A stretch of DNA of 64,000 nt from Sanguinoderma infundibulare. Lineage: Eukaryota; Basidiomycota; Agaricomycetes; Polyporales; Polyporaceae. Under the pieces are notes generated by a model. The model was not told the origin of the DNA. It saw only the letters and a list, made by a program, of their open reading frames with translations, and did not search any database. A program made the position numbers and the translations under genes. Of this stretch, positions 1 through 64,000 are shown one piece after another. The number at the start of each line of letters is the position of its first letter. Positions within the stretch are counted from its first letter, which is position 1. Where the stretch lies: the NCBI GenBank assembly GCA_032821775.1, contig JAVLRN010000013.1:124001-188000 (forward strand), read 5' to 3'.

Positions 1-1339
1 AAGACACCGATGACGAAGCAGAAATTAACTTGCGAGTAGTAATTGTTAACGACAATACACGCCGCACCGGCTTCGCAAGCTAGGAGGGTATCTCGGTCAG
101 CAAAGATTTGCAATGCTACTACAACGTCTGACCACACTCACTCGTGGCGCCGATCCACCCAATGCCGCCGCACTGGCCTGAACGCAAAATGTTAATTTAC
201 AAAAGACAGCTTCCAAACGCGCATGCGAATGAACCTACCCCACACAGCCGACTGCGCGCGAGCTGCTTGCACGAGCGCGAAAGCGACACCGACCGCGGCG
301 AAGAGCTGCATCTTGCTGAGCTTGACAAACCGTCTTCGACGAGAGTGCAGTAGCCCTCCTCAGACCCTTTATGAACCCTCAGGCGTGCCATACATCAGGC
401 CCCGAGAGCCACGGTGCTCCGAGCTCCGAGGAAGCCCCCGCCTCTGAATGGGACAGAAGGCAGACGGTCCGCGAGCAGCCGCGTCGAGAAGGACGAACGT
501 AACAACGTAACTTAACACCCAGGACTCGCGACGGTGCCGCGTGACACGGTGAAGGCACTAGGTTGACCAGCATCAAGCATGCCCCGAGGTGCAGACGTCG
601 GTGGCTATATGCGGGCTTGGCACCGTTCGTTCTGTATGCAGTCTTCATCTCCTCGGGCCATCGTCGGGCGCAGGTGGCACTAAACGACGTTCAGCACTCG
701 AAGGACGGCGGAAGAAGCAGGACGAAGGAAATGACAAGGAATCGACGTAGCCTGTGGCTCCGCAATGTCCGGAGAGGCGTCGATGGATGAGCGTGGAATT
801 TCCCCGACATCGCCTCGACCCGCTTCGACAACATACAGCACCTGCTGATACATTCCGCATGACCGATGGAGCAGGTAGGTGTTCCGCGAAGGGAGGCGTC
901 GTGTTGCAGAAATTCCGCTCTTCCAGCGCGAGCTCCACCTAAACGCCTGCATTGCCTATATGCGGTTCGGGTCTATGTATAGACCTCGGAATATGAATGG
1001 CGAAGGATGAGCGTGACGATCCAGGCTTGCAGGGCTTTCCGGATGTTGTGGGCCAAGGAGGCCTGCTGCAACGTCATGGGGTTAGTAATTCTCAAGCTCC
1101 AAGGACGGGTTGTGGTTCTCGCTTGAAGCTGCCGCCGAAGGCGAATGTTCGCAGTTTTCGAACCTTGCCCCCGCGACTTGAAGAAATATCGTCCTGACAG
1201 ACGGGTTCCAGCAACGTCCTGCTCACCAACTCCAATCAACTCAACCTTTCCGTAATGAAGCTTGAGATGCTCACCTAGTCGAAAGACCAGCAGGAACCCT
1301 GGCCGAGGAGAGAGTTTATTAGGTACCGCGGCTCCTCTA
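1..1339. other. No supported gene
   Basis: Short overlapping frames occur on both strands. None has a recognisable domain, a consistent splice pattern or a convincing start context. I see nothing nameable here. Confidence 0.5.
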
Positions 1340-1505
1340 TGCGCTCCGCCAACGATATTGGCCGGTCCGCTGCAGAATGTCAGATGAAAAAGGCGCAAGT
1401 CATCGACAATTTACTCGTTATTTTAAGAACACCTGAAGAGAGTCAAATGCCAGAGAACGGCCAGAAGGTCGCTTATCACTAGCCTTCTACCAGGGTCCAG
1501 GGACA
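1340..1505 (+). repeat. Old dispersed repeat, member 1
   Basis: This stretch resembles 6758-6905 on the same strand. Both contain a GGCCGGTCCGCT-AGAATGTCA core, followed by a similar sequence ending in a CAGCCTT/TAGCCTT-like block. Divergence is substantial, so this is an old shared repeat or duplicated fragment. Confidence 0.55.
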
Positions 1506-1506
1506 G

Positions 1507-1660
1507 GTGGTCTCCGGACACCACGGTGCGGTTGCTGCGAACAACAGATGGGGTCTTCCTTGCTGGATTCAACGAACAAGGTCAGAAAGTGGACCATTTC
1601 AGCTTCTCTCCCGACGGCAAGATGTTGTCATCTGGAGCCGACGGGGGTGGGCCGGACACT
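1507..1660 (+). pseudogene. WD40-repeat-like coding scrap
   Basis: In the frame through 1526-1650 the translation includes VRLLRTTDGVFLAGFNEQG and then FSPDGKMLSSGADGG. The block FSPDGKMLSSG is typical of one WD40 blade. No further blades or intact frame flank it, so I read it as a single-blade remnant rather than a gene. A chance resemblance cannot be excluded. Confidence 0.35.
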
Positions 1661-1883
1661 GTGCTACAGCCGCATTCAAGCTGTTCACCAAGTCTTCGCG
1701 AAACCTCGGGACGGACATGCGCTGTCTGGATGCTCTGATTTCGCACTCGGATTGGACAGACGGCTGTCTTCGTAACAACTCGAGTCAACACTTCGAAAAA
1801 GGCTTACCTGCGACACCGCGTCGTCCACCGCCCTCGCGATATCCCGAAGCCTCCACGCAGCCCACGGGGTATGCACCTGACCT

Positions 1884-2874
1884 CTATCCCCCCCATCGCG
1901 AGCGCGACGATGACAGCCGCGTATCGGAGCGACAACCACCAGCCGAGCGCGGCCGCGACAACCAGCAGCAGCAAAGACGACGGCACGTACTCGTGGAACT
2001 CGGCGCGGACGCACACCGCGGCGTGCGCCGCCCTCGCGAGCGCGTCCACGAGGGTGGGGTCGTCGAGAAGGACGCTTCCGCATGGCCGGAGGTGCAGCTT
2101 CTCCTCAAGCCGCTCAGCGCGGGCGGGAGCGTCCTCATCTCGAGATCGGCCGCGAATTCGTTGTCCGCACACACGCACTTCGCGCCATCCGTATCCACAC
2201 ACGGCCGCTTGTCGGTGTTGGCAGGGGACCTGACTGCTGTCTCAGACCGCTCAACGCTAGGACTCTGAGATGCAGCGGGAGGATACAGGCTGCGCACGGC
2301 GGCATCGCGATACGCGTTTGCGGACGTCAGAAGGCGGTGGTACGCGAGTGCGCCGACGCCTTGCACCTCCGGCACGTAAAGTGTGCGGATCGCGGCACTT
2401 CCTGTGCTCTGGGTAAGAAGGCGCGCGCAGGTGTGCGCCTCGGACGCGAGGCCCCATGCGATCGCGTGGAAGTAGAACTGGAGGGGGCAGTGGTGAGCGT
2501 ACATCGCCGGTTGCGCCCGAATGAGGTCATCGGAGGCCGGGAGACGGTTGCGCTGCATCGCGGTGAGCAAGGCAAGGAAGTGTGTGGGGGAGTCGGGGGA
2601 GAATTGAGGTCGGCGGACCCGGTAGCAGAAGCGGAGTAGGGTATCGAGGACAGCACTGCTCTCGGCCATGCGATATGTGGTGGCGCGTCGTCCTTCTCGG
2701 GCGTGTCGGAGAGGAGCATGTCGAGCAGGGTGGGAGAAGCGCAGTCAATGATAGCGCGATGGACATGGAATTTTCGGCCGTCGCAGCTCTACAGGACAAG
2801 GTCCACACTGCCGCCGTCAGTGAACGGCGCGGAAATGGAGGTGATGGTGCCTGCCTCGAGCAGCTCGGGTGCAT
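1884..2874 (-). pseudogene. BTB/POZ-domain gene, broken
   Basis: Read leftwards, the frame through 2850-2672 gives FTDGGSVDLVL, an in-frame TAG, then SCDGRKFHVHRAIIDCASP and LLDMLLSDTPEKDD. This is the usual start of basidiomycete BTB proteins (acidic strand, then FxVH-x-ILxxASP). The domain continues as MAESSAVLDTLLRFCY, but only after a one-base frame change near 2670. After that come YAHHCPLQFYFHAIAWGL and a degenerating C-terminal part. Two independent lesions (the TAG near 2791 and the shift near 2670) make this a pseudogene. It lies head to head with repeat copy A. The family is thought to mediate protein interactions; no activity can be claimed here. Confidence 0.7.
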
Positions 2875-2898
2875 CCCGACAGAACTGGCCTTGAAGGG

Positions 2899-5445
2899 GC
2901 GGCAAGAACTTGGAGGCTCGAGTCAACGCAGTGCGTAAAGTCCGTGCGCTGTCAAGTACGAGGACGGCGTCTATGCTTCCATTTTCGGACAGCACGCCTT
3001 TAACGTCTTCAACCGATCAGTGACAGCCTAGCCGGGAGTCTCTGGAGATTCGAGTTCTCCTTCGAACACATGTCTATCAACATCTGCCATCAAGACAATA
3101 ATCTTCGTGCTCAGCCGTGGGCATAGAACCGAAGCGCTGTGCCTGCCAGCCGCGGGCTACACATTTGAATTTGGACAGCATTGTTCGAAGAGACTTTGGA
3201 TCCGCTGGCCGTTCAGGTGCGTGGACACTGGCGTGGCAGAATGCTCTTGTGCATGTTCGATTCTGTCTGGGGGAAACACAAAGAGATTCACACCACGGTT
3301 TTATTCAATGGTGCGGCGTGTGCAAAGCTCCCGCCTTTCATTGAAGCCGCGGCCGCGGCGCCGTCAAAGCGGCCACAGCGACCACACAACTCACAAAGCG
3401 AGCCGGGCTAGGCTTGGCGCTCGTCGCCGTATATAAGGTCGACCCATCCAGAGGCAGAGGCAGAGGCCGAGATCCCAACTCCCCTTCTGTGCTCCGCTGA
3501 CCGAGCCACGATGGACATACAACACCCTCCCGACATCCTCTCCCTTCCTCCTGTCACAGACAAACTTCTCATGACACGGAGAGCTTCTACAGCTTTCGCT
3601 ACGCTCTATCAGCGACGGTCTTGATCCCTTGCGCGAGGCATGCACAACATTGCATAGTGGCCTAGGTGAGTAGAATCGCACACTGTGAGTCGATTATTTC
3701 CACTCACGCTCAGTCTCGTCCATCCTCCTCTGCAAATTTCAAGATGAACACTCATTCAGCAACACCCGCCAATACAAGCCACTAGCAAAAAGTTATCGGT
3801 CAGGTTCAAGGGATCGAACCAGAATGATTCCCAAAGACGCCATGGACATCCGACGTCCTCTCCCTTCGTCCTCTCACAGACAAACTTCTCATGACGCGGA
3901 GGGCTCCTGCAGCTCAGGCTACCTCTTTCCGCGAACTCCACACCGTGCATCTACCTCACGGCTCACTGAGGCTCAGCCGGAGCATTTTGACCCAAACCAT
4001 TGCACTTGTTCAATGTTAGTCCGCTTCTTTCAAACTCCTCGATCTCTGAAAGCTCACAGCGGTTGCAGTCAGCGATGGGTTGGATCCATTGCGCAAGGAG
4101 CGTACCTCAAGTCAAAATAGCCTAGGTGAGCAGAACCACACGTCATTTGATTATTTTCACTCATAATGTTTATTGTACAGATGGGTGGCTAGGTGACATC
4201 CCGAAGCGACCGGCCCCGTCTACGCTCCCGCGAGCCAGGGTCCAGTCTCCTCGACTTCATCCATATGGTTCAGCAAAGGAGGTGCTATCCACGCACACGA
4301 TCGCCCATCCTCGTCTGCAAATTCCAACATGAACACCGTTCCAGCACCCCATGCTAATCGGGCCCCTATGGGCACTACGTGCTGCTGGACATCCACCTTA
4401 CCGCTCTCATCACCCTCCCCGGGAACGTCTTCGAGGCAGAGGTGCAGCTCATCCACCAGTCGCGCCGACAGTGGGAAGGATACGAGGGTATGAACTTCAG
4501 GGAGGACATCGAGCTCGGCCCCCACGGCGCGTCGCTCATCAAGGGCGTTGCGGTCGCGTTCGACCCGCACCCGAACTTCTGGCCGCACCATTACGCGCTG
4601 CAAGACGTCCACCTCACCGCTCTCATCACCTTTTCCGGGAACGTCACCGCACGCCCACGATCGTCCATCCTCGTCTGCAAATTCCAACATGAACACCGTT
4701 CCAGCACCCCATGCTAATCCGGCCGCCACGGGCCAGCAGCAACAAGGTGTCGGCCAGGTCCAGGCTGCCGGACCTGAAATATTCCCAAGGGAGGCTCGAA
4801 TTGTAAGTTCCCTAGTTTGTATAAATCTCCAGCTCAGGAAACTCACGACAGATTGTAGTAAGAGACTCGCGGAAAGCCCCACATCGCTCAGTCTCGGCCT
4901 CGAAGACTCCAATCACAGCGAGATCACTGGTACATTGACCCGTGCCTACTCATAACACAGTCCTGGATGCTCATACTTGGACACAGCCAATGGTTCAGTG
5001 GGCTGACGGCAGACGGACAGCGGATGCCGGACAAGGCATGGGGTAGCTCGCGCATGATACGGACACCTCGCACAGTCTCATCGCTGTCTGACCACAGCAA
5101 ATATGCTGTCTGGCCACAGCGAGTATCCCTCCGCTTCTGATACTCCACCACGGAGTGTTTTTATAGGTCCAGTCACCGCCGACATGTACGCACATGTGTT
5201 GTGTGCCGGTCAGCGCCCTTTCATTTCCAACACATTACAGCCGTGGTCGGGCGTCGGGATGCATCTCGGACTTGCCCAACCACTCCCCTGTTGTGCACCG
5301 GTTCATACCCTCTCATTTCCAACACATTATAGGCATGACTGCCGCAAAGCATGCACGTCTCCACCGGATAGAGATAGTGCACCACGTAGTTAACAATGTA
5401 CTATTTTTGACAAATGGCTATAAAATTTTCAGCCGTTTACTGGGG
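2899..5445 (+). repeat. 2.6-kb dispersed repeat, copy A
   Basis: This block is closely similar to 19690-22433 (copy B, same orientation) and 60752-63560 (copy C, inverted). It runs from GGACGGCGTCTATGCTTCCA to GGCTATAAAATTTTCAGCC. Relative to B and C it lacks about the last 170 bp. Internally it carries a TATATAAGG box near 3430, duplicated sub-blocks (the motif around GTCTGCAAATTCCAACATGA recurs) and several short frames. One frame (4379-4717) includes GHxGASLIKGVAVAFDPHP-like sequence that I do not recognise. No transposase or terminal inverted repeat was seen. It may be a segmental duplication or a non-autonomous element. Confidence 0.8.
3430..3437 (+). promoter_or_regulatory. TATA-like box in repeat copy A
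   Basis: TATATAAG lies about 75 bp upstream of an ATG at 3511 that opens a short frame beginning MDIQHPPDILSL. The box and spacing are kept in copies B (near 20170) and C (near 63011, minus), which supports a once-functional promoter. Confidence 0.45.
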
Positions 5446-6253
5446 AACGTTCGTTCGTGTCCTGCGTTGACTAAAGGGCCGGGCTTTGCCGGTATTGCCG
5501 ACACCAGTGTGGCAACTTGGCAGACTCGGACACCGGCTGTAGTAGTAGTCTGCGACGTGCGGGCGGAGCGAGTGAATGGCGGGGAAACGAATAGGATGGC
5601 GCCCCGACAAACTTGGCCGATCCTGTCAAATGGAGGCATGGGGGGACGCTCGCCTTTCTGACCGTCGTGCGCAAGGTACTCATAATTGGAACACAGTTGA
5701 ATGAGGCGGAAGTATGCTCCCGCACTGCCGCCAGCCAACGCCTCGGGGAAGTTGGTTTCGGCATTGCATAGAAAACCTGTTGACGACGGCGTGAGTGGCT
5801 GCCGTCTTGGCTTCTTCTTCAAACTTAAAGCTGTATGCAATGTTGAAGACTTGCAAGGCATCTTCCGCGAGAAAGCGTGGTTGTGAGTGCCACTCGCATC
5901 TCGTCCATGACCATGGTGGCATCGTATTTCTTCCCCGCGTTCAGGACCTCACAAACATGAGACAGAGTCGTAGTTTTGAGTGTGGTTTGAGGATAAGTTG
6001 CGCGGAGGAAGGTGTTCATAACGCGGCTCTCCCCCGGAATATCAACGGCCGGCCTCTGAGCGACATTGGTGGAGTCTGGGGATTGGGGAATCGCGAGCAT
6101 GTATTCGAAAACCGTGGAACCCAGCATCAGGATGGCCCGGAAGACGTAGAAATCGACTTTATCTCGGGAGCATATGATGAAGTCCGCGTGATCCCTATGA
6201 AATGGTGTTGTGGCCTTTCTTGTGCAGGGCGTCTTGCCTTCCACGTTCTTCAT
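5418..6253 (-). pseudogene. BTB/POZ-domain gene, frameshifted
   Basis: From an ATG at 6253 the minus strand reads HRDHADFIICSRDKVDFYVF, then AILMLGSTVFEYMLAIPQSP, the canonical first half of a fungal BTB domain. It continues to KYDATMVMDEMRVALTT. The next conserved piece, FLAEDALQVFNIAYSFKFEE, is in another frame (change near 5874). The following FPEALAGGSAGAYFRLIQLC is in a third frame (change near 5775). The two shifts are not explained by GT-AG introns that I can find. A related but truncated sequence lies at 63605-63900. I treat this as a decayed member of the expanded BTB family. Confidence 0.7.
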
Positions 6254-7130
6254 TGATATCTTAGACGCTATAGGTACTAGCCTGTGCGGAGGGTCGGTTA
6301 CTTTTAAATGGGTGACATATGATAAACGCACTGAGTTCAGTCTCGCTGTCGTCGTCGTCAGGGAGTAGCAGGGTCTGTGCTACTGCCGCAATCCTTATAA
6401 GACGCAACGTCAAAGTATAAAGGTCAAGTGGCAGGACTCATGTAGCGAAAGCGGCATGTAACAAGGGCGAGAGCCACGCTTAGCATGGCACACGCCACTG
6501 CTACAGGTCATTCCAATAATTTGCGACCATGCATGACGGTGTTCATGGTGAACGGGAAGTTGCGTTGTGTGAAATTGAATTGATTGCATGTAGTCGTCGA
6601 GCGTTGATCCGAACCTGAAAAGGTATTTTGATTGAGCACTAAATTTAAATCATGCATCCCCAAGTCCAACTCTGATCAACTTCCCCGACACGACATGGAT
6701 GGACTATTCACTCAGGTCAAACATCCACTAGAAGAGTGCGAGATGTACTCCATCGCTCTATGCGCCCGTCGACGATGGTGGCCGGTCCGCTACAGAATGT
6801 CATATGAAAACGCAGAGATCATCTACGATATATTCGGTATTATACGAACTCGAATCCCAGAGAGTCTGGCTGCTTGTCACCAGCCTTTTGCCAGGTCCGA
6901 CTACCAGAGCCACAAGTAACAGAGAGCAACTGACAACATTAGGATATCGTTTCCAGACCATGATTAGGACGTGGACACGATAAGCATACTCTATCGTCAC
7001 CGTCAAAGCTTCCTGGGTATGCGAACACGAGCAATGCAGCGTCTAGCCTGACTTTTTGTCCATGAGCCCAGCAACGAGCCGGACTCGAACGGGGAGACCG
7101 AAGGAAGAAGTGAAGATTCACGCTTCCGCT
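6254..7130. other. Intergenic, with old repeat member 2
   Basis: The only structure I see is the 6758-6905 block that resembles 1340-1505. A 95-codon open frame at 6632-6919 overlaps it and has no recognisable domain. Confidence 0.45.
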
Positions 7131-8630
7131 TTACTGCTGCTTCGCCTCGCGCTCCAGCTTGCGCAGCGCACGCCGGCGGATGCTCTTGTGCAGCGAGTGC
7201 GTGTAGCGCACGAAGGCCATGTTCCAGCCGATGACATTCTGCAATGCGGCGATGCCGTTAGTGGGGCCTTCTACCAGACACCACAAAGGGAAGCGGGACG
7301 CGCCATGAGGTAGTCGAGCAGGCTGTGGCTCCAGTACGAGGTTACGACGCCGGGACGCGTTGTCCAGAGGGCACCGCCGGGGAGGCCAATCTTAGAGAGG
7401 ACGCTGCGGACGAATGCCTTGGGTTGTGGAATGAGCGCGGATGCGCGGCGGACTTTCGACATGTTCGATACCTACGCGTATAACAATGAGTGCATGAGGC
7501 GGACGTAGGCAGCAGAAAGACACGTACGACGAAGTAGGTGTTGACGCATTCTACATCGACGCCCTTGCTACGGACTTCTTCGGCGAGCGAGCCGCTGAAG
7601 GACGCGATGAAGGACTTGGTGCCGGCGTAGGTGCTGAGCATGGGCGATGCGACGCTCACACCCGAGAAGGAGCCCATGTTGATGATCAACCCGCGCTTCC
7701 TACGGAGAGTGTTGAGAGATCATGGGCGTTGACGCGAACGATGGCACGCTAACCTCTCGATCATTCCGGGGAGGATCGTGTGCGTAAGGCGGACGACAGA
7801 GTTGACATTGATGGTGACGATGTCCTCCATGTCCTTGCGCGCGCTCGCGTGGAAGTCTTCCGGGTAGTTGTACGACTTGCCTGCATTGTTCACTGCAGAT
7901 GCGAGCTGTTTCGAACTATAGTGGGAACGAACGGTACGCATATACTCACCGAGAACACCAATATCAAGACCGGCCAGCTCCGACTGGAACTTGTTCCACT
8001 GAGTAGCGTCATCGAGCTTGGAGAAGTCCATGGTGACCGCCTTGGCCTGCACCTTCTTGTCGTCCGTCGACTTGGCCTCTGAGAGCAGAGGGGTGTGGGT
8101 ATGGTAGACGCGTACATTTCCGAGATACCACTTACCGATCTCCGAGACGAGAGTCGCCAACGCCGATGCGTTCCTGGCAGACACGACAACATTGAAGCCC
8201 TTCTGCGCGAGTTGCAGTGCGAACTCGCGTCCGATGCCCTCCGAGGCTCCCGTCACGACTATACGCAGCCGTGCATAAGGTTTTGATTGCTCCCATGACG
8301 TGAGCGAGGATCGACGCACCTGCCCATGCACCCTTCCCAGCGCCATACTTCTTGAGCTGTCCGAGCGACGTCAGTGCTTGGCTGTAGCGCGAAGAGCGCA
8401 TACATGGACGTACACTCTTGCCAGGAACGATGAAGGTCTGAAGGAGCACGAAGAGGGTCTTGAACGTGAACCTTGCTACCGCGAAGCCGCCGACGGCAAA
8501 CAGAAGCAAAGACAGCTGGGGGTAACTGGTCGCTGCCATGCCGCGAGTGTTTGCCGACATCACGATAGAGAGATGGGGATTGGCACTCACCAAGGGCGTT
8601 GGCAGAGGGGACTTGGAGGATGCTTGCCAT
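7131..8630 (-). CDS. Very-long-chain 3-oxoacyl-CoA reductase (SDR family)
   Basis: This is probably the ER beta-ketoacyl reductase of fatty-acid elongation, which reduces 3-ketoacyl-CoA with NADPH in the VLCFA cycle (yeast Ifa38/Ybr159w type). The start at 8630 opens a short exon [14 protein letters not shown] membrane-anchor exon follows ([20 protein letters not shown]), then [20 protein letters not shown] across two introns. TGASEGIG is the Rossmann cofactor loop and NNAG is the structural motif. YAGTK supplies the catalytic Tyr and Lys, preceded by an INMGSFSG strand with the Ser. The C-terminus ends REAKQQ, a dilysine-like ER retrieval signal. About seven short introns are needed. The last one, near 7252-7292, has a CTAAC branch site and is the least certain. 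Confidence 0.85.
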
Positions 8631-9078
8631 GTCTGTGCAGTGGCCACGTCGACGTTGGAAGTGGTGGACGAGGTCGAGGACTGACAACGATGCCTTCGAT
8701 GCGCCTGCAGTGCGCCCTCGCTGGGCGCGCGACGGAGCGCCAGTGTTTATCAACGCATCTCGGCGCGCTTCTGTAACTTTATTTCTTTACAATTCACCAC
8801 CACTGCGATATACTTTGAGGACGTCGTACCGAGCCCGCCATTTCCAGCCTGGAAGCACAGACGATGCAAGAAAAGCACTACGTGAAAATTGCGTTGTAGA
8901 TACCGAGCGTAGAATGGGCCTCGCGAATCCCGCAAGTCGTCGACGTCGGACGACAAGAGTCAGCTGGCCACATGCCTGCAGCATGGGCTAGTATTGACTG
9001 TATTCCAGATACACATACAGCGGTGAGCTGAGTGGACCTCTGACAAAGACATTCATATAGGTCGGGTGTTCGAGGACG

Positions 9079-9087
9079 TATAAAAGG
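9079..9087 (+). promoter_or_regulatory. TATA box
   Basis: TATAAAAGG lies about 320 bp upstream of the proposed ATG at 9399, with a pyrimidine-rich stretch (9250-9310) between them, as in many fungal promoters. Confidence 0.4.
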
Positions 9088-9398
9088 CGTGATGTTGCCG
9101 GGGTGCCGTCCATACTATCGATCCGAACCCCCTTGGAACCGGTGCGTGTGTTCGGCTGAACGGCTATAGGCCGTCTCTCGAGCTCCCTCTTGGCATTGGC
9201 CACGAGTTCTTCTCTTGCTCGTATTGCGTGGTCGTAACTATTCGTTATCACCCTCTCCCCCTTGTTTCCTCGGTTCTCTCACCATCTTTCCTTTCCTTTC
9301 TACTCACAGTGTACGCCGCGTGTCGTCTTGGCTCCTTTGACGCGCTCCAGCTCACCAGATTTCTCCAGTGCCCTCCCTGTGCCGCAACTGCGAATCCG

Positions 9399-10092
9399 AT
9401 GCCCACCGCGGTCGCCCCGAAGGAAAGGATGGCATACAGCGCGGGCCTTCCCGTCGACCTAGAGCCCGACTCGCTCTACGTCTCCACCATCCCCCTCACA
9501 CAGGGCTTCCACTGGGCCCTCATCCACCTCGACCACCACGGCAACGCGACCCGCCACCACTGGGCCGCGACGACAAACGACCCCCACGGCCCGGAAGGGT
9601 ACGTCTACCAGCCGATGCCCAACGGCCCCCGCATGAAGGCCGGCCAGCAGCCCATCCTCGCCTACTTCAGGATCGCCGACTACGCCCCCCTCGCCCTCCC
9701 CGCCCTCCAGGACGTCTGCGCGGCCGCGTTCCCCCGCAGCCCCGTCCGCAGCGTCCTCCAGAACCGCGCCGCGAACATGAGCCCCCGCACGTGGATCACG
9801 CGCGTCCTCAGCCGGCTCCTTCCCGTGCCTGCTCCCGCGCAGCGCGCACTCGAGGTCGAGGACTTTGTCAACGCCCACAGCCATAGCTACGGCGACGCCT
9901 ACGCCCGTGCGTTCCTCTTCAGACAGTCCTATACCACCCTCGTCCTCCCCGTCATCCCGTGTGCATCCCCGGTACGTGCATCGCCCTCCGTTCGTCCGCC
10001 GCCGCTGACGCGTAGTGCGACCCAGTGCACCGCATGTCATCATCCTCGTCCTCGTGTATCATGAACTGCTTACTCTCTGAACTCGCTTTCTG
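9399..10092 (+). CDS. Hypothetical protein (basidiomycete-type)
   Basis: The frame opens at MPTAVAPKERMAYSAG; a second Met ten codons later is possible. It contains SLYVSTIPLTQGFHWALIHL and HHWAATTNDPHGPEGYVYQP. Similar small basidiomycete proteins exist, but I know of no function. A 44-nt intron with GTACGT donor and TAG acceptor is likely at 9971-10014. After it the reading ends with a serine-rich tail and a stop at 10090-10092. Strong third-position GC bias and the open 560-bp exon support coding. The long minus-strand frame opposite is a shadow. Confidence 0.65.
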
Positions 10093-10723
10093 ACACTGCT
10101 GCTCTCCTGGAAAATTAGGCTACACGGACCTTGCTTGTACTTGCTAATATCCCCCCTCGGACGCTCTTAATACCCCCCGTTTCTGTGTAATATCGCCACA
10201 TGCATTGCTTTGCGCCACCTAGAATTTATCGACGTCACTTCCTGCCCCGTTATGCACATCATCATTTCCTTCTGCACGTCCCATGTCACATCCTGCACCA
10301 CAGAACGCTATTTGCGAACAGACTGGCGGCGGTCCTCTCCGAGGAATTTGGCGTTAACCTACCGCAGCCACTTCGCTGAATGCCTGTCACTCGGTGACGC
10401 ACAGCAGATCTTGCCGCGAACGAAGTGAAGTTTGAACGGAGTACGTACACACCTGGTCCACTTAACGCCGCTGCGTTCTGACGAAGAACGGTATCGTTGC
10501 GCGCCAGACTCCATAGGACCCGTTATCGAACGAACACATTTGTATTCCGGGCCCTCAGCACGCCCGGAATGCGCTGCTCAGCAGACCGCTCTGTATCCCC
10601 CCTTGGCAAGTACGGGGCGCCCTCATCTCAAGCATCCCATCTGGTCAGCCACGACGCCAAATATCATTCAGGTCTCCGAGTCTATGATGTCCCCAATTAC
10701 CAGCCCCAACCTCTGATCTCACC
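10093..10723. other. Intergenic, nothing seen
   Basis: This is the 3' side shared by the convergent genes on each side. No gene, repeat or RNA is recognisable. Confidence 0.5.
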
Positions 10724-12302
10724 TCACCCCGACGCGACGATGACTTGGTAGGGCACGGGCCCGTCGAGGTGCATGCTGTCGACCGTCCCGCCCGTCTCGC
10801 GCGCGTGCGCCTTCATCCGCGCGACCTCCTCCCTGATCGTCGCGTCCTTGCCCGCGCGCGTCCTCGGCACGAAGCGCCGCCGCGGCGCGCCGATCGTCCA
10901 CCCCGGCAGCGCGTCGACGCCGAGCGCCCGGAGAATCTTGCGCTCCACGAGCGACTGGCGAGATTGCGAGAGAAGCATTTTAGTGAGCGAGGGACGAGGA
11001 ACGGGAATGAATGGAGATGGGTGGAGATGGGGCGAGGATGAGGTACGCACGTAGTCAGCTGGGTCGGCGCGGCTGAGATTGAGCGGGTCCTTGAGCGTCA
11101 CCGGGGGGTTCGTGATGAATCGGGGGATCCGCAGGTGGTTCTTGGACGCGGAGTGCGGCTGCAGTGGCGGTGTGGCGTGTGTGCGTGCGTCTAGGACGGA
11201 GATTGGGAGAGATTGGGATTGGATGGTACGCTCACCATGAAGGGGTGGAGGAGGATCACGTCCCCCGCGTCGCCGGTTAGCTGGGTGTGGGTGTGTCCAG
11301 GTGATGAGTGCCTGGAACGGAGATGGTTTCTGGCTCTTTACCTCCACGAATTCTTTGCATGTCTGGATGGAGCAGATGGAGCGGCTGCCGTCTGGATCTT
11401 GGGGCATATCGTTCGTGCCCTCAGGGTGCTCGTACAAGCTAAGCCTCAATCAGATTGGACACGGAGATGACGGTGGAATGGAAAAGCGACGGACTATTGT
11501 ACGACGTTCTTGATGCCGTCGGGCGCGATGTACGTTCCTCCCGCGCGGGGCTTGATGTCGTTGAAGAGCACGATGACCGTCAAGCCTTGCTCCCCGGAGT
11601 CGAGAAAGTGCGTAAACCTGCTGGGATCAGTTCCACCTTCGGCCTTTGTAATTATCCGACCGACCAATCTCCATCTCTGCGAACACCACAGTTAGAGCAC
11701 ATATGTCACGGAGCATTTTATGAGGCATGGGGCGTACATATGCCAATTGCCCAAGTCCTTCGGCTCAATCACTTTCTGCCGTCGACGGTCATGAACATAG
11801 CTCATGGGTGCAGCACGGCATGCACTCACATCGACCCATTCTTCCGCCCCGAGGTTCACGATCAGGCTATCTCCGCAGCTCTCGAAGAGCGTCGGGTCGA
11901 TCCTGTCCTCGCCGCCCAACAGCTCGCCTGTCCTCCGGAATCCGAGTCTGTGAGCGTCACCGTTCAGCGAGCAGGGATCCACGCACACATCGCGCCCCAA
12001 GCCTTGGGCATGAACTCCCGCGTCGGGATCTGGCGGTGCCGCGGCATATGGATCTGTGCGAGACACATGTACGACCGCCATCAACGACCGGCCGAGTAGA
12101 ATAGACATTCAAGCTGAGCACGCACCTTCTCCTTCGTCCACGTCGCCTTGTCCTCGGGGTCGTACCCCAGCCTGATCCACACATTGTCCGTGAACGCCAG
12201 ACGGTACTCCTCCTTCACTGCTTTGGGGATTCGCACCCATCCCTTGTCCAGGAAGTGCTCGCGCTGCTCGGGCGTGAGGTACTCGTACTCGGCGATGGCC
12301 AT
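10724..12302 (-). CDS. Phytanoyl-CoA dioxygenase (PhyH) family protein
   Basis: The protein starts MAIAEYEYLTPEQREHFLDK and continues GWVRIPKAVKEEYRLAFTDN, the usual N-terminus of fungal PhyH-like Fe(II)/2-oxoglutarate oxygenases. Splicing through tiny exons gives WHIDGDWFTHFLDS, whose H-x-D pair is the iron-binding motif. TVIVLFNDIKPRAGGTYIAP and VILLHPFM follow. Then HSASKNHLRIPRFITNPPV supplies the distal His and the Arg that binds 2-oxoglutarate. The C-terminal exon ends DGPVPYQVIVASG. At least seven introns of about 45-75 nt are required. One exon junction near 11930-12000 is ambiguous. The substrate cannot be inferred; many fungal members act in secondary metabolism. Confidence 0.8.
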
Positions 12303-12385
12303 CCTAGCCTGAGGATCCTCTATGTCTTACCAGCGAGAGATGGGGGGCAACCAATCTGGTCGTGCCACTGCAACTCTTGAGCCTG

Positions 12386-12392
12386 CTATATA
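12386..12392 (-). promoter_or_regulatory. TATA-like box of the PhyH gene
   Basis: On the minus strand TATATAG lies about 85 bp upstream of the ATG at 12302. Confidence 0.4.
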
Positions 12393-13297
12393 TGCCGAAG
12401 GGGCGTATGGTCCGTGGGGACGCAGATCACCGAGACTTCTGCGCATCTACGCTGTCTAAATATGCGCACCTTCTTCTGAACTTTGAATTTGAGTTCGAGA
12501 AGGCCGAACGCGGAGAAACGTCGAGGACGTCGGCCATGTGCGTCCGAGTGCGATGGGGGCCCATCGTCGAGACAAGGACGCTGACGTGGGGTGTCCCAAC
12601 TTGAAGGGGAAGAGACCGACGACCCACAATACACTGCTACGGGATTTGTGCATTCCTCTGAGCGGTACAAGCGGGATCCCCAAGAAAACCGAGGAGGAAG
12701 CTGGGCGAATGGCGTCAGGAGAGTAGTTGTGTCCCCAACCTTGCACCGCCAAGATAACTGATCAATGGGTTTAATCTGGAAAAGGATGGATCAAGGGGTT
12801 GCGTACTGGGGACGCGGTTCTAGTTTGGCTAGAAGCTTCGCAAACTTGAAGCGCATGATGCACCGCGCCTAAATCTCTTGTTCCTGAACCTTGCACTTTC
12901 AGATGGTACGGGCACTGGTGTAGTAAGTATACTGGAGAGCTTCAGGTGGAAGGTGTACTTAGTACTTATCGTCTTTGAACTACCATCCTTCCCAGACAGT
13001 GGCGCCCAAATACAAAAGGCCTGCTCACGTGATTCTCACGGGGTCGCGAGGGGGTTCATTGTTCACCAAAAATGGCAGTAGGGACCCCAGGAGTAGATAT
13101 GTTGAGAGTTTCCTGTACTTGTCTGGGGAGAGGACCGAGTTTCTCTGAGCTCTTGCCCGCTCTGCGCTGCCCACCTATCTGCTTCTCTATCTTATTCTCT
13201 TCGTCCTAATCCCCACCACGTCCTAACGACCCCTTGCGATACCCTCCAACTACCCAACCCTGGTGCCCACATTGCCGAGATAATAGAGTACGCGAAC
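12393..13297. other. Divergent intergenic region
   Basis: This is promoter space between the minus-strand PhyH gene and the plus-strand gene at 13298. CT-rich runs occur at 13170-13220. No other gene is recognisable. Confidence 0.45.
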
Positions 13298-16200
13298 ATG
13301 AGTGACGGGTCTTTGTGAGTGCTTCCTTTGTCCACACCACTCGCCGTTCCAAATCGCGACAAAATCGCGACAAAATCAATTCGCCCGCGTCGCGGCGCGG
13401 GCTTTTTGCACAACCGGTCCTCGGCCGTGCAATGCTAGTCAATTTCTGTGCGAACGGCTGCTCATAGTTTCTTTTCCCTGCATAACAGGAGCAGTCGCGA
13501 GCCCTCACCGGTACGTCGTTAGTCTAAAAAATGTCATATCCACATATTCTCAGCACACCATAGACTCGACCGCTTCAGTCCAAGCCTCGTTCCTCTGGCT
13601 CCGACACGGAGAGCACTAGTGATGTTTCATGGAAAGGTTCAGCCGGGACCTTACACCCCTCCTCCTCTGCCCAATCCGCTCCTTCCGTGTCCACCGCACC
13701 TTTGGTCCGTCAACCCCTTGGCTTCGGCGCTCATGCTCTTCCTCCCCCAACTTATCACCCATCCCTCGCTTCCGCATCGTTCCATCACAATCCAGGTACG
13801 TCATCACACGCCTCCAAAAAGAAGTCTTCGAAGGGGAAGGAGAAGGAGAAGCCAAAGGACAAGTCTAAGGAGCTATCGCGCAAAGGCAAAGAGCGAGACA
13901 ATGGAACACCAGTTCAGCCAGCGCATGAACCCGTTCGGCAGCCTCAGCCCGGTGCGCCACTGCAGCGAACTACGTTTCGTGTGCGCGCGTACACCAACGA
14001 TCCATCCGCAACGGGGACGCCACCCATTCCCCAGGAGGGCCCGTACGGCTCTGCGTTTCGCCTGGGCGTGCAGCCTGACGGCGGACGATCTCGATCTCAG
14101 CCAAATCGTAAACAGACTCAAGCTGCGCAGGACGCGGACCACATGCAGCCCAGGACATCCTATTACCGCTACGACTACGACAAGCTTCGCGATAGTGCAC
14201 CGGCAAACCGCGCAAAGCAGCAGGCCGCGGCCGCGGCTGCTTCTGCTTCTACTTGTACTCCGCAAACGTCATCGCATCATCCCAATCCCCAGATTCACCA
14301 GCCCTCCCCACAACCGTACACGTACACGCATACCCCCGTGCCTAATCAGGACAATCGCCCCCACAGTTCTACTTCGGGCTCACATCAGGATACCAACATG
14401 TACCCCACCGACCACGGATACCCTTCCCCACAATACTACGCCGGCGATACCTACGACTTCAATCAGGATACCTACTTCGACTCGGCTCCTCATCCCACCG
14501 CTTGTCCTCCTTATCATCAATATCAGCCTACGCCCCCTCCCACATATGCTCCCTCTCCGTCGCCTGCTCCTGCCCCTCCAAAGGAGAAGCGGCACAAGTC
14601 ACGATCCCATAGACATCATGAACAACCGCAATATCCCCAACACGCCCAAACCCAATATCCCGCACCGATCCAAACACAATATCCGCCGCCTGCCCAAACA
14701 CAATATCCCGCACCTGCCCAACATCAATATCCGCCCCCCACCCAACCCCAATATCCGCCACCTGCCCCGCCGTCCGCCCAATCACAGCCTCCCATCTCTC
14801 AGCCCGCAGCGCGGGTTGTTCGCGTCTTGACGCTGCTCATCGAGGACAAGCGCCAATACCATGGGGAGGAGAACATGCTGGCCGAGGTCCGCGTCCCCCT
14901 CAGGCCTGCGGACCCGGGCGACATCGGTATGTGGGCGGACGCGCAGGAGGTGTCGGAGGAGTTACAGAAAGGCCCTTCACGGATCGATGGTGAGTGCGAT
15001 CTTCGCGTGTATGCGTTCACTGTCATTAATCTACGCGATCGTGACTGCAGGAAGAGCGAAGGTGTACACGCTGCGGGGCAAGTACAAGCAGTACTTCTTG
15101 CGGACGTCGGAGGACGGGCCGTACGTCTGCCAGACGGCGAACCTGAAAGTGTCCCCCCAGCGGACGCTGGAGATATTTGTAGAGGACGTGAGTCGGATAT
15201 CCACCCTCCCTGCTCTTATATCGCCAGCTCCGCTCATCTCGATTTCCCTTCAGAATCCACCACCCGCAGGCCAGCCCTTCGCACCCTCCATTACACGTCT
15301 AACCCCGAGCTCTCCACTCAGAGACCTCCCGACGCCCATAACGGACACGATGTCGATGACTTCGCCCTCGCCTGTTCCCGCACCACACCCCCTCCCGTCG
15401 CAGATCGGGATCACCGCTTCTACTCCTGCGCATGCTAACAAGCGCCCAAGCTGTTCGAGCCTGTTCAGCGCGGAGGACCACTACCGTCCGCCTTCGCCGT
15501 GGGGTCACACGTTTGACCCGTCGACATCGACGGAAGCGTTCTCCTCGAGGAAGAGACCACGCTCGACGAGCGTGCAGTCTGCCCAATCCGTGCACTCTGT
15601 CCAATCCATTCGCTCCGTCCATTCTTCCCGCTCTGTCCAATCTGTGCCATCCGCCGTGTTGTCTGTCTTGTCGCATCAGCAGCATCGACGGCGGCAGAGT
15701 GATGTTTCCTTGCTGGGTTGCTCTCGTGGGCCTCCCTCCGTGACGCCCGTTTCTGGGCTGCATTCTCGGACATCTTCGCAGACCTCCCAACCTTCTAAGC
15801 ACAAGCACAGGCCGGCGTCTCCCAGCTCGTCGTCGGACGACTTTCCAGACACGATCGCAACGCAGCCGACACGGCCGCGCGCGCCGTCTGTTCAGCACTT
15901 GCGCTCGCGCTCCTCATCGTCCGCGTTCCCCCCGGCTCCTTCATCGCCCACGCGCTCGAGATCTACGTCCGGCTCCAGCGGCCCCTCCCCCCAGAAGAAA
16001 GCGAAAATCGACAAGCCGGACGCCTCGCAACGGCATCCTGAGGCTCGCGGGGAGCGCTCCGTCTCCCCCGTGCCTGATCGGCGGGGCGGTGCTTTCCCCT
16101 TCAGCAACACCCGCACCACTCCGCGCGCCGTATCCGGCTTCGAAGCCTACGCCAATAAGCCGCCGCCCGCGGCCTTCAGCGGCGCGGCCGGGCCGACCCC

Positions 16201-16864
16201 ATCCAACAGGTACGATGCAGGACCGTTCAGGCTGCCCACGCCGAAATCTGAGCCGAGCACGACGTCTGCGGCCCAAAACAAGTTTGCGCTCCCCTCCGCG
16301 TCCGGACCGGCCAGGATCCCGACGCCATTCCCGCACAAAGGCGAAGAGCCGTCCCCGCCGGCGTCGATGACGACGATGGCGCCGTCCGCGATGACGATGG
16401 CGCCGACGCTCTCGGGCCAGGCGCCGTCCGAGCTCGACAACGCGGTGGGCAAGCACGTGCGGGGGATCATCTCGAAGGAGCCCGCGTGGAAGACGTTCGT
16501 GCGGAACCGCGAGCGGATGCTGACGATGCGCGAGCAGCTGGGGCAGTACGCGTACGTGCGCGGGGTCGTGCGACGGTTCGCGGGGATGCCGACGCCGGCG
16601 GACCTCGAGGGCGCGGGCGGGGTGTGCATCGTGCCGGGCCAGGTCATGCGCGCGTTCGGGCTCGGGCGGGAGTGGCTGGAGGAGTGCGAGGAGATTTTGG
16701 AGCTGGCGGGGATGTACGGGGAGGGGGGGACAAGGAAGGAGGACGGGCGGGTGGTGGGGATGCTGGACGAGGTGCCGCCGATCACGACGGGGATGCAGGC
16801 GAAGAGGTTCGTGAAGGTGCTGAGGGAGGTGCATGCGCAGTGGACGATGAGCCGGGATGGATAG
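13298..16864 (+). CDS. Long low-complexity protein with one conserved block
   Basis: Unrecognised family. Exon 1 (13298-13314) is 17 nt and exon 2 (13489-13510) is a 22-nt microexon; together they encode MSDGSLSSREPSP in phase with the main exon starting at 13564. Residues up to about 400 are Pro/Gln/Ser/Tyr-rich, with a tandem QTQYPAPA-like run at 14640-14760. A conserved-looking block follows: VRVLTLLIEDKRQYHGEENM, KYKQYFLRTSEDGPYVCQT and LKVSPQRTLEIFVED, across two introns; the second is 66 nt and in frame. The middle is Ser/Arg-rich. The C-terminus (EPAWKTFVRNRERMLTMREQ onwards) looks folded and helical. Nuclear or scaffold roles are only guesses. Confidence 0.75.
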
Positions 16865-17356
16865 GATAGGGATTACGTAGGCTGTGTGTCCCCAGCGAGG
16901 GATGGTGTTTAGATGTTAGCAGCGCTGTTTCTGTTGTAGACCTGCTTTTTATGTTGTCATATTGCTGGATATTCGTGCTCTTGAGTGAGCCAGGTTCCCG
17001 GATGCAGTACGCTCTATCAGCAGCCTTTCTCAGAAATTCGAGCCACTGGGCCTTTTCGGTTCTACGCCGGATAGTTCGTCGGAAGGAAGCCGGTGGACGT
17101 GATGTGAAGAAGACGGGTGGATGATGCTGCAACGTAAGTACTCCCCATTCGGATCGTGCAGCACCTCGCGGTGTGGTGCTTATTATTCCCAACTTATGTG
17201 ATGGCGTTGAATCTTTGCCTCGTGCCGAGCATGTGCAGCAATGTCTGTTCTTATTACGTCCGAGCACACCCGGGACCCACGTCGCCTACTACTCTCTTAT
17301 ACCTACGCGTTCGGGGGGACACCACCCTCTCCACCTCTCTCTGCTTATTGCTTCCG
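16865..17356. other. Intergenic
   Basis: This is the 3' flank of the long gene and the 5' flank of the BTB gene. A pyrimidine-rich stretch precedes the ATG at 17357. Nothing else is seen. Confidence 0.45.
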
Positions 17357-19285
17357 ATGTCCCAGCTCGTAGAGGATAACAATGGCAAGAAAAAGCAGAA
17401 GAAGGGCTGGGGACGCAGGAAGAAGAAGGGGACGTATGGTCTCACACAGCCCGAAGACAAGGAGCCGCACCGTTCTCCTTCCGACGTAGCAACTCCAGAA
17501 TCTTCCGGTCGAGCGCAGATGTTGCCAAAGGAGATGGCGAGTCAGCAGCCATCGTCAACCGCGACCGCCATTGAATCGACCTCCGCGGCCAAGGGAGAGC
17601 CTACACCTGGTTCTCCAGGACAGCCTCCCGCAGACGACAAGCCCACCGTCGTTCCTCCCAGCGCCTCGTGGGAGGAGGTCGGTCAGTTCGCGTTGAACTC
17701 CAGCATCCTGTCTGGAACGTTCGAAGACGTCAAGATACTCGCTTGCTCCCGGCGCTCCCAAACCTCCGCCGTCGTTGGTGGGGCTCGTCCATAGCATGTC
17801 AACAGCGCTCTTTTCCGAAAGGCGTTGACAAACGCTCATCTCCGTTCGTCTCGCTGTCTTGTGTCACGTGCGATCGACGAGGTTGACTGACGGCGAAAGG
17901 ATGCTAGTGCTGGATGCTGACGCGCTGTCTGACGTTTTCGAGCGCGCTGACGTACGGGACATTGAAGCGTCCTTCCATACCTGCGATTACGACTACCTGG
18001 AGGACAGTGACCTGGAAGATGGAGAGATTATCACCCTGGAAGCGGAATCCGAACAGGAGGAGGAGGAGGAGGAGGAGGACGCCGAAGCGCAGGTCATAAA
18101 CAGCGTCACCTCGGACGTGCATGGCACGAGGAGCCTCGTGGGAATATTTGAGCGGGCCACAGGACAGAAATTGAAATGCACCACTTCAGAAATCCCGGCG
18201 GTTGACGTTCAGGAAGAGGTCGAGAAAACGCCGGTACGCTGTGTTGACCTTGCGCTCGCTCTGAGGATGCATCTTTACAACAGAATTTCTTGTAGATAGA
18301 GCTCGGGCCCGGGTTTGCGCCTGCGCAAGATTCTCGGACCCCGCCGATCGACGATGCAGGTCATCTTCCGGAGGATAATCCCAAAGCGAGCGAGCAAGAC
18401 GATTATCCCGAAGTACCTCAACTATCCAAGGTCAACAGCACGGGACCTGGCAAGGCTGCGCTGCCGCGCTCAGGACCACGTACGGTCCTGGTCCCTGACC
18501 TAGCCTTCCAAACGTACGTGTGCACACACCTTGAGCTCCTTTCATCTTCGTGCCCACACTGTCGTCCTCCACAGCTTGCGAACGTTCATCTTCTACGCGT
18601 ACACGGGCAGGGTCGCCTTCGCGCCACTGCGCTCCCAAGGCATGATCTACCAAGACGCCGGAAGGGACGCATCTCAACTACCGATCTGCTCGCCCAAATC
18701 GATGTATCGGCTCGCCGTCAAGGTGCGTCTGAGACTCCGAGTCCGCTCCCATTCCGGAATCCGTACCGCGGATAGTAATGGCTTGAACGTCTTCCACCGT
18801 GACGCAGTACGGCTCCGAACCTCTGCGGATGCAAGCCGGCACCGACGTCCAGTCGAAGCTGTCGACGCAAAACGTTCTCGACGAGCTCTTCTCGTGCTTC
18901 ACCAGCAGGTCAGTCGCACCATTCCGCGTCATTCTCATCCTCAGCAGCAGCAGCAGCCGCAGCCGCAGCCTCAGCCCGATCCTGACGCATACATAACAGG
19001 TATCCCGAGATCCAAGACATGGAGCTGAACTTCCTCCTCGCGCACATCCAGCACCCCGACATCACCGTGCGCCTTCCGCATTGGATTGACCGTTTCGCAC
19101 GCGGGCAGCTGGCCGCGAGCGCCGACACGTTCGGGATGTTGATCCACAAGCTCTCGTGTCGCGCCGCTACTCCAAACGCTTTCGCGGGAGGCCCCTTCCC
19201 TCCCTCATTTTGCCCGAGGGGATGCCTGATGCCGACGATCCGCACACAGTTCAGGTGTAACACTTGTGGATATATTATGACCTGA
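17357..19285 (+). pseudogene. BTB-domain protein gene with in-frame stop
   Basis: The ATG at 17357 opens a Lys-rich start (MSQLVEDNNGKKKQKKGWG). Next comes SWEEVGQFALNSSILSGTFE and DVKILACSRRSQ, the first strand of a distinctive basidiomycete BTB subfamily. A TAG at 17792-17794 interrupts the frame, and HVNSALFRKA follows it in frame. Later pieces are CDYDYLEDSDLEDGE with a Glu run, LRTFIFYAYTGRVAFAPLRS, ICSPKSMYRLAVKYGSEPLR and YPEIQDMELNFLLAHIQHPD. Clean GT-AG introns join them (for example 18499-18559). The domain order is complete, so the TAG is the main defect. I could not remove it with a plausible intron; a sequencing error is possible. Confidence 0.7.
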
Positions 19286-19689
19286 TCTTCTCATTTGGTT
19301 ACTTAGGGTCAAGTGTAATGAGAGGACGCGACAAAGATTCATAAATCGCAATCCATCGTCCGTGCGGTGCACCGAGTGCGCTATCCACCCTACAACTGAC
19401 AGTGGGGACCACCCAGAGACAGAACGATGTAACGATCTGATTTCCATCCATCCAGGGGCTAGCAGGGTACGAGCCAGCTGGAACTTGAAAGTCTGGCAAG
19501 TCTAGGCACAAACGAAGTAGGAAGCCAACACATTGCAAGATCCTTACCGAAATGTCAACACATGAAGCTTCGCGCTAGCTATCTGGGATGAAGAGCACAA
19601 TAAGAGTATGATGTGTGCATCGAAGGGATTGCAGATCGACGTTTGATGCAGACTCGCTCGGAGGTGCTGCGGCAAGCGTCAACACTGTC
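19286..19689. other. Intergenic
   Basis: This lies between the BTB gene and repeat copy B. No gene is recognisable. Weak similarity to the copy A start may begin at about 19667. Confidence 0.4.
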
Positions 19690-22433
19690 AAAGGTGGGGA
19701 CGGCGTCTATGCTTCCATTTTCGGACAGCTCGCCAACTTCCGATCAGAGAGCTTTTCCGACGCGGCAGGGAGTCTATGGAGACTCGGGTTCTCCTGCGAA
19801 CGCGTCTCTATCAACATGTACCATCAAGATAGCCATTGTTGCACTCAACCGTTTGCGTAGAATCAAAGCGGACCTGCCAGCCGCGGGTCACACATTTGAA
19901 TTTGGACAGCATTGTTCGACTTGGAAGAGACCTTGGATCCGCTGGCAGTTCAGGTGCGTGAACACTGACGTGGCTGTATTCTTTGTCATGCTTTATGCTC
20001 TCTAAATGTCACAGAAAAACAATCCAAGCTTGCCACAGGCTGCCACAAGTCGATTCAATAGTGCGACGTGTCAGGGCGTGTACTAAGCTCCCGCCTTTCC
20101 TTGAAGCCCCGACCGCGACGACCACACAACTCACAAAGCGAGCCGGGCGGAGCTTGACGCTCGTCGCTGTATATAAGGTAGGCCCATCCAGAGGCAGAGG
20201 CAGAGATCCAAACTCCCCATCTGTGCTCCTCTGACCGAGCTACGATGGACATACAACACCCTCCCGACATCCTCTCCCTTCCTCCTCTCACAGACAAACT
20301 TCTCACAACGCGGAGGGCTTCTACAGCTTTCGCTACGTTCTATCAGCGACGGTCTTGATCCCTGGTGCGAGGCATGTGCAACATTGCATAGTAGCCTAAG
20401 TGAGTAGAATCGCACGCTGTTCGATTCTTTCCACTCACGCTCAGTCTCGTCCATCCTCCTCTGCAAATTTCAAGATGAATACTCATTCAGCAACACCCGC
20501 CAATACAAGCCACTAGCAAAAAGTTATCGGTCAGGTTCAAGGGATCGAACCAGAATGATTCCCAAAGACGCCATGGACATCCGACGTCCTCTCCCTTCGT
20601 CCTCTCACAGACAAACTTCTCATGACGCGGAGGGCTCCTGCAGCCCAGGCTACCGCTTTCCGCGAACTCAACACCGTGCATCTTCCTCACGGCTCACGCA
20701 CGCTCAGCCGGAGCGTTTTTACCCAAATCATTGCACTTGTTCAATGTTAGTCCGCTTCTTTCAAAGTCCTCGATCTCTGAAAGCTCACAGCGGTTGCAGT
20801 CAGCGATGGGTTGGATCCATTGCGCAAGGAGCGTACCTCAAGTCAAAATAGCCTAGGTGAGCAGAACCACATGTCATTTGATTATTTTCACTCATAATGT
20901 TTATTGTCCAGATGGTGGCTAGGTGACATCCCGAAGCGACCAGCCCCGTCTACGCTCCCGCGAGCCAGGGTCCAGTTTCCTCGACTTCATCCGTATGGTT
21001 CGGCAAAGGAGGTGCTATCGACGCACATGATTGTCCATCCTCGTCTGCAAATTCCAACATGAACACCGTTCCAGCACCCCACGCTAATCCGGCCCCCATG
21101 GGCACTACGCGCTGTAGGACATCCACCTCACTGCTCTCATCGCCTTCCCCAGGAACGTCTTCGAGGCAGAGGTGCAGCTCATCCACCAGTCGCGCAGACA
21201 GTGGGAAGGATACGAGAGTATGAACTTCAGGGAGGACATCGAGCTCGGCCACCACGGCGCATCGCTCATCGAGGGCGTTGCGGTCGCGTTCGACCCCCAC
21301 CCGAACTTCTGGCCGCACCATTAAGCGCTGCAAGACGTCCACCTCACCGCTCTCATCACCTTCTCCGGGAACGTCTTCGAGGCCGAGGTGCTGCTCATCC
21401 GCCAGTCGCGGGCGTACTAGTCATTGTGCTAGTAGCGCGTTGCGCTCCACGCTGCTTCGAGGGGTGGTTAGGCGACATCACGAAGCGACCACCGCACGCC
21501 CACGATAGTCCATCCTCGTCTGCAAATTCCAACATGAACATCGTTCCAGCACCCCACACAAATCCGGCCCCTATGGGTCAGCAGCAACAAGGTTTCGGCC
21601 AGGTCCAGGCTGCCGGACCTGAAATATTCCCAAGGGAGGCTCGAATTGTAAGTTCCCTAGTTTGTATAAATCTTCAGCTCGGAAACTCACGACAGATTGT
21701 AGTAAGAGACTCACGGAAAGCCCCACATCGCTCAGTCTCGGCTTCGAAGACTCAAATCACAGCGAGATCACTGGTAGGTTCACCCATGCCTACTCATAAC
21801 ACAGTCCTGGATGCTCATACTTGGACACAGCCAATGGTTTGGGCTGACGGCAGACGGACAGCGGATGCCGGACAAGGCATGTGGTAGCTCGCGCATGATA
21901 CGGACACCTCGCACAGTCTCATCGCTGTCTGACCACAGCAAGTATGCTGTCTGGCCACAGCGAGTATCCCTCCGCTTGTGGTACTCCACCATGGGGTGTT
22001 TTTATGGGTCCAGTCGCCGCCGACATGTACGCACATGTGTTGTGCGCCGGTCAACACCCTTTCATTTCCAACACATTACAGCCGTGGTCGGATGCATCTC
22101 GGACTTGCCCAACCACTCCCCTGTTGTGCACCGGTTCATACCCTTCATTTCCAACACATTATAGGCATGACTGCCGCAAAGCATGCACATCTCCACCGGA
22201 CAGAAATAGTACACCACGTAGTTAACCATTCACTATTTTGGACAAATGGCTATAAAATTGTCAGCCATTTACTCATCACAAACGCGCCTGGTGTGATTGC
22301 GTGAAATATCTAATAAGCATGGGTTCAAGAGCCGTACGCACCATACAATCTGTGTGCGCCAAAGAGCCCAGGACTCCAATGGGCTTATATTCCACCATAT
22401 TGATCCATCTGATTTAGGCTCCCGGACTTCCAC
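19690..22433 (+). repeat. 2.7-kb dispersed repeat, copy B
   Basis: Second copy of the family seen at 2899 and 60752, with the same order of sub-blocks. It extends past the end of copy A to the block GGGCTTATATTCCACCATAT and GGCTCCCGGA, shared with copy C. The frame that is open in copy A at 4379 is interrupted here by a TAG near 21115 and a TAA near 21323, so it is not conserved as protein. A TATATAAGG box remains at about 20170. Confidence 0.8.
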
Positions 22434-23081
22434 AGGCTGCCATTCAAGTTCTCTATTTCTGGAGTTCCAACCAATGAGCGGCCTGCCGTGGGTAACATCC
22501 AGTGGTCAACCTAACAGCTCAACAGACTGGACAGCAGCCATGCGGCGAGAGTGAAGCGGCAACAGTAGCATGTGGCTAGACCGAAGACATTAGGGGCACT
22601 TTTGAGCGAAGACGATGAACGCAATTTACATGATCTGAAATATGAGAGAGGATTGCATAAGATCTGATCCTCGGAATAATCTTGTTATGACGACTCTGTT
22701 TGGAGGAGCTGCGACGCCCCGAGGTCAGAAGATCGGGCGTCGGGCGAAGACCGGAGATGATGCGTAGTTGCAATGAACGCTTCGGAGATATGAAACCCAG
22801 ACGTTCACGCGTGCACGACAAGGGACGGCGGAGATCATGGGCATGGACGAAGGAAAGACAGAAGCGGCCAAACGGAGGGAGGCGATGGCGAGCGCCAATT
22901 CCGTCACCGCCGTCGGCTCGACCCGGGTCGCGGGGTTGATAAGCCGCTGGGGGCGCTGTCCACGACTCTCTCCTCAACCTCCATCTGCCCTCATCCATCG
23001 CTCATCCTCACGCACAACACTCACGTACGCAATGCTCTTGTATCACTCGTCGACTTCGCTTGCTCACCCGATGGCTACAGC
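22434..23081. other. Upstream region of the polyubiquitin gene
   Basis: No gene is recognisable. A 5'-UTR intron is possible: a GTACGC donor occurs at about 23025 and GCTACAG lies immediately before the ATG at 23082. Confidence 0.4.
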
Positions 23082-23942
<861 letters not shown>

Positions 23943-25690
23943 GCGCTGCTCGTCGCTGCTCTGTCGGCCGTTGTTGGGTGGTTGTTATGTCGTTACGATC
24001 ATGGATGTATCATTGTACCAGTAATGTCAGTTTGTTCGGATGGTGAAGTTCATCGGCCTCATTGTACGCTGCACATCCGGAACGCCCTGCATGGTCGGGC
24101 GTTGCTCGAAATGACTGTCCGATCAAGTGGGGTACACGTCCGCCATCAGACGAGGATTGAAGATGGCGGGTAAGGTTAGGGCCTGTTCGGCAACGGATTT
24201 CGAAATCGAGTTACCGGTATTTCATCACGTGTCGTTACTTCCGTTTGGAAAAGAGTTTCGAGGGTGGAGTTTCCGAGATTTCCGGATGTATTGGCGCCCA
24301 CGAATGAATTGAGTGTGCTGTTGAACGTTCCGCCCACTGTGTGCTCCTCGACTTCCTCTCTTCCTCATGGTGCGCACCAGAGGTACCTCAGCTTCTCATA
24401 TCATGCATCAGCCAGTTCACGAGGCTCGGATCTCATGGGAGAGACGTGTTACAGCAGCTGTTACGGCCATTGTGACAGTTGCGGCCACCATTGCTGCTAT
24501 CGAGGAGACCTGGAACCACCTCAACCTCTCTCGCACCAGTACTCACATTGTGTACTCACCGGACAAACCCACATGCTCGCAGCGAGATTGTACGTTGCGC
24601 AGTCCACTTTGGTCCGCATATACTGAGATAGCACAAGGCCATGGTCGTCAGTAACCACATGTATAAACATGTGCCGTTAGGACGGTCGTGCTCGCTTGTG
24701 CTAGTCCGTGCGCATGGATCAGCGTGGCTAGGCGCCTATTGTGCGACCGAGGTTGCATGGCTCGTACAAGGAGAGGTGCCCTCCGCAACCCTCGGAAGCT
24801 TCTTCGACACTTGGGCCAATCCATACCTTTCCTGTCGATAAGCTTCCGATAGAATGCACGGGTCGGGGAGCGTACATGAAATTTGTTCCAGGATCTTGTG
24901 GTGGACCCAAGTTGCTGCCTAAGCGTTCAAGTCGGAATGTATTCGGCAGCGACACTTGATACCGTGTCCCTCGGACCTCTCTGGGCGCGTACCCATGTTG
25001 GTATGTGGTCTGAGCATGTCTTCTGGTTCATCGCCAAACATGATCAATATCAATCTAGCGCCATCCATAGGCTATCAATCGCGCTCGAATCGACCCAGGA
25101 ACCCAGAGGCTGAAGCTTAGCCTGTATGGCGGGGAGGCACGGTGTCAGAAGTTTGAACCGTCGTGCCTTGGTTCGGCCTTGGTTGCGATGTTGCGCGAAG
25201 AAATAGCGCGTTACACCATCCATCCGGGGATCGTGTGCGTGCGCGTCGGAGTAGGACGGTGGCTAGGTCGAGTGCTCTGATCGTGTTCGTCAGCAGACCT
25301 GATCAATCTCAATCAAGCGTCAGCCATGGGCTGTCATTCGCGTTGGAATTGACCCAGAAACCAAGAGGCTTCCCTGTTACAGTTCGGTGATGACGTGGAC
25401 ACATGGTATGAGAACCGTCCGGCCGTCTTGCATGGCGAAGTAGCGCGTCGTACTATCCGGGGCATGCACCAGGCCTCCGCGCGTATCGGATGGTGACTAG
25501 TTCGAAGGTTGGATCTCCCGAATATCCATGTTCTCGTTCGGAGGAGCGGCATCAGCCCCACGGGCGTTCGCGATGAACCTTGCCTGACGCCGCTGCATAT
25601 AAGGCGAGTGCCCCAAGTATAGCCCCGAAAACCGTGTGCTCACTGCTTGCGCTTCTTCTCCAGGACAGAACCTTGTCGACGAGCTTCGCT
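23943..25690. other. Intergenic with a degenerate tandem duplication
   Basis: No gene is supported. Two blocks of about 75-150 bp around 25038-25112 and 25298-25372 resemble each other (TGATCAAT-TCAATC core, then GACCCAG-AACC-AGAGGCT), about 260 bp apart. Confidence 0.5.
25596..25604 (+). promoter_or_regulatory. TATA box of the O-methyltransferase gene
   Basis: CATATAAGG lies about 90 bp upstream of the ATG at 25691, a usual spacing for fungal TATA promoters. Confidence 0.5.
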
Positions 25691-27929
25691 ATGACCTTCG
25701 CGACCCTCAAAGCGCTCCACGCCGTCATAGGCGACGCGCTCGCCGAGATGGAGCGTGTCTACAGGGAGCGGTCGCAGACGGGAACGACGCCGCTAGACTA
25801 TCCATCCTTGGATGTCCCGTACTACCACAATGCCGCGAGCCATAGCCCCGAAGACGAAGCGGCGGAGAGGCTGGCAGCGGACCCCGTGGTGGTCACAGCG
25901 GCGAACCAGATCGTCGCGGCGTGCGGCCAGCTCGCGGCGTCGGTGCACAGGCCGTTCTTCTCCCTCATGGAGGGCGTGATGAGTGTGAGTACTCGTCCTC
26001 CGAGTCCCCCTGGGGGAGTAGGGGTACTGATTGGACCCCTGGGTGCGCATGTAGGGACACGTCACGGCGTGCCTGCAGTTCCTCGAGGCGTCGAACACCG
26101 TGGAGATCCTCCGCGCGGCGGGCTCTGAAGGTCTGCACGTCGCAGAGATCGCCCGCCGAATAGACGGGGTGCTGGGGTGTGGCAGGAACGAGTCGGTGGA
26201 GTCGGTGGACGTTGACAAACTGGGTGAGCGTTTTCGGCTCGTATCTGTAAGGGTGACGGCACCCTTAGCACGGACAAGCCCGGTATGGCACATATGTACC
26301 CGCCGGTGGCTGAAGAAGTAGTTCTTCAGTTATTCTGCCTTTTGGTGTAGTGGTCCGGCGGGCGTGTCCGAGCCAGTTACAGTATCAATGGTCACGATTC
26401 CGCGGGTTCGGCTTTGACTGACGCCTCGCCGTGATAGGTCGTGTGTTGCGCTTGCTGGCGACGTTCCACTGGATACGGGAAGTCCGCCCGGACGTGTTTG
26501 CGAACAATCGGCTGTCGTCAGTCATCGACTCGGGGAAGACTCCTGACCAGCTTCGGGATGCGTACGTTCAGTTGCTCTGGGTAGTTCATCGGCTACAGGC
26601 TCATATTATTGTTTGTCCGTCTGCCAGACCCTCAAAGAAGTACGAGGGCACAGACTGTGTTGCCGCGGTCGTACCAATGAAGTACGTGGATCAGGGCCTC
26701 CCTCCCACCTACACAGTGTTCTCATGATGCTGCTAGATCGGACGTCTTCTTCAAGTCCATGACGCACATGACGGACACGCTCCTGCCCAACTCGGAACGA
26801 GCAACGTCTTTGCGCAGTACGCTTAATGAACGACAGGTGACAAAGTATAGGTTGCCGTTCAACGTCACGTTCCGGACAGAGCCGGGCTTCTTCAAATGGA
26901 TGGAGCTTCCGGAGAACAGGAGACGTCTGACCGAGTTCGGGGTCGCGATGACGGGGACGCGGCCGTGGGAGGTCGTGGAGAACATCATTGATTGTTCGTT
27001 GACTACCATTCAAAGGCACGCTTCGCCATGTTCACGTCTACTTTTAGCGTTCGCCTGGAAAGATCTCCCGAGAGACTCCGTCGTCGTCGACGTTGGCGGT
27101 GGGGTGGGGTCGACGTCCGTAGTTCTGGCTCACGCGTTCCCGGACCTCCGGTTCGTCGTCGAGGACAGGGAGGAGGTCGTGAAAATGGCACCGTCGGTGA
27201 GTGCTTTCCCATCCGTGTATCATATCTATTGCCTGAGGAGATCTGCCGATTTAGGTCTGGAGTGGAGAGCATGCAGAGTTAATGAAGTCCGGGCGGGTGA
27301 CTTTCCGAGCGCAAGACTTCTTCGAGCCGCAACCCGCCTCCCTCGTCGACGGGATCGGATCCGTATCCTCTCCGAAAGTCTTCCTTATGAGAGGATGCAC
27401 CCACAATTGGCCGGATGCAGCCGTTAGAACGTGAGCATCACCCCGTTCCCGTTTCCGGCATTAATGGTGGTACTGAACGCGAGCGTCGCATCAGGATGCT
27501 CCACCACTTGCGCACCGCCGCGAGCCCGACGACGAAACTGCTCATCGTGGACATGGTTCTCGCGCACGCGTGCTATGACGATTCCGTCGAGAACGAGGAG
27601 GACGCGATCCCCGGCGCGGAGCATACGCTTGCGCCTGAGGGCTCCCCGCTCCTCGCCAACCTCGGGCGTGCGAGCGCGAGCGGGTACTTGCTCGACCTGT
27701 CGGTGAGTCGCCCTGGCCCTCGAATCGGACAAGCTTTTGCGTACGGTTTAGAAGTACGGTTGGACTGATGATGCGTGGTGATTGAACACAGATGATGGCA
27801 GTGCTCGACGCGAAGGAGCGCACGCTGAGGGAGATCTCCGCCCTCGCTCGCTCTGTGGGGTGGAAAGTGACGAAGATGACGCGCGCGAAGGGGTCGGTGT
27901 GGGCGTACATCACAGCCGAGCCTGTCTGA
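25691..27929 (+). CDS. SAM-dependent O-methyltransferase
   Basis: Likely a fungal class of the plant-type (family 2) O-methyltransferases, which move a methyl group from S-adenosylmethionine to a hydroxyl. The start MTFATLKALHAVIGDALAEM leads to a dimerisation-like helical region (FLEASNTVEILRAAGSEGLH, LGRVLRLLATFHWIREVRPD). TEPGFFKWMELPENRRRLTE is conserved in these enzymes. The SAM loop is VVVDVGGGVGSTSVVLAHAF, followed by FVVEDREEVVKMA. RAQDFFEPQP and FLMRGCTHNWPDAAVR carry the region of the catalytic His. The end reads RAKGSVWAYITAEPV. About seven introns join in frame with no stop. The substrate is unknown; no biosynthetic cluster is evident next to it. Confidence 0.85.
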
Positions 27930-28484
27930 AGGTGTCGTATGATTGTTTCTGAGTTGATCAGCTATCTGCTCAATCATGTCGATGTGTCTGTCGTATGCCT
28001 GGACCTCGCAATACGAATGTTTATCAATCCAGCGAGGAGTGCTCGCGCATGCGATCGCGATCCGCACACGTTACACCTTTTCCTATCTAACGGCAGCTCA
28101 AGTGTTTCAACCGCGTCGTCCGAGGATCAAGTCGGCGGTGGGCAATATGCTTTCCGAGTTTCAGAGAGGACTTGTACGCTGTTCGCCATTGTTATTCCTT
28201 CTCTTTTATAAGTTTTTGTGTTTCATTGCGCAATATTCGGGTCCAGGCTGCTCTGTCGACGACTTGCAGGAAGCTGGTCTTCGCGCTTATCGGGTCGCCA
28301 TCTGTGGCGTCGACCATTAGAAGGGACGCGCAGTCCTCTGCTAGACCGACAACTAGTGCCGCCACCATCACGTTCCGCATTTCTTCCGTTGCTCTCACCT
28401 TGTCATGTTCCTAGACTCGAACCAGTCGTACGGAGCGCATCAGGCATCAGCGGAGATCGAAAGGGGAATAGCACTCCGTAACGA
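27930..28484. other. Intergenic
   Basis: This lies between the O-methyltransferase and the left end of the outer element. No gene is recognisable. Confidence 0.4.
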
Positions 28485-28600
28485 CTGGTACAACTGGTCA
28501 AGGTTTTGGCAGGGTGGCCCGATTTGGTACCCCGTGAGAGAACGTACTTAGAAAATTCGTGAATTCGCCCTCCTGGGGAAACCGCGAGGCCGCGAGTATC
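28485..28600 (+). repeat. Outer element, left inverted repeat
   Basis: Inverted partner of 49220-49352. The first 75 bp match with only a few differences, including the shared run GGTACCCCGTGAGAGAA. The inner part (the GAATTCGCC-CTGGGG-AAACCGCG region) is looser. Confidence 0.7.
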
Positions 28601-28688
28601 CTCCCGTCCCCCGTTCAGAAGCCATGGCAAATGGCGTAGAATAGATGTATCATACCCTGCAGTATGTATAGGACAATGTATATACAGA

Positions 28689-30402
28689 TTATGGATGAAA
28701 ATGATAGTAAGCGTCCGGATTTAGACTGGAGGAGTGTGGTGGAAGTCGCCCCGGTGGGTTGACAAAGTCAGAATGATGACGAGGAGGAATGGGTGAATGG
28801 GGAATTGGCGGGAGGTGGGGAGGAGGAGGATTTGATGGTGCAGGGGTGGGCGGCTGAAGCGGATAGGAAATTCGGGAAGGCGGGCGCGATAGTCTGGGCA
28901 TCGGCGCGTACATTGGCGGAGGCAGCCGTGAGGGATGTATTGCAGGTGATGGCGGCGGCTGCGGAAACACGTGTGAAAGGGGATGTGATGGACTGGGCGT
29001 CGGCGCGTACATCTGCGGAGGCGGCCGAGAGGGAGCGGGATTCAATTGCATCGTGGGTGACTGTGGTGGGGGCGGGGGCGGATAGGGGATTCGGGAAGGC
29101 GGGCGCGACAGTGCGGGCGTCGGCGCGTACATCTGTAGAGGCGGCCGAGAGGGAGCGCGAACGAATTGCATCATGGGTGACTGTGGCAGGGGCGGGGGCG
29201 GACAGGAGATTCGGGAGGGCGGGCGCGGCAGGGCGGGCGTCGGCGCGTGCATCTGTAGAGGCGGCCGAGAGGGAGCGGCAACCAATTGTATCATGGGTGA
29301 CTGTGGCAGGGGCGGGGTCGGATAGGAGATTCGGGAGGGCGGGCGCGGCAGTGCAGGCATCGGCGCGTACATCTGTAGAGGCGGCTGAGTGGGAGTGGGA
29401 AATAATCGCATTGGGGGGGACTGTGGCGGGGGCGGGGGCGGATAGCAGATTCGGGAGGGCGGGCGCGACAGTGCGAGCGTCGGCGCGTGCATCTGCGGCG
29501 GTGGGGCCCCAATCGATGGTATTTCTTGGCGATGGAGGGCCGGGGAGGAGGGGGAAGGGTGGCCAGGCGTCGCCTGGTGCGCTGCTGCTGCCAGTCTCGG
29601 TCGCTTGGCTGTACCAGCGGCGTCCTCGGAAACACACTCAGATGGAGAGGCGGCGCGTTTGCGCCGCCTGGCAATGAAGTTGATGGGAAGCCCCGCGACC
29701 CAGGGGCCGAGCTCCATCGCGTACTGGTCCTGGAATGGCCATTTGTTGTCAAGAAGGGAGAGTGCTTGTTCGGCGGTGAGTGGTCCGTGGGATACGAGGC
29801 TGGTGATGAGATCGTCGTCGAGGATCGAGGTGTGGTCGTACTGCGCAAGCGCATGGTCGCGTTTGAAAACGCGCTGATGCCATTCGCGAAGTTTCTGGGC
29901 TGCCTCGAGATCAGGTTCGCCGCGCTTCAGGCTTCTCGCCCTTCGTTCAGGTGGGACCGGGGGCGGTCGTGTTTTCTCAAAAAGTGTGGGGTCGCAGATG
30001 TCACAACAAGGAACTGTTGGGGCTACAAATGGTTATCAGGTCATAGGTACAGCGACGGCACAGAGAAATCACTTACCAAGCACCTGGGGATTGTCAAAGA
30101 CCCGAGCCCACACTTTCCGGCGGCAGGAGACGCTTTGAACGAAAACGAGAAGTCCCTCGTCGGCACTGTCGTCCGTGAGAAGAGGCTGCGGACCCTTGGG
30201 GTCAGCATAGTCGCGCGTCGAGCCGCCGCGCGATAAACCATGCGCGATCGCATACGCGCGAACCGCTGCACGATCCCGAGGCTCCTTCGGGTCGTTAGTG
30301 GTTGGCTCTTGGGCAGCGTTCGGTTTGGAGGACTTGCGCTTGGCGGCCGAGGCTTTCGGGGTGACCAGGTCGATGTTGTAAGCTGACTTCTCCACCAACA
30401 GT
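28689..30402 (-). pseudogene. RecQ-like DNA helicase, C-terminal half (split by transposon)
   Basis: This is the 3' part of the helicase gene whose 5' part lies at 43347-44730. It begins in mid-exon with LLVEKSAYNIDLVTP, directly against the KDZ element. An intron near 30007-30075 follows. Then PCCDICDPTLFEKTRPPPVP suggests a small Cys-rich metal site, followed by KLREWHQRVFKRDHALAQYD and NKWPFQDQYAMELGPWVAGL. The last 260 residues are Pro-rich, with about six imperfect repeats of roughly 37 residues (core RPPSRISYP, then PLQMYAPTPA). The frame is open from the transposon edge to the stop at 28689. The long plus-strand frame opposite is a shadow. Confidence 0.8.
30396..30402 (+). other. Target-site duplication, left (CAACAGT)
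   Basis: These seven bases abut the left terminal repeat of the KDZ element and are repeated exactly at 43347-43353. Confidence 0.85.
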
Positions 30403-30607
30403 CACCAGTAGCTTCCATACTTGTAATACAAGTCCCCATAACTGTGGTAGGAGGGGGACTATTTTATGACCCGTCTGTAATTCACTTACAACTGGCCTAA
30501 TTGTATTTCCTTCATTGTGTATCGTCTCCTCACTTGTATATCTTATATACCTATGCTTGTACCAGCCCTGCCCACTTGTATATCCTTTATATGCGTACTT
30601 GTACCAG
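30403..30607 (+). repeat. KDZ left terminal inverted repeat
   Basis: It pairs with 43142-43346 in inverse orientation with four mismatches by eye, about 98 percent identity. It contains the small palindrome CTTGTAATACAAG. Confidence 0.9.
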
Positions 30608-31395
30608 CCCCGCCCATTAGTATATCCTCTAAATGCGTACTTGTACCAGCCCTGCCCATTTGTAAATCCTCTAAATGCGTACTTGTACCAGCCCCACCCA
30701 TTAGTATATCCTCTAAATGCGTACTTGTACCAGCCCTGCCCATTTGTAAATCCTCTAAATGCGTACTTGTATCAGCCCCACCCATTAGTATATCCTCTAA
30801 ATGCGTACTTGTACCAGCCCTGCCCATTTGTAAATCCTCTAAATGCGTACTTGTACCAGCCCAGCCCATTAGTATATCCCGCTTGTACCAGCCCCGCCCA
30901 TTAGTATATCCTCTGAATGCGTACTTGTACCAGCCCCGCCCATTTGTAAATCCTCTAAATGCGTACTTGTACCAGCCCAGCCCATTAGTATATCCCGCTT
31001 GTACCAGCCCCGTCCATTAGTATATCCTTTAAATGCGTACTTGTACCAGCCCTGCCCATTAGTATATCCCGCTTGTACCAGCCCTGCCCATTAGTATATC
31101 CTCTGAATGCGTACTTGTACCAGCCCCGCCCATTAGTATATCCTCTAAATGCGTACTTGTACCAGCCCAGCCCATTAGTATATCCTGCTTGTACCAGCCC
31201 CGCCCATTAGTATATCCTCTGAATGCGTACTTGTACCAGCCCAGCCCATTTGTATATCCTCTAAATTTGTACTTGTACCAGCCCCGCCCATTAGTATATC
31301 CTCCATATGCGTACTTGTACCAGCCCTGCCCATTAGTATATTCCACTTGTACCACCCCCGCCTATTTGTATATGCTCCATATGCGCATTTGTACC
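30540..31395 (+). repeat. Subterminal 42-bp minisatellite, left array
   Basis: About twenty units built on TTGTACCAGCCC-GCCCATT, then GTA-ATCCTCTAAATGCGTA. Most are 42 bp; some are about 32 bp, lacking the CTCTAAATGCGTA part. Because 42 is a multiple of three, several frames stay open as 14-residue repeats, which I regard as artefacts. Confidence 0.9.
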
Positions 31396-31756
31396 TTAGT
31401 CAAATGGCCAGCAATATCAATAGCACACCTAACACGCAAGGGAACGTCACTATTGATCATTATTGCGAGATTACAAGAAACCACGTAAGCAATAGTGCAA
31501 TAATATGAGTTAACGTGCTGGATTATATGCGACATCTATCTACAGGGATTAGGGCGTGGACGATACTGGGAATCAGATGAAGGAATGTGATGACCAAGCG
31601 AGAGAAATGCGATAGTGGAGGGAACGCGCAGGGAACGAGTTGGCTTATGCGCGAATGAACAGTATGGAATTGACTTATACACAGCGTCTATGCGCCCGGC
31701 TTCTGCGTACGTCAGCCCTCCACCTCCTACCCGTCCTCCTCGAAGTTGTGGGTGGT

Positions 31757-34013
31757 CTACTTCAGCCCGGAACGATGGGTCTCGAGCACCGTGGAGATTG
31801 TCCAGTTGACATCATCCACGGCATGCGCAAGGTCGGCAGGAGGCTCAGCTCCTACTTCAACCGCCGACGCCCAGATCGCGAGAGACATGACGACAACGAA
31901 GATTCCGTTACACCCCCCACGACGGATTGAATCCCATTCCAAGTCGTCCTCCGGGACTGTGCGCGGCAGCGGCCAGTTCTCTGCATTCTGGCGAACATTT
32001 GGCTGTAGCTTCCTCCACCAACTAATCCACCGTGAGCCAAAGGACTCAAGAGAATCCGGGCACGGGATCCGGTCGTAGTCGCGACCGTTGTTGATCCACC
32101 GTGCAACCTCCTCAGGCCGATGCTTCGCGCTGATACGCTTCTATGACGAGGGTCAGCGGACGTGAGATACACAACATGCAAGAGCCATCGAGACATACCT
32201 TGCCGTCAGGGTGTCCCATGGCGCATTCGAAAGCCTGCCAGTTCTTGAGCAGCTCCGACCACGTGTTCGTGATGCTGAGATTTTCGAGATGGGAGATGGC
32301 AGTCGTTATCCAAGGAGGTACGGCAGGAGCGCCGTTCGATGCAGTATTGCCGAGCTGGCGGAAGGCACCGTCCAAACCGGCGGCAGCCAGCGTGGCGCGA
32401 TTCTTCTCGATCGTCCTGCGCCGCTCGTCATCATAATTGGGCTCAGGAAGGGACATGGGGGTCGACCCTGGAGTAGAGGGAGGTGATGCAGAGGTTGAGC
32501 ATAGAGATGTGGGCTTCAGACGTAACTCGCTACCAATGGGGGACGACTTACGAGTGCTCGTCGCCTCCGAGTGCTCATCCTCTGCAGCCCGCTCAAAACG
32601 CTTCCGCTCCTTCCTCTTCCGCGAATCCTCCGCCTCTTCATCATCAGATGAGTGGGCTTCCGTTATGGCATCCTTCGACCCTTTGACCTTGTTGCGCTTC
32701 CGGTCCTTCTTCTTCTTCCTCTCCGTCTTGTCCTTGCCATGGTCCCGTTTGCGCTTCTTGCCGGGCGTCGAAAGCTCAGTGGTCTTGTCATTTTCGCTGG
32801 CAGAAAGAGACGAGGGGGAAGCTGTTGGAGAAGCAGATGAACGAGGCTGTGGGTCGTTCGATGGACTGGGTTGGGGGGATGAGGCTTCGTTCATGAACGC
32901 GTCGTGTAACTTGCTCGCGGCATCGGCAGCTTGGTACATCGTCAGCGACTGTCACGATAATAACCGCATTATATGACGCTTACCATAACATGCCGTGATG
33001 AACTTGTCCCAAGCTTGGGAGACCATCTTCCAGTGGGTCGTCGCATCCTCGAAGGTCTTGTTGAGCATCAGAGTACGGCCGTTGTGAACGCTGTGAACGT
33101 GTGAACGCTGAGTCAACGATGAGCGCGGATTGGACAGCCCTCACATCAAGGACGTCATCTCGCCATCTTGAGGGTTCGGCCCGCCCAAGAACAGCGTCCC
33201 GTTCCAATTCGTGAGTTTCTTGATTGAGTCCAGAAGGTAACGGGCTGTGTCGGGGAGCTGGTTGATCCGGCTTGGACACAAGGTAAGCACATACTGGCAA
33301 CGCCGGCGGTGGTTCGGAAGCTTACTGTTGTAACAGCTCCGCTCGTTCATGGGATGTCGCAGCGTCGCAGTCCCCGGATTCAAGCTTCCTCAGGAACTCA
33401 TCAAGAGATTCCTCGCCCTTTGCGATCATATCGCGGTACTCTTCGACCTCCTCCTTGACGCTCTCTGTCTCACCCTCTAGCATCTCCTTCGACTTCGCGA
33501 TCACGAACGACCACCAATGCTTCTTCTTCTCGCCAGGCGGCAAGGATGCGGAGTACTCGTCGTACTGTTCGTGCAGCAGGGGCATAATCTTCTCAGTGTA
33601 CAAGGTAAGATACGCCTGGTATGGTTGGGGCGGCCGAGCCTTCTTCATTGTGAGCGACAAGATTGACTTCTTGCTTTTCGTAGTCTCCTCCCCGCTCCGC
33701 CGGTTCCAAAACCACCAATAGATTTGCTGGCATGATGAACGTAAGTATCGGATGATCAGTCACACGTTGCCGTACTAACCTTGTGTCGCAAGCCTTTCAT
33801 ATGCTGACGGGTCTTCTCCTCGTCTCCGTTGAACTTATTGAGCACCTTCTGTGTCGGGTTCTCAAAGCCGTCGGGAAACTTGTCAGACCAGTCCTGATAC
33901 GTGCCGCTCAACCACGGAGTCGATTGGTTTTCTGTGCAAGCCTTTCGGAAGTCGTCGAGCCGGCCAGTTAACCACTCAAACTGGTCTTTGGAGGTCCAAC
34001 GTTTGCGAGGCAT
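31757..34013 (-). CDS. KDZ passenger gene, unrecognised (possible DNA-binding protein)
   Basis: The start at 34013 reads MPRKRWTSKDQFEWLTGRLD and continues FRKACTENQ. After an intron comes KARPPQPYQAYLTLYTEKIM, then HEQYDEYSASLPPGEKKKHW. Downstream are NWNGTLFLGGPNPQDGEMTS and a long basic nuclear-type stretch (KKRKRDHGKDKTERKKKKDR). The C-terminal region includes WDSIRRGGCNGIFVVVMSLA and ends AVDDVNWTISTVLETH. Several introns are needed. I recall this type of gene as common in Agaricomycetes near KDZ transposases, but I cannot name a domain. The basic N-terminus and nuclear-type signal would suit chromatin or DNA binding; that is inference. Confidence 0.65.
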
Positions 34014-34335
34014 GGAGGGAAGATGCGAAGGGGAGGAGGAAGCGGTCGGGTGGGGCGTGGAAGGTGACCACGTCAGAGGTCGGGCGGAAGGCCTGGAAAA
34101 GACTCAAAGGTATTGTCTAGGGCTTCGTAGCCAGACATCGTTTTTCACGCTTCTGCACGCCTGATTCGTAAACATAAAGTTGACTGAGCTTCCAGCATGC
34201 AATTCAGGGTCGCCCTGCCACCCGCTGCCCTCCCAGACTCCCCAAAGTCTCTCGTCTGTCACCCAGTGCCGTGCATTTGACAGGAGGAGGTCCGTGCGCC
34301 ATTAATCCCTTGATCTCTTTGTGAGCTAACGTTAT

Positions 34336-35150
34336 GCTCCGTTCATCTGTAGCTCTTACACAGTCATCGCCGTTCATCGACCCCACCGCGTCGGACGAGG
34401 AGCAAGCGGTCGACTCCCCTCCCTATCTCACGCCACCCTCTTCTCCCGATCCTGTCGAGTCTATCACTGCGGCTCCAACAATTATGGCTCCGCCGCCGCC
34501 AGTGTTCCAGTTCACCGTAAACACGACCACTGTCCACGATGAATCACAGGCAGCCTAACGGTGCTCAGCCCCCGTATCCGCCAACCCCCACTCGCGCTCA
34601 TCTTGCTGCTATCGCGGACATCCCTGTGGCATCGCTTCGGAACTTGGTTCTCTCCGATGCGCCTCGGAGTCCCCGGCGCCACTGCCTGTTCATGATTGCG
34701 CTGACAAGCCGGCTGTTCCAGCTCATGCTCGGCGGCCCCGCCCCCCAGTGACTCCTGAAGGGAAGGCAGAGCTCGTCCACTGATCGCGACGACACTCGAG
34801 GAGATGAAACGGGAGGAGGCTGAGAAGAAGGCTGCCGCCAAAGCGGCCCCGACGTCCTCGTCCACAGACGCTGACAAGGCGCCTGCGGAGGACGAGGTCG
34901 ACCCTTCGAGTATGTATTCCCGCCCCTTCTACACCTTTACGTCAGCGAATCCGATAGCGCGTATAGAAGAATACATCGCTCCGCCCGATCCGAACCACTG
35001 CAAGAAGCGGTTTGTGGTCTCTCTGGTACCAAGGTCGGCGTATTCAAGCATTGGTCGGAAGTGCAGCGCTACACGTCAGAAAAGTCCGGCTCGTTGCAGG
35101 AGGGGATGCGATCTCGCACGGCGTGGGATGAAGGTCATTGAAGACTAGTT
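34336..35150 (+). pseudogene. Viroplasmin/RNase H1-N-domain-like gene, broken
   Basis: Pieces in order are a Pro/Ser-rich start (SPPYLTPPSSPDPVESITAA), an Ala/Lys-rich segment (EEMKREEAEKKAAAKAAPTS), then NHCKKRF. In another frame come GTKVGVFKHWSEVQRYTSEK and SGSLQEG. The last parts match the small viroplasmin-type domain also found at the N-terminus of eukaryotic RNase H1 and in many basidiomycete proteins. The frame changes at about 34760-34800 and at about 35030. It is therefore a remnant inside the KDZ element. Confidence 0.55.
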
Positions 35151-35234
35151 TGCCGGGCGCCCTGGTATTGTTTTGAGATATTGACAATTTGGTGTAACGT
35201 CCGTGGGTCCTTACATAGTACACGTACACTTCCG

Positions 35235-35530
35235 CCTCGTCGGTTGTCGATCAAAGGCAGAGACTTCTCGGATTACCAATTCGTGCTCAAGGGTCACGAA
35301 TGCTTGCGACAGGACGACCGTGTCATGCAGCTGTTCGGCCCGTCAATACCCTAGTGCCTGGACAAGGACTGCTTCAAGAGGCGTCTGCACATTCAACGGT
35401 TCCCCGTGATCCCGCTTACGCCGAACGCCGGTCATACGCTCGCTCGCTCGCTCCCCGTCAACAGCATGATCGGCTATATCCTCGGTCTGGGCGATCGCCA
35501 CCCGTCCAACCCACGGCATACGTCCAAAGG
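35235..35530 (+). pseudogene. Fragment of a TOR-type PI3K-like kinase
   Basis: A single frame reads [36 protein letters not shown], a TAG, then CFKRRLHIQRFPVIPLTPNA. It jumps directly to LARSLPVNSMIGYILGLGDR and HPSN. These blocks match the TOR kinase core (SIKGSD, GHEDLRQDERVMQLFG, SMVGYILGLGDRHPSN). Roughly 95 residues between the last two blocks are missing, there is a stop, and no N-terminal FAT region is present. It is a decayed, internally deleted piece of a host-type gene lying inside the KDZ element. Confidence 0.75.
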
Positions 35531-36440
35531 ACAGAAACGAGTCCCATGCCAAAAATAGTGCTTAGGCACTGGCAGACCCCCTTATAGGAGCTGAGCTCGA
35601 ATGGAGAGAGAGAGATCCGATGTTATAGTAGCGTTCAGGCCGGTTACGGCGTATGTGGCTACTTTCCGGGAGTGTACGGAGTGACGACACCTGTATGGAG
35701 CTGGAAGGGGACGTGTTGTTTGCTCGTGACGTCTAGACGACTACACGTGATGCGCGAATTTTAAAGGGCCGATTTTTCGCCCCGGATGGATCATGACTAC
35801 GTCCAGCCTACGGCTCAACAACACGGTCAAGGTATTGACACCGGCAACTACATCGAGGCATGCGTCTGTTGTTGCGAGATTTGTTCGCTGATGGGAGTTC
35901 TGTTCGGTCGGCATGCATCTGAGAGAGATTTCCCCAGACCGATTCTGATCCGATTGAGCGGATCAAGGGAGACCCCCGAGACACGTACGAGATCAGCCTC
36001 GATCCAGATACGCGCTCAAGCGCCTCCGCTTAGTGTCCCGTTTTAGGACTGGCCCGACGTGCCCTCCCGTTGACTGTACCGCTCAGCGCCCTTGCTCAGC
36101 GTCGCGACCCGCCTATCAGTTGGTCCAATCACACCCGGAGCACGCCGCAGCGTGCTCCTTCCGTGTTTGCGAGCCGTTAAATATGTAGCTATCTCCTAAC
36201 AGCATGGACGGAAAAGGTCGTCTATGAGTGTAGACGGAAAAAAGAAAGAATCATGATGCGGCGACGGGACGTGGATGGCGGTGAGCGGACGGGTGAGAGA
36301 ATGACGGGAGGCGGGCTAACAAGAGGGGAAGTGCGGCGCCTTCACCGTTCATGAGCCATGAGCAGCTCGACAATGTCCTCGTGCCCAGGTTTGCTCCCTT
36401 CATCCTACCCGTGAATGAGTTCCACTTCCATTGTTGTGGA
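35531..36440. other. Element interior, no supported gene
   Basis: A short frame through 35940-36045 reads ERIKGDPRDTYEISLDPDT and could be another captured coding scrap, but I cannot assign it. Nothing else is seen. Confidence 0.35.
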
Positions 36441-36454
36441 CATCTGACGGCGGA

Positions 36455-37105
36455 ACGCGATGTGCGCTCTTTTTGCGCCTGGTCCTGTACTATACTTAGG
36501 GTTGGTGCCGTCGTCATACTATAAGGACGATCTCCCGTTTCGAGCTCGCCGTGTGGGCCGAGGACGTCGAGATGCCATGTCCGGTCTTCTTGCGCCTGGT
36601 TCTGTTCTAAGCTTGTGGTCGAAGGCGACTTCAGGCGCAGGATCCCATGCAAGAGCCGAGGGACCACCACGGCGCTTTACACGCAGGTTCCACCCATGCG
36701 GTGCATACAAGAGCACCTCGTGCGCACGCAGTACGCTGTGGTGTGTTGAGTTCGTCGAAGACAAGCTATACTACACGGACGAGCTCGGCTTCCTGCGATG
36801 TCCGCTCTTCTTGCGCCTGGTCCTGTGCTATACTTAGGGTTGTGCCGTCGTCCGACATACTATATGGACGATCTCCCGTTTCGAGCTCGCCGTGTAAGCC
36901 GAGGACGTCGAGATACCATGTCCGGTCTTCTTGTGCCTGGTTCTGTTCTTCTAAGCTTGTGGTTGAAGGCGACTTCAGGCGCAGGATCCCGTGCGACGGT
37001 AGCAGAGAGCCGAGGGACCACCACGGCGATTTGCGCGCAGGTTCCGCCGCGCCAGCCCATGCGGTGCATACAAGAGCACCTCGTGCGCACGCGGTCCGGT
37101 TCCAC
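36455..37105 (+). repeat. Tandem duplication of about 340 bp
   Basis: The segment from about 36455 (TGCGCTCTTTTTGCGCCTGG) to 36743 is repeated from about 36797 to 37105. Identity is high and the small gaps do not preserve a frame. Shared landmarks are TTTCGAGCTCGCCGTGT, GACTTCAGGCGCAGGATCCC and CATACAAGAGCACCTCGTGC. Confidence 0.8.
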
Positions 37106-37348
37106 TGTTCCGGCAGAATGCTCTGTCTGCTCTGCTTGTTGGTTCCATATCGGCCCTCCCATTCCAAGTTCATGGTCCAGTCATCGTCATGCTATGTACT
37201 CACGGACGTGCTTCGGTTGCGCTTCTCGGTCTGGACACAGCTGCAGCCAGAATGACTATTGTACCCACACTTTCTCCGCATGGTTACATCAAACTTACTT
37301 CAATCTTCCTCGACGGAGGCGGGCTCCGCCTAGCATTACAAAGCTTCA

Positions 37349-37370
37349 TATCTTCCAAATTTGGAAGATA
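37349..37370. repeat. Perfect 22-bp palindrome
   Basis: The arms TATCTTCCAAA and TTTGGAAGATA meet with no spacer. It lies about 210 bp upstream of the coiled-coil gene, inside the KDZ element. Confidence 0.7.
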
Positions 37371-37432
37371 GATATGTCTCAAATGAAAATGGGCACACCA
37401 ACCAAAAAAGGGCAATCATGGAAGTTTTTATG

Positions 37433-37440
37433 TATAAAAG
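37433..37440 (+). promoter_or_regulatory. TATA box (TATAAAAG)
   Basis: It lies 144 bp upstream of the ATG at 37584 and supports that start. Confidence 0.5.
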
Positions 37441-37583
37441 GCCCCTCGCTGCCGTTCGGTCGAATTTGCCCCAGCCGCCATCCCCTTGTTCTCATCCCCT
37501 CGAACATCGGTACGCATCAGATCGCTCCCCGTCCCCTAGCGGTGCTGACGTCGGCTACGGCCCCTGTTCGACCCTTTCCATAG

Positions 37584-38162
37584 ATGTCAACTAAGTATGC
37601 TCCCCCTCCTCGCTCGTCCGAGTCCGACGCTGGCACCGGGGGGCGCTCGCGCGCCACCAGCGCTGGCTCCCAGGCCGCCGGACCTGGCTCCCGCTCTGCC
37701 CCCGCCTCCGTCCAAGGTCGCCCCCCGTCCGTTGCAGCCTCCGTCCAAGGTCGCCCCCCGTCCGTTGCAGCCTCCGACGTCCGTGACTGGGACTCGGATA
37801 TCCACATGCGTACCGCTAGTAAGCAACTGTCCATATCTGTTGAACGTCCTACTGACATCTATTGTGGTTTAGGCGTAGCCTCCGAAGACTTGAACTCGAT
37901 CGGCACCCGCCTCGAGTCCTTGTCGACCTCCGTTGACTCGCAGACCACCGCGATCGCTTCGTTGGAAACCCAGATGAAGTCGCAGATGATGTCGCAGACC
38001 GCCGCGATCAACTCGTTGGAAGCTCAGGGAAGGTTGCAGACTGACGCAATCAACGCCCTCGGTGTGAACGTCACGTCCGCCATTAGCCGGATGGAGACCT
38101 CGTCCTCGACCTTGCAGGACGCCATCCTCCAGCTGATCAACGCGAGCGGACGGCAGGAGTAG
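37584..38162 (+). CDS. Small coiled-coil passenger protein of the KDZ element
   Basis: Unrecognised. The N-terminal half is Ser/Pro/Gly-rich, with an exact repeat of GRPPSVAASVQ. An intron at about 37811-37873 (GTACCG donor, TTTAG acceptor) rejoins in frame to VASEDLNSIGTRLESLSTSV. The C-terminal half is a predicted coiled coil with heptad-like repeats (TTAIASLETQMKSQ, TAAINSLEAQ, TDAINALG). It ends LINASGRQE. A partner-binding or multimerising role alongside the transposase is possible but only inferred from position. Confidence 0.65.
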   Translation: MSTKYAPPPRSSESDAGTGGRSRATSAGSQAAGPGSRSAPASVQGRPPSVAASVQGRPPSVAASDVRDWDSDIHMRTASKQLSISVERPTDIYCGLGVASEDLNSIGTRLESLSTSVDSQTTAIASLETQMKSQMMSQTAAINSLEAQGRLQTDAINALGVNVTSAISRMETSSSTLQDAILQLINASGRQE

Positions 38163-38530
38163 GGTGGTCGGTGAGTCTCTGTTTTCACGTCTCATTTTCC
38201 AAGCCTTACGTTTGTTAACAGGAATGTGATCGTCGCGAGCCTGTAGTCATCAACGTCATCGTCGACGATGAGCATCATCTTCCGCATCTCGCTTGTATTT
38301 GTATCGTGTACGATGTACTGTGGAGTTTATGGGAATGGATCGCAATCGTTATCGTCCCCTCATCATCATGATGTGTGATAAGTGTGCTTAATGAATCAAG
38401 CGACGACGGAGTGGGCGGGAGCAGAAAGAGTTGAGGAAGAGATAATATTTGGGCGCTCTACTTGAGCGCCTCTGACGTGGCTCTTCGTTTTCCTTAAGCC
38501 CCTTCGTTCACTTGCTGCCACCAACTCCTT

Positions 38531-41500
38531 ATGTCTAAGAAGCGACCTGGCGAGAACTCACCTCGCACCCCTGCAAAGAGCAAGAAGCCAAAATTCAAGG
38601 TCATCCCCAGAGAATGTGACTCGGACGTCGGGCCAGCAAATACGGTCTCCAGGCGCGTCACCCACATTTCTGCCTCCGCGCCGAGCAAGGGAAAGCTCAG
38701 GATTAAAACCAAGCAGAGGACGGTTCACCTCAGTCCCGAGGACATCCTTTCCGATGCGGCACTTGACCCAACTATCGCTGCCACCGTCGACTCGATTGTC
38801 GGAGAATTCCCTCCCGAACTGGCGGAGCATCTGACGGAGGAACTTCCACAAAGTAAGAAGCGTGAGCGTGTTGCGCAACGGGCCGCTGTACGTTTCGTTT
38901 TTATGCATAGTGAATGATCTAACTGTTATGTATCTAGAGCAAGGTTCGGGAGTGGCTTCCTTTGAGGCAAACTATGGCCGATGAACTGATGCTTTACGAG
39001 GGGTGCGAGGAGGATGTGGAGAAGACTGTACTGTGCCGCCAATGCCTCGTCAACGAAGCGTCTGTGCGATGCATCGAATGCGAGGGGAGGTCTCTTGTAT
39101 GCGCAGCCTGTGCTGTCGCGGGGCATTCGAGGTTGCCCTTGCATCGTGTACAGGTGAGTTTCCATTTCCTGTTGTTCGCGCCGTAGTTGAGGTTATTCCG
39201 TGTCAGAGATGGAATGGAAAGACCTTTGTGAAAAGTTCCCTTCGCGAGCACGGTCTGATCGTCCAACTTGGCCACAACGGCGCGGAGTGCCCTTGCCCCT
39301 CCGCTAGTTCTCGGCGTCTCGTCGTTGTGGACCTTACAGGCACCCACGAAGTAGATGTCTTATTCTGCGAGTGCCTCGACCCAGAAACCCGCAGGTTTCA
39401 GCACGAATGGGTCCAAGTGTTCCGTCGAGGGTGGTTTCCGGCAACGACGAACAGACCTGCGACAGCATTCACCTTCCGCGTGCTCGAGACCTATCACGAG
39501 CTCAACTTCCAGTCGAAGGTCAGCCTCAATGACTACTGCCGAACCCTTGAGCGTGTCACTGACAACTCTGGGTTGGGACCCGTCTTGGTATGCTCGTTTA
39601 CCTTCGAACCTCCTTCGTCTCTGATCAAACACCCAGAACCGCTATCATCAGTTCTCTCACGTCATGCGGCTGTGGCGCCATCTGACCATGGTCAAACGGG
39701 GTGGTCGTATCCACGACCCGGCTGGTGTCGCGGGGACACAACCTGGGGAGCTCGCTGTCGAATGCCCCGCATGTCCTCATCCGGGAAGGAACCTGCCGGA
39801 GGACTGGGACAAGGCCCCGCCTGAGATACGGTAAGTCCATACTATGTATCGTATCACTTGTACGCGCGATCTGATGATGTCCAACAAGATGGCTTTATAC
39901 GCTGTTCCTGATGCTAGACGCCAACTTTCGAGCAAAGTGCAAAGCTCGAAACTTTGACGACTTTGAGCTGGGATCGGGGTGGAGCTATTTCGTTGAAGAG
40001 AGCGCATATCAAGCGCATATTGCTAAGTATGGCGACCAGCAGGAAGTACGTTGCAGACATTACATTTGCGCGTTCTTTGTTGCTAATGTCGGAAGCAGGA
40101 GAACCATTGCTCTGCTGAGCATAGCGCCATCGTGAACGCTAATCTTCGTCACGAAGGTTATGTGGCATCCGGCGTTGGTGCGGTTTTATGTGCCCGTCAT
40201 GCACTCGTCCGTCGGAACGGGGCGGGAGATACCCAGAAGGGGGAAAAGTAAGCAAATCTGTCCACGTTTGTCGCAAATGTCTGCTGATCAAAGCAGATAC
40301 GCTAACATGGATTACCTCTTGTTTTCCACCTTGACGGGGGTCGTCATCCTCATCTTGCTCATCTCTTATGATATCGTCTGTCAGTGGTATAGGAACCTCT
40401 TCGCGCGAATGCTTGGATTCCCGCGCGAAATGCACCTCGACCTTGACAAGGTCACACTACGTTTCGCCATCCCGAAGAAACACTTCCGCGTTCACGGGCC
40501 CAAGCACTCACAATTCTCTTTCAACTTCCTTCGATGGGTCGCTCGTACATACGGGGAGGGCATTGAGTCCCACTGGTCCCACATGAACCCATTGGCCCTC
40601 AGCACCCGGGAGATGAGTCCCGGCCTTCGGCACGAGGTCTTCAATGACCACTGGGGTGCGTGGAATTGGCAGAAAATCATCGCCTTCGGTAAGTACATTA
40701 CGTTAGGCTGTTGGCGCGTGTCACTGATATATCGAACAGCGCCGTTCTTCCTCAAGTCCCTCCATGAAGCCAAGACCATGCATGCTAAACAGTTCAAGAC
40801 ATTCGAGCAATTCAACAAGACGTTCGATGCTGGGGTTGTAGGGCAGTGGGAACGTCGCGTTCAGGAGTGGGAGGCAGATATGTCGAACCCCGATCCGTAC
40901 GAGGAACCAATAACGAGTGCGTATCTACATTCGGAAGACACGTCGGCTACGTTCTCAACGTTTCCATCACAGATATGTCTCAAGCAGCCATACGGCGCCA
41001 GATCGCAACCGAGGAAGCGGCGGAGAACGCCGCCCAGACGCTACTGGGGCATGAGACAACGCCCGGTGTGTTCCTTCAAGTGGGACTTGAGCTCGAGGAG
41101 CAGCAGTAAGTGCTGGAAATCCTACATCGTGTGCGCATGTTATTGATGTTCTAATATGCAGACGTGCCATGAGCATGGTGAAGACGACTTCCAATTCCGA
41201 TAAATCGGCCGCCCAGATCCAGGAAAAGCAGACGCTCCTCAGCCGCCGCATCGCCTCATGGCAGTCCATCCAGGACTGCCACATGCCCATGGTTTCCGCG
41301 CTCCGCGTCACTGCCTCACACGTACCCGCTCCAGATCCCCCATCCTCATCCTCGCCTGCACAAACAAGAGTGAAGGACGTGCAACTCTGGCTGCCTTCTG
41401 CCCTACCTGCTTCTCTTCTTGCACTAGACTCAATGGCCTCTCTGCGCGACAAAGAGCGGCGACTGCGACTTGCTCAGCTCTCCGACTGCTTGGATGACAT

Positions 41501-42266
41501 CCGCCGGTTACGCCGCGTCCTGACCGGCATCACTGACTTCAAGCGCTTCAATGTCTCGGGGACCGGCCAGCGCGCCAACACTCGCATCCGCACGCTTTAT
41601 TCACGTTTCGACGCCAAGATCCAGCGGTGCATTCTTCGCTACCGTGCATCTCACGCCGCGATGAACAACCTTGACCCTTCTGGTGATTGGTCATCCCGCT
41701 TCAAGGTACTCAATGACGGTGACATCACAGGACCCGGGCGCGATGAAGATGAAAGTGAAGGCCGAGTCGTGGTGAGCTGGATCTGGCTTTCTCCTGGCGG
41801 TGCCAAATCTTCCGATCCCATGCGCCCATCCACGCCGGCTGAGTTTGCAGATAGTATGCGCATTGAGTGGGCTCGGTGTAAAGCTCGGGCGGAGCGGTGG
41901 GGAGAGGAGGAGGAGTTGCTGGAAGAGGAGATGCGCCGGGTTATTGAATTCTTCGAGGACCGGGCGAAGTGGTGGCGTAGCCAGGGTAATCGCCGTTCGG
42001 ACGTCTCCCCAGCGTTACGTCTTGCGCTTTCGATTTACGCCGAGAAGCAGGCGTCGGTATTCGAGGGCTTGCGCCTACGCTGTGGCTCGCTTTGGGCACC
42101 GTACTTCAAGACTTACGGCTCGCTCCCGGCGTGGGCAACGCCATTTGATCATGCTGATGCTGCACCTTCTCGTGTCCATGTCATGAGGGCACGCATTAGC
42201 CAGCTTGACGAGGACGTGGGGGGTTCATGTTCGGCATCAGTGTCGTCTGACAGCGAGGATGTGTAG
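38531..42266 (+). CDS. KDZ transposase with CxC2 cysteine cluster
   Basis: The start MSKKRPGENSPRTPAKSKKP is basic. A Cys cluster follows: CRQCLVNEASVRCIECEGRS, then CAACAVAGHSRLPLHRVQRW and CPCP. This is the CxC2 type known to accompany KDZ transposases. The conserved core includes LDANFRAKCKARNFDDFELG, GSGWSYFVEESAYQAHI and GVGAVLCARHALVRRNG. Three acidic-site regions (YANMDY, LLISYDIVCQW and GIESHWSHMNPLA) fit an RNase H-fold DDE enzyme that cuts and rejoins DNA. The C-terminal 365 codons are helical. All introns are short GT-AG and join in frame, with no stop or shift, so the gene looks intact. Confidence 0.9.
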
Positions 42267-42427
42267 TTTGTTGTTTGTTATCTGTATCCCTGTATATTAG
42301 AGTTGTTTTGGCAATAATTCCATAAGCGATGTGAAAGCGTGTCTCATAAACTCACTCAAGTAATCGACAGATGGATTGATGCCTTATAAGGCTGCATTAT
42401 GAATGACTTATAATAATAATGCTCATC

Positions 42428-43200
42428 ATTCACAAGTGGACAGGGCTGGTACAAGTACACATTCAAAGGATATACCAATGGGCGGGGCTGGTACAAGCTG
42501 GATTTACAAATGGGCGAGGCTGGTACAAGTACGCATTCAGAGGATATACTAATGGGCGGGGCTGGTACAAGCGGGATATACTAATGGGCAGGGCTGGTAC
42601 AAGTACGCATTTAAAGGATATACTAATGGACGGGGCTGGTACAAGCGGGATATACTAATGGGCAGGGCTGGTACAAGTACGCATTTAAAGGATATACTAA
42701 TGGACGGGGCTGGTACAAGCGGGATATACTAATGGGCTGGGCTGGTACAAGTACGCATTTAGAGGATTTACAAATGGGCAGGGCTGGTACAAGCGGGATA
42801 TACTAATGGGCTGGGCTGGTACAAGTACGCATTTAGAGGATTTACAAATGGGCAGGGCTGGTACAAGTACGCATTTAGAGGATATACTAATGGGCGGGGC
42901 TGGTACAAGCGGGATATACTAATGGGCTGGGCTGGTACAAGTACGTATTTAGATGATATACAAATGGGCTGGGCTGGTACAAGTACACATTTAGAGGATT
43001 TACAAATGGGCAGGGCTGGTACAAGTACACATTCAGAGGATATACTAATGGGCGGGGCTGGTACAAGTACATATTTAGACAATATACAAATGGGCCGGGC
43101 CGGTACAAGTACGCATATAGAGGATATACTAATGGGCAGGGCTGGTACAAGCACGCATATAAAGGATATACAAGTGGGCAGGGCTGGTACAAGCATAGGT
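42428..43200 (-). repeat. Subterminal 42-bp minisatellite, right array
   Basis: Inverse of the left array, with about twenty units on the core GGGC-GGGCTGGTACAAG. Unit order and length variants (42 and about 32 bp) resemble the left array but are not an exact mirror, so the arrays have turned over independently while the outer 205 bp stayed alike. Confidence 0.9.
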
Positions 43201-43346
43201 ATATAAGATACACAAGTGAGGAGATGATACACAATGAAGGAAATACAATCAGGCCAGTTGTAAGTGAATTACAGACGGGTCATAAAATAGTCCCCCTCCT
43301 ACCACAGTTATGGGGACTTGTATTACAAGTATGGAAGCTACTGGTG
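43142..43346 (-). repeat. KDZ right terminal inverted repeat
   Basis: Inverse of 30403-30607 with four mismatches. Its last bases, read from the helicase side, give CACCAGTAG, which places a stop two codons after the insertion point. Confidence 0.9.
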
Positions 43347-43353
43347 CAACAGT
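43347..43353 (+). other. Target-site duplication, right (CAACAGT)
   Basis: Exact repeat of 30396-30402, directly abutting the right terminal repeat. Confidence 0.85.
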
Positions 43354-44730
43354 ACCGCGAGGCCGGTCCATCCCCGCCCACGCGCCGCTCTCCCCGCGCG
43401 TTGAATGAAATGGGAGAATGTCGAGGGCATCTTCCATTGAACAACCCGGTCGATGTCTGGAATGTTCATTCCCTGTCATGGGTGCCAAAAAACGCGTTAA
43501 TACTGTAGAAACATCTCGGGGAGAGGAAATGGAACACTTGCCATGCCGGCCGCATCAGTACATATTAGGATCCGGATTTTCCCTTCGCGAAAGTATTCCA
43601 TTGCGATATTTCGGTAGCGGTGTGAGAGTGTGGCGTTGAATGGACAGAAAATACCTCGAAATGAGGCGCGGTTCGGGTGGGTCGCGTTGATGATGTCTGG
43701 ATGTTTCTCGAGTCGAGAATTCAGGTAATCGATGATCTCACCGCCGGTCGAGATATTGTCCACGTATATGTATGTCTTGGGGATGTCATTGATGGTGCGG
43801 AGGTGGGCGGGAATAACAAATGCGAGATCTTCGAAGGTGTTCAGGGGATGTTCGCAGGCACGTACAACAATTGACACGTTCGGGTGGTCGTTCCCGACGT
43901 TCTGATAGCGACTCTGGGTGTCGGAATGGGCGAAATGGAGTGATGCCCATATGGCACGGACGACGCGAGGGGTGAGGGTGGCCGAGACAGCAATGATAGG
44001 GGTTCCTCGAGGTAGGAATGCGCGCACCTTCCCCAGCGTACCATATTTCTTACGAAAATCCGTCCCCCAGAGGACGATACAGTGCGCCTCGTCGATGACC
44101 ATCGACAGACAGTTGCGCATGAAGAAGCCATTTCGGAGGACGCGTTTGGTAAACGTGCGCGACTGCAACATTTCCGGGGAGATGAGTATTATTTGATAGT
44201 TGAGGGCGAGGATTTCCTGTATATAGCGGTCTGATTCAGCGCGTCTACATGATGAGAAAACGGCAGCCGACATTTACCTTGATTCGAAGTGGAGAACATG
44301 CGCCATTCTTGCTGTTCAAGGCAACTGCTTTGAGACCAAATTCTGTTTCGAAGGTTACACACTGGTTTTCAGGGTCATCAGATGCATTAGAATGTATTAA
44401 GAGATGTGCTCGCCATTTCATCTTCCAAAGATAGCAAAGGGCACACCATAATCGTGAACTTCTTCTCATTTCCTGGCCAGAGATGTGGGCCTGCGGCTAT
44501 CGCGGTCTTGCCTGCGCCGGTGGGAGCTTGAACGATCATATCAGTCCCTTCGATTTGCGCTTGTACTGCTTGTAGCTGGAAGTCTTTCGGGGGTCCGTCC
44601 CAGTGATATGTCTGTTGCATTTGCGTCGCGAGCTTTTTGAGGTCATCCGGGGTGAGCTTAGGGCGGGGAGAAGGTGGCGCCGGGGGCTTCGAGTAAGTGC
44701 GGCGACCATAGCGCGAGTGCTTCGGAGGCA
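43347..44730 (-). pseudogene. RecQ-like DNA helicase, N-terminal half (split by transposon)
   Basis: The start at 44730 reads MPPKHSRYGRRTYSKPPAPP. FQLQAVQAQIEGTDMIVQ leads to Walker A APTGAGKT. After two introns come NYQIILISPEMLQS, the DEAH box in MVIDEAHCIVLWGTDFRKK, SATLTP, KTYIYVDNISTGGEIIDYL and ILICTDAAGM. Motif VI is FIQRAGRAARG. The layout is that of superfamily 2 RecQ helicases, ATP-driven DNA unwinding enzymes, of the expanded basidiomycete type. Two introns appear to be GC-AG (GCGAGC after SLEDEM, GCAAGT after DAAGM). The frame ends at the KDZ insertion, 15 codons past motif VI. It is divergent from the DUF6589 gene, 371 bp away. Confidence 0.85.
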
Positions 44731-45101
44731 TGGTGACAGGTACACAGTCTCGGACAGAGCGGTAGACGGGGCACTGTGGAGGAATACGGCGAGGAGGGCG
44801 ACGACAGCGACAATGGTCGGAATCTTCGGGATTGCAGCGTCGGGATGCGCCAGTCGCAGCGACGGATGTATGGTGCGTCGTTGGGTCGTCACAGACGCAA
44901 CGAGCACAGGTACCAACGCAGCTAGAGGTGATCGGGGCGGGGGAGTCGACGGCGACGCAAAACTGTGTCCCAGCGGGTCGCATAGGCGCGCAACACTGGA
45001 CGTGAATGGCGACTGCGTATATTGCTGTTTAGCTAGCTTACTATGACGGTACATCTACTCGATGAATCCCTGCTCGACTGTCTTACGCTGTGCTGGTGAA
45101 A
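44731..45101. promoter_or_regulatory. Bidirectional intergenic region of the outer element
   Basis: These 371 bp separate the divergent ATGs of the helicase and the DUF6589 gene and must hold both promoters. I see no clear TATA box. Confidence 0.45.
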
Positions 45102-48100
45102 ATGGATCATGAATATGACTTGGAAGCGCTACTTGCCTTCTCTCCGCTGCCTCCCTCATCCCCTCTTACAGAGCTTCCGACGGACCCTCTTGAACCAAAT
45201 GACGAAGACGAGGAACCCTTCAAGCCACCAGAATCATTCGCTGGGGTGCCCGAGACTCAGGATGTGGACTCCAGGCAGCAAGGCGACGACCAGACAGATG
45301 ACCGCGGTTGCAGCCCCCAGCCAACGCCGATCTCGCGACGACATGGACGTATCTCGAGGAGGGCGTCGACACGCGAACCTGACGACGGTGCGGGTGAGGA
45401 AGACGATGATGATGCCGAAAATGACCTCAGATTGCCGCGGACGCCTCGCAGTCTTCGCCACCTCAAGATAGTCGACCTAGGATCCGAAGGCCATATCATT
45501 GGGGCCGACTCGAGCGACCCCGGTGTACTCATCTCCCCACCGAAGCCCAAGAAGCAGAAACGCGAGGAGAAGCGACAGGCGACGATTGCTGTCCAGAACA
45601 CCCAGCGGGCCCACGACCGAGAACAGCGTCTCCGGGCGGAGGTGCGCGCTGAGGAGGATGCGCGCAGGCTTGACGAGGACGCGCGGAGGCTCGAGGCGAT
45701 CGCTTTGGCGGAGAGGAAGGCACGAACCTGCAAAGTTGCATTAGAATATCTGAAGGAGAACAAGGTTACCTGGGGCGACTTGGTTGAGTTCATCTCGCGG
45801 CCTACCTCCGGGCTCGCGCAAGAGCGGTTCGATGGTCTATTCAAAAACCGTGACCGCCGCACGGGCGAGAGCCAGGTCGCGCGTATCCTGGACCTGTGGG
45901 CGACGAAGAACTCATCCACAGGTCGTCAGGATCTTCACTGTTGGGCTATGAAGTACATCAGTGGGGTGGTCAACGCCGAAGCAAACACCGCGACTCGCGA
46001 TGGGGTTCTACAGACCAGACAACACTTATTCACTGGGGAGTTCCTGTTGTCGTTCAGCTTCTCAGCTGTTCAAAGACGTATACAAAACCTCTGCCCCTCC
46101 ACTACCGCCATCCTCCGAGCCTTTAGCACCACGACCCACCAGCGCAAAGCAAATGAGAAGAAGGAACAGACCGCTAAGGAACAAGCCCGCACGGTGAAAC
46201 GAAAGGCAAAAAATGACCGCGCACGTATACACTCACCTACTACCAAACGAACCCAACTAATCCTCCGGAATGCAGCGCATAGGATTCGCCATGACGAGCT
46301 TGCTTGGGGAGCGGAGCCAAAACAATAGCCTGACGAAACACGTACTCGCCGTGTATATGTATGTGACGGGGGCCTCCCGGCAGCTGATATCCGTGGTGGC
46401 GAGCCTCGGGAACTCCAGCGGGTATACGACAGTAGCGGGGAGCGGCGGACAAGAACCAGATGTCGGCAAGACTATCGGCGATGTATCAGACGACAGCGAC
46501 GACTCGGACGACCCAGACTGGGAACCCTGTACCTCAGAAGAAGAGCCCGACGGCGAAGCTGAAGACGAACCAATTGACGAGGGGCCTCCCGAAGACGACG
46601 CTCCCAGAGCCCAAGACGAGAACTGCGAGAACCAGCGTCAGGACCCAAAGTTTCCGTTGCTCAGCTCGGCGGACCCTTACCATGCATACTACATGCGCGA
46701 GAGGATCCGTGACAAGCTCGAGGCAGCGGCGGCGTCGAAAGAGGGCGACCAGGAGAGCCAGGACGAAGGTGGTGAGCGAAGTGGCGTTAGTAGCCGGTCC
46801 TCAATCGAGCCCACATTTGCTTCCGCGATGCAAGCGCCCACAACCATATTCAGTCTTCTGTACCCGGGTGCTGGCTTGCTCAAGCGCATCTCGGAGTCCT
46901 GTCGCTATTCCACTCGTATCTGCGCTCGCTCTTTCATCCTAGGCCATGTTTACGACAATATTAACATGGTCTTCAAGGTCGCAGAGCAAACGCTTGGCAG
47001 CAAGGACACACAAGAGAACGGAACTTGCGCCACTGTCTTCCCCCTCCTCGCCGCTGACCCGAACAACATGAAAACGGCCGACCTCTTGTCCTCGTTCGAT
47101 TCTGCACCACCCCTCTCCATGAAAGACGTTCTCCACACCCCCACCGAAGCCGCGCTTTTCCACAAGTCCCTCGAGCACACTCTCCTCCGCACCATTGTCA
47201 ACAGCTCCGACCTCTTCGCTCGCTTTCGTCCCGAACTCGACGCCTGCCTCCCAGCCACTGACGACCAGATACCTGTCCACCAATCTACCATATATCCCCT
47301 CCCCGCGATGAACATCGACGAATCTAGCACCACCGGCAACGCCGAGGTGCTAGATGCCATCTTTACGGAGCTCAACTACGCCAAAAACAATCCCCACTTC
47401 GTCGACGTCGCCCAGCTCATTTTCGGCGACCAACTATCTATCGCCCGCCTCCGCACCATCATTGCCAACCGCGCCGGGCACGAAACGCTCGCCCAATCAT
47501 ACGGGCAAGTCGTTTTCGGGCCTGGCTTCTTCCACCACCAGATGGCGGTCGTCCACGGCCTCATGGAGACCCACTACGGAGACCCCACTGCAGGTCATCG
47601 CAACCCCGCCTCCCTATCCTTCTTCAACACTGTCCTGGATCGCAAGCCCATCGTCCTTTCCTCACTCCCACCCTATCGTGTCTGCCGCGACCTCATATTC
47701 GCCACCCTCTCTGCTTCCGCCCTCCACTGTCTTGAACTCGTTTCCGGCTCTCAATCCCTGGACAAATATGCCGAGACCGTATCCTTCCAACAGCTTCGAG
47801 AGGACACCGCCAAGATCCTCAAGAAGTACGCCAGTCCCAACGACATCGCCGAATTGCGCCTGGCGCGGCAGGAAGAGATCGCGGAGCGCATGCGCGCGCA
47901 TCAGACCCCCACGAGCACGTCCGCCCCGCCCTTCAACCCCCTAGCGGAACCACTCAAAGGCGGCGACATGGTTTTCGAGAACGCCTGTCTGTTCCTTCGC
48001 GACGCCCTCGTTTTGCGCGAATTCACGGACGCCATCAAGGGCGGATACTCCGGGCGAATCATCCGCGCGCTGAAGATCCTCGCGCTCATGTACCGCGGCA

Positions 48101-49191
48101 GCGGGCGCACGAAGTATGCGCACGAATGCCTCCACCTCATCCACAACCTCACGCGTGTGTGGCCGGCCACTCTACGGTACGTCCAGCTTTGCCTGTACTA
48201 ACTGTACCGCATGATTCTCTCCTCAGCACGCTGGTAGACGTTCCCAGAGACACAGCCCCAGATTCTCGCTGCTCCTTCTCTGGGAATTTCTGCCAGCGTG
48301 CTGAGCTACATGCATCCAAATGCACTCACTGACGCCATCCGAAACAGAACTATCATGACCCACAATTGGCTTTTGAATCCAACCGGCAGCGCCAACTCGT
48401 TCGTCCCCGTCGACCTCGTGCAGGAGCACATGAACCTCTGGATTAAGGTAACATCTGAGCCCTGTATTGACGTCCGAGCCCCACATTGACGCGTTCTCCA
48501 CAATTCACGTATACAACAGGTCATTTACAGCGCACAGGGGAGCAATGCGTCGTGGGAGTGGCTGGAAACCATTTCCCCCTGCATATCCGTGTTCCGCCAA
48601 CTCGCATCCCAAGTAAACGACGCGCTCGGCCAACGCCTCGGTGCCAAGCATCAATCCCCTGACCTCCAGCGCGACCTCGCTTCTCTCACCGCATCAATGC
48701 GCGACAACGGCATCTTTCGGGTCGAGCGCGGATGCATTCTGCGTGATATGAAGAACGCTGAGGTGGCCAACGTGGTCGCCTCCGGACTCAAACAACTCCC
48801 AGCCCCCCTGGCCGAGTACAACAAGGCTTTCGAACAACTGCAGCGCCGCCGCCGTGAGGCACCGCTCATTACGCCTCCCTCAAGTCATGCGGGGACACCG
48901 CCCTCGACGCCGACAGCCACAGATACCACAACCGCGCAGCCTGTGGGCGTGGCGCTGCCTGATGTACGTACACATATATCATTCTGATTGTCGATTCGCC
49001 GCTGACATTGTTCGTAGATTGACACGACTGGGACGCCATCTGATGTACCTCCAAACGCTTCCGTGCCACGGGGCCTGTGGGTCGAGGAGGATGAGGACGA
49101 CTACTGGCAGTTCTACGACAGCGACGATTACGAGCCCCGGGCCGCGTTTGCAGAAGAACAAGACCCTTCGTTGGATTTCGAGGACTGGTAG
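45102..49191 (+). CDS. DUF6589-type large protein
   Basis: The start MDHEYDLEALLAFSPLPPSS leads an acidic and Arg-rich N-terminus with a coiled coil (EDARRLDEDARRLEAIALAE). The segment QTRQHLFTGEFLLSFSFSAV is followed by an 84-nt intron near 46195-46279. After it comes KHVLAVYMYVTGASRQLISV. The family core includes LIFGDQLSIARLRTIIANRA, FHHQMAVVHGLMETHYGDP and MTHNWLLNPTGSANSF. VDLVQEHMNLWIKVIYSAQG and SNASWEWLETISPC follow. The C-terminus is acidic (EDEDDYWQFYDSDDY). I recognise this as the DUF6589 type of Agaricomycetes, of unknown function. Late introns at about 48180-48347, 48449-48520 and 48965-49018 join in frame. No lesion seen. Confidence 0.75.
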
Positions 49192-49219
49192 ATACATGTT
49201 GTACAGAAATGGAATGACA

Positions 49220-49352
49220 TTATCCCGCGAGGATACGCCCGAGACAGTCGCCGCGATTTCTCCCAGTGGAGAAATCGCGATTTTTCTAAGTACATTCTCT
49301 CACGGGGTACCAAATTGGGTCGCCCTGCCAAAACCTTGACCAGTTGTACCAG
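49220..49352 (-). repeat. Outer element, right inverted repeat
   Basis: Inverse partner of 28485-28600. The terminal words TTGTACCAG and GGTACCAAATTGGG match the left end with few changes. It starts about 30 bp after the DUF6589 stop. Confidence 0.7.
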
Positions 49353-50536
49353 CCCCTCCGGTGGACAGCGAGGATCGCCATCACCGGATCTCGGCTGGGT
49401 TCGAGCCTATCATGTTCCCACAAATACATCCTTACCGGGCGATGAAACCGTGGGCGGTGAGTAGGCTCTAATGTTCTGGCCGAGTAGCAGCGTTGGCTCA
49501 CGACTTGGTACCATGGCAGGCTGGTCCTAGGTTCATCCGAAACTTTCCATATAAGTTTCAAGCACGGCGTGCTCGGGCGAGCATCACATACAAGCCGGAG
49601 GAAGAGAATTCCGGTTGGTTAAAAAGATCGCTGAGTGATCGATCACTCAGCCGAGCGTTGTTTCGTAGCCTTGTCCCTGTGCGTCCCTGTCTCAAACAAC
49701 CAACTGGAGGCCCCCGGCACTGAGGTGAGTGCTTGCACCTGTTTCGACTGGCCAATTGACGTTGGAGTTTTATCAATTGCTCCAGCTTACGACCTGACTA
49801 CGCCGGCCGCCGGAGGAAGACAGAAAAGGACAGAAATAGCTCTCCCGCCGTATGTGTCACCCATGAATTTAGAGTCGTCGTACGTGGATGCCGTTATCCC
49901 CGCCTGCGGCCCGATGTCGCGCTCTCTTCGATGGAATTCTGACTGCGACGTCGTCGGGTGGCGATTCATGCTCTTGCACATGGTTGCTTCAGAGATCTCG
50001 GGCCATTGGTTCCGGAGCAGCAATACCCGAACGTTGCCCGGACGTCAGGTGCCCCCTTACCGCTGCGTTTTCGTTGAACAGCAGGGAAGCTATTTAACGA
50101 TTGCGATTGCACGAAGCCCGTATGTGCCCGTATGCTCAACGTATGTTAACCATACATACTGACGACGTTGTGCCAGGTGTTTGTGTCGAAAGCTCGACAT
50201 ACGCGAACAGACTGATGCCTTGCCTCGAGGAGTCGAGGACGCTACTGATGTGCCCACGGCACCGGCTTTCCGATCGAGATTCGTGGAGGAACACCGCGAT
50301 CTTGCCTGTCGACGGCTGAAAGTAGGACCTCCCGCTCCTTAACTAGCGAGACTTCGCGGGAAACGTTGCCACTTCCTCGGTCTCCATCCTTCTGTTGGTT
50401 GGGTGCTTTCAAATACCCGGCAAAGCCGGAGATGCCCTCCCCACATCCTGTGCGTTGCGCCCGCACTCCCCACACAACCCGCCTTCGATCTGCACGATAA
50501 GCCCGACCAGCTTCGGGCGCATACACGGCCGCAGAC
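49353..50536. other. Intergenic, with a palindrome
   Basis: No gene is supported; the 175-codon frame at 49635-50162 has no domain and poor codon use. A perfect 22-bp palindrome sits at 49630-49651. Confidence 0.45.
49630..49651. repeat. Perfect 22-bp palindrome
   Basis: The arms GCTGAGTGATC and GATCACTCAGC meet with no spacer, 278 bp outside the right end of the outer element. Confidence 0.75.
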
Positions 50537-52712
50537 ATGGCGGCGACGGTGTCCCCGAGCGACGAGAAGACGAGCCTGGCTGCGCTGCTCATCGGAGGCA
50601 TGGTCTGTACCGGGTACGTCCTTCGCGGTCTTGTTTGGCGATTAGCTCGGCTCACACTCGTCTCGTCGTGGAAAGCCTTACGGGCGTGGTCTGCATGCAG
50701 ACTTTGCTGTATTTCCGGCTATTCGTCAAGGACCCGATAGCGACGAAGGCCAAGGTGCGGTGCGGAGTTGTTGGTTCTTGCGCGCATGACTCTTATCGGA
50801 GCTCTCGACGGCATAGGTCGGGGCAGTGTTGTGAGTTGTTCTTCATGTTGATGATACCCATGCGATGTGCTGAACGCGACGTCGTTCTCCGTCCACAGCT
50901 TCATTGACCTTTTGCATACCATTATGGTCGCCATCGCGAATTTCTTGTACTTTGTGGACCACTCTGGGGATGCTAACATCACAGATCGCGCGTTTTGGTG
51001 AGTACCAGTTTGCTATTCGCTCACAGAACACGCGTAGCTTATTCTGAGGCTTTTTAGGGCTGTCGGGGTGAGTCGCCGTGCTCGCGTCTGTCGAACGTCC
51101 CGGTTCTGACCGTACAGCGTTAGATATCAATAGCTTTGACAGTGAGTCGCAGCAGTCGGAACCTTGTGTTTAGATACGGTCAACTCATTGACCAATAGGC
51201 CTTCTTGACCGTGTTCATCCATATGTGAGTCTTATGCGATGCCGGAAGCTACCCCATTGACTGTCCAATAGATTCTTTGCGCTCCGGCTATTCAAGTGTA
51301 AGTTCCAGACGTTTCTGCTCCAAGACGACAAGATGCTTAGTCCAACAGTGAGCTACGGCAACTACTGGATCACCGTGCCCATTGTCAGTATTTTTGGCCA
51401 TCTCCGAGTTGCACATTACCAACGGGTTCTTGCAGATTCTGCTTGCAATTGGGCGTCTCGGTGAGTGACTGTGGGACGGTCATCGTGAACAACTTCTTAT
51501 TTCAGCGATGTGGTTTTAGTCTCGGCACTCGGTATGGGTCTTGCACCTTGAGCTTCTCTTCAGCACTGATGCGATGTCAATGTAGTCACAACAATAGAAT
51601 TGTACGTCCGCGGTGCGTCCTGGTAAGACTTTGATTGGCTGATATCTTGGTGGCAGGATTCGCATTGGCGGTTTCCGCGAGTTTGGCGATCGTTTCAGAG
51701 TAAGGTTTACTTCGCGCCGTCAGGCGCGTTCCCATCACGCTGACCATCGTCTTAGTGGGTCTTCACCCTTGGTCTCGTTCTGTCATCGGCCGTGGACTTC
51801 TTAATCACGAGCGGACTATGTTTCTACTTGCGGAGAAGCCGTACCGGTACCGGAAGGCACGTCGCGTCTCTGTTAATGGGAAACACCTTGCTGACGCTGT
51901 TTGCAGATTCGATCATATCCTCGACTCAGTCGCTCTCTACACGGTCGAGACCGGCTTAATCACCTCGTGCGCTACGCATGCTCTTCGCGCCTCGTTGCTT
52001 CGCTGACGCCATCCTGTACAGAGTGACTACGATAGTCTCGCTGATCTTCGTAAGTGCCGGGTCTCCTATCTACATGAAATACGCATGGCGCGGAGACGCA
52101 CGCTGACTGCGCCCTTTGTACCTTCCAGTGGCTCACGAAGCCGCGTGTCCTGATCTATCTCGGGCTCCACTTCGCCATCAGCAAGCGTGCGTGTCGCGTT
52201 TCTTCCCCCGCTCGTGTCCAACTATGACGCTGAAATGCCGTCGCTGACAGTCTACGCCAACTCATTCCTCGCTTCGTACGCACCGAGTTCCCCTGCCCCG
52301 TCGAGAGACGGTGTCGGTTATGGGTCCGTTGTCTGATCGGCGATCTCGTCGTTTCGTAGGATGAACACACGCAAGATCCTGCGGGCCCACTCCGCGTCGC
52401 AATCCGGCAGCACACACCGCCTCCCTGTGATATACGCAAGAAGCGGCGGGATCCGTGGCTCAGTACGAGGCAGCATTAAAGTTCGCTTCGTTTGCTATCA
52501 GCTGACGTCTTCTCTTAAAGACCATCGAACCCGTCAACTTCCGCTCGGCGGTGAGTAACATCACAAGGTTGGCTTCCCGTGTAGCGTGGGGCTGACGCTT
52601 TCCTTTTACGCAGGTGCAGATCACCGTGGACAAGACGGAAGCCGTCGACTACGGCCTGGATGACCTTCAGGAACCGACGTCGGGGAGAAAGGACGCTTCG
52701 TCGCCAGTTTGA
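50537..52712 (+). CDS. DUF6534-like multi-pass membrane protein
   Basis: Many short exons spell out a seven-helix-like basidiomycete membrane protein. The start is MAATVSPSDEKTSLAALLIG; after intron 1 comes LTGVVCMQTLLYFRLFVKDP. Further helices are HTIMVAIANFLYFVDHSGDA, AFLTVFIHIFFALRLFKLSY, GNYWITVPIILLAIGRLG and GFALAVSASLAIVSE. WVFTLGLVLSSAVDFLITSG and LCFYLRRSRTGTGR follow. ILDSVALYTVETGLITS, LIYLGLHFAISK, VYANSFLAS and MNTRKILR form the last helix and conserved tail. The C-terminus is IEPVNFRSAVQITVDKTEAV and on to the stop at 52712. The exon around 50760-50850 is uncertain. Function is unknown; this family is large in Agaricomycetes. Confidence 0.75.
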
Positions 52713-53816
52713 GGAAAACGAGCCGCAGCGAACCACGACCGAAACAACGGCGCGCCACGCGCCAACGTTACTGCACGCCTTTGACGGATGGACTAGTGTC
52801 GTACTGTATTCTTTGCATCGCGCTTTCTGTAGCTCTGTGCTCACTACACTTTGAAGTGTCCATCACTTCGCGATATACCCACATCCGCTGCGCCGCGCAC
52901 GTAGCGGGATTTCGTCGGCCTGAGAGCGCGAATGGCCGTGCAGCGGGTCCCACGGCTGCCCACCAGAGAGGGCATGCAGCTGCCTTGTGGCCGAGATCGG
53001 GGAAGTCTGACTGGCTTCGCCGGCGGCCTCGAGGCGCGAGTGCGTGCTGCGTGATAGCCAGCACGCATCAGAGTTTGAGCTACGACTTCGGTCTCTTGCC
53101 GCCTTACGACACGGCTGCTATTTGAAGGCTGATAGTTCCCCTTCCTACGTGCGTCTGACGCCATTGGTGGCGCACTCGCACTGGACGACCCGCGGCGAGA
53201 AGGAGGCAAGGGATCCCGAGAAGGAAGGACTCAGAGGAGGTGAGTGGATCGTGCTCTGGAACGAGGGCGACGCGGGGCTACGGTAGCGCCGAGGGATAAA
53301 GGACTGCTGATTGAATGGAGAGGCATCGTCGTCCCGAAAGCCTGAGAGATCGCGGTCGGTAAGACTGTGCGTTATGAGCATGGCTCCTCACTAGAACACC
53401 TTCATATAAAGGAGGCACGGAGCGGAGGAGGCGAACAGGCCCGAGGAGGTCGCGCGTAGATACGAGAGGGAGGCGATTCAGAGCAGGATGCCCATTTCGG
53501 GCACGAGGAGACAAGGAGGCAAGTGAGGCGCGCAGTTGCAGCACCCTGAACACGATATGTTTGCGAGCGCGCATGTGGTCTGGTCGGAGACTGCAGCATT
53601 ATCGCTCGAATTCCAGCCCCGCGACCGGCACCTCTGAGGAGGTACATATGATCTGCACGCTTGCTTGGGCTGCAGCAGAGGCCCATCGCCCATCGTCCAT
53701 CGCATCTCGCCACTCGACCCTCGCGAGCCTGAACATCTATCCTTCCTATCCCCGTTGCGCGACCCTACCTTCGTTTACCGCTTATCACCTACCTTGTCCC
53801 TACCAGAACCACACAC
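52713..53816. other. Intergenic
   Basis: No supported gene. A CATATAAAGG sequence at 53403-53412 could be a TATA box for the gene at 53817, though it is rather far (about 410 bp). Confidence 0.4.
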
Positions 53817-54866
53817 ATGTTCTACACGCCCACACCCGAGGGGACCTACTACCCCCGTTACTACTCCTATTCTTCCAAGTATGCCCGCGAAGAGGCACTC
53901 GCATCATTCCCCTCCTCATCCTCATCCTCGTCCTCGAGCGGCACGCCGCGCGCGCAACCCCAATCCTACTCCTCCATGCGCCGTTCGCGGACCGTCGGCG
54001 GCACGCCGAAGTTCGACAAGTTCGACTACGACTACGACCACGACCCGTCAGACACGGAACCCTACGCGCGCATGCCGCACACGTACGCATGGGTGCTCGA
54101 GCAGCAGTTCGCGGAGATGGCGAAGGAGAACGAGGACACCGTCCGGTGGGTGCACGAGCAGCAGCACGCGCGCGACGCCGGCACCGTGCGCGAGCTGCGG
54201 CGCCTCGCGGGCCGGCGGAGCCACAGCCACAGCCACAGCGCGCACCCGCTCCAGCTCGAGCAGGCGTTCGACGCGCTGCTCCTCCATCGGCACCATCACG
54301 CCGACGCGCGCGCGGCTGCGTGGGCGGAGTCTGAGCGGTGGTGGAAGCGGTGCGAGCAGCGCGAGGCCGAGTTCACGATCCAGGACGAGCTCAGGCGGGT
54401 GCAGGCGTACCGGCGCGAGGCGGAGCGGCATCGCGTCGCGTACGAGCGGCGGAAGCGCGCGGAGGAGGAGCGCGAGAAGGCGAAGCGCGAGAGGGAGCGC
54501 GAGGCAAGGCGGGCGCGGAGGCAGGAGGCGGAGCGCGAGGCAGGGCGGAGATACGAGGCGCGGTGGGGGGAACTTTTGAGCTCCGAGGGGACGCTCGGGT
54601 TCCGTGACGTGCCGTGGCCGATGTTCTCGCAGCCGAAGGCGTTGAAGGACCTAGCGCCGGCGAAGGTCGCGACGTTCGTGCTGTCGCCGCTGCACCTGGG
54701 GGAGACGAGGCGGGAGAAGATAAGGAACGCGCTGAAGCGGTGGCATCCAGATCGGTTCGGGCGGGTGGCGGCGAGAGTGGGTGAGGAGGAGAGGGAGGCG
54801 GTCGAGGAGGGCGTCGGCATCGTCGCGCGATGTCTGAACGACCTCCTCGAGCGCGAGAGTCAGTAA
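53817..54866 (+). CDS. Coiled-coil protein with a J-like HPD motif
   Basis: Single exon of 349 codons starting MFYTPTPEGTYYPRYYSYSS. After a Ser-rich stretch comes AYARMPHTYAW-like sequence. A long Arg/Glu/Ala helix follows (EEREKAKREREREARRARRQ), clearly a coiled coil. The C-terminal part has VPWPMFSQPKALKDLAPAKV, then RREKIRNALKRWHPDRFGRV, and ends RCLNDLLERESQ. WHPDRF resembles the HPD signature of J domains, but the flanking helices are too short to call a DnaJ protein. High GC leaves long shadow frames on the other strand and frames. Function unknown. Confidence 0.75.
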   Translation: MFYTPTPEGTYYPRYYSYSSKYAREEALASFPSSSSSSSSSGTPRAQPQSYSSMRRSRTVGGTPKFDKFDYDYDHDPSDTEPYARMPHTYAWVLEQQFAEMAKENEDTVRWVHEQQHARDAGTVRELRRLAGRRSHSHSHSAHPLQLEQAFDALLLHRHHHADARAAAWAESERWWKRCEQREAEFTIQDELRRVQAYRREAERHRVAYERRKRAEEEREKAKREREREARRARRQEAEREAGRRYEARWGELLSSEGTLGFRDVPWPMFSQPKALKDLAPAKVATFVLSPLHLGETRREKIRNALKRWHPDRFGRVAARVGEEEREAVEEGVGIVARCLNDLLERESQ

Positions 54867-56045
54867 GACCGGCACAGTATGCACGGTACGTAATTTTCCC
54901 TGCGTCACGGCGTGCAAAGTCAGCGGCTGAACGCGGTTCGTTGCAGATATGCACACCTTCCTACTCGTGAACCACGGCCGGGACGTGGGATTATGTACAC
55001 CTATGAACCCATGCAGCTCTATGTTGAGCATTATGAAGCGATTGTACTTCTAGCTATCGCACCACACCACATCCATTTCTTTTGCTGAACATGTAGAGCT
55101 GGCGATGCGTCATCTAAGGTTGAGCCTAGTTCGTAAGTGTCTCCTGTGAATTGGGGGGGAGCAAGCAATAATGAAAGTCAGTCTCGTCCAATCGGAGTCA
55201 TCGTCATTAGTCGAAGAAGAGACTGAATCAACCTCAGGCCGCTCGACTAATGGCAGGATAGCCTCTGGATCATAGATACGTTTCTGCGTTGTCGTGGTAG
55301 AGGTCATTTCGGAGACCATGGTGGTCACAGATGAGTAACTCACCTGCCACCAGGTCAGTTTGGCGGCATCTTCGGAGCTGTGTCGTTGATAAGCGCCTAA
55401 GCTGCTGCACCTGCCAATGGCTACTCATCGATATCCTTCACTAGCTTCCCTGTCCATTCACCTTGCCTGGGTTTCTAGACACAGGACGCTTGAAGCTTCG
55501 GCGGTTCCACCTCTGTGCAATCCAGGACAGCTTATCGTAGTCGACATGAAAGATGGCGACGTCCCCGCCGCCCGGAAACATTGAACACCCAACCAATCGC
55601 ATGTCGCCATACCATCGCAAAATGGCGTCTTACCTTTGGCTTGCGCCCATTCCGAATTCAACGACATCTTCTCCGTTACGCCGTCGCGCATCTCGGGGCT
55701 ACGTGTGCAACGAGAGGGCCATCGTGTCTAATCCCTGCACTGCTGTAGGGCGGAGAGCCGGGCGCCCGCCGCCACGGTCACTTGACCATGCGTCCTGAGG
55801 CTGGTTCCCCACCATCTTGCGGTGGCCATTCCGAATTCGCAGGCCGCGTATAACGGGACGCGTGGAAGCGCCATGCAGCCGGTAACGTCGCTCCTTGACC
55901 TCTTCCACGTCCCACGTCCACTTCACGACTCGAGTGTCTGGATCCTCGTCGTCGATCAACCGTCAAACGTGAACGACGCCGGGACCTTGGATACCGTACT
56001 AACCTCAGGCTTCCCTGATCCTAGACATCATTCAGAGTCGTGGGT
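54867..56045. other. Intergenic
   Basis: Only short frames with no domain or splice support are present. Confidence 0.45.
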
Positions 56046-57518
56046 ATGACGTCGGCATCCACAACTGTGCGCGTGACTCCTTTGGAGGACAAGGTCGCGG
56101 TCGTTGAACGACAGGTTCAGAACACGCAATACGCCCTGAAATTTGTCGGCGCGGCCTTCAGCAGTGCGTTTCTGAAGGCTGGGCGTGGAACCATGCGGTG
56201 GCAGACTGAGCTGCCCTCGCTTGACAGATATGGCGTCATCTGCGTTCTGCAACCCGACGGATATGTGAGTGCAAGTTCTTGTTGGAGGATGTAGACCGCT
56301 GACAGCCTCCTTGGGTGCAGCATCAAGGTCCGGCAACAACTCCGGACACAAGGTATGCGCAACGCTGGCTTGCTTTTAAGCCTGAAGAGTTACTGAATTA
56401 ACACCGTAGCTCCGGGAGGGCGCGCGAATGCCTTCTGGTCAGTAGGCGTGGACATGGCTCGCAAAGAAGGCATCCGCAGCCTCGCTGGCGGGATTTCCGC
56501 GAGCATGCTCCGAGAAGTCGTCTACTCGGGCATCCGTATGGGGACCTACGAGCTCTTCAAGGACAAGTTCGTCTCCCCGGTCTGAATTGCTCGGAGAATC
56601 GAAAGCTAATATAAATTCATCCAAGGTTGTATGACGTCTCCAAGGGTGCGCTGTCCCGCGAGGGATTGCCATTGAAAATCATGGCTGCGACAATCGCGGC
56701 GACGATAGGCAGCGCGCTCGCGAACCCCGCGGACCTTGTCAAAGGCAGGTCCCCCTTCCCCCGCGCCGCTTATCATGGGCTGACGTTCATGCGACATCTC
56801 TACCTCAGTTCGAATGCAGGCCTACTACCCGAATGGGAGCCCGTACCGGAATATGCGACACGCGTTCGCAACGATATACCAAGACGGCGCCCGCGCAGCG
56901 GTAGTGGCAGGCACCTCGCCCGTTTCGGGTGGCTTGGGTGCGCTCTATCGCGGCGTGGGCCCTACGACAGTCAGAGGGATCGTGCTCTCGGCGACCCAGA
57001 TCTGTTCGTACGACCAGATCAAGCAGTCTCTGAAGAGGCGTGGGATCATGCAGGAGGGCGTCCCATTGCATTTTGTGGCGAGCACGTTCGCCGGGTAATT
57101 TCGTTTGCGCTGCGTATCGTGGTCGGCAGCATTACTGACGGGATGGTCTGCAGTTTCTTCTGTTCGGTTACCTCGAATCCCGTCGGTGAGCTCGGCGGCC
57201 GTACCAACGGGATCGGCTCACCTGATAGTTTTGCCACTAGATGTCGTGAAAGTTCGTCTGATGAACGACAAAGCTCACCAGTTCAAGGGCGCGTTCGACT
57301 GCGTCCGGCAGATCATGGTGAAGGAAGGACCATTCGGGTTCTTCAAGGGCTTTGGGATGTGCTGGGCAAGAGTGCGTCGATCTTTCCCACTCGTTTCTCG
57401 TCAGACTTGGACTACGGACTGACGGCGTGGTGCACCTACATAGCTCGGGACACACACTATCTTGACCTTCCTGATATTCGAGCGGGTGAGATACTTGTTT
57501 GGTATAGAAGCCATGTGA
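56046..57518 (+). CDS. Mitochondrial carrier (SLC25) family protein
   Basis: Likely an inner-membrane exchanger of the dicarboxylate/oxoglutarate/UCP-like branch. After the start MTSASTTVRVTPLEDKVAVV the spliced protein shows FVGAAFSNMASSAFCNPTDI then IKVRQQLRTQ. NPTDIIK is the first carrier signature (P-x-D-x-x-K). SVGVDMARKEGIRSLAGGIS and YSGIRMGTYELFKDK follow. Repeat two has ALANPADLVKVRMQAYYPNG and GALYRGVGPTTVRGI. Repeat three has TSNPVDVVKVRLMNDKAHQF and GPFGFFKGFGMCWARLGTHT. It ends FERVRYLFGIEAM. Three signatures and six helices fit an intact carrier. About seven introns are needed, one inside a signature codon. The substrate cannot be fixed from the sequence. Confidence 0.85.
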
Positions 57519-57917
57519 TGGACATCGTGCTAGGATGAGATGCAATATAGATACCGTTTCGTTCATGATCTGCTCTATAACTTGGCATCATGTTGATGAG
57601 GTCTCTCGCGCATGTCTGTAATGTCCGAAAACGTCGGAGAAATCGGTATCTCATGGCACAGACGCCCACGTACCTCCCGCTCAACCACCACGATATACCT
57701 TGCTCTCCCCTTCAAATAAGTCCCAACGCCTGCCATGTCTACCAAATACAAAGCTGCGCATATTCTATACGGGTCATCACGCACGCCTCCGACAAGCATA
57801 CAAATCCTGCGGAAGATGACTCGTCATTTTTCGGTGCCGTAGCTGACGGCATCCACCATTGCCACAGCGCTATTCCGCAGTTTCTTCGACTTCAATCCCG
57901 CCCCCATCCAGCTTATC

Positions 57918-60684
57918 ATGAGGCGACGAAACAGGAAGTTGTTTTCAGATCGCAAGGGGATCTTCGATCCGAACGACAAACAACATGTCAAGCACACCAA
58001 GCTTGGGGTATGGGACCTGTATGAAGAATACGAGCCCAAGCTCTCTCGCATCCCGGGATCGGCCAAGCTGGAGAAGTACTTGGAGCTGCTCGAGGGACTG
58101 CCGTATGTTTGGCGGATGGTCAAGGACGTGATGAGCATCCCGACGTGCGCGTTCCTCCTTCTCATCTTTCTTCTCGTCGAGATCGGCCAAGCCGTCTTCC
58201 CCGCCATAGGCCTTTGGTACGTCATCGCCGGCTTGGCCTGCTACCGTACTCATGCGCTTCGTTAGGTACCAAGGTCAACTCCTGCACATAGTGCGTGTCT
58301 CGTCGTGTCTTGTCGCAATATCTCTGACATTGTGCAATGTAGATGCAAGTCGCGATCGATACGCGCACGGTGGATAACGACCAGCTGTTCCACATTTGCT
58401 CTGCCCGTGTCGCATGCAGCCTCGGGTTGCGCGCCATGCTCGCGCTCAAATTCCGCGTCCAGGAGCCTCTCACGTCTCGCATCCGCCGATGGTACAGCGT
58501 CCGCCTATTCCACGCTCGCGCGCGCCTCGATCTTCCAACGTACGAGATGACGAACGTTCAACGGCAGCTCGACGAAGTCTCTTCCGAGGTTGCCGGGAGC
58601 ACAGTCGCCTTCGAGACCCTGGAGAAAATGGCGTCGACCATCCGCGCTGCGACACAGGTGACAGCGCAGGCGTTTGTGCTGCTGCAGGTCCTGCGCGGGC
58701 AAAGAGATGGGTTGCTCCTGTGTGCGCTGACGCTTGCAGCGCAAGGGGCGGGATTCTTCTCTATGATCAGTGCTTTCACTCCTGCTCGAGGTGCGTGGGA
58801 CGTCCTTCGGTAGGACTCGCGATATGTCCTGAACTAATTTCGTCCTAGTATGGGCCGCGACGACGAGAAATGAAGACTACGTTAAGATGGAGGGCTGGCG
58901 ACGTGTCGTAAACGATGTTTCGCACAGGAAAGAGGTCATCGCTGGAAACTTAGGCGCATATGCGTCCTCTGGTAACGTCACTCTTGGTCATACCTCGCAT
59001 ACAGTATGCTCACCCTCTGGTCTTCGCAGAGTTCAAGACCGCCTCAGACAAAGTGGGGGATAATGCTGGCGAGTTCAGAGAATGGAAACGGAGGGAGCAT
59101 GTCCGGCATCGCTTCAGCTTCTGGAGCCTGTTCCAGGACGCATTCCAGCAATTGCCACAGGTGCGCAAAGACGCGTTTTGAACCCCATTTGGACGGCGCG
59201 CTCAACTTGATTATACACCGCAGGTGGTGTTCACGCTTCGCGCGATCCAGTACCCTGCCAGCATGCCGATCTCGCTCGCTTCTCTTTACCTGGTCCAGGA
59301 CGCGACGCAGAGCTTGATCTTGAACATGCACAATCTGCTGAACTCGACGTCGTCGGTCAGCGAGCAGCTCTCCGCCGTACGCAAGTTGTACGAGGTTGGA
59401 AGCATCAAGAACAAGATCCCGGACGGGACTGTGCCGTTCCCGGAAGACACTTCGCAGATCAAGTCTGGCATCGCTGTCGAGTTCAGGTTTGTGCGCGTTT
59501 TCGACGTCGGTTCAGACTAAAACCGGATAATGTATGCACAGGAATGTGTCCTTCAAATACCCTGGTTCCGAAAACTATGCACTGCGCAACATTTCGTTCG
59601 CCTTGTGCCCGGGGCAGCTCTGCGTGCGTGAACATCGTAATATGTGCTCGTACTTGGATGCTGATGGTTCGTGCACAGGTCATCGTCGGCGTGAACGGTT
59701 CGGGAAAGAGCACCATCCTCAAGCTCATCCTCCGGTTGTACGACCTCGATGAAGGAGAGATCCTCGTCGGCGGGCAGGACATTCGGACGCTCAAGCTGTA
59801 CGACCTCCGCCAAGCCATCTCCGTCCTCTTCCAAGACTTCACGCACTTCCCACTGTCCATAAGCACCAGGCGTACAATTCCGCCCCCCGACCTTTCTCAC
59901 CTTGTTCGCTTAGATACGCGACAACATCGCGGTGGGCGACCCGTCCGCGGCAGGAGACGACGAGCACGTACGGCTCGCGGCGCGCCTGGGGGGCGCCGAG
60001 TCGTTCATCGAGAAGCTTCCCGATGGGTTCGACACCTACTTGGACCGGCCCGTGCGCGACCATTACGCGGGGCTGCCTGAGGGGACGAAGACGCTGTTCG
60101 GGCGGAGCGTGGACTATGGCGCGGTGAGGAGCGCGGGAGGCATGAAGACGTCTGCGGTGTCGGCGCTGAGTGGGGGTCAGATGCAGAGGCTTGCCGTGTG
60201 AGTGGTCTATAGAGTCATGCTGGACCGGCGTATTGATGTGTCTGCCAGAGCGAGGACGTTTATGCGTTCTGTTGTATCCGAGGACACGAAGGTCGGGCTG
60301 TTGCTGTTCGACGAGCCAAGTGCGTCGCTCGATCCCGTTGCTGAACACGGTGAGTCGTATTCTGACTATCTTCGTGCGACTGCTGAATAATGATTGCGAC
60401 CGCTTTGTACAGACCTCTTCAACCGGTTGCGAGAACTGCGGGGAAGCAAGACGATGCTCTTCTCCTCACACCGGTTTGGGAGCCTGACCCGCCATGCGGA
60501 CCTGATCTTGTGAGTCACGCGGGCTTCTTTGTTTCTGAGATGGACGTCCTCTGAACGTCACGTCCCCGGGGCTAGGTATATGGACGAGTCGGTGATCGTG
60601 GAAGCGGGGACGCACGAGGACCTGTTGAAGCAGGAGAGGGAGTACGCGAAGATTTGGAATCTGCAAGCACAAGCGTTTATATAG
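57918..60684 (+). CDS. Half-size ABC transporter
   Basis: One transmembrane region plus one nucleotide-binding domain. The start [20 protein letters not shown] precedes a helix, [20 protein letters not shown]. The transmembrane part continues with [20 protein letters not shown] and [20 protein letters not shown]. The ATPase part begins [20 protein letters not shown]. Walker A is GVNGSGKST (59688-59714), the Q-loop region is [14 protein letters not shown] and the signature is [11 protein letters not shown]. Walker B is [15 protein letters not shown] and the H-loop is [16 protein letters not shown]. It ends [16 protein letters not shown]. All catalytic motifs are present, so it should bind and hydrolyse ATP as a dimer. 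Such basidiomycete half-transporters have no assigned substrate. About ten short introns. Confidence 0.88.
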
Positions 60685-60751
60685 AATGGTAAGTCGCTTC
60701 ATCGTTGTACTAGCACGGCGAGTCGGCTGATCGAAGCATACGTGGGGCTCC

Positions 60752-63560
60752 GGGAGCCTCAAGCAGTGGGATCAATATTTTGGAATATAAGCCCATTGGA
60801 GTCCTGGGCTCTTTGACGCACACAAATTGTATGGTGTGTACGGCTCTTAAACACAGGCTTATTAGACATTTCACCCAATCACACCAGGCGCGTTTGTGTT
60901 GAGTAAATGGCTGACAATTTTATAGCCATTTGTCAAAAATAGTGAATGGTTAACTACGTGGTGTACTATTTCTGTCCCGTGGAGACGTGCATGCTTTGAA
61001 ATAGTCATGCCTTTAATGTGTTGGAAATGAAGGGTATGAACCGGTGCACAACAGGGGAGTGGTTGGGCAGGTCCGAGATGCATCCCGACGCCCGACCACG
61101 ACTGTAATGTGTTGGAAATGAAAGGGCGTTGACCGGCACACAACACATGTGCGTACATGTCGGCGGTGACTGGACCCATAAAAACACTCCATGGTGGAGT
61201 ATCAGAAGCGGAGGGATACTCGCTATGGCCAGACAGCATACTCGCTGTGGTCAGACAGCGATGAGACTGCGCGAGGTGTCCGTATCATGCGCGAGCTACC
61301 CCATGCCTTGTCCGGCATCCGCTGTCCGTCTGCCATCAGCCCAAACCATTGGCTGTGTCCAAGTATGAGCATCCAGGACTGTGTTATGAGTAGGCACGGG
61401 TCAACGTACCAATGATCTCGCTGTGATTGGAGTCTTCGAGGCCGAGACTGAGCGATGTGGGGCTTTCCGCGAGTCTCTTACTACAATCTGTCGTGAGTTT
61501 CCTCAGCTGAAGATTTATACAAACTAGGGAACTTACAATTCGAGCCTCCCTTGGGAATATTTCAGGTCCGGCAGCCTGGACCTGGCCGACACCTTGTTGC
61601 TGCTGGCCCATAGGGGCCGGATTTGTGTGGGGTGCTGGAACGGTGTTCATGTTGGAATTTGCAGACGAGGATGGACGATCGTGGGCGTGCGGTGGTCGCT
61701 TCGTGATGTCACCTAACCACCCCTCGAAGCGGCGTGGAGCGCAACGCGCTGCTAGCACGATGACTAGTACGCCCGCGACTGGCGGATGAGCTGCACCTCG
61801 GCCTCGAAGACGTTCCTAGGGAATGTGATGATCGCGGTGAGGTGGATGTCCTGCAGTGCGTAATGGTGCGGCCAGAAGTTCGGGTGCGGGTCGAATGCGA
61901 CCGCAACGCCCTTGATGAGCGACGCGCCGTGGGGACCGAGCTCGATGTCCTCCCTGAAGTTCATGCTCTCGTATCCTTCCCACTGTCGGCGCGACTGGTG
62001 GATGAGCTACACTTCGGCCTCGAAGACGTTCCCGGGGAAGGTGATGAGAGCGGTAAGGTGGATGTCCTACAGCGCGTAGTGCCCATGGGGCGCGATCAGC
62101 GTGGGGTGCTGGAACGGTGTTCATGTTGGAATTTGCAGACGAGGATGGACGGCCGTGGGCGTGGATAGCACCTCCTTTGCTGAACCATATGGATGAAGTC
62201 GAGGAGACTGGACTCTGGTTCGCGGGAGCGTAGATGGGGTTGGTTGTTTTGGGATGTCACCTAGCCACCCATCTGTACAATAAACATTATGAGTGAAAAT
62301 AATCAAATGACGTGTGGTTCTGCTCACCTAGGCTATGTTGACTTGAGGTACGCTCCTTGCGCAATGGATCCAACCCATCGCTGACTACAACCGCTGTGAG
62401 CTTTCAGAGATCGAGGAGTTTGAAAGAAGCAGACTAACATTGAACAAGTGCAATGGTTTGGGTCAAAGTGCTCCGGCTGAGCCTCAGTGAGCCGTGAGGT
62501 AGATGCATGGTGTCGAGTTCGCGGAAAGAGGTAGCCTGGGCTGCAGGAGCCCTCCGCGTCATGAGAAGTTTGTCTGTGAGAGGAGGAAGGGAGAGGACGT
62601 CGGATGTCCATGGCGTCTTTGGGAATCATTCTGGTTCGATCCATTGAACCTGACCGATAACTTTTTGCTAGTGGCGCGGATTGGCGGGTGTTGCTGAATG
62701 AGTGTTCATCTTGAAATTTGCAGAGGAGGATGGACGAGGCTGAGCGTGAGTGGAAATAATCGAACAGCGTGCGATTCTACTCACCTAGGCTACTATGCAA
62801 TGTTGCACATGCTTCGCACTAGGGATCAAGACCGTCGCTGATAGAGCGTAGCGAAAGCTGTAGAAGCCCTCCGCGTTGTGAGAAGTTTGTCTGTGAGAGG
62901 AGGAAGGGAGAGGATGTCGGGAGGGTGTTGTATGTCCATCGTGGCTGTCAGAAGAGCACAGATGGGAGCTGGGATTTCTGCCTCTGCCTCTGGATGGGCG
63001 TACCTTATATACAGCGACGAGCGCCAAGCTCCGCCCGGCTCGCTTCGTGAGTTGTGTGGTCGCTGCGGCCGCTTTGGCGGCGCCGCGGCCGGGGCTTCAA
63101 TGAAAATGAAAGGCGGGAGCTTTGCACATGCCGCACCATTGAATAAACCTGTGGCGGGCATCATTTTGTGTTGCCCCCCGACAGAATCGAACATGAACAA
63201 GAGCATTCTGCCACGTCAGTGTCCACGCACCTGAACGGCCAGCGGATCCAAGGTCTCTTCGAACAATGCTGTCCAAATTCAAATGTGTGGCCCGCGGCTG
63301 GCAGGCCCTGCGCTTCGGTTCCATGCCCGCGGCTGAGCACTGAGCACGAAGATTGCTGTCTTGATGGCAGATGTTGATAGACATGTGCTCGAAGGAGAAC
63401 TCGAATCTCCAGAGACTCCCTGGGCTGTCACTGATCGGAAGATGTTGAAGGTGTGCTGTCCGAAAATGGAAGCATAGACGCCGTCCCCGTACTTGACAGC
63501 GTACGGACTTATGGCTTTTTGCACTGCGTTGACTAGAGCCTTCAAGAAATTCTTGCCACT
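60752..63560 (-). repeat. 2.8-kb dispersed repeat, copy C (inverted)
   Basis: Third copy, opposite in orientation to A and B. Read on the minus strand it starts GGCAAGAATTTCTTGAAGGC, passes through GGACGGCGTCTATGCTTCCA and ends near GGCTCCCGGAGCC. A minus-strand TATATAAGG lies at 63003-63011. It keeps one frame (63545-63279) reading KALVNAVQKAISPYAVKYGD then GVYASIFGQHTFNI, which looks protein-like but is not recognised. Confidence 0.8.
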
Positions 63561-63604
63561 ACACCGAACTCCGTGCGTTTATTGTATACCATCCCATTCC
63601 AATC

Positions 63605-64000
63605 ATGATGCACCTAACCGTCCACGTTGGTCGCACCCGGTTACCAAACAGACCGAGCTTTGGATGGCATGTCCATGGAGACTGTGGAATGCCAGACCCT
63701 ACTTGCAAGGAAGGCCACAGCACCATTGACAGGGACGATGCGGACTTCATCATAAGTTCCCGCGACAACGTCGATTTCTACGTCTTCAGCGTCATCCTGA
63801 TGGTAGCCTCCACAGTTTTTGAAGACATGCTCGCGATCCCCCAACCCCCAGGCCCCAGCAGCCGTGGCCAGAGGCCGGTGGCAGCACCACGACGAAGTCA
63901 TGGCTAACCTGAGCACTCTGTCCGCTTTACTCTCTCAACACCCGACTGCGGCCAGTGCCTCGCCTAGGAGGCCAAAGTCGACCTCCCAATTAGACTGCGC
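63605..64000 (+). pseudogene. BTB/POZ-domain gene, partial
   Basis: The frame from 63605 reads DDADFIISSRDNVDFYVFSV then ILMVASTVFEDMLAIPQPPG, closely related to the broken gene at 5418-6253. The two also share upstream sequence (GAACTC-GTGCGTTTAT). The frame meets a stop at 63905, where the BTB domain should continue, and no clear continuation is visible before the window ends. It is divergent from repeat copy C. Confidence 0.6.

Follow-up and report, generated by a model that had tools for sequence, protein, structure and literature searches.

In Laccaria bicolor, Kyakuja-1_LB and Kyakuja-2_LB carry 7-bp target duplications and 5'-CA..TG-3' termini, and the accessible part of that account describes them as elements without terminal inverted repeats and with a TET/JBP gene (PMC12730594). 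In Cryptococcus neoformans, according to the available sections of a second paper, KDZ1, KDZ2 and KDZ3 measure about 11, 9.2 and 10 kb and bear inverted repeats of 241, 139 and 169 bp, and insertion of KDZ elements into a reporter gene was demonstrated (PMC12810828). It has been speculated in print that TET enzymes encoded by transposons act against C-to-T mutation. Literature searches for the whole words transposase, KDZ and CxC2 together, or for any four of the terms RecQ, helicase, Polyporales, transposon insertion and KDZ, found no paper.

We analysed a stretch of 64,000 nucleotides from Sanguinoderma infundibulare (hereafter the window; assembly GCA_032821775.1, contig JAVLRN010000013.1, positions 124,001 to 188,000, forward strand). 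Very probably, it holds a complete cut-and-paste transposon of the KDZ type that lacks a TET gene, was recently inserted in a RecQ-like helicase exon and then decayed at CpG by methylation-type deamination. The element and its ends are as follows (window coordinates):

30403..43346, plus strand: complete KDZ transposon of 12,944 bp, with five sister copies in the genome
30396..30402, no strand: left target site duplication CAACAGT, identical to 43347-43353
43347..43353, no strand: right target site duplication CAACAGT, identical to 30396-30402
30403..30607, plus strand: left terminal inverted repeat, 205 bp, starts CACCAG, 98.05% identical to the right repeat, and identical in 5/6 copies
43142..43346, minus strand: right terminal inverted repeat of 205 bp with CTGGTG as its last bases, from the repeat comparison
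30556..31395, plus strand: left subterminal array, tandem units of 42/74/116 bp, CTTGTACC forward, from the motif count
42437..43194, minus strand: right subterminal tandem array with CTTGTACC in reverse, from the motif count

The first-pass annotation had reported terminal repeats about 98% identical over 205 bp, abutting a perfect 7-bp CAACAGT duplication, and both features were recovered. Its site was correct, but its extent (30396..43353) included both duplicates, which lie outside the transposon proper. It had also called the element giant, which is overstated for 12.9 kb against the roughly 9.2-11 kb given for KDZ elements in the available part of the published description (PMC12810828). 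The motif CTTGTACC was strictly oriented, with 20 forward and 0 reverse occurrences in the leftmost 1.1 kb, 20 reverse and 0 forward in the rightmost 1.1 kb, and 0 in the interior. A search of window positions 30000-44000 for RNA genes returned none at the gathering score.

Copies of the element were then counted in the whole genome. A 30-bp end gave 12 exact matches, forming six inverted pairs, which correspond to six full-length copies; neither solo ends nor short derivatives were found within 3 mismatches, and the reversed control pattern had no genome match with up to 3 mismatches allowed. All six copies had CACCAG...CTGGTG termini, and 7-bp duplications flanked every one of them (five perfect, one with a single mismatch). 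The six copies lie in six different flanks, and the contigs that bear them range from 0.86 to 4.2 Mb. This pattern of ends and duplications is far beyond chance. When the flanks were joined, frames of at least 300 aa spanned four of the six sites (that on C6 and three on C4), and no long frame crossed the C8 site. Four pieces from three of those four spanning frames had no match in Pfam, and insertion in an exon is proven for the window copy only.

The window copy interrupts the helicase exon that carries motif VI. The two sides of the interrupted gene are:

43354..44273, minus strand: portion of the RecQ-like helicase gene 5' of the insertion, comprising the preceding exon and, of the split exon, the part with motif VI (DEAD match; exon-by-exon match to the paralogue on contig C11)
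28695..30395, minus strand: helicase, 3' side of the insertion, comprising the remainder of the split exon and a proline-rich tail region (alignment to the exons of the C11 paralogue)

In minus-strand orientation, the right flank ends ...QRAGRAARGRGWTGLAVLL and the left flank continues as LLVEKSAYNIDL; with the element removed and one CAACAGT duplicate kept, an open frame of 151 codons crosses the join. The proposal that the insertion lies in a helicase exon whose frame can be restored was independently borne out by the C11 paralogue, which is naturally uninterrupted, spans the joined site and is 88% identical over 3,051 bp; on the 3' side, exon identity to it was 80% for the remainder of the split exon and 62% for the tail. 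In Pfam, the window exon matched DEAD with 33.2 bits (cut-off 26) and Helicase_C with 19.2 bits, below the cut-off of 23.5, which the split exon of the paralogue exceeded (27 bits). The nearest solved chain to the paralogue was RECQ5 (E 2.6e-13). With the element in place, the frame reads GLAVLLHQ and then stops, at the stop already noted in CACCAGTAG, so the earlier statement that the first bases of the element end the helicase two codons in is correct. The helicase would thus terminate right after motif VI and lose its C-terminal part. Two further stops align in the window helicase, one near the end of the first matched exon and the other after the split exon; both look intronic, and they leave it unproven from sequence that the gene was intact before the insertion. 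The assembly contained no second allele of the right flank, only paralogues at 89% and 66%.

Three genes or frames are carried by the element:

38531..42266, plus strand: transposase gene, hand-made model of 10 exons (38531-38887, 38938-39153, 39207-39587, 39637-39830, 39889-40045, 40099-40247, 40297-40688, 40740-40916, 40973-41105, 41162-42266), 1,086 aa, with Pfam CxC2 and KDZ
31757..34013, minus strand: gene 2, hand-made model of 6 exons (34013-33780, 33726-33326, 33270-33145, 33090-32984, 32929-32199, 32140-31757), 660 aa, no Pfam family
37584..38162, plus strand: gene 3, single frame, 192 aa in the window copy and 181 aa in the other five, open in 6/6 copies

The predicted KDZ transposase was confirmed by Pfam, with CxC2 at E 3.7e-37 (127 bits, cut-off 27) and KDZ (PF18758) at E 6.7e-32 (111 bits, cut-off 26.6); CxC1 also exceeded its cut-off (38.6 bits), and CxC2 was the best match. 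In the hand-made model, nine GT-AG introns were present in all six copies, and the frame was intact in four, including the window copy as had been claimed, and held a stop in two. We take the enzyme to be of the DDE type, by family membership. In an alignment with seven relatives, 57 columns were invariant where present; they include the acidic residues D510, E572 and D602, any of which may be catalytic. Gene 2 was open with all its GT-AG sites in every copy. Among the 7,988 candidates listed for its protein, one was a relative of weak similarity (P0101, Athelia sp., E 4.7e-5), and none was found among the 38 candidates scored in a second search. Elsewhere in this genome, away from the six copies, the frame of gene 2 exon 2 had one weak match (C7:2956185, E 2.5e-4), near which no KDZ-domain match occurred. 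Gene 3, coiled-coil-like by eye, was confined to the six copies in this genome. Neither gene 2 nor gene 3 had a match at E 0.01 in the segments of other KDZ families that were compared. In a TET/JBP (PF12851) search in which the best candidates were scored, none of the 29 genome matches listed fell within any of the six copies.

Divergence was counted over a core of 11,005 bp in the six copies. Results showed that 199 of 205 changes were C>T/G>A and that 182 lay at CpG, a 24.9-fold excess (15.7-42.0) over other C. The copies were star-like, with singletons in 191 of 198 variable columns, and the 7 shared columns compare with 8.0 (3-13) expected by chance recurrence. Changes per copy ranged from 20 to 55, a 2.75-fold spread; the window copy, 22 changes from the majority, was the second least decayed, in line with the earlier view of it as young. 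Counts of missense, stop and synonymous changes agreed with random CpG transitions. The source sequence had a CpG observed/expected ratio of 1.08, so the source itself was not decaying for long. This is a point against the reading given above, which then requires that the element arrived recently or that its donor was free of methylation. A DNA-methylase domain was found at three sites in the genome. Changes in its other KDZ families were likewise nearly all C>T/G>A.

Whether the six copies form a dead family, with machinery silenced or lost and no copy moving today, is a serious question, and we put this somewhat short of an even chance. Stops in two of six transposase frames, coding changes as expected without selection and loads that imply some elapsed time all speak for it; the open frames (four of the transposase, six each of gene 2 and gene 3) and the intact ends of all six copies speak against it. 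Present activity, judged from these features of the sequence, is plausible. The CpG bias might also be the plain mutation spectrum of the genome, unrelated to methylated transposons. The helicase paralogues, with 366 differences over 3,025 columns, too have CpG transitions (79 of 175 transitions), so part of the bias may be genome-wide. However, CpG transitions made up only 79 of those 366 differences (191 were transversions), whereas they account for 182 of the 205 changes in the element, a comparison that is suggestive, the paralogues being old, partly saturated and a weak control; we consider this explanation unlikely. Still less likely is active RIP-like repeat mutation in place of slow deamination of methylated CpG. 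It would account for changes that are nearly all C>T/G>A, here and in the other KDZ families, but their density of 20-55 per 11-kb copy is low, the Neurospora-type CA context holds only 8 of 199, and TCG, the rust-type RIP context in the available part of one report (PMC12730594), has the lowest rate of the CpG contexts (0.0094, against 0.0264 for ACG). An assembly artefact at the junction was rejected as scarcely credible, since no support for it was found and six copies on such long contigs each have their own flank and duplication.

In the reading we prefer, a recently inserted KDZ transposon with methylation-type decay, the transposase would most likely bind the terminal repeat and the oriented CTTGTACC array at each end, cut the element out and join it into a 7-bp staggered cut, which would yield the observed duplications. 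One undecayed source sequence would have given rise to the six copies, each decaying independently after landing, nearly always by C>T at CpG; the spectrum is observed, and slow deamination of CpG-methylated transposon DNA would produce it. A tentative extension, to which we give rather little credence, is that a donor spared CpG decay keeps the family going by jumping again and again, its daughters being methylated after landing and then decaying. The idea of a decay-free donor comes from copies that derive from one undecayed sequence, share no decay beyond chance and differ 2.75-fold in load. Persistence from such a donor does not require a TET gene on the element.

Since TET-negative and TET-positive KDZ families share this genome and both are CpG-scarred, the speculation on TET protection can be tested by counting. 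In a first count, of low power, the TET-positive family had a CpG excess of 16.9 (7.6-42.4), and its TET gene did not visibly protect its copies from C>T. The locus offers a complete representative of a little-studied kind of transposon, and six insertions have their ends, genes and target sites resolved. Beyond the first-pass annotation go the five sister copies, the CpG-biased decay, the subterminal arrays with their orientation and the two further frames that are constant among copies.

Transposons of the Ac/Ds type (hAT) likewise carry numerous short, oppositely oriented motifs close to their two ends, which in their case are bound by the transposase. They differ from the window element in transposase family and duplication length, and the likeness would be one of mode of working only. 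The element is a new member of the KDZ superfamily, with a CxC-type cysteine cluster on the N-terminal side of a KDZ domain, and with terminal inverted repeats flanked by target site duplications within the range of about 7-8 bp. As far as the available text of the Cryptococcus neoformans study goes, it resembles KDZ1-3 in size class, long terminal inverted repeats and KDZ transposase, but has 7-bp duplications and CxC2 as best match where those have 8-bp or 4-8 bp duplications and CxC1 (PMC12810828). Unlike Kyakuja of Laccaria bicolor, as portrayed in the accessible portion of that work, it has 205-bp inverted repeats and subterminal arrays and no TET match; repeat-free ends are reported there for two Laccaria families and not stated as a lineage-wide trait (PMC12730594). 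With Kyakuja, within the same portion, it shares 7-bp duplications, CA..TG termini, a KDZ-group transposase and an Agaricomycete host (PMC12730594).

The insertion in the RecQ-like helicase exon on the minus strand is a real, base-exact and recent KDZ insertion, and the main points of the first-pass annotation were correct. The element, delimited by its ends, its 7-bp duplication and its terminal inverted repeats, occupies the following positions of the window, which corresponds to C13:124001-188000.

30403-43346: KDZ element, the copy on contig C13

The left junction runs from CCAACAGT into CACCAGTAGC and the right from GCTACTGGTG into CAACAGT. These exact borders, together with the perfect CAACAGT duplication, bear out the proposed base-exact insertion, and the terminal inverted repeats, put earlier at about 98% over 205 bp, measured 98.05% over that length. 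A search for the element's ends, along the lines of the alignment that had been suggested, covered the genome (48.9 Mb in 87 contigs) and yielded 12 ends in six inverted pairs (C13, C8 and C6, one each; C4, three). The six copies were 12,679-13,017 bp long and 99.02-99.66% identical pairwise. Perfect duplications flanked five of them (CAACAGT, CGACCGT, GGGGCCC, CATACCA and TCCTCGT), and the sixth, GTCGTCC/GTCATCC, had one mismatch, a G/A difference at a CpG as read by eye. No target consensus was evident among the six 7-bp duplications. The window insertion is ordinary in kind; of greater value are the six-copy family, its oriented end arrays, and the co-occurrence of families with and without TET in a single genome, both kinds scarred at CpG.

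Removal of the element rejoins the host frame as had been predicted, since QRAGRAARGRGWTGLAVLL followed by VEKSAY parallels QRAGRAARRRGRTGLAVLLVEKSAY in the uninterrupted paralogue exon on C11. This paralogue is 88% identical over 3,051 bp, and the alignment crosses the joined site without a break. With the element present, the frame reads GLAVLLHQ and then stops, which confirms that the start of the element supplies a stop. Domain matches were DEAD in the interrupted gene and Helicase_C, over the cut-off, in the C11 exon. The solved relatives of the paralogue were RecQ helicases, RECQ5 first (36 sequences, best E 2.6e-13). The predicted truncated helicase would keep motif VI and lack both what remains of the exon and the proline-rich tail. 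Aligned to the paralogue, the window's gene shows two further stops, one late in the first matched exon and one past the split exon, and both look intronic. A second allele of the right flank was not found in the assembly, where paralogues matched at 89% and 66% only. In the tail region of the helicase, a tandem array of 120-bp units (29000-29495, 4.1 copies) differed in repeat number from the paralogue, and a DUF6589 frame of 643 aa lay nearby on the plus strand (46270-48201, E 8.9e-100).

The transposase model was built manually, guided by splice signals and by relatives. Its ten exons, with the start, the stop and the nine GT-AG introns, are preserved in all six copies, and CxC2 and KDZ domains scored well above the cut-off. 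The frame is open in four copies, among them the window copy, for which an intact transposase had been claimed; the C6 and C4:937306 copies have one stop each, at residues 696 and 397. A TGA counted in C4:2860082 was rejected, as the counted frame crossed an intron and the gene model has no stop. The named protein relatives of its last exon come from fungi that include the Polyporales Dichomitus squalens, Epithele typhae and Trametes pubescens. Gene 2, on the minus strand, encodes 660 aa in six exons and keeps its open frame and splice sites in all six copies. Gene 3 is likewise open in all six, with 192 aa in the window copy and 181 aa in each of the others. The window copy alone carries an in-frame tandem duplication of 33 bp in gene 3 (37704-37736). 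Frames from gene 2 exons 2 and 5 and from gene 3 were confined genome-wide to the six copies, except for one weak exon 2 match. A Pfam search with gene 2 gave no match, and its one weak relative was from Athelia sp. (two stretches, 25% and 30% identity). As every copy carries both genes, they may assist in transposition or in its regulation. Between them the element contains a direct duplication (36439-37098, about 340-360 bp), in which no frame of constant length was found across all six copies.

Arrays of 42-, 74- and 116-bp units adjoin the terminal repeats and overlap their inner part, with lengths differing from copy to copy. In the window copy the 8-mer CTTGTACC occurs 20 times forward in the left 1.1 kb, 20 times reverse in the right 1.1 kb and not at all in the interior, with one occurrence in the remaining 51 kb of the window. 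Across the six copies the counts were 16-23 (left) and 18-22 (right) with constant orientation, and these repeats are putative transposase binding sites.

Divergence among the copies was scored against the majority in gap-free columns of a core (31400-42437) that left out the terminal arrays, as their repeats misalign. Results showed 205 changes, 199 of them C>T or G>A (182 at CpG) and 6 others. The CpG rate was 24.9 times (15.7-42.0) the rate at other C, non-CpG change amounted to 3.5e-4 per bp per copy, and CpG contexts ranked ACG, CCG, GCG, TCG, an order that resembles the human clock-like 5mC-deamination signature. Among 198 variable columns, 191 were singletons and 7 were shared, against 8.0 (3-13) expected under independent recurrent CpG changes; the shared columns match chance recurrence, and nothing points to descent common to any of the copies beyond the source. 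Loads were unequal (p 3.9e-5), with 20 changes in C8, 22 in the window copy, 29 in C4:2860082, 33 in C6, 46 in C4:937306 and 55 in C4:3200286, owing to differing ages or differing methylation of the copies. In the transposase, the missense, stop and synonymous changes (33, 2, 22 vs 35.9, 1.2, 19.9) were as expected of CpG transitions at random, and so were those in gene 2 (16, 0, 12 vs 17.1, 0.3, 10.6); gene 3 had few changes (4, 0, 7 vs 6.6, 0, 4.4). CpG observed/expected was 1.08 in the majority core, near the window flanks (1.06 and 1.11), and therefore the source was not long in decay.

CpG decay was present in all three KDZ families examined. The TET-positive control, aligned over 6,250 bp in four copies with the TET gene outside this stretch, had 38 C>T changes at CpG and 6 at other C (ratio 16.9, 7.6-42.4). 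In a third family, compared over 2,191 bp in three copies, the corresponding counts were 44 and 6 (ratio 22.5, 10.2-57.2). For CpG against all other changes, the six-copy family did not differ from the TET-positive family (Fisher p 0.45) and differed from the third (p 0.006), which had more non-CpG change. No TET protection against CpG decay was seen in the TET-positive sample, whose 45 changes give low power. DNA-methylase domains were found at three places in the genome. According to the available text of PMC13297926, 5mC deaminates to T, and CpG methylation in most Basidiomycota is confined to transposon-rich regions. Among the best candidates scored, counted as exons, the genome has at least 87 KDZ-domain matches and at least 29 TET/JBP matches (22 over the cut-off), many of the latter about 2-3 kb from a KDZ core (e.g. 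C17:138885, C9:2692246, C4:435621 and C7:909136). A second KDZ family, which is TET-positive, was noted from C2:4712246 onward, with kin on C10, C12, C18 and C3. Matching between C2 and C10 sets in at a common CACCCCAGG end and continues as far as C2:4732470, the limit of the compared C10 piece, in a comparison that leaves out C10:362301-365299. A TET match lies about 19 kb from a KDZ core on five contigs. If all this is a single element, it may exceed 30 kb.

The window element is a member of the KDZ group. In the available text of PMC12730594, Kyakuja is the only TET-positive transposon given from Polyporales, and two Laccaria families of Kyakuja have 7-bp duplications and CA..TG ends and are reported without terminal inverted repeats. 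The window element, a possible member of Kyakuja, departs from the last of these traits with its repeats of 205 bp. Passages of PMC12810828 describe KDZ1 (about 11 kb, 241-bp repeats, 8-bp duplications) as well as KDZ2 and KDZ3 (about 9.2 and 10 kb, 139- and 169-bp repeats, 4-8 bp duplications). As the accessible part of PMC8290104 reports the terminal repeat motifs of Marasmius KDZ and Plavaka elements as characterised, long repeats in KDZ elements of Agaricomycetes may have been published before.
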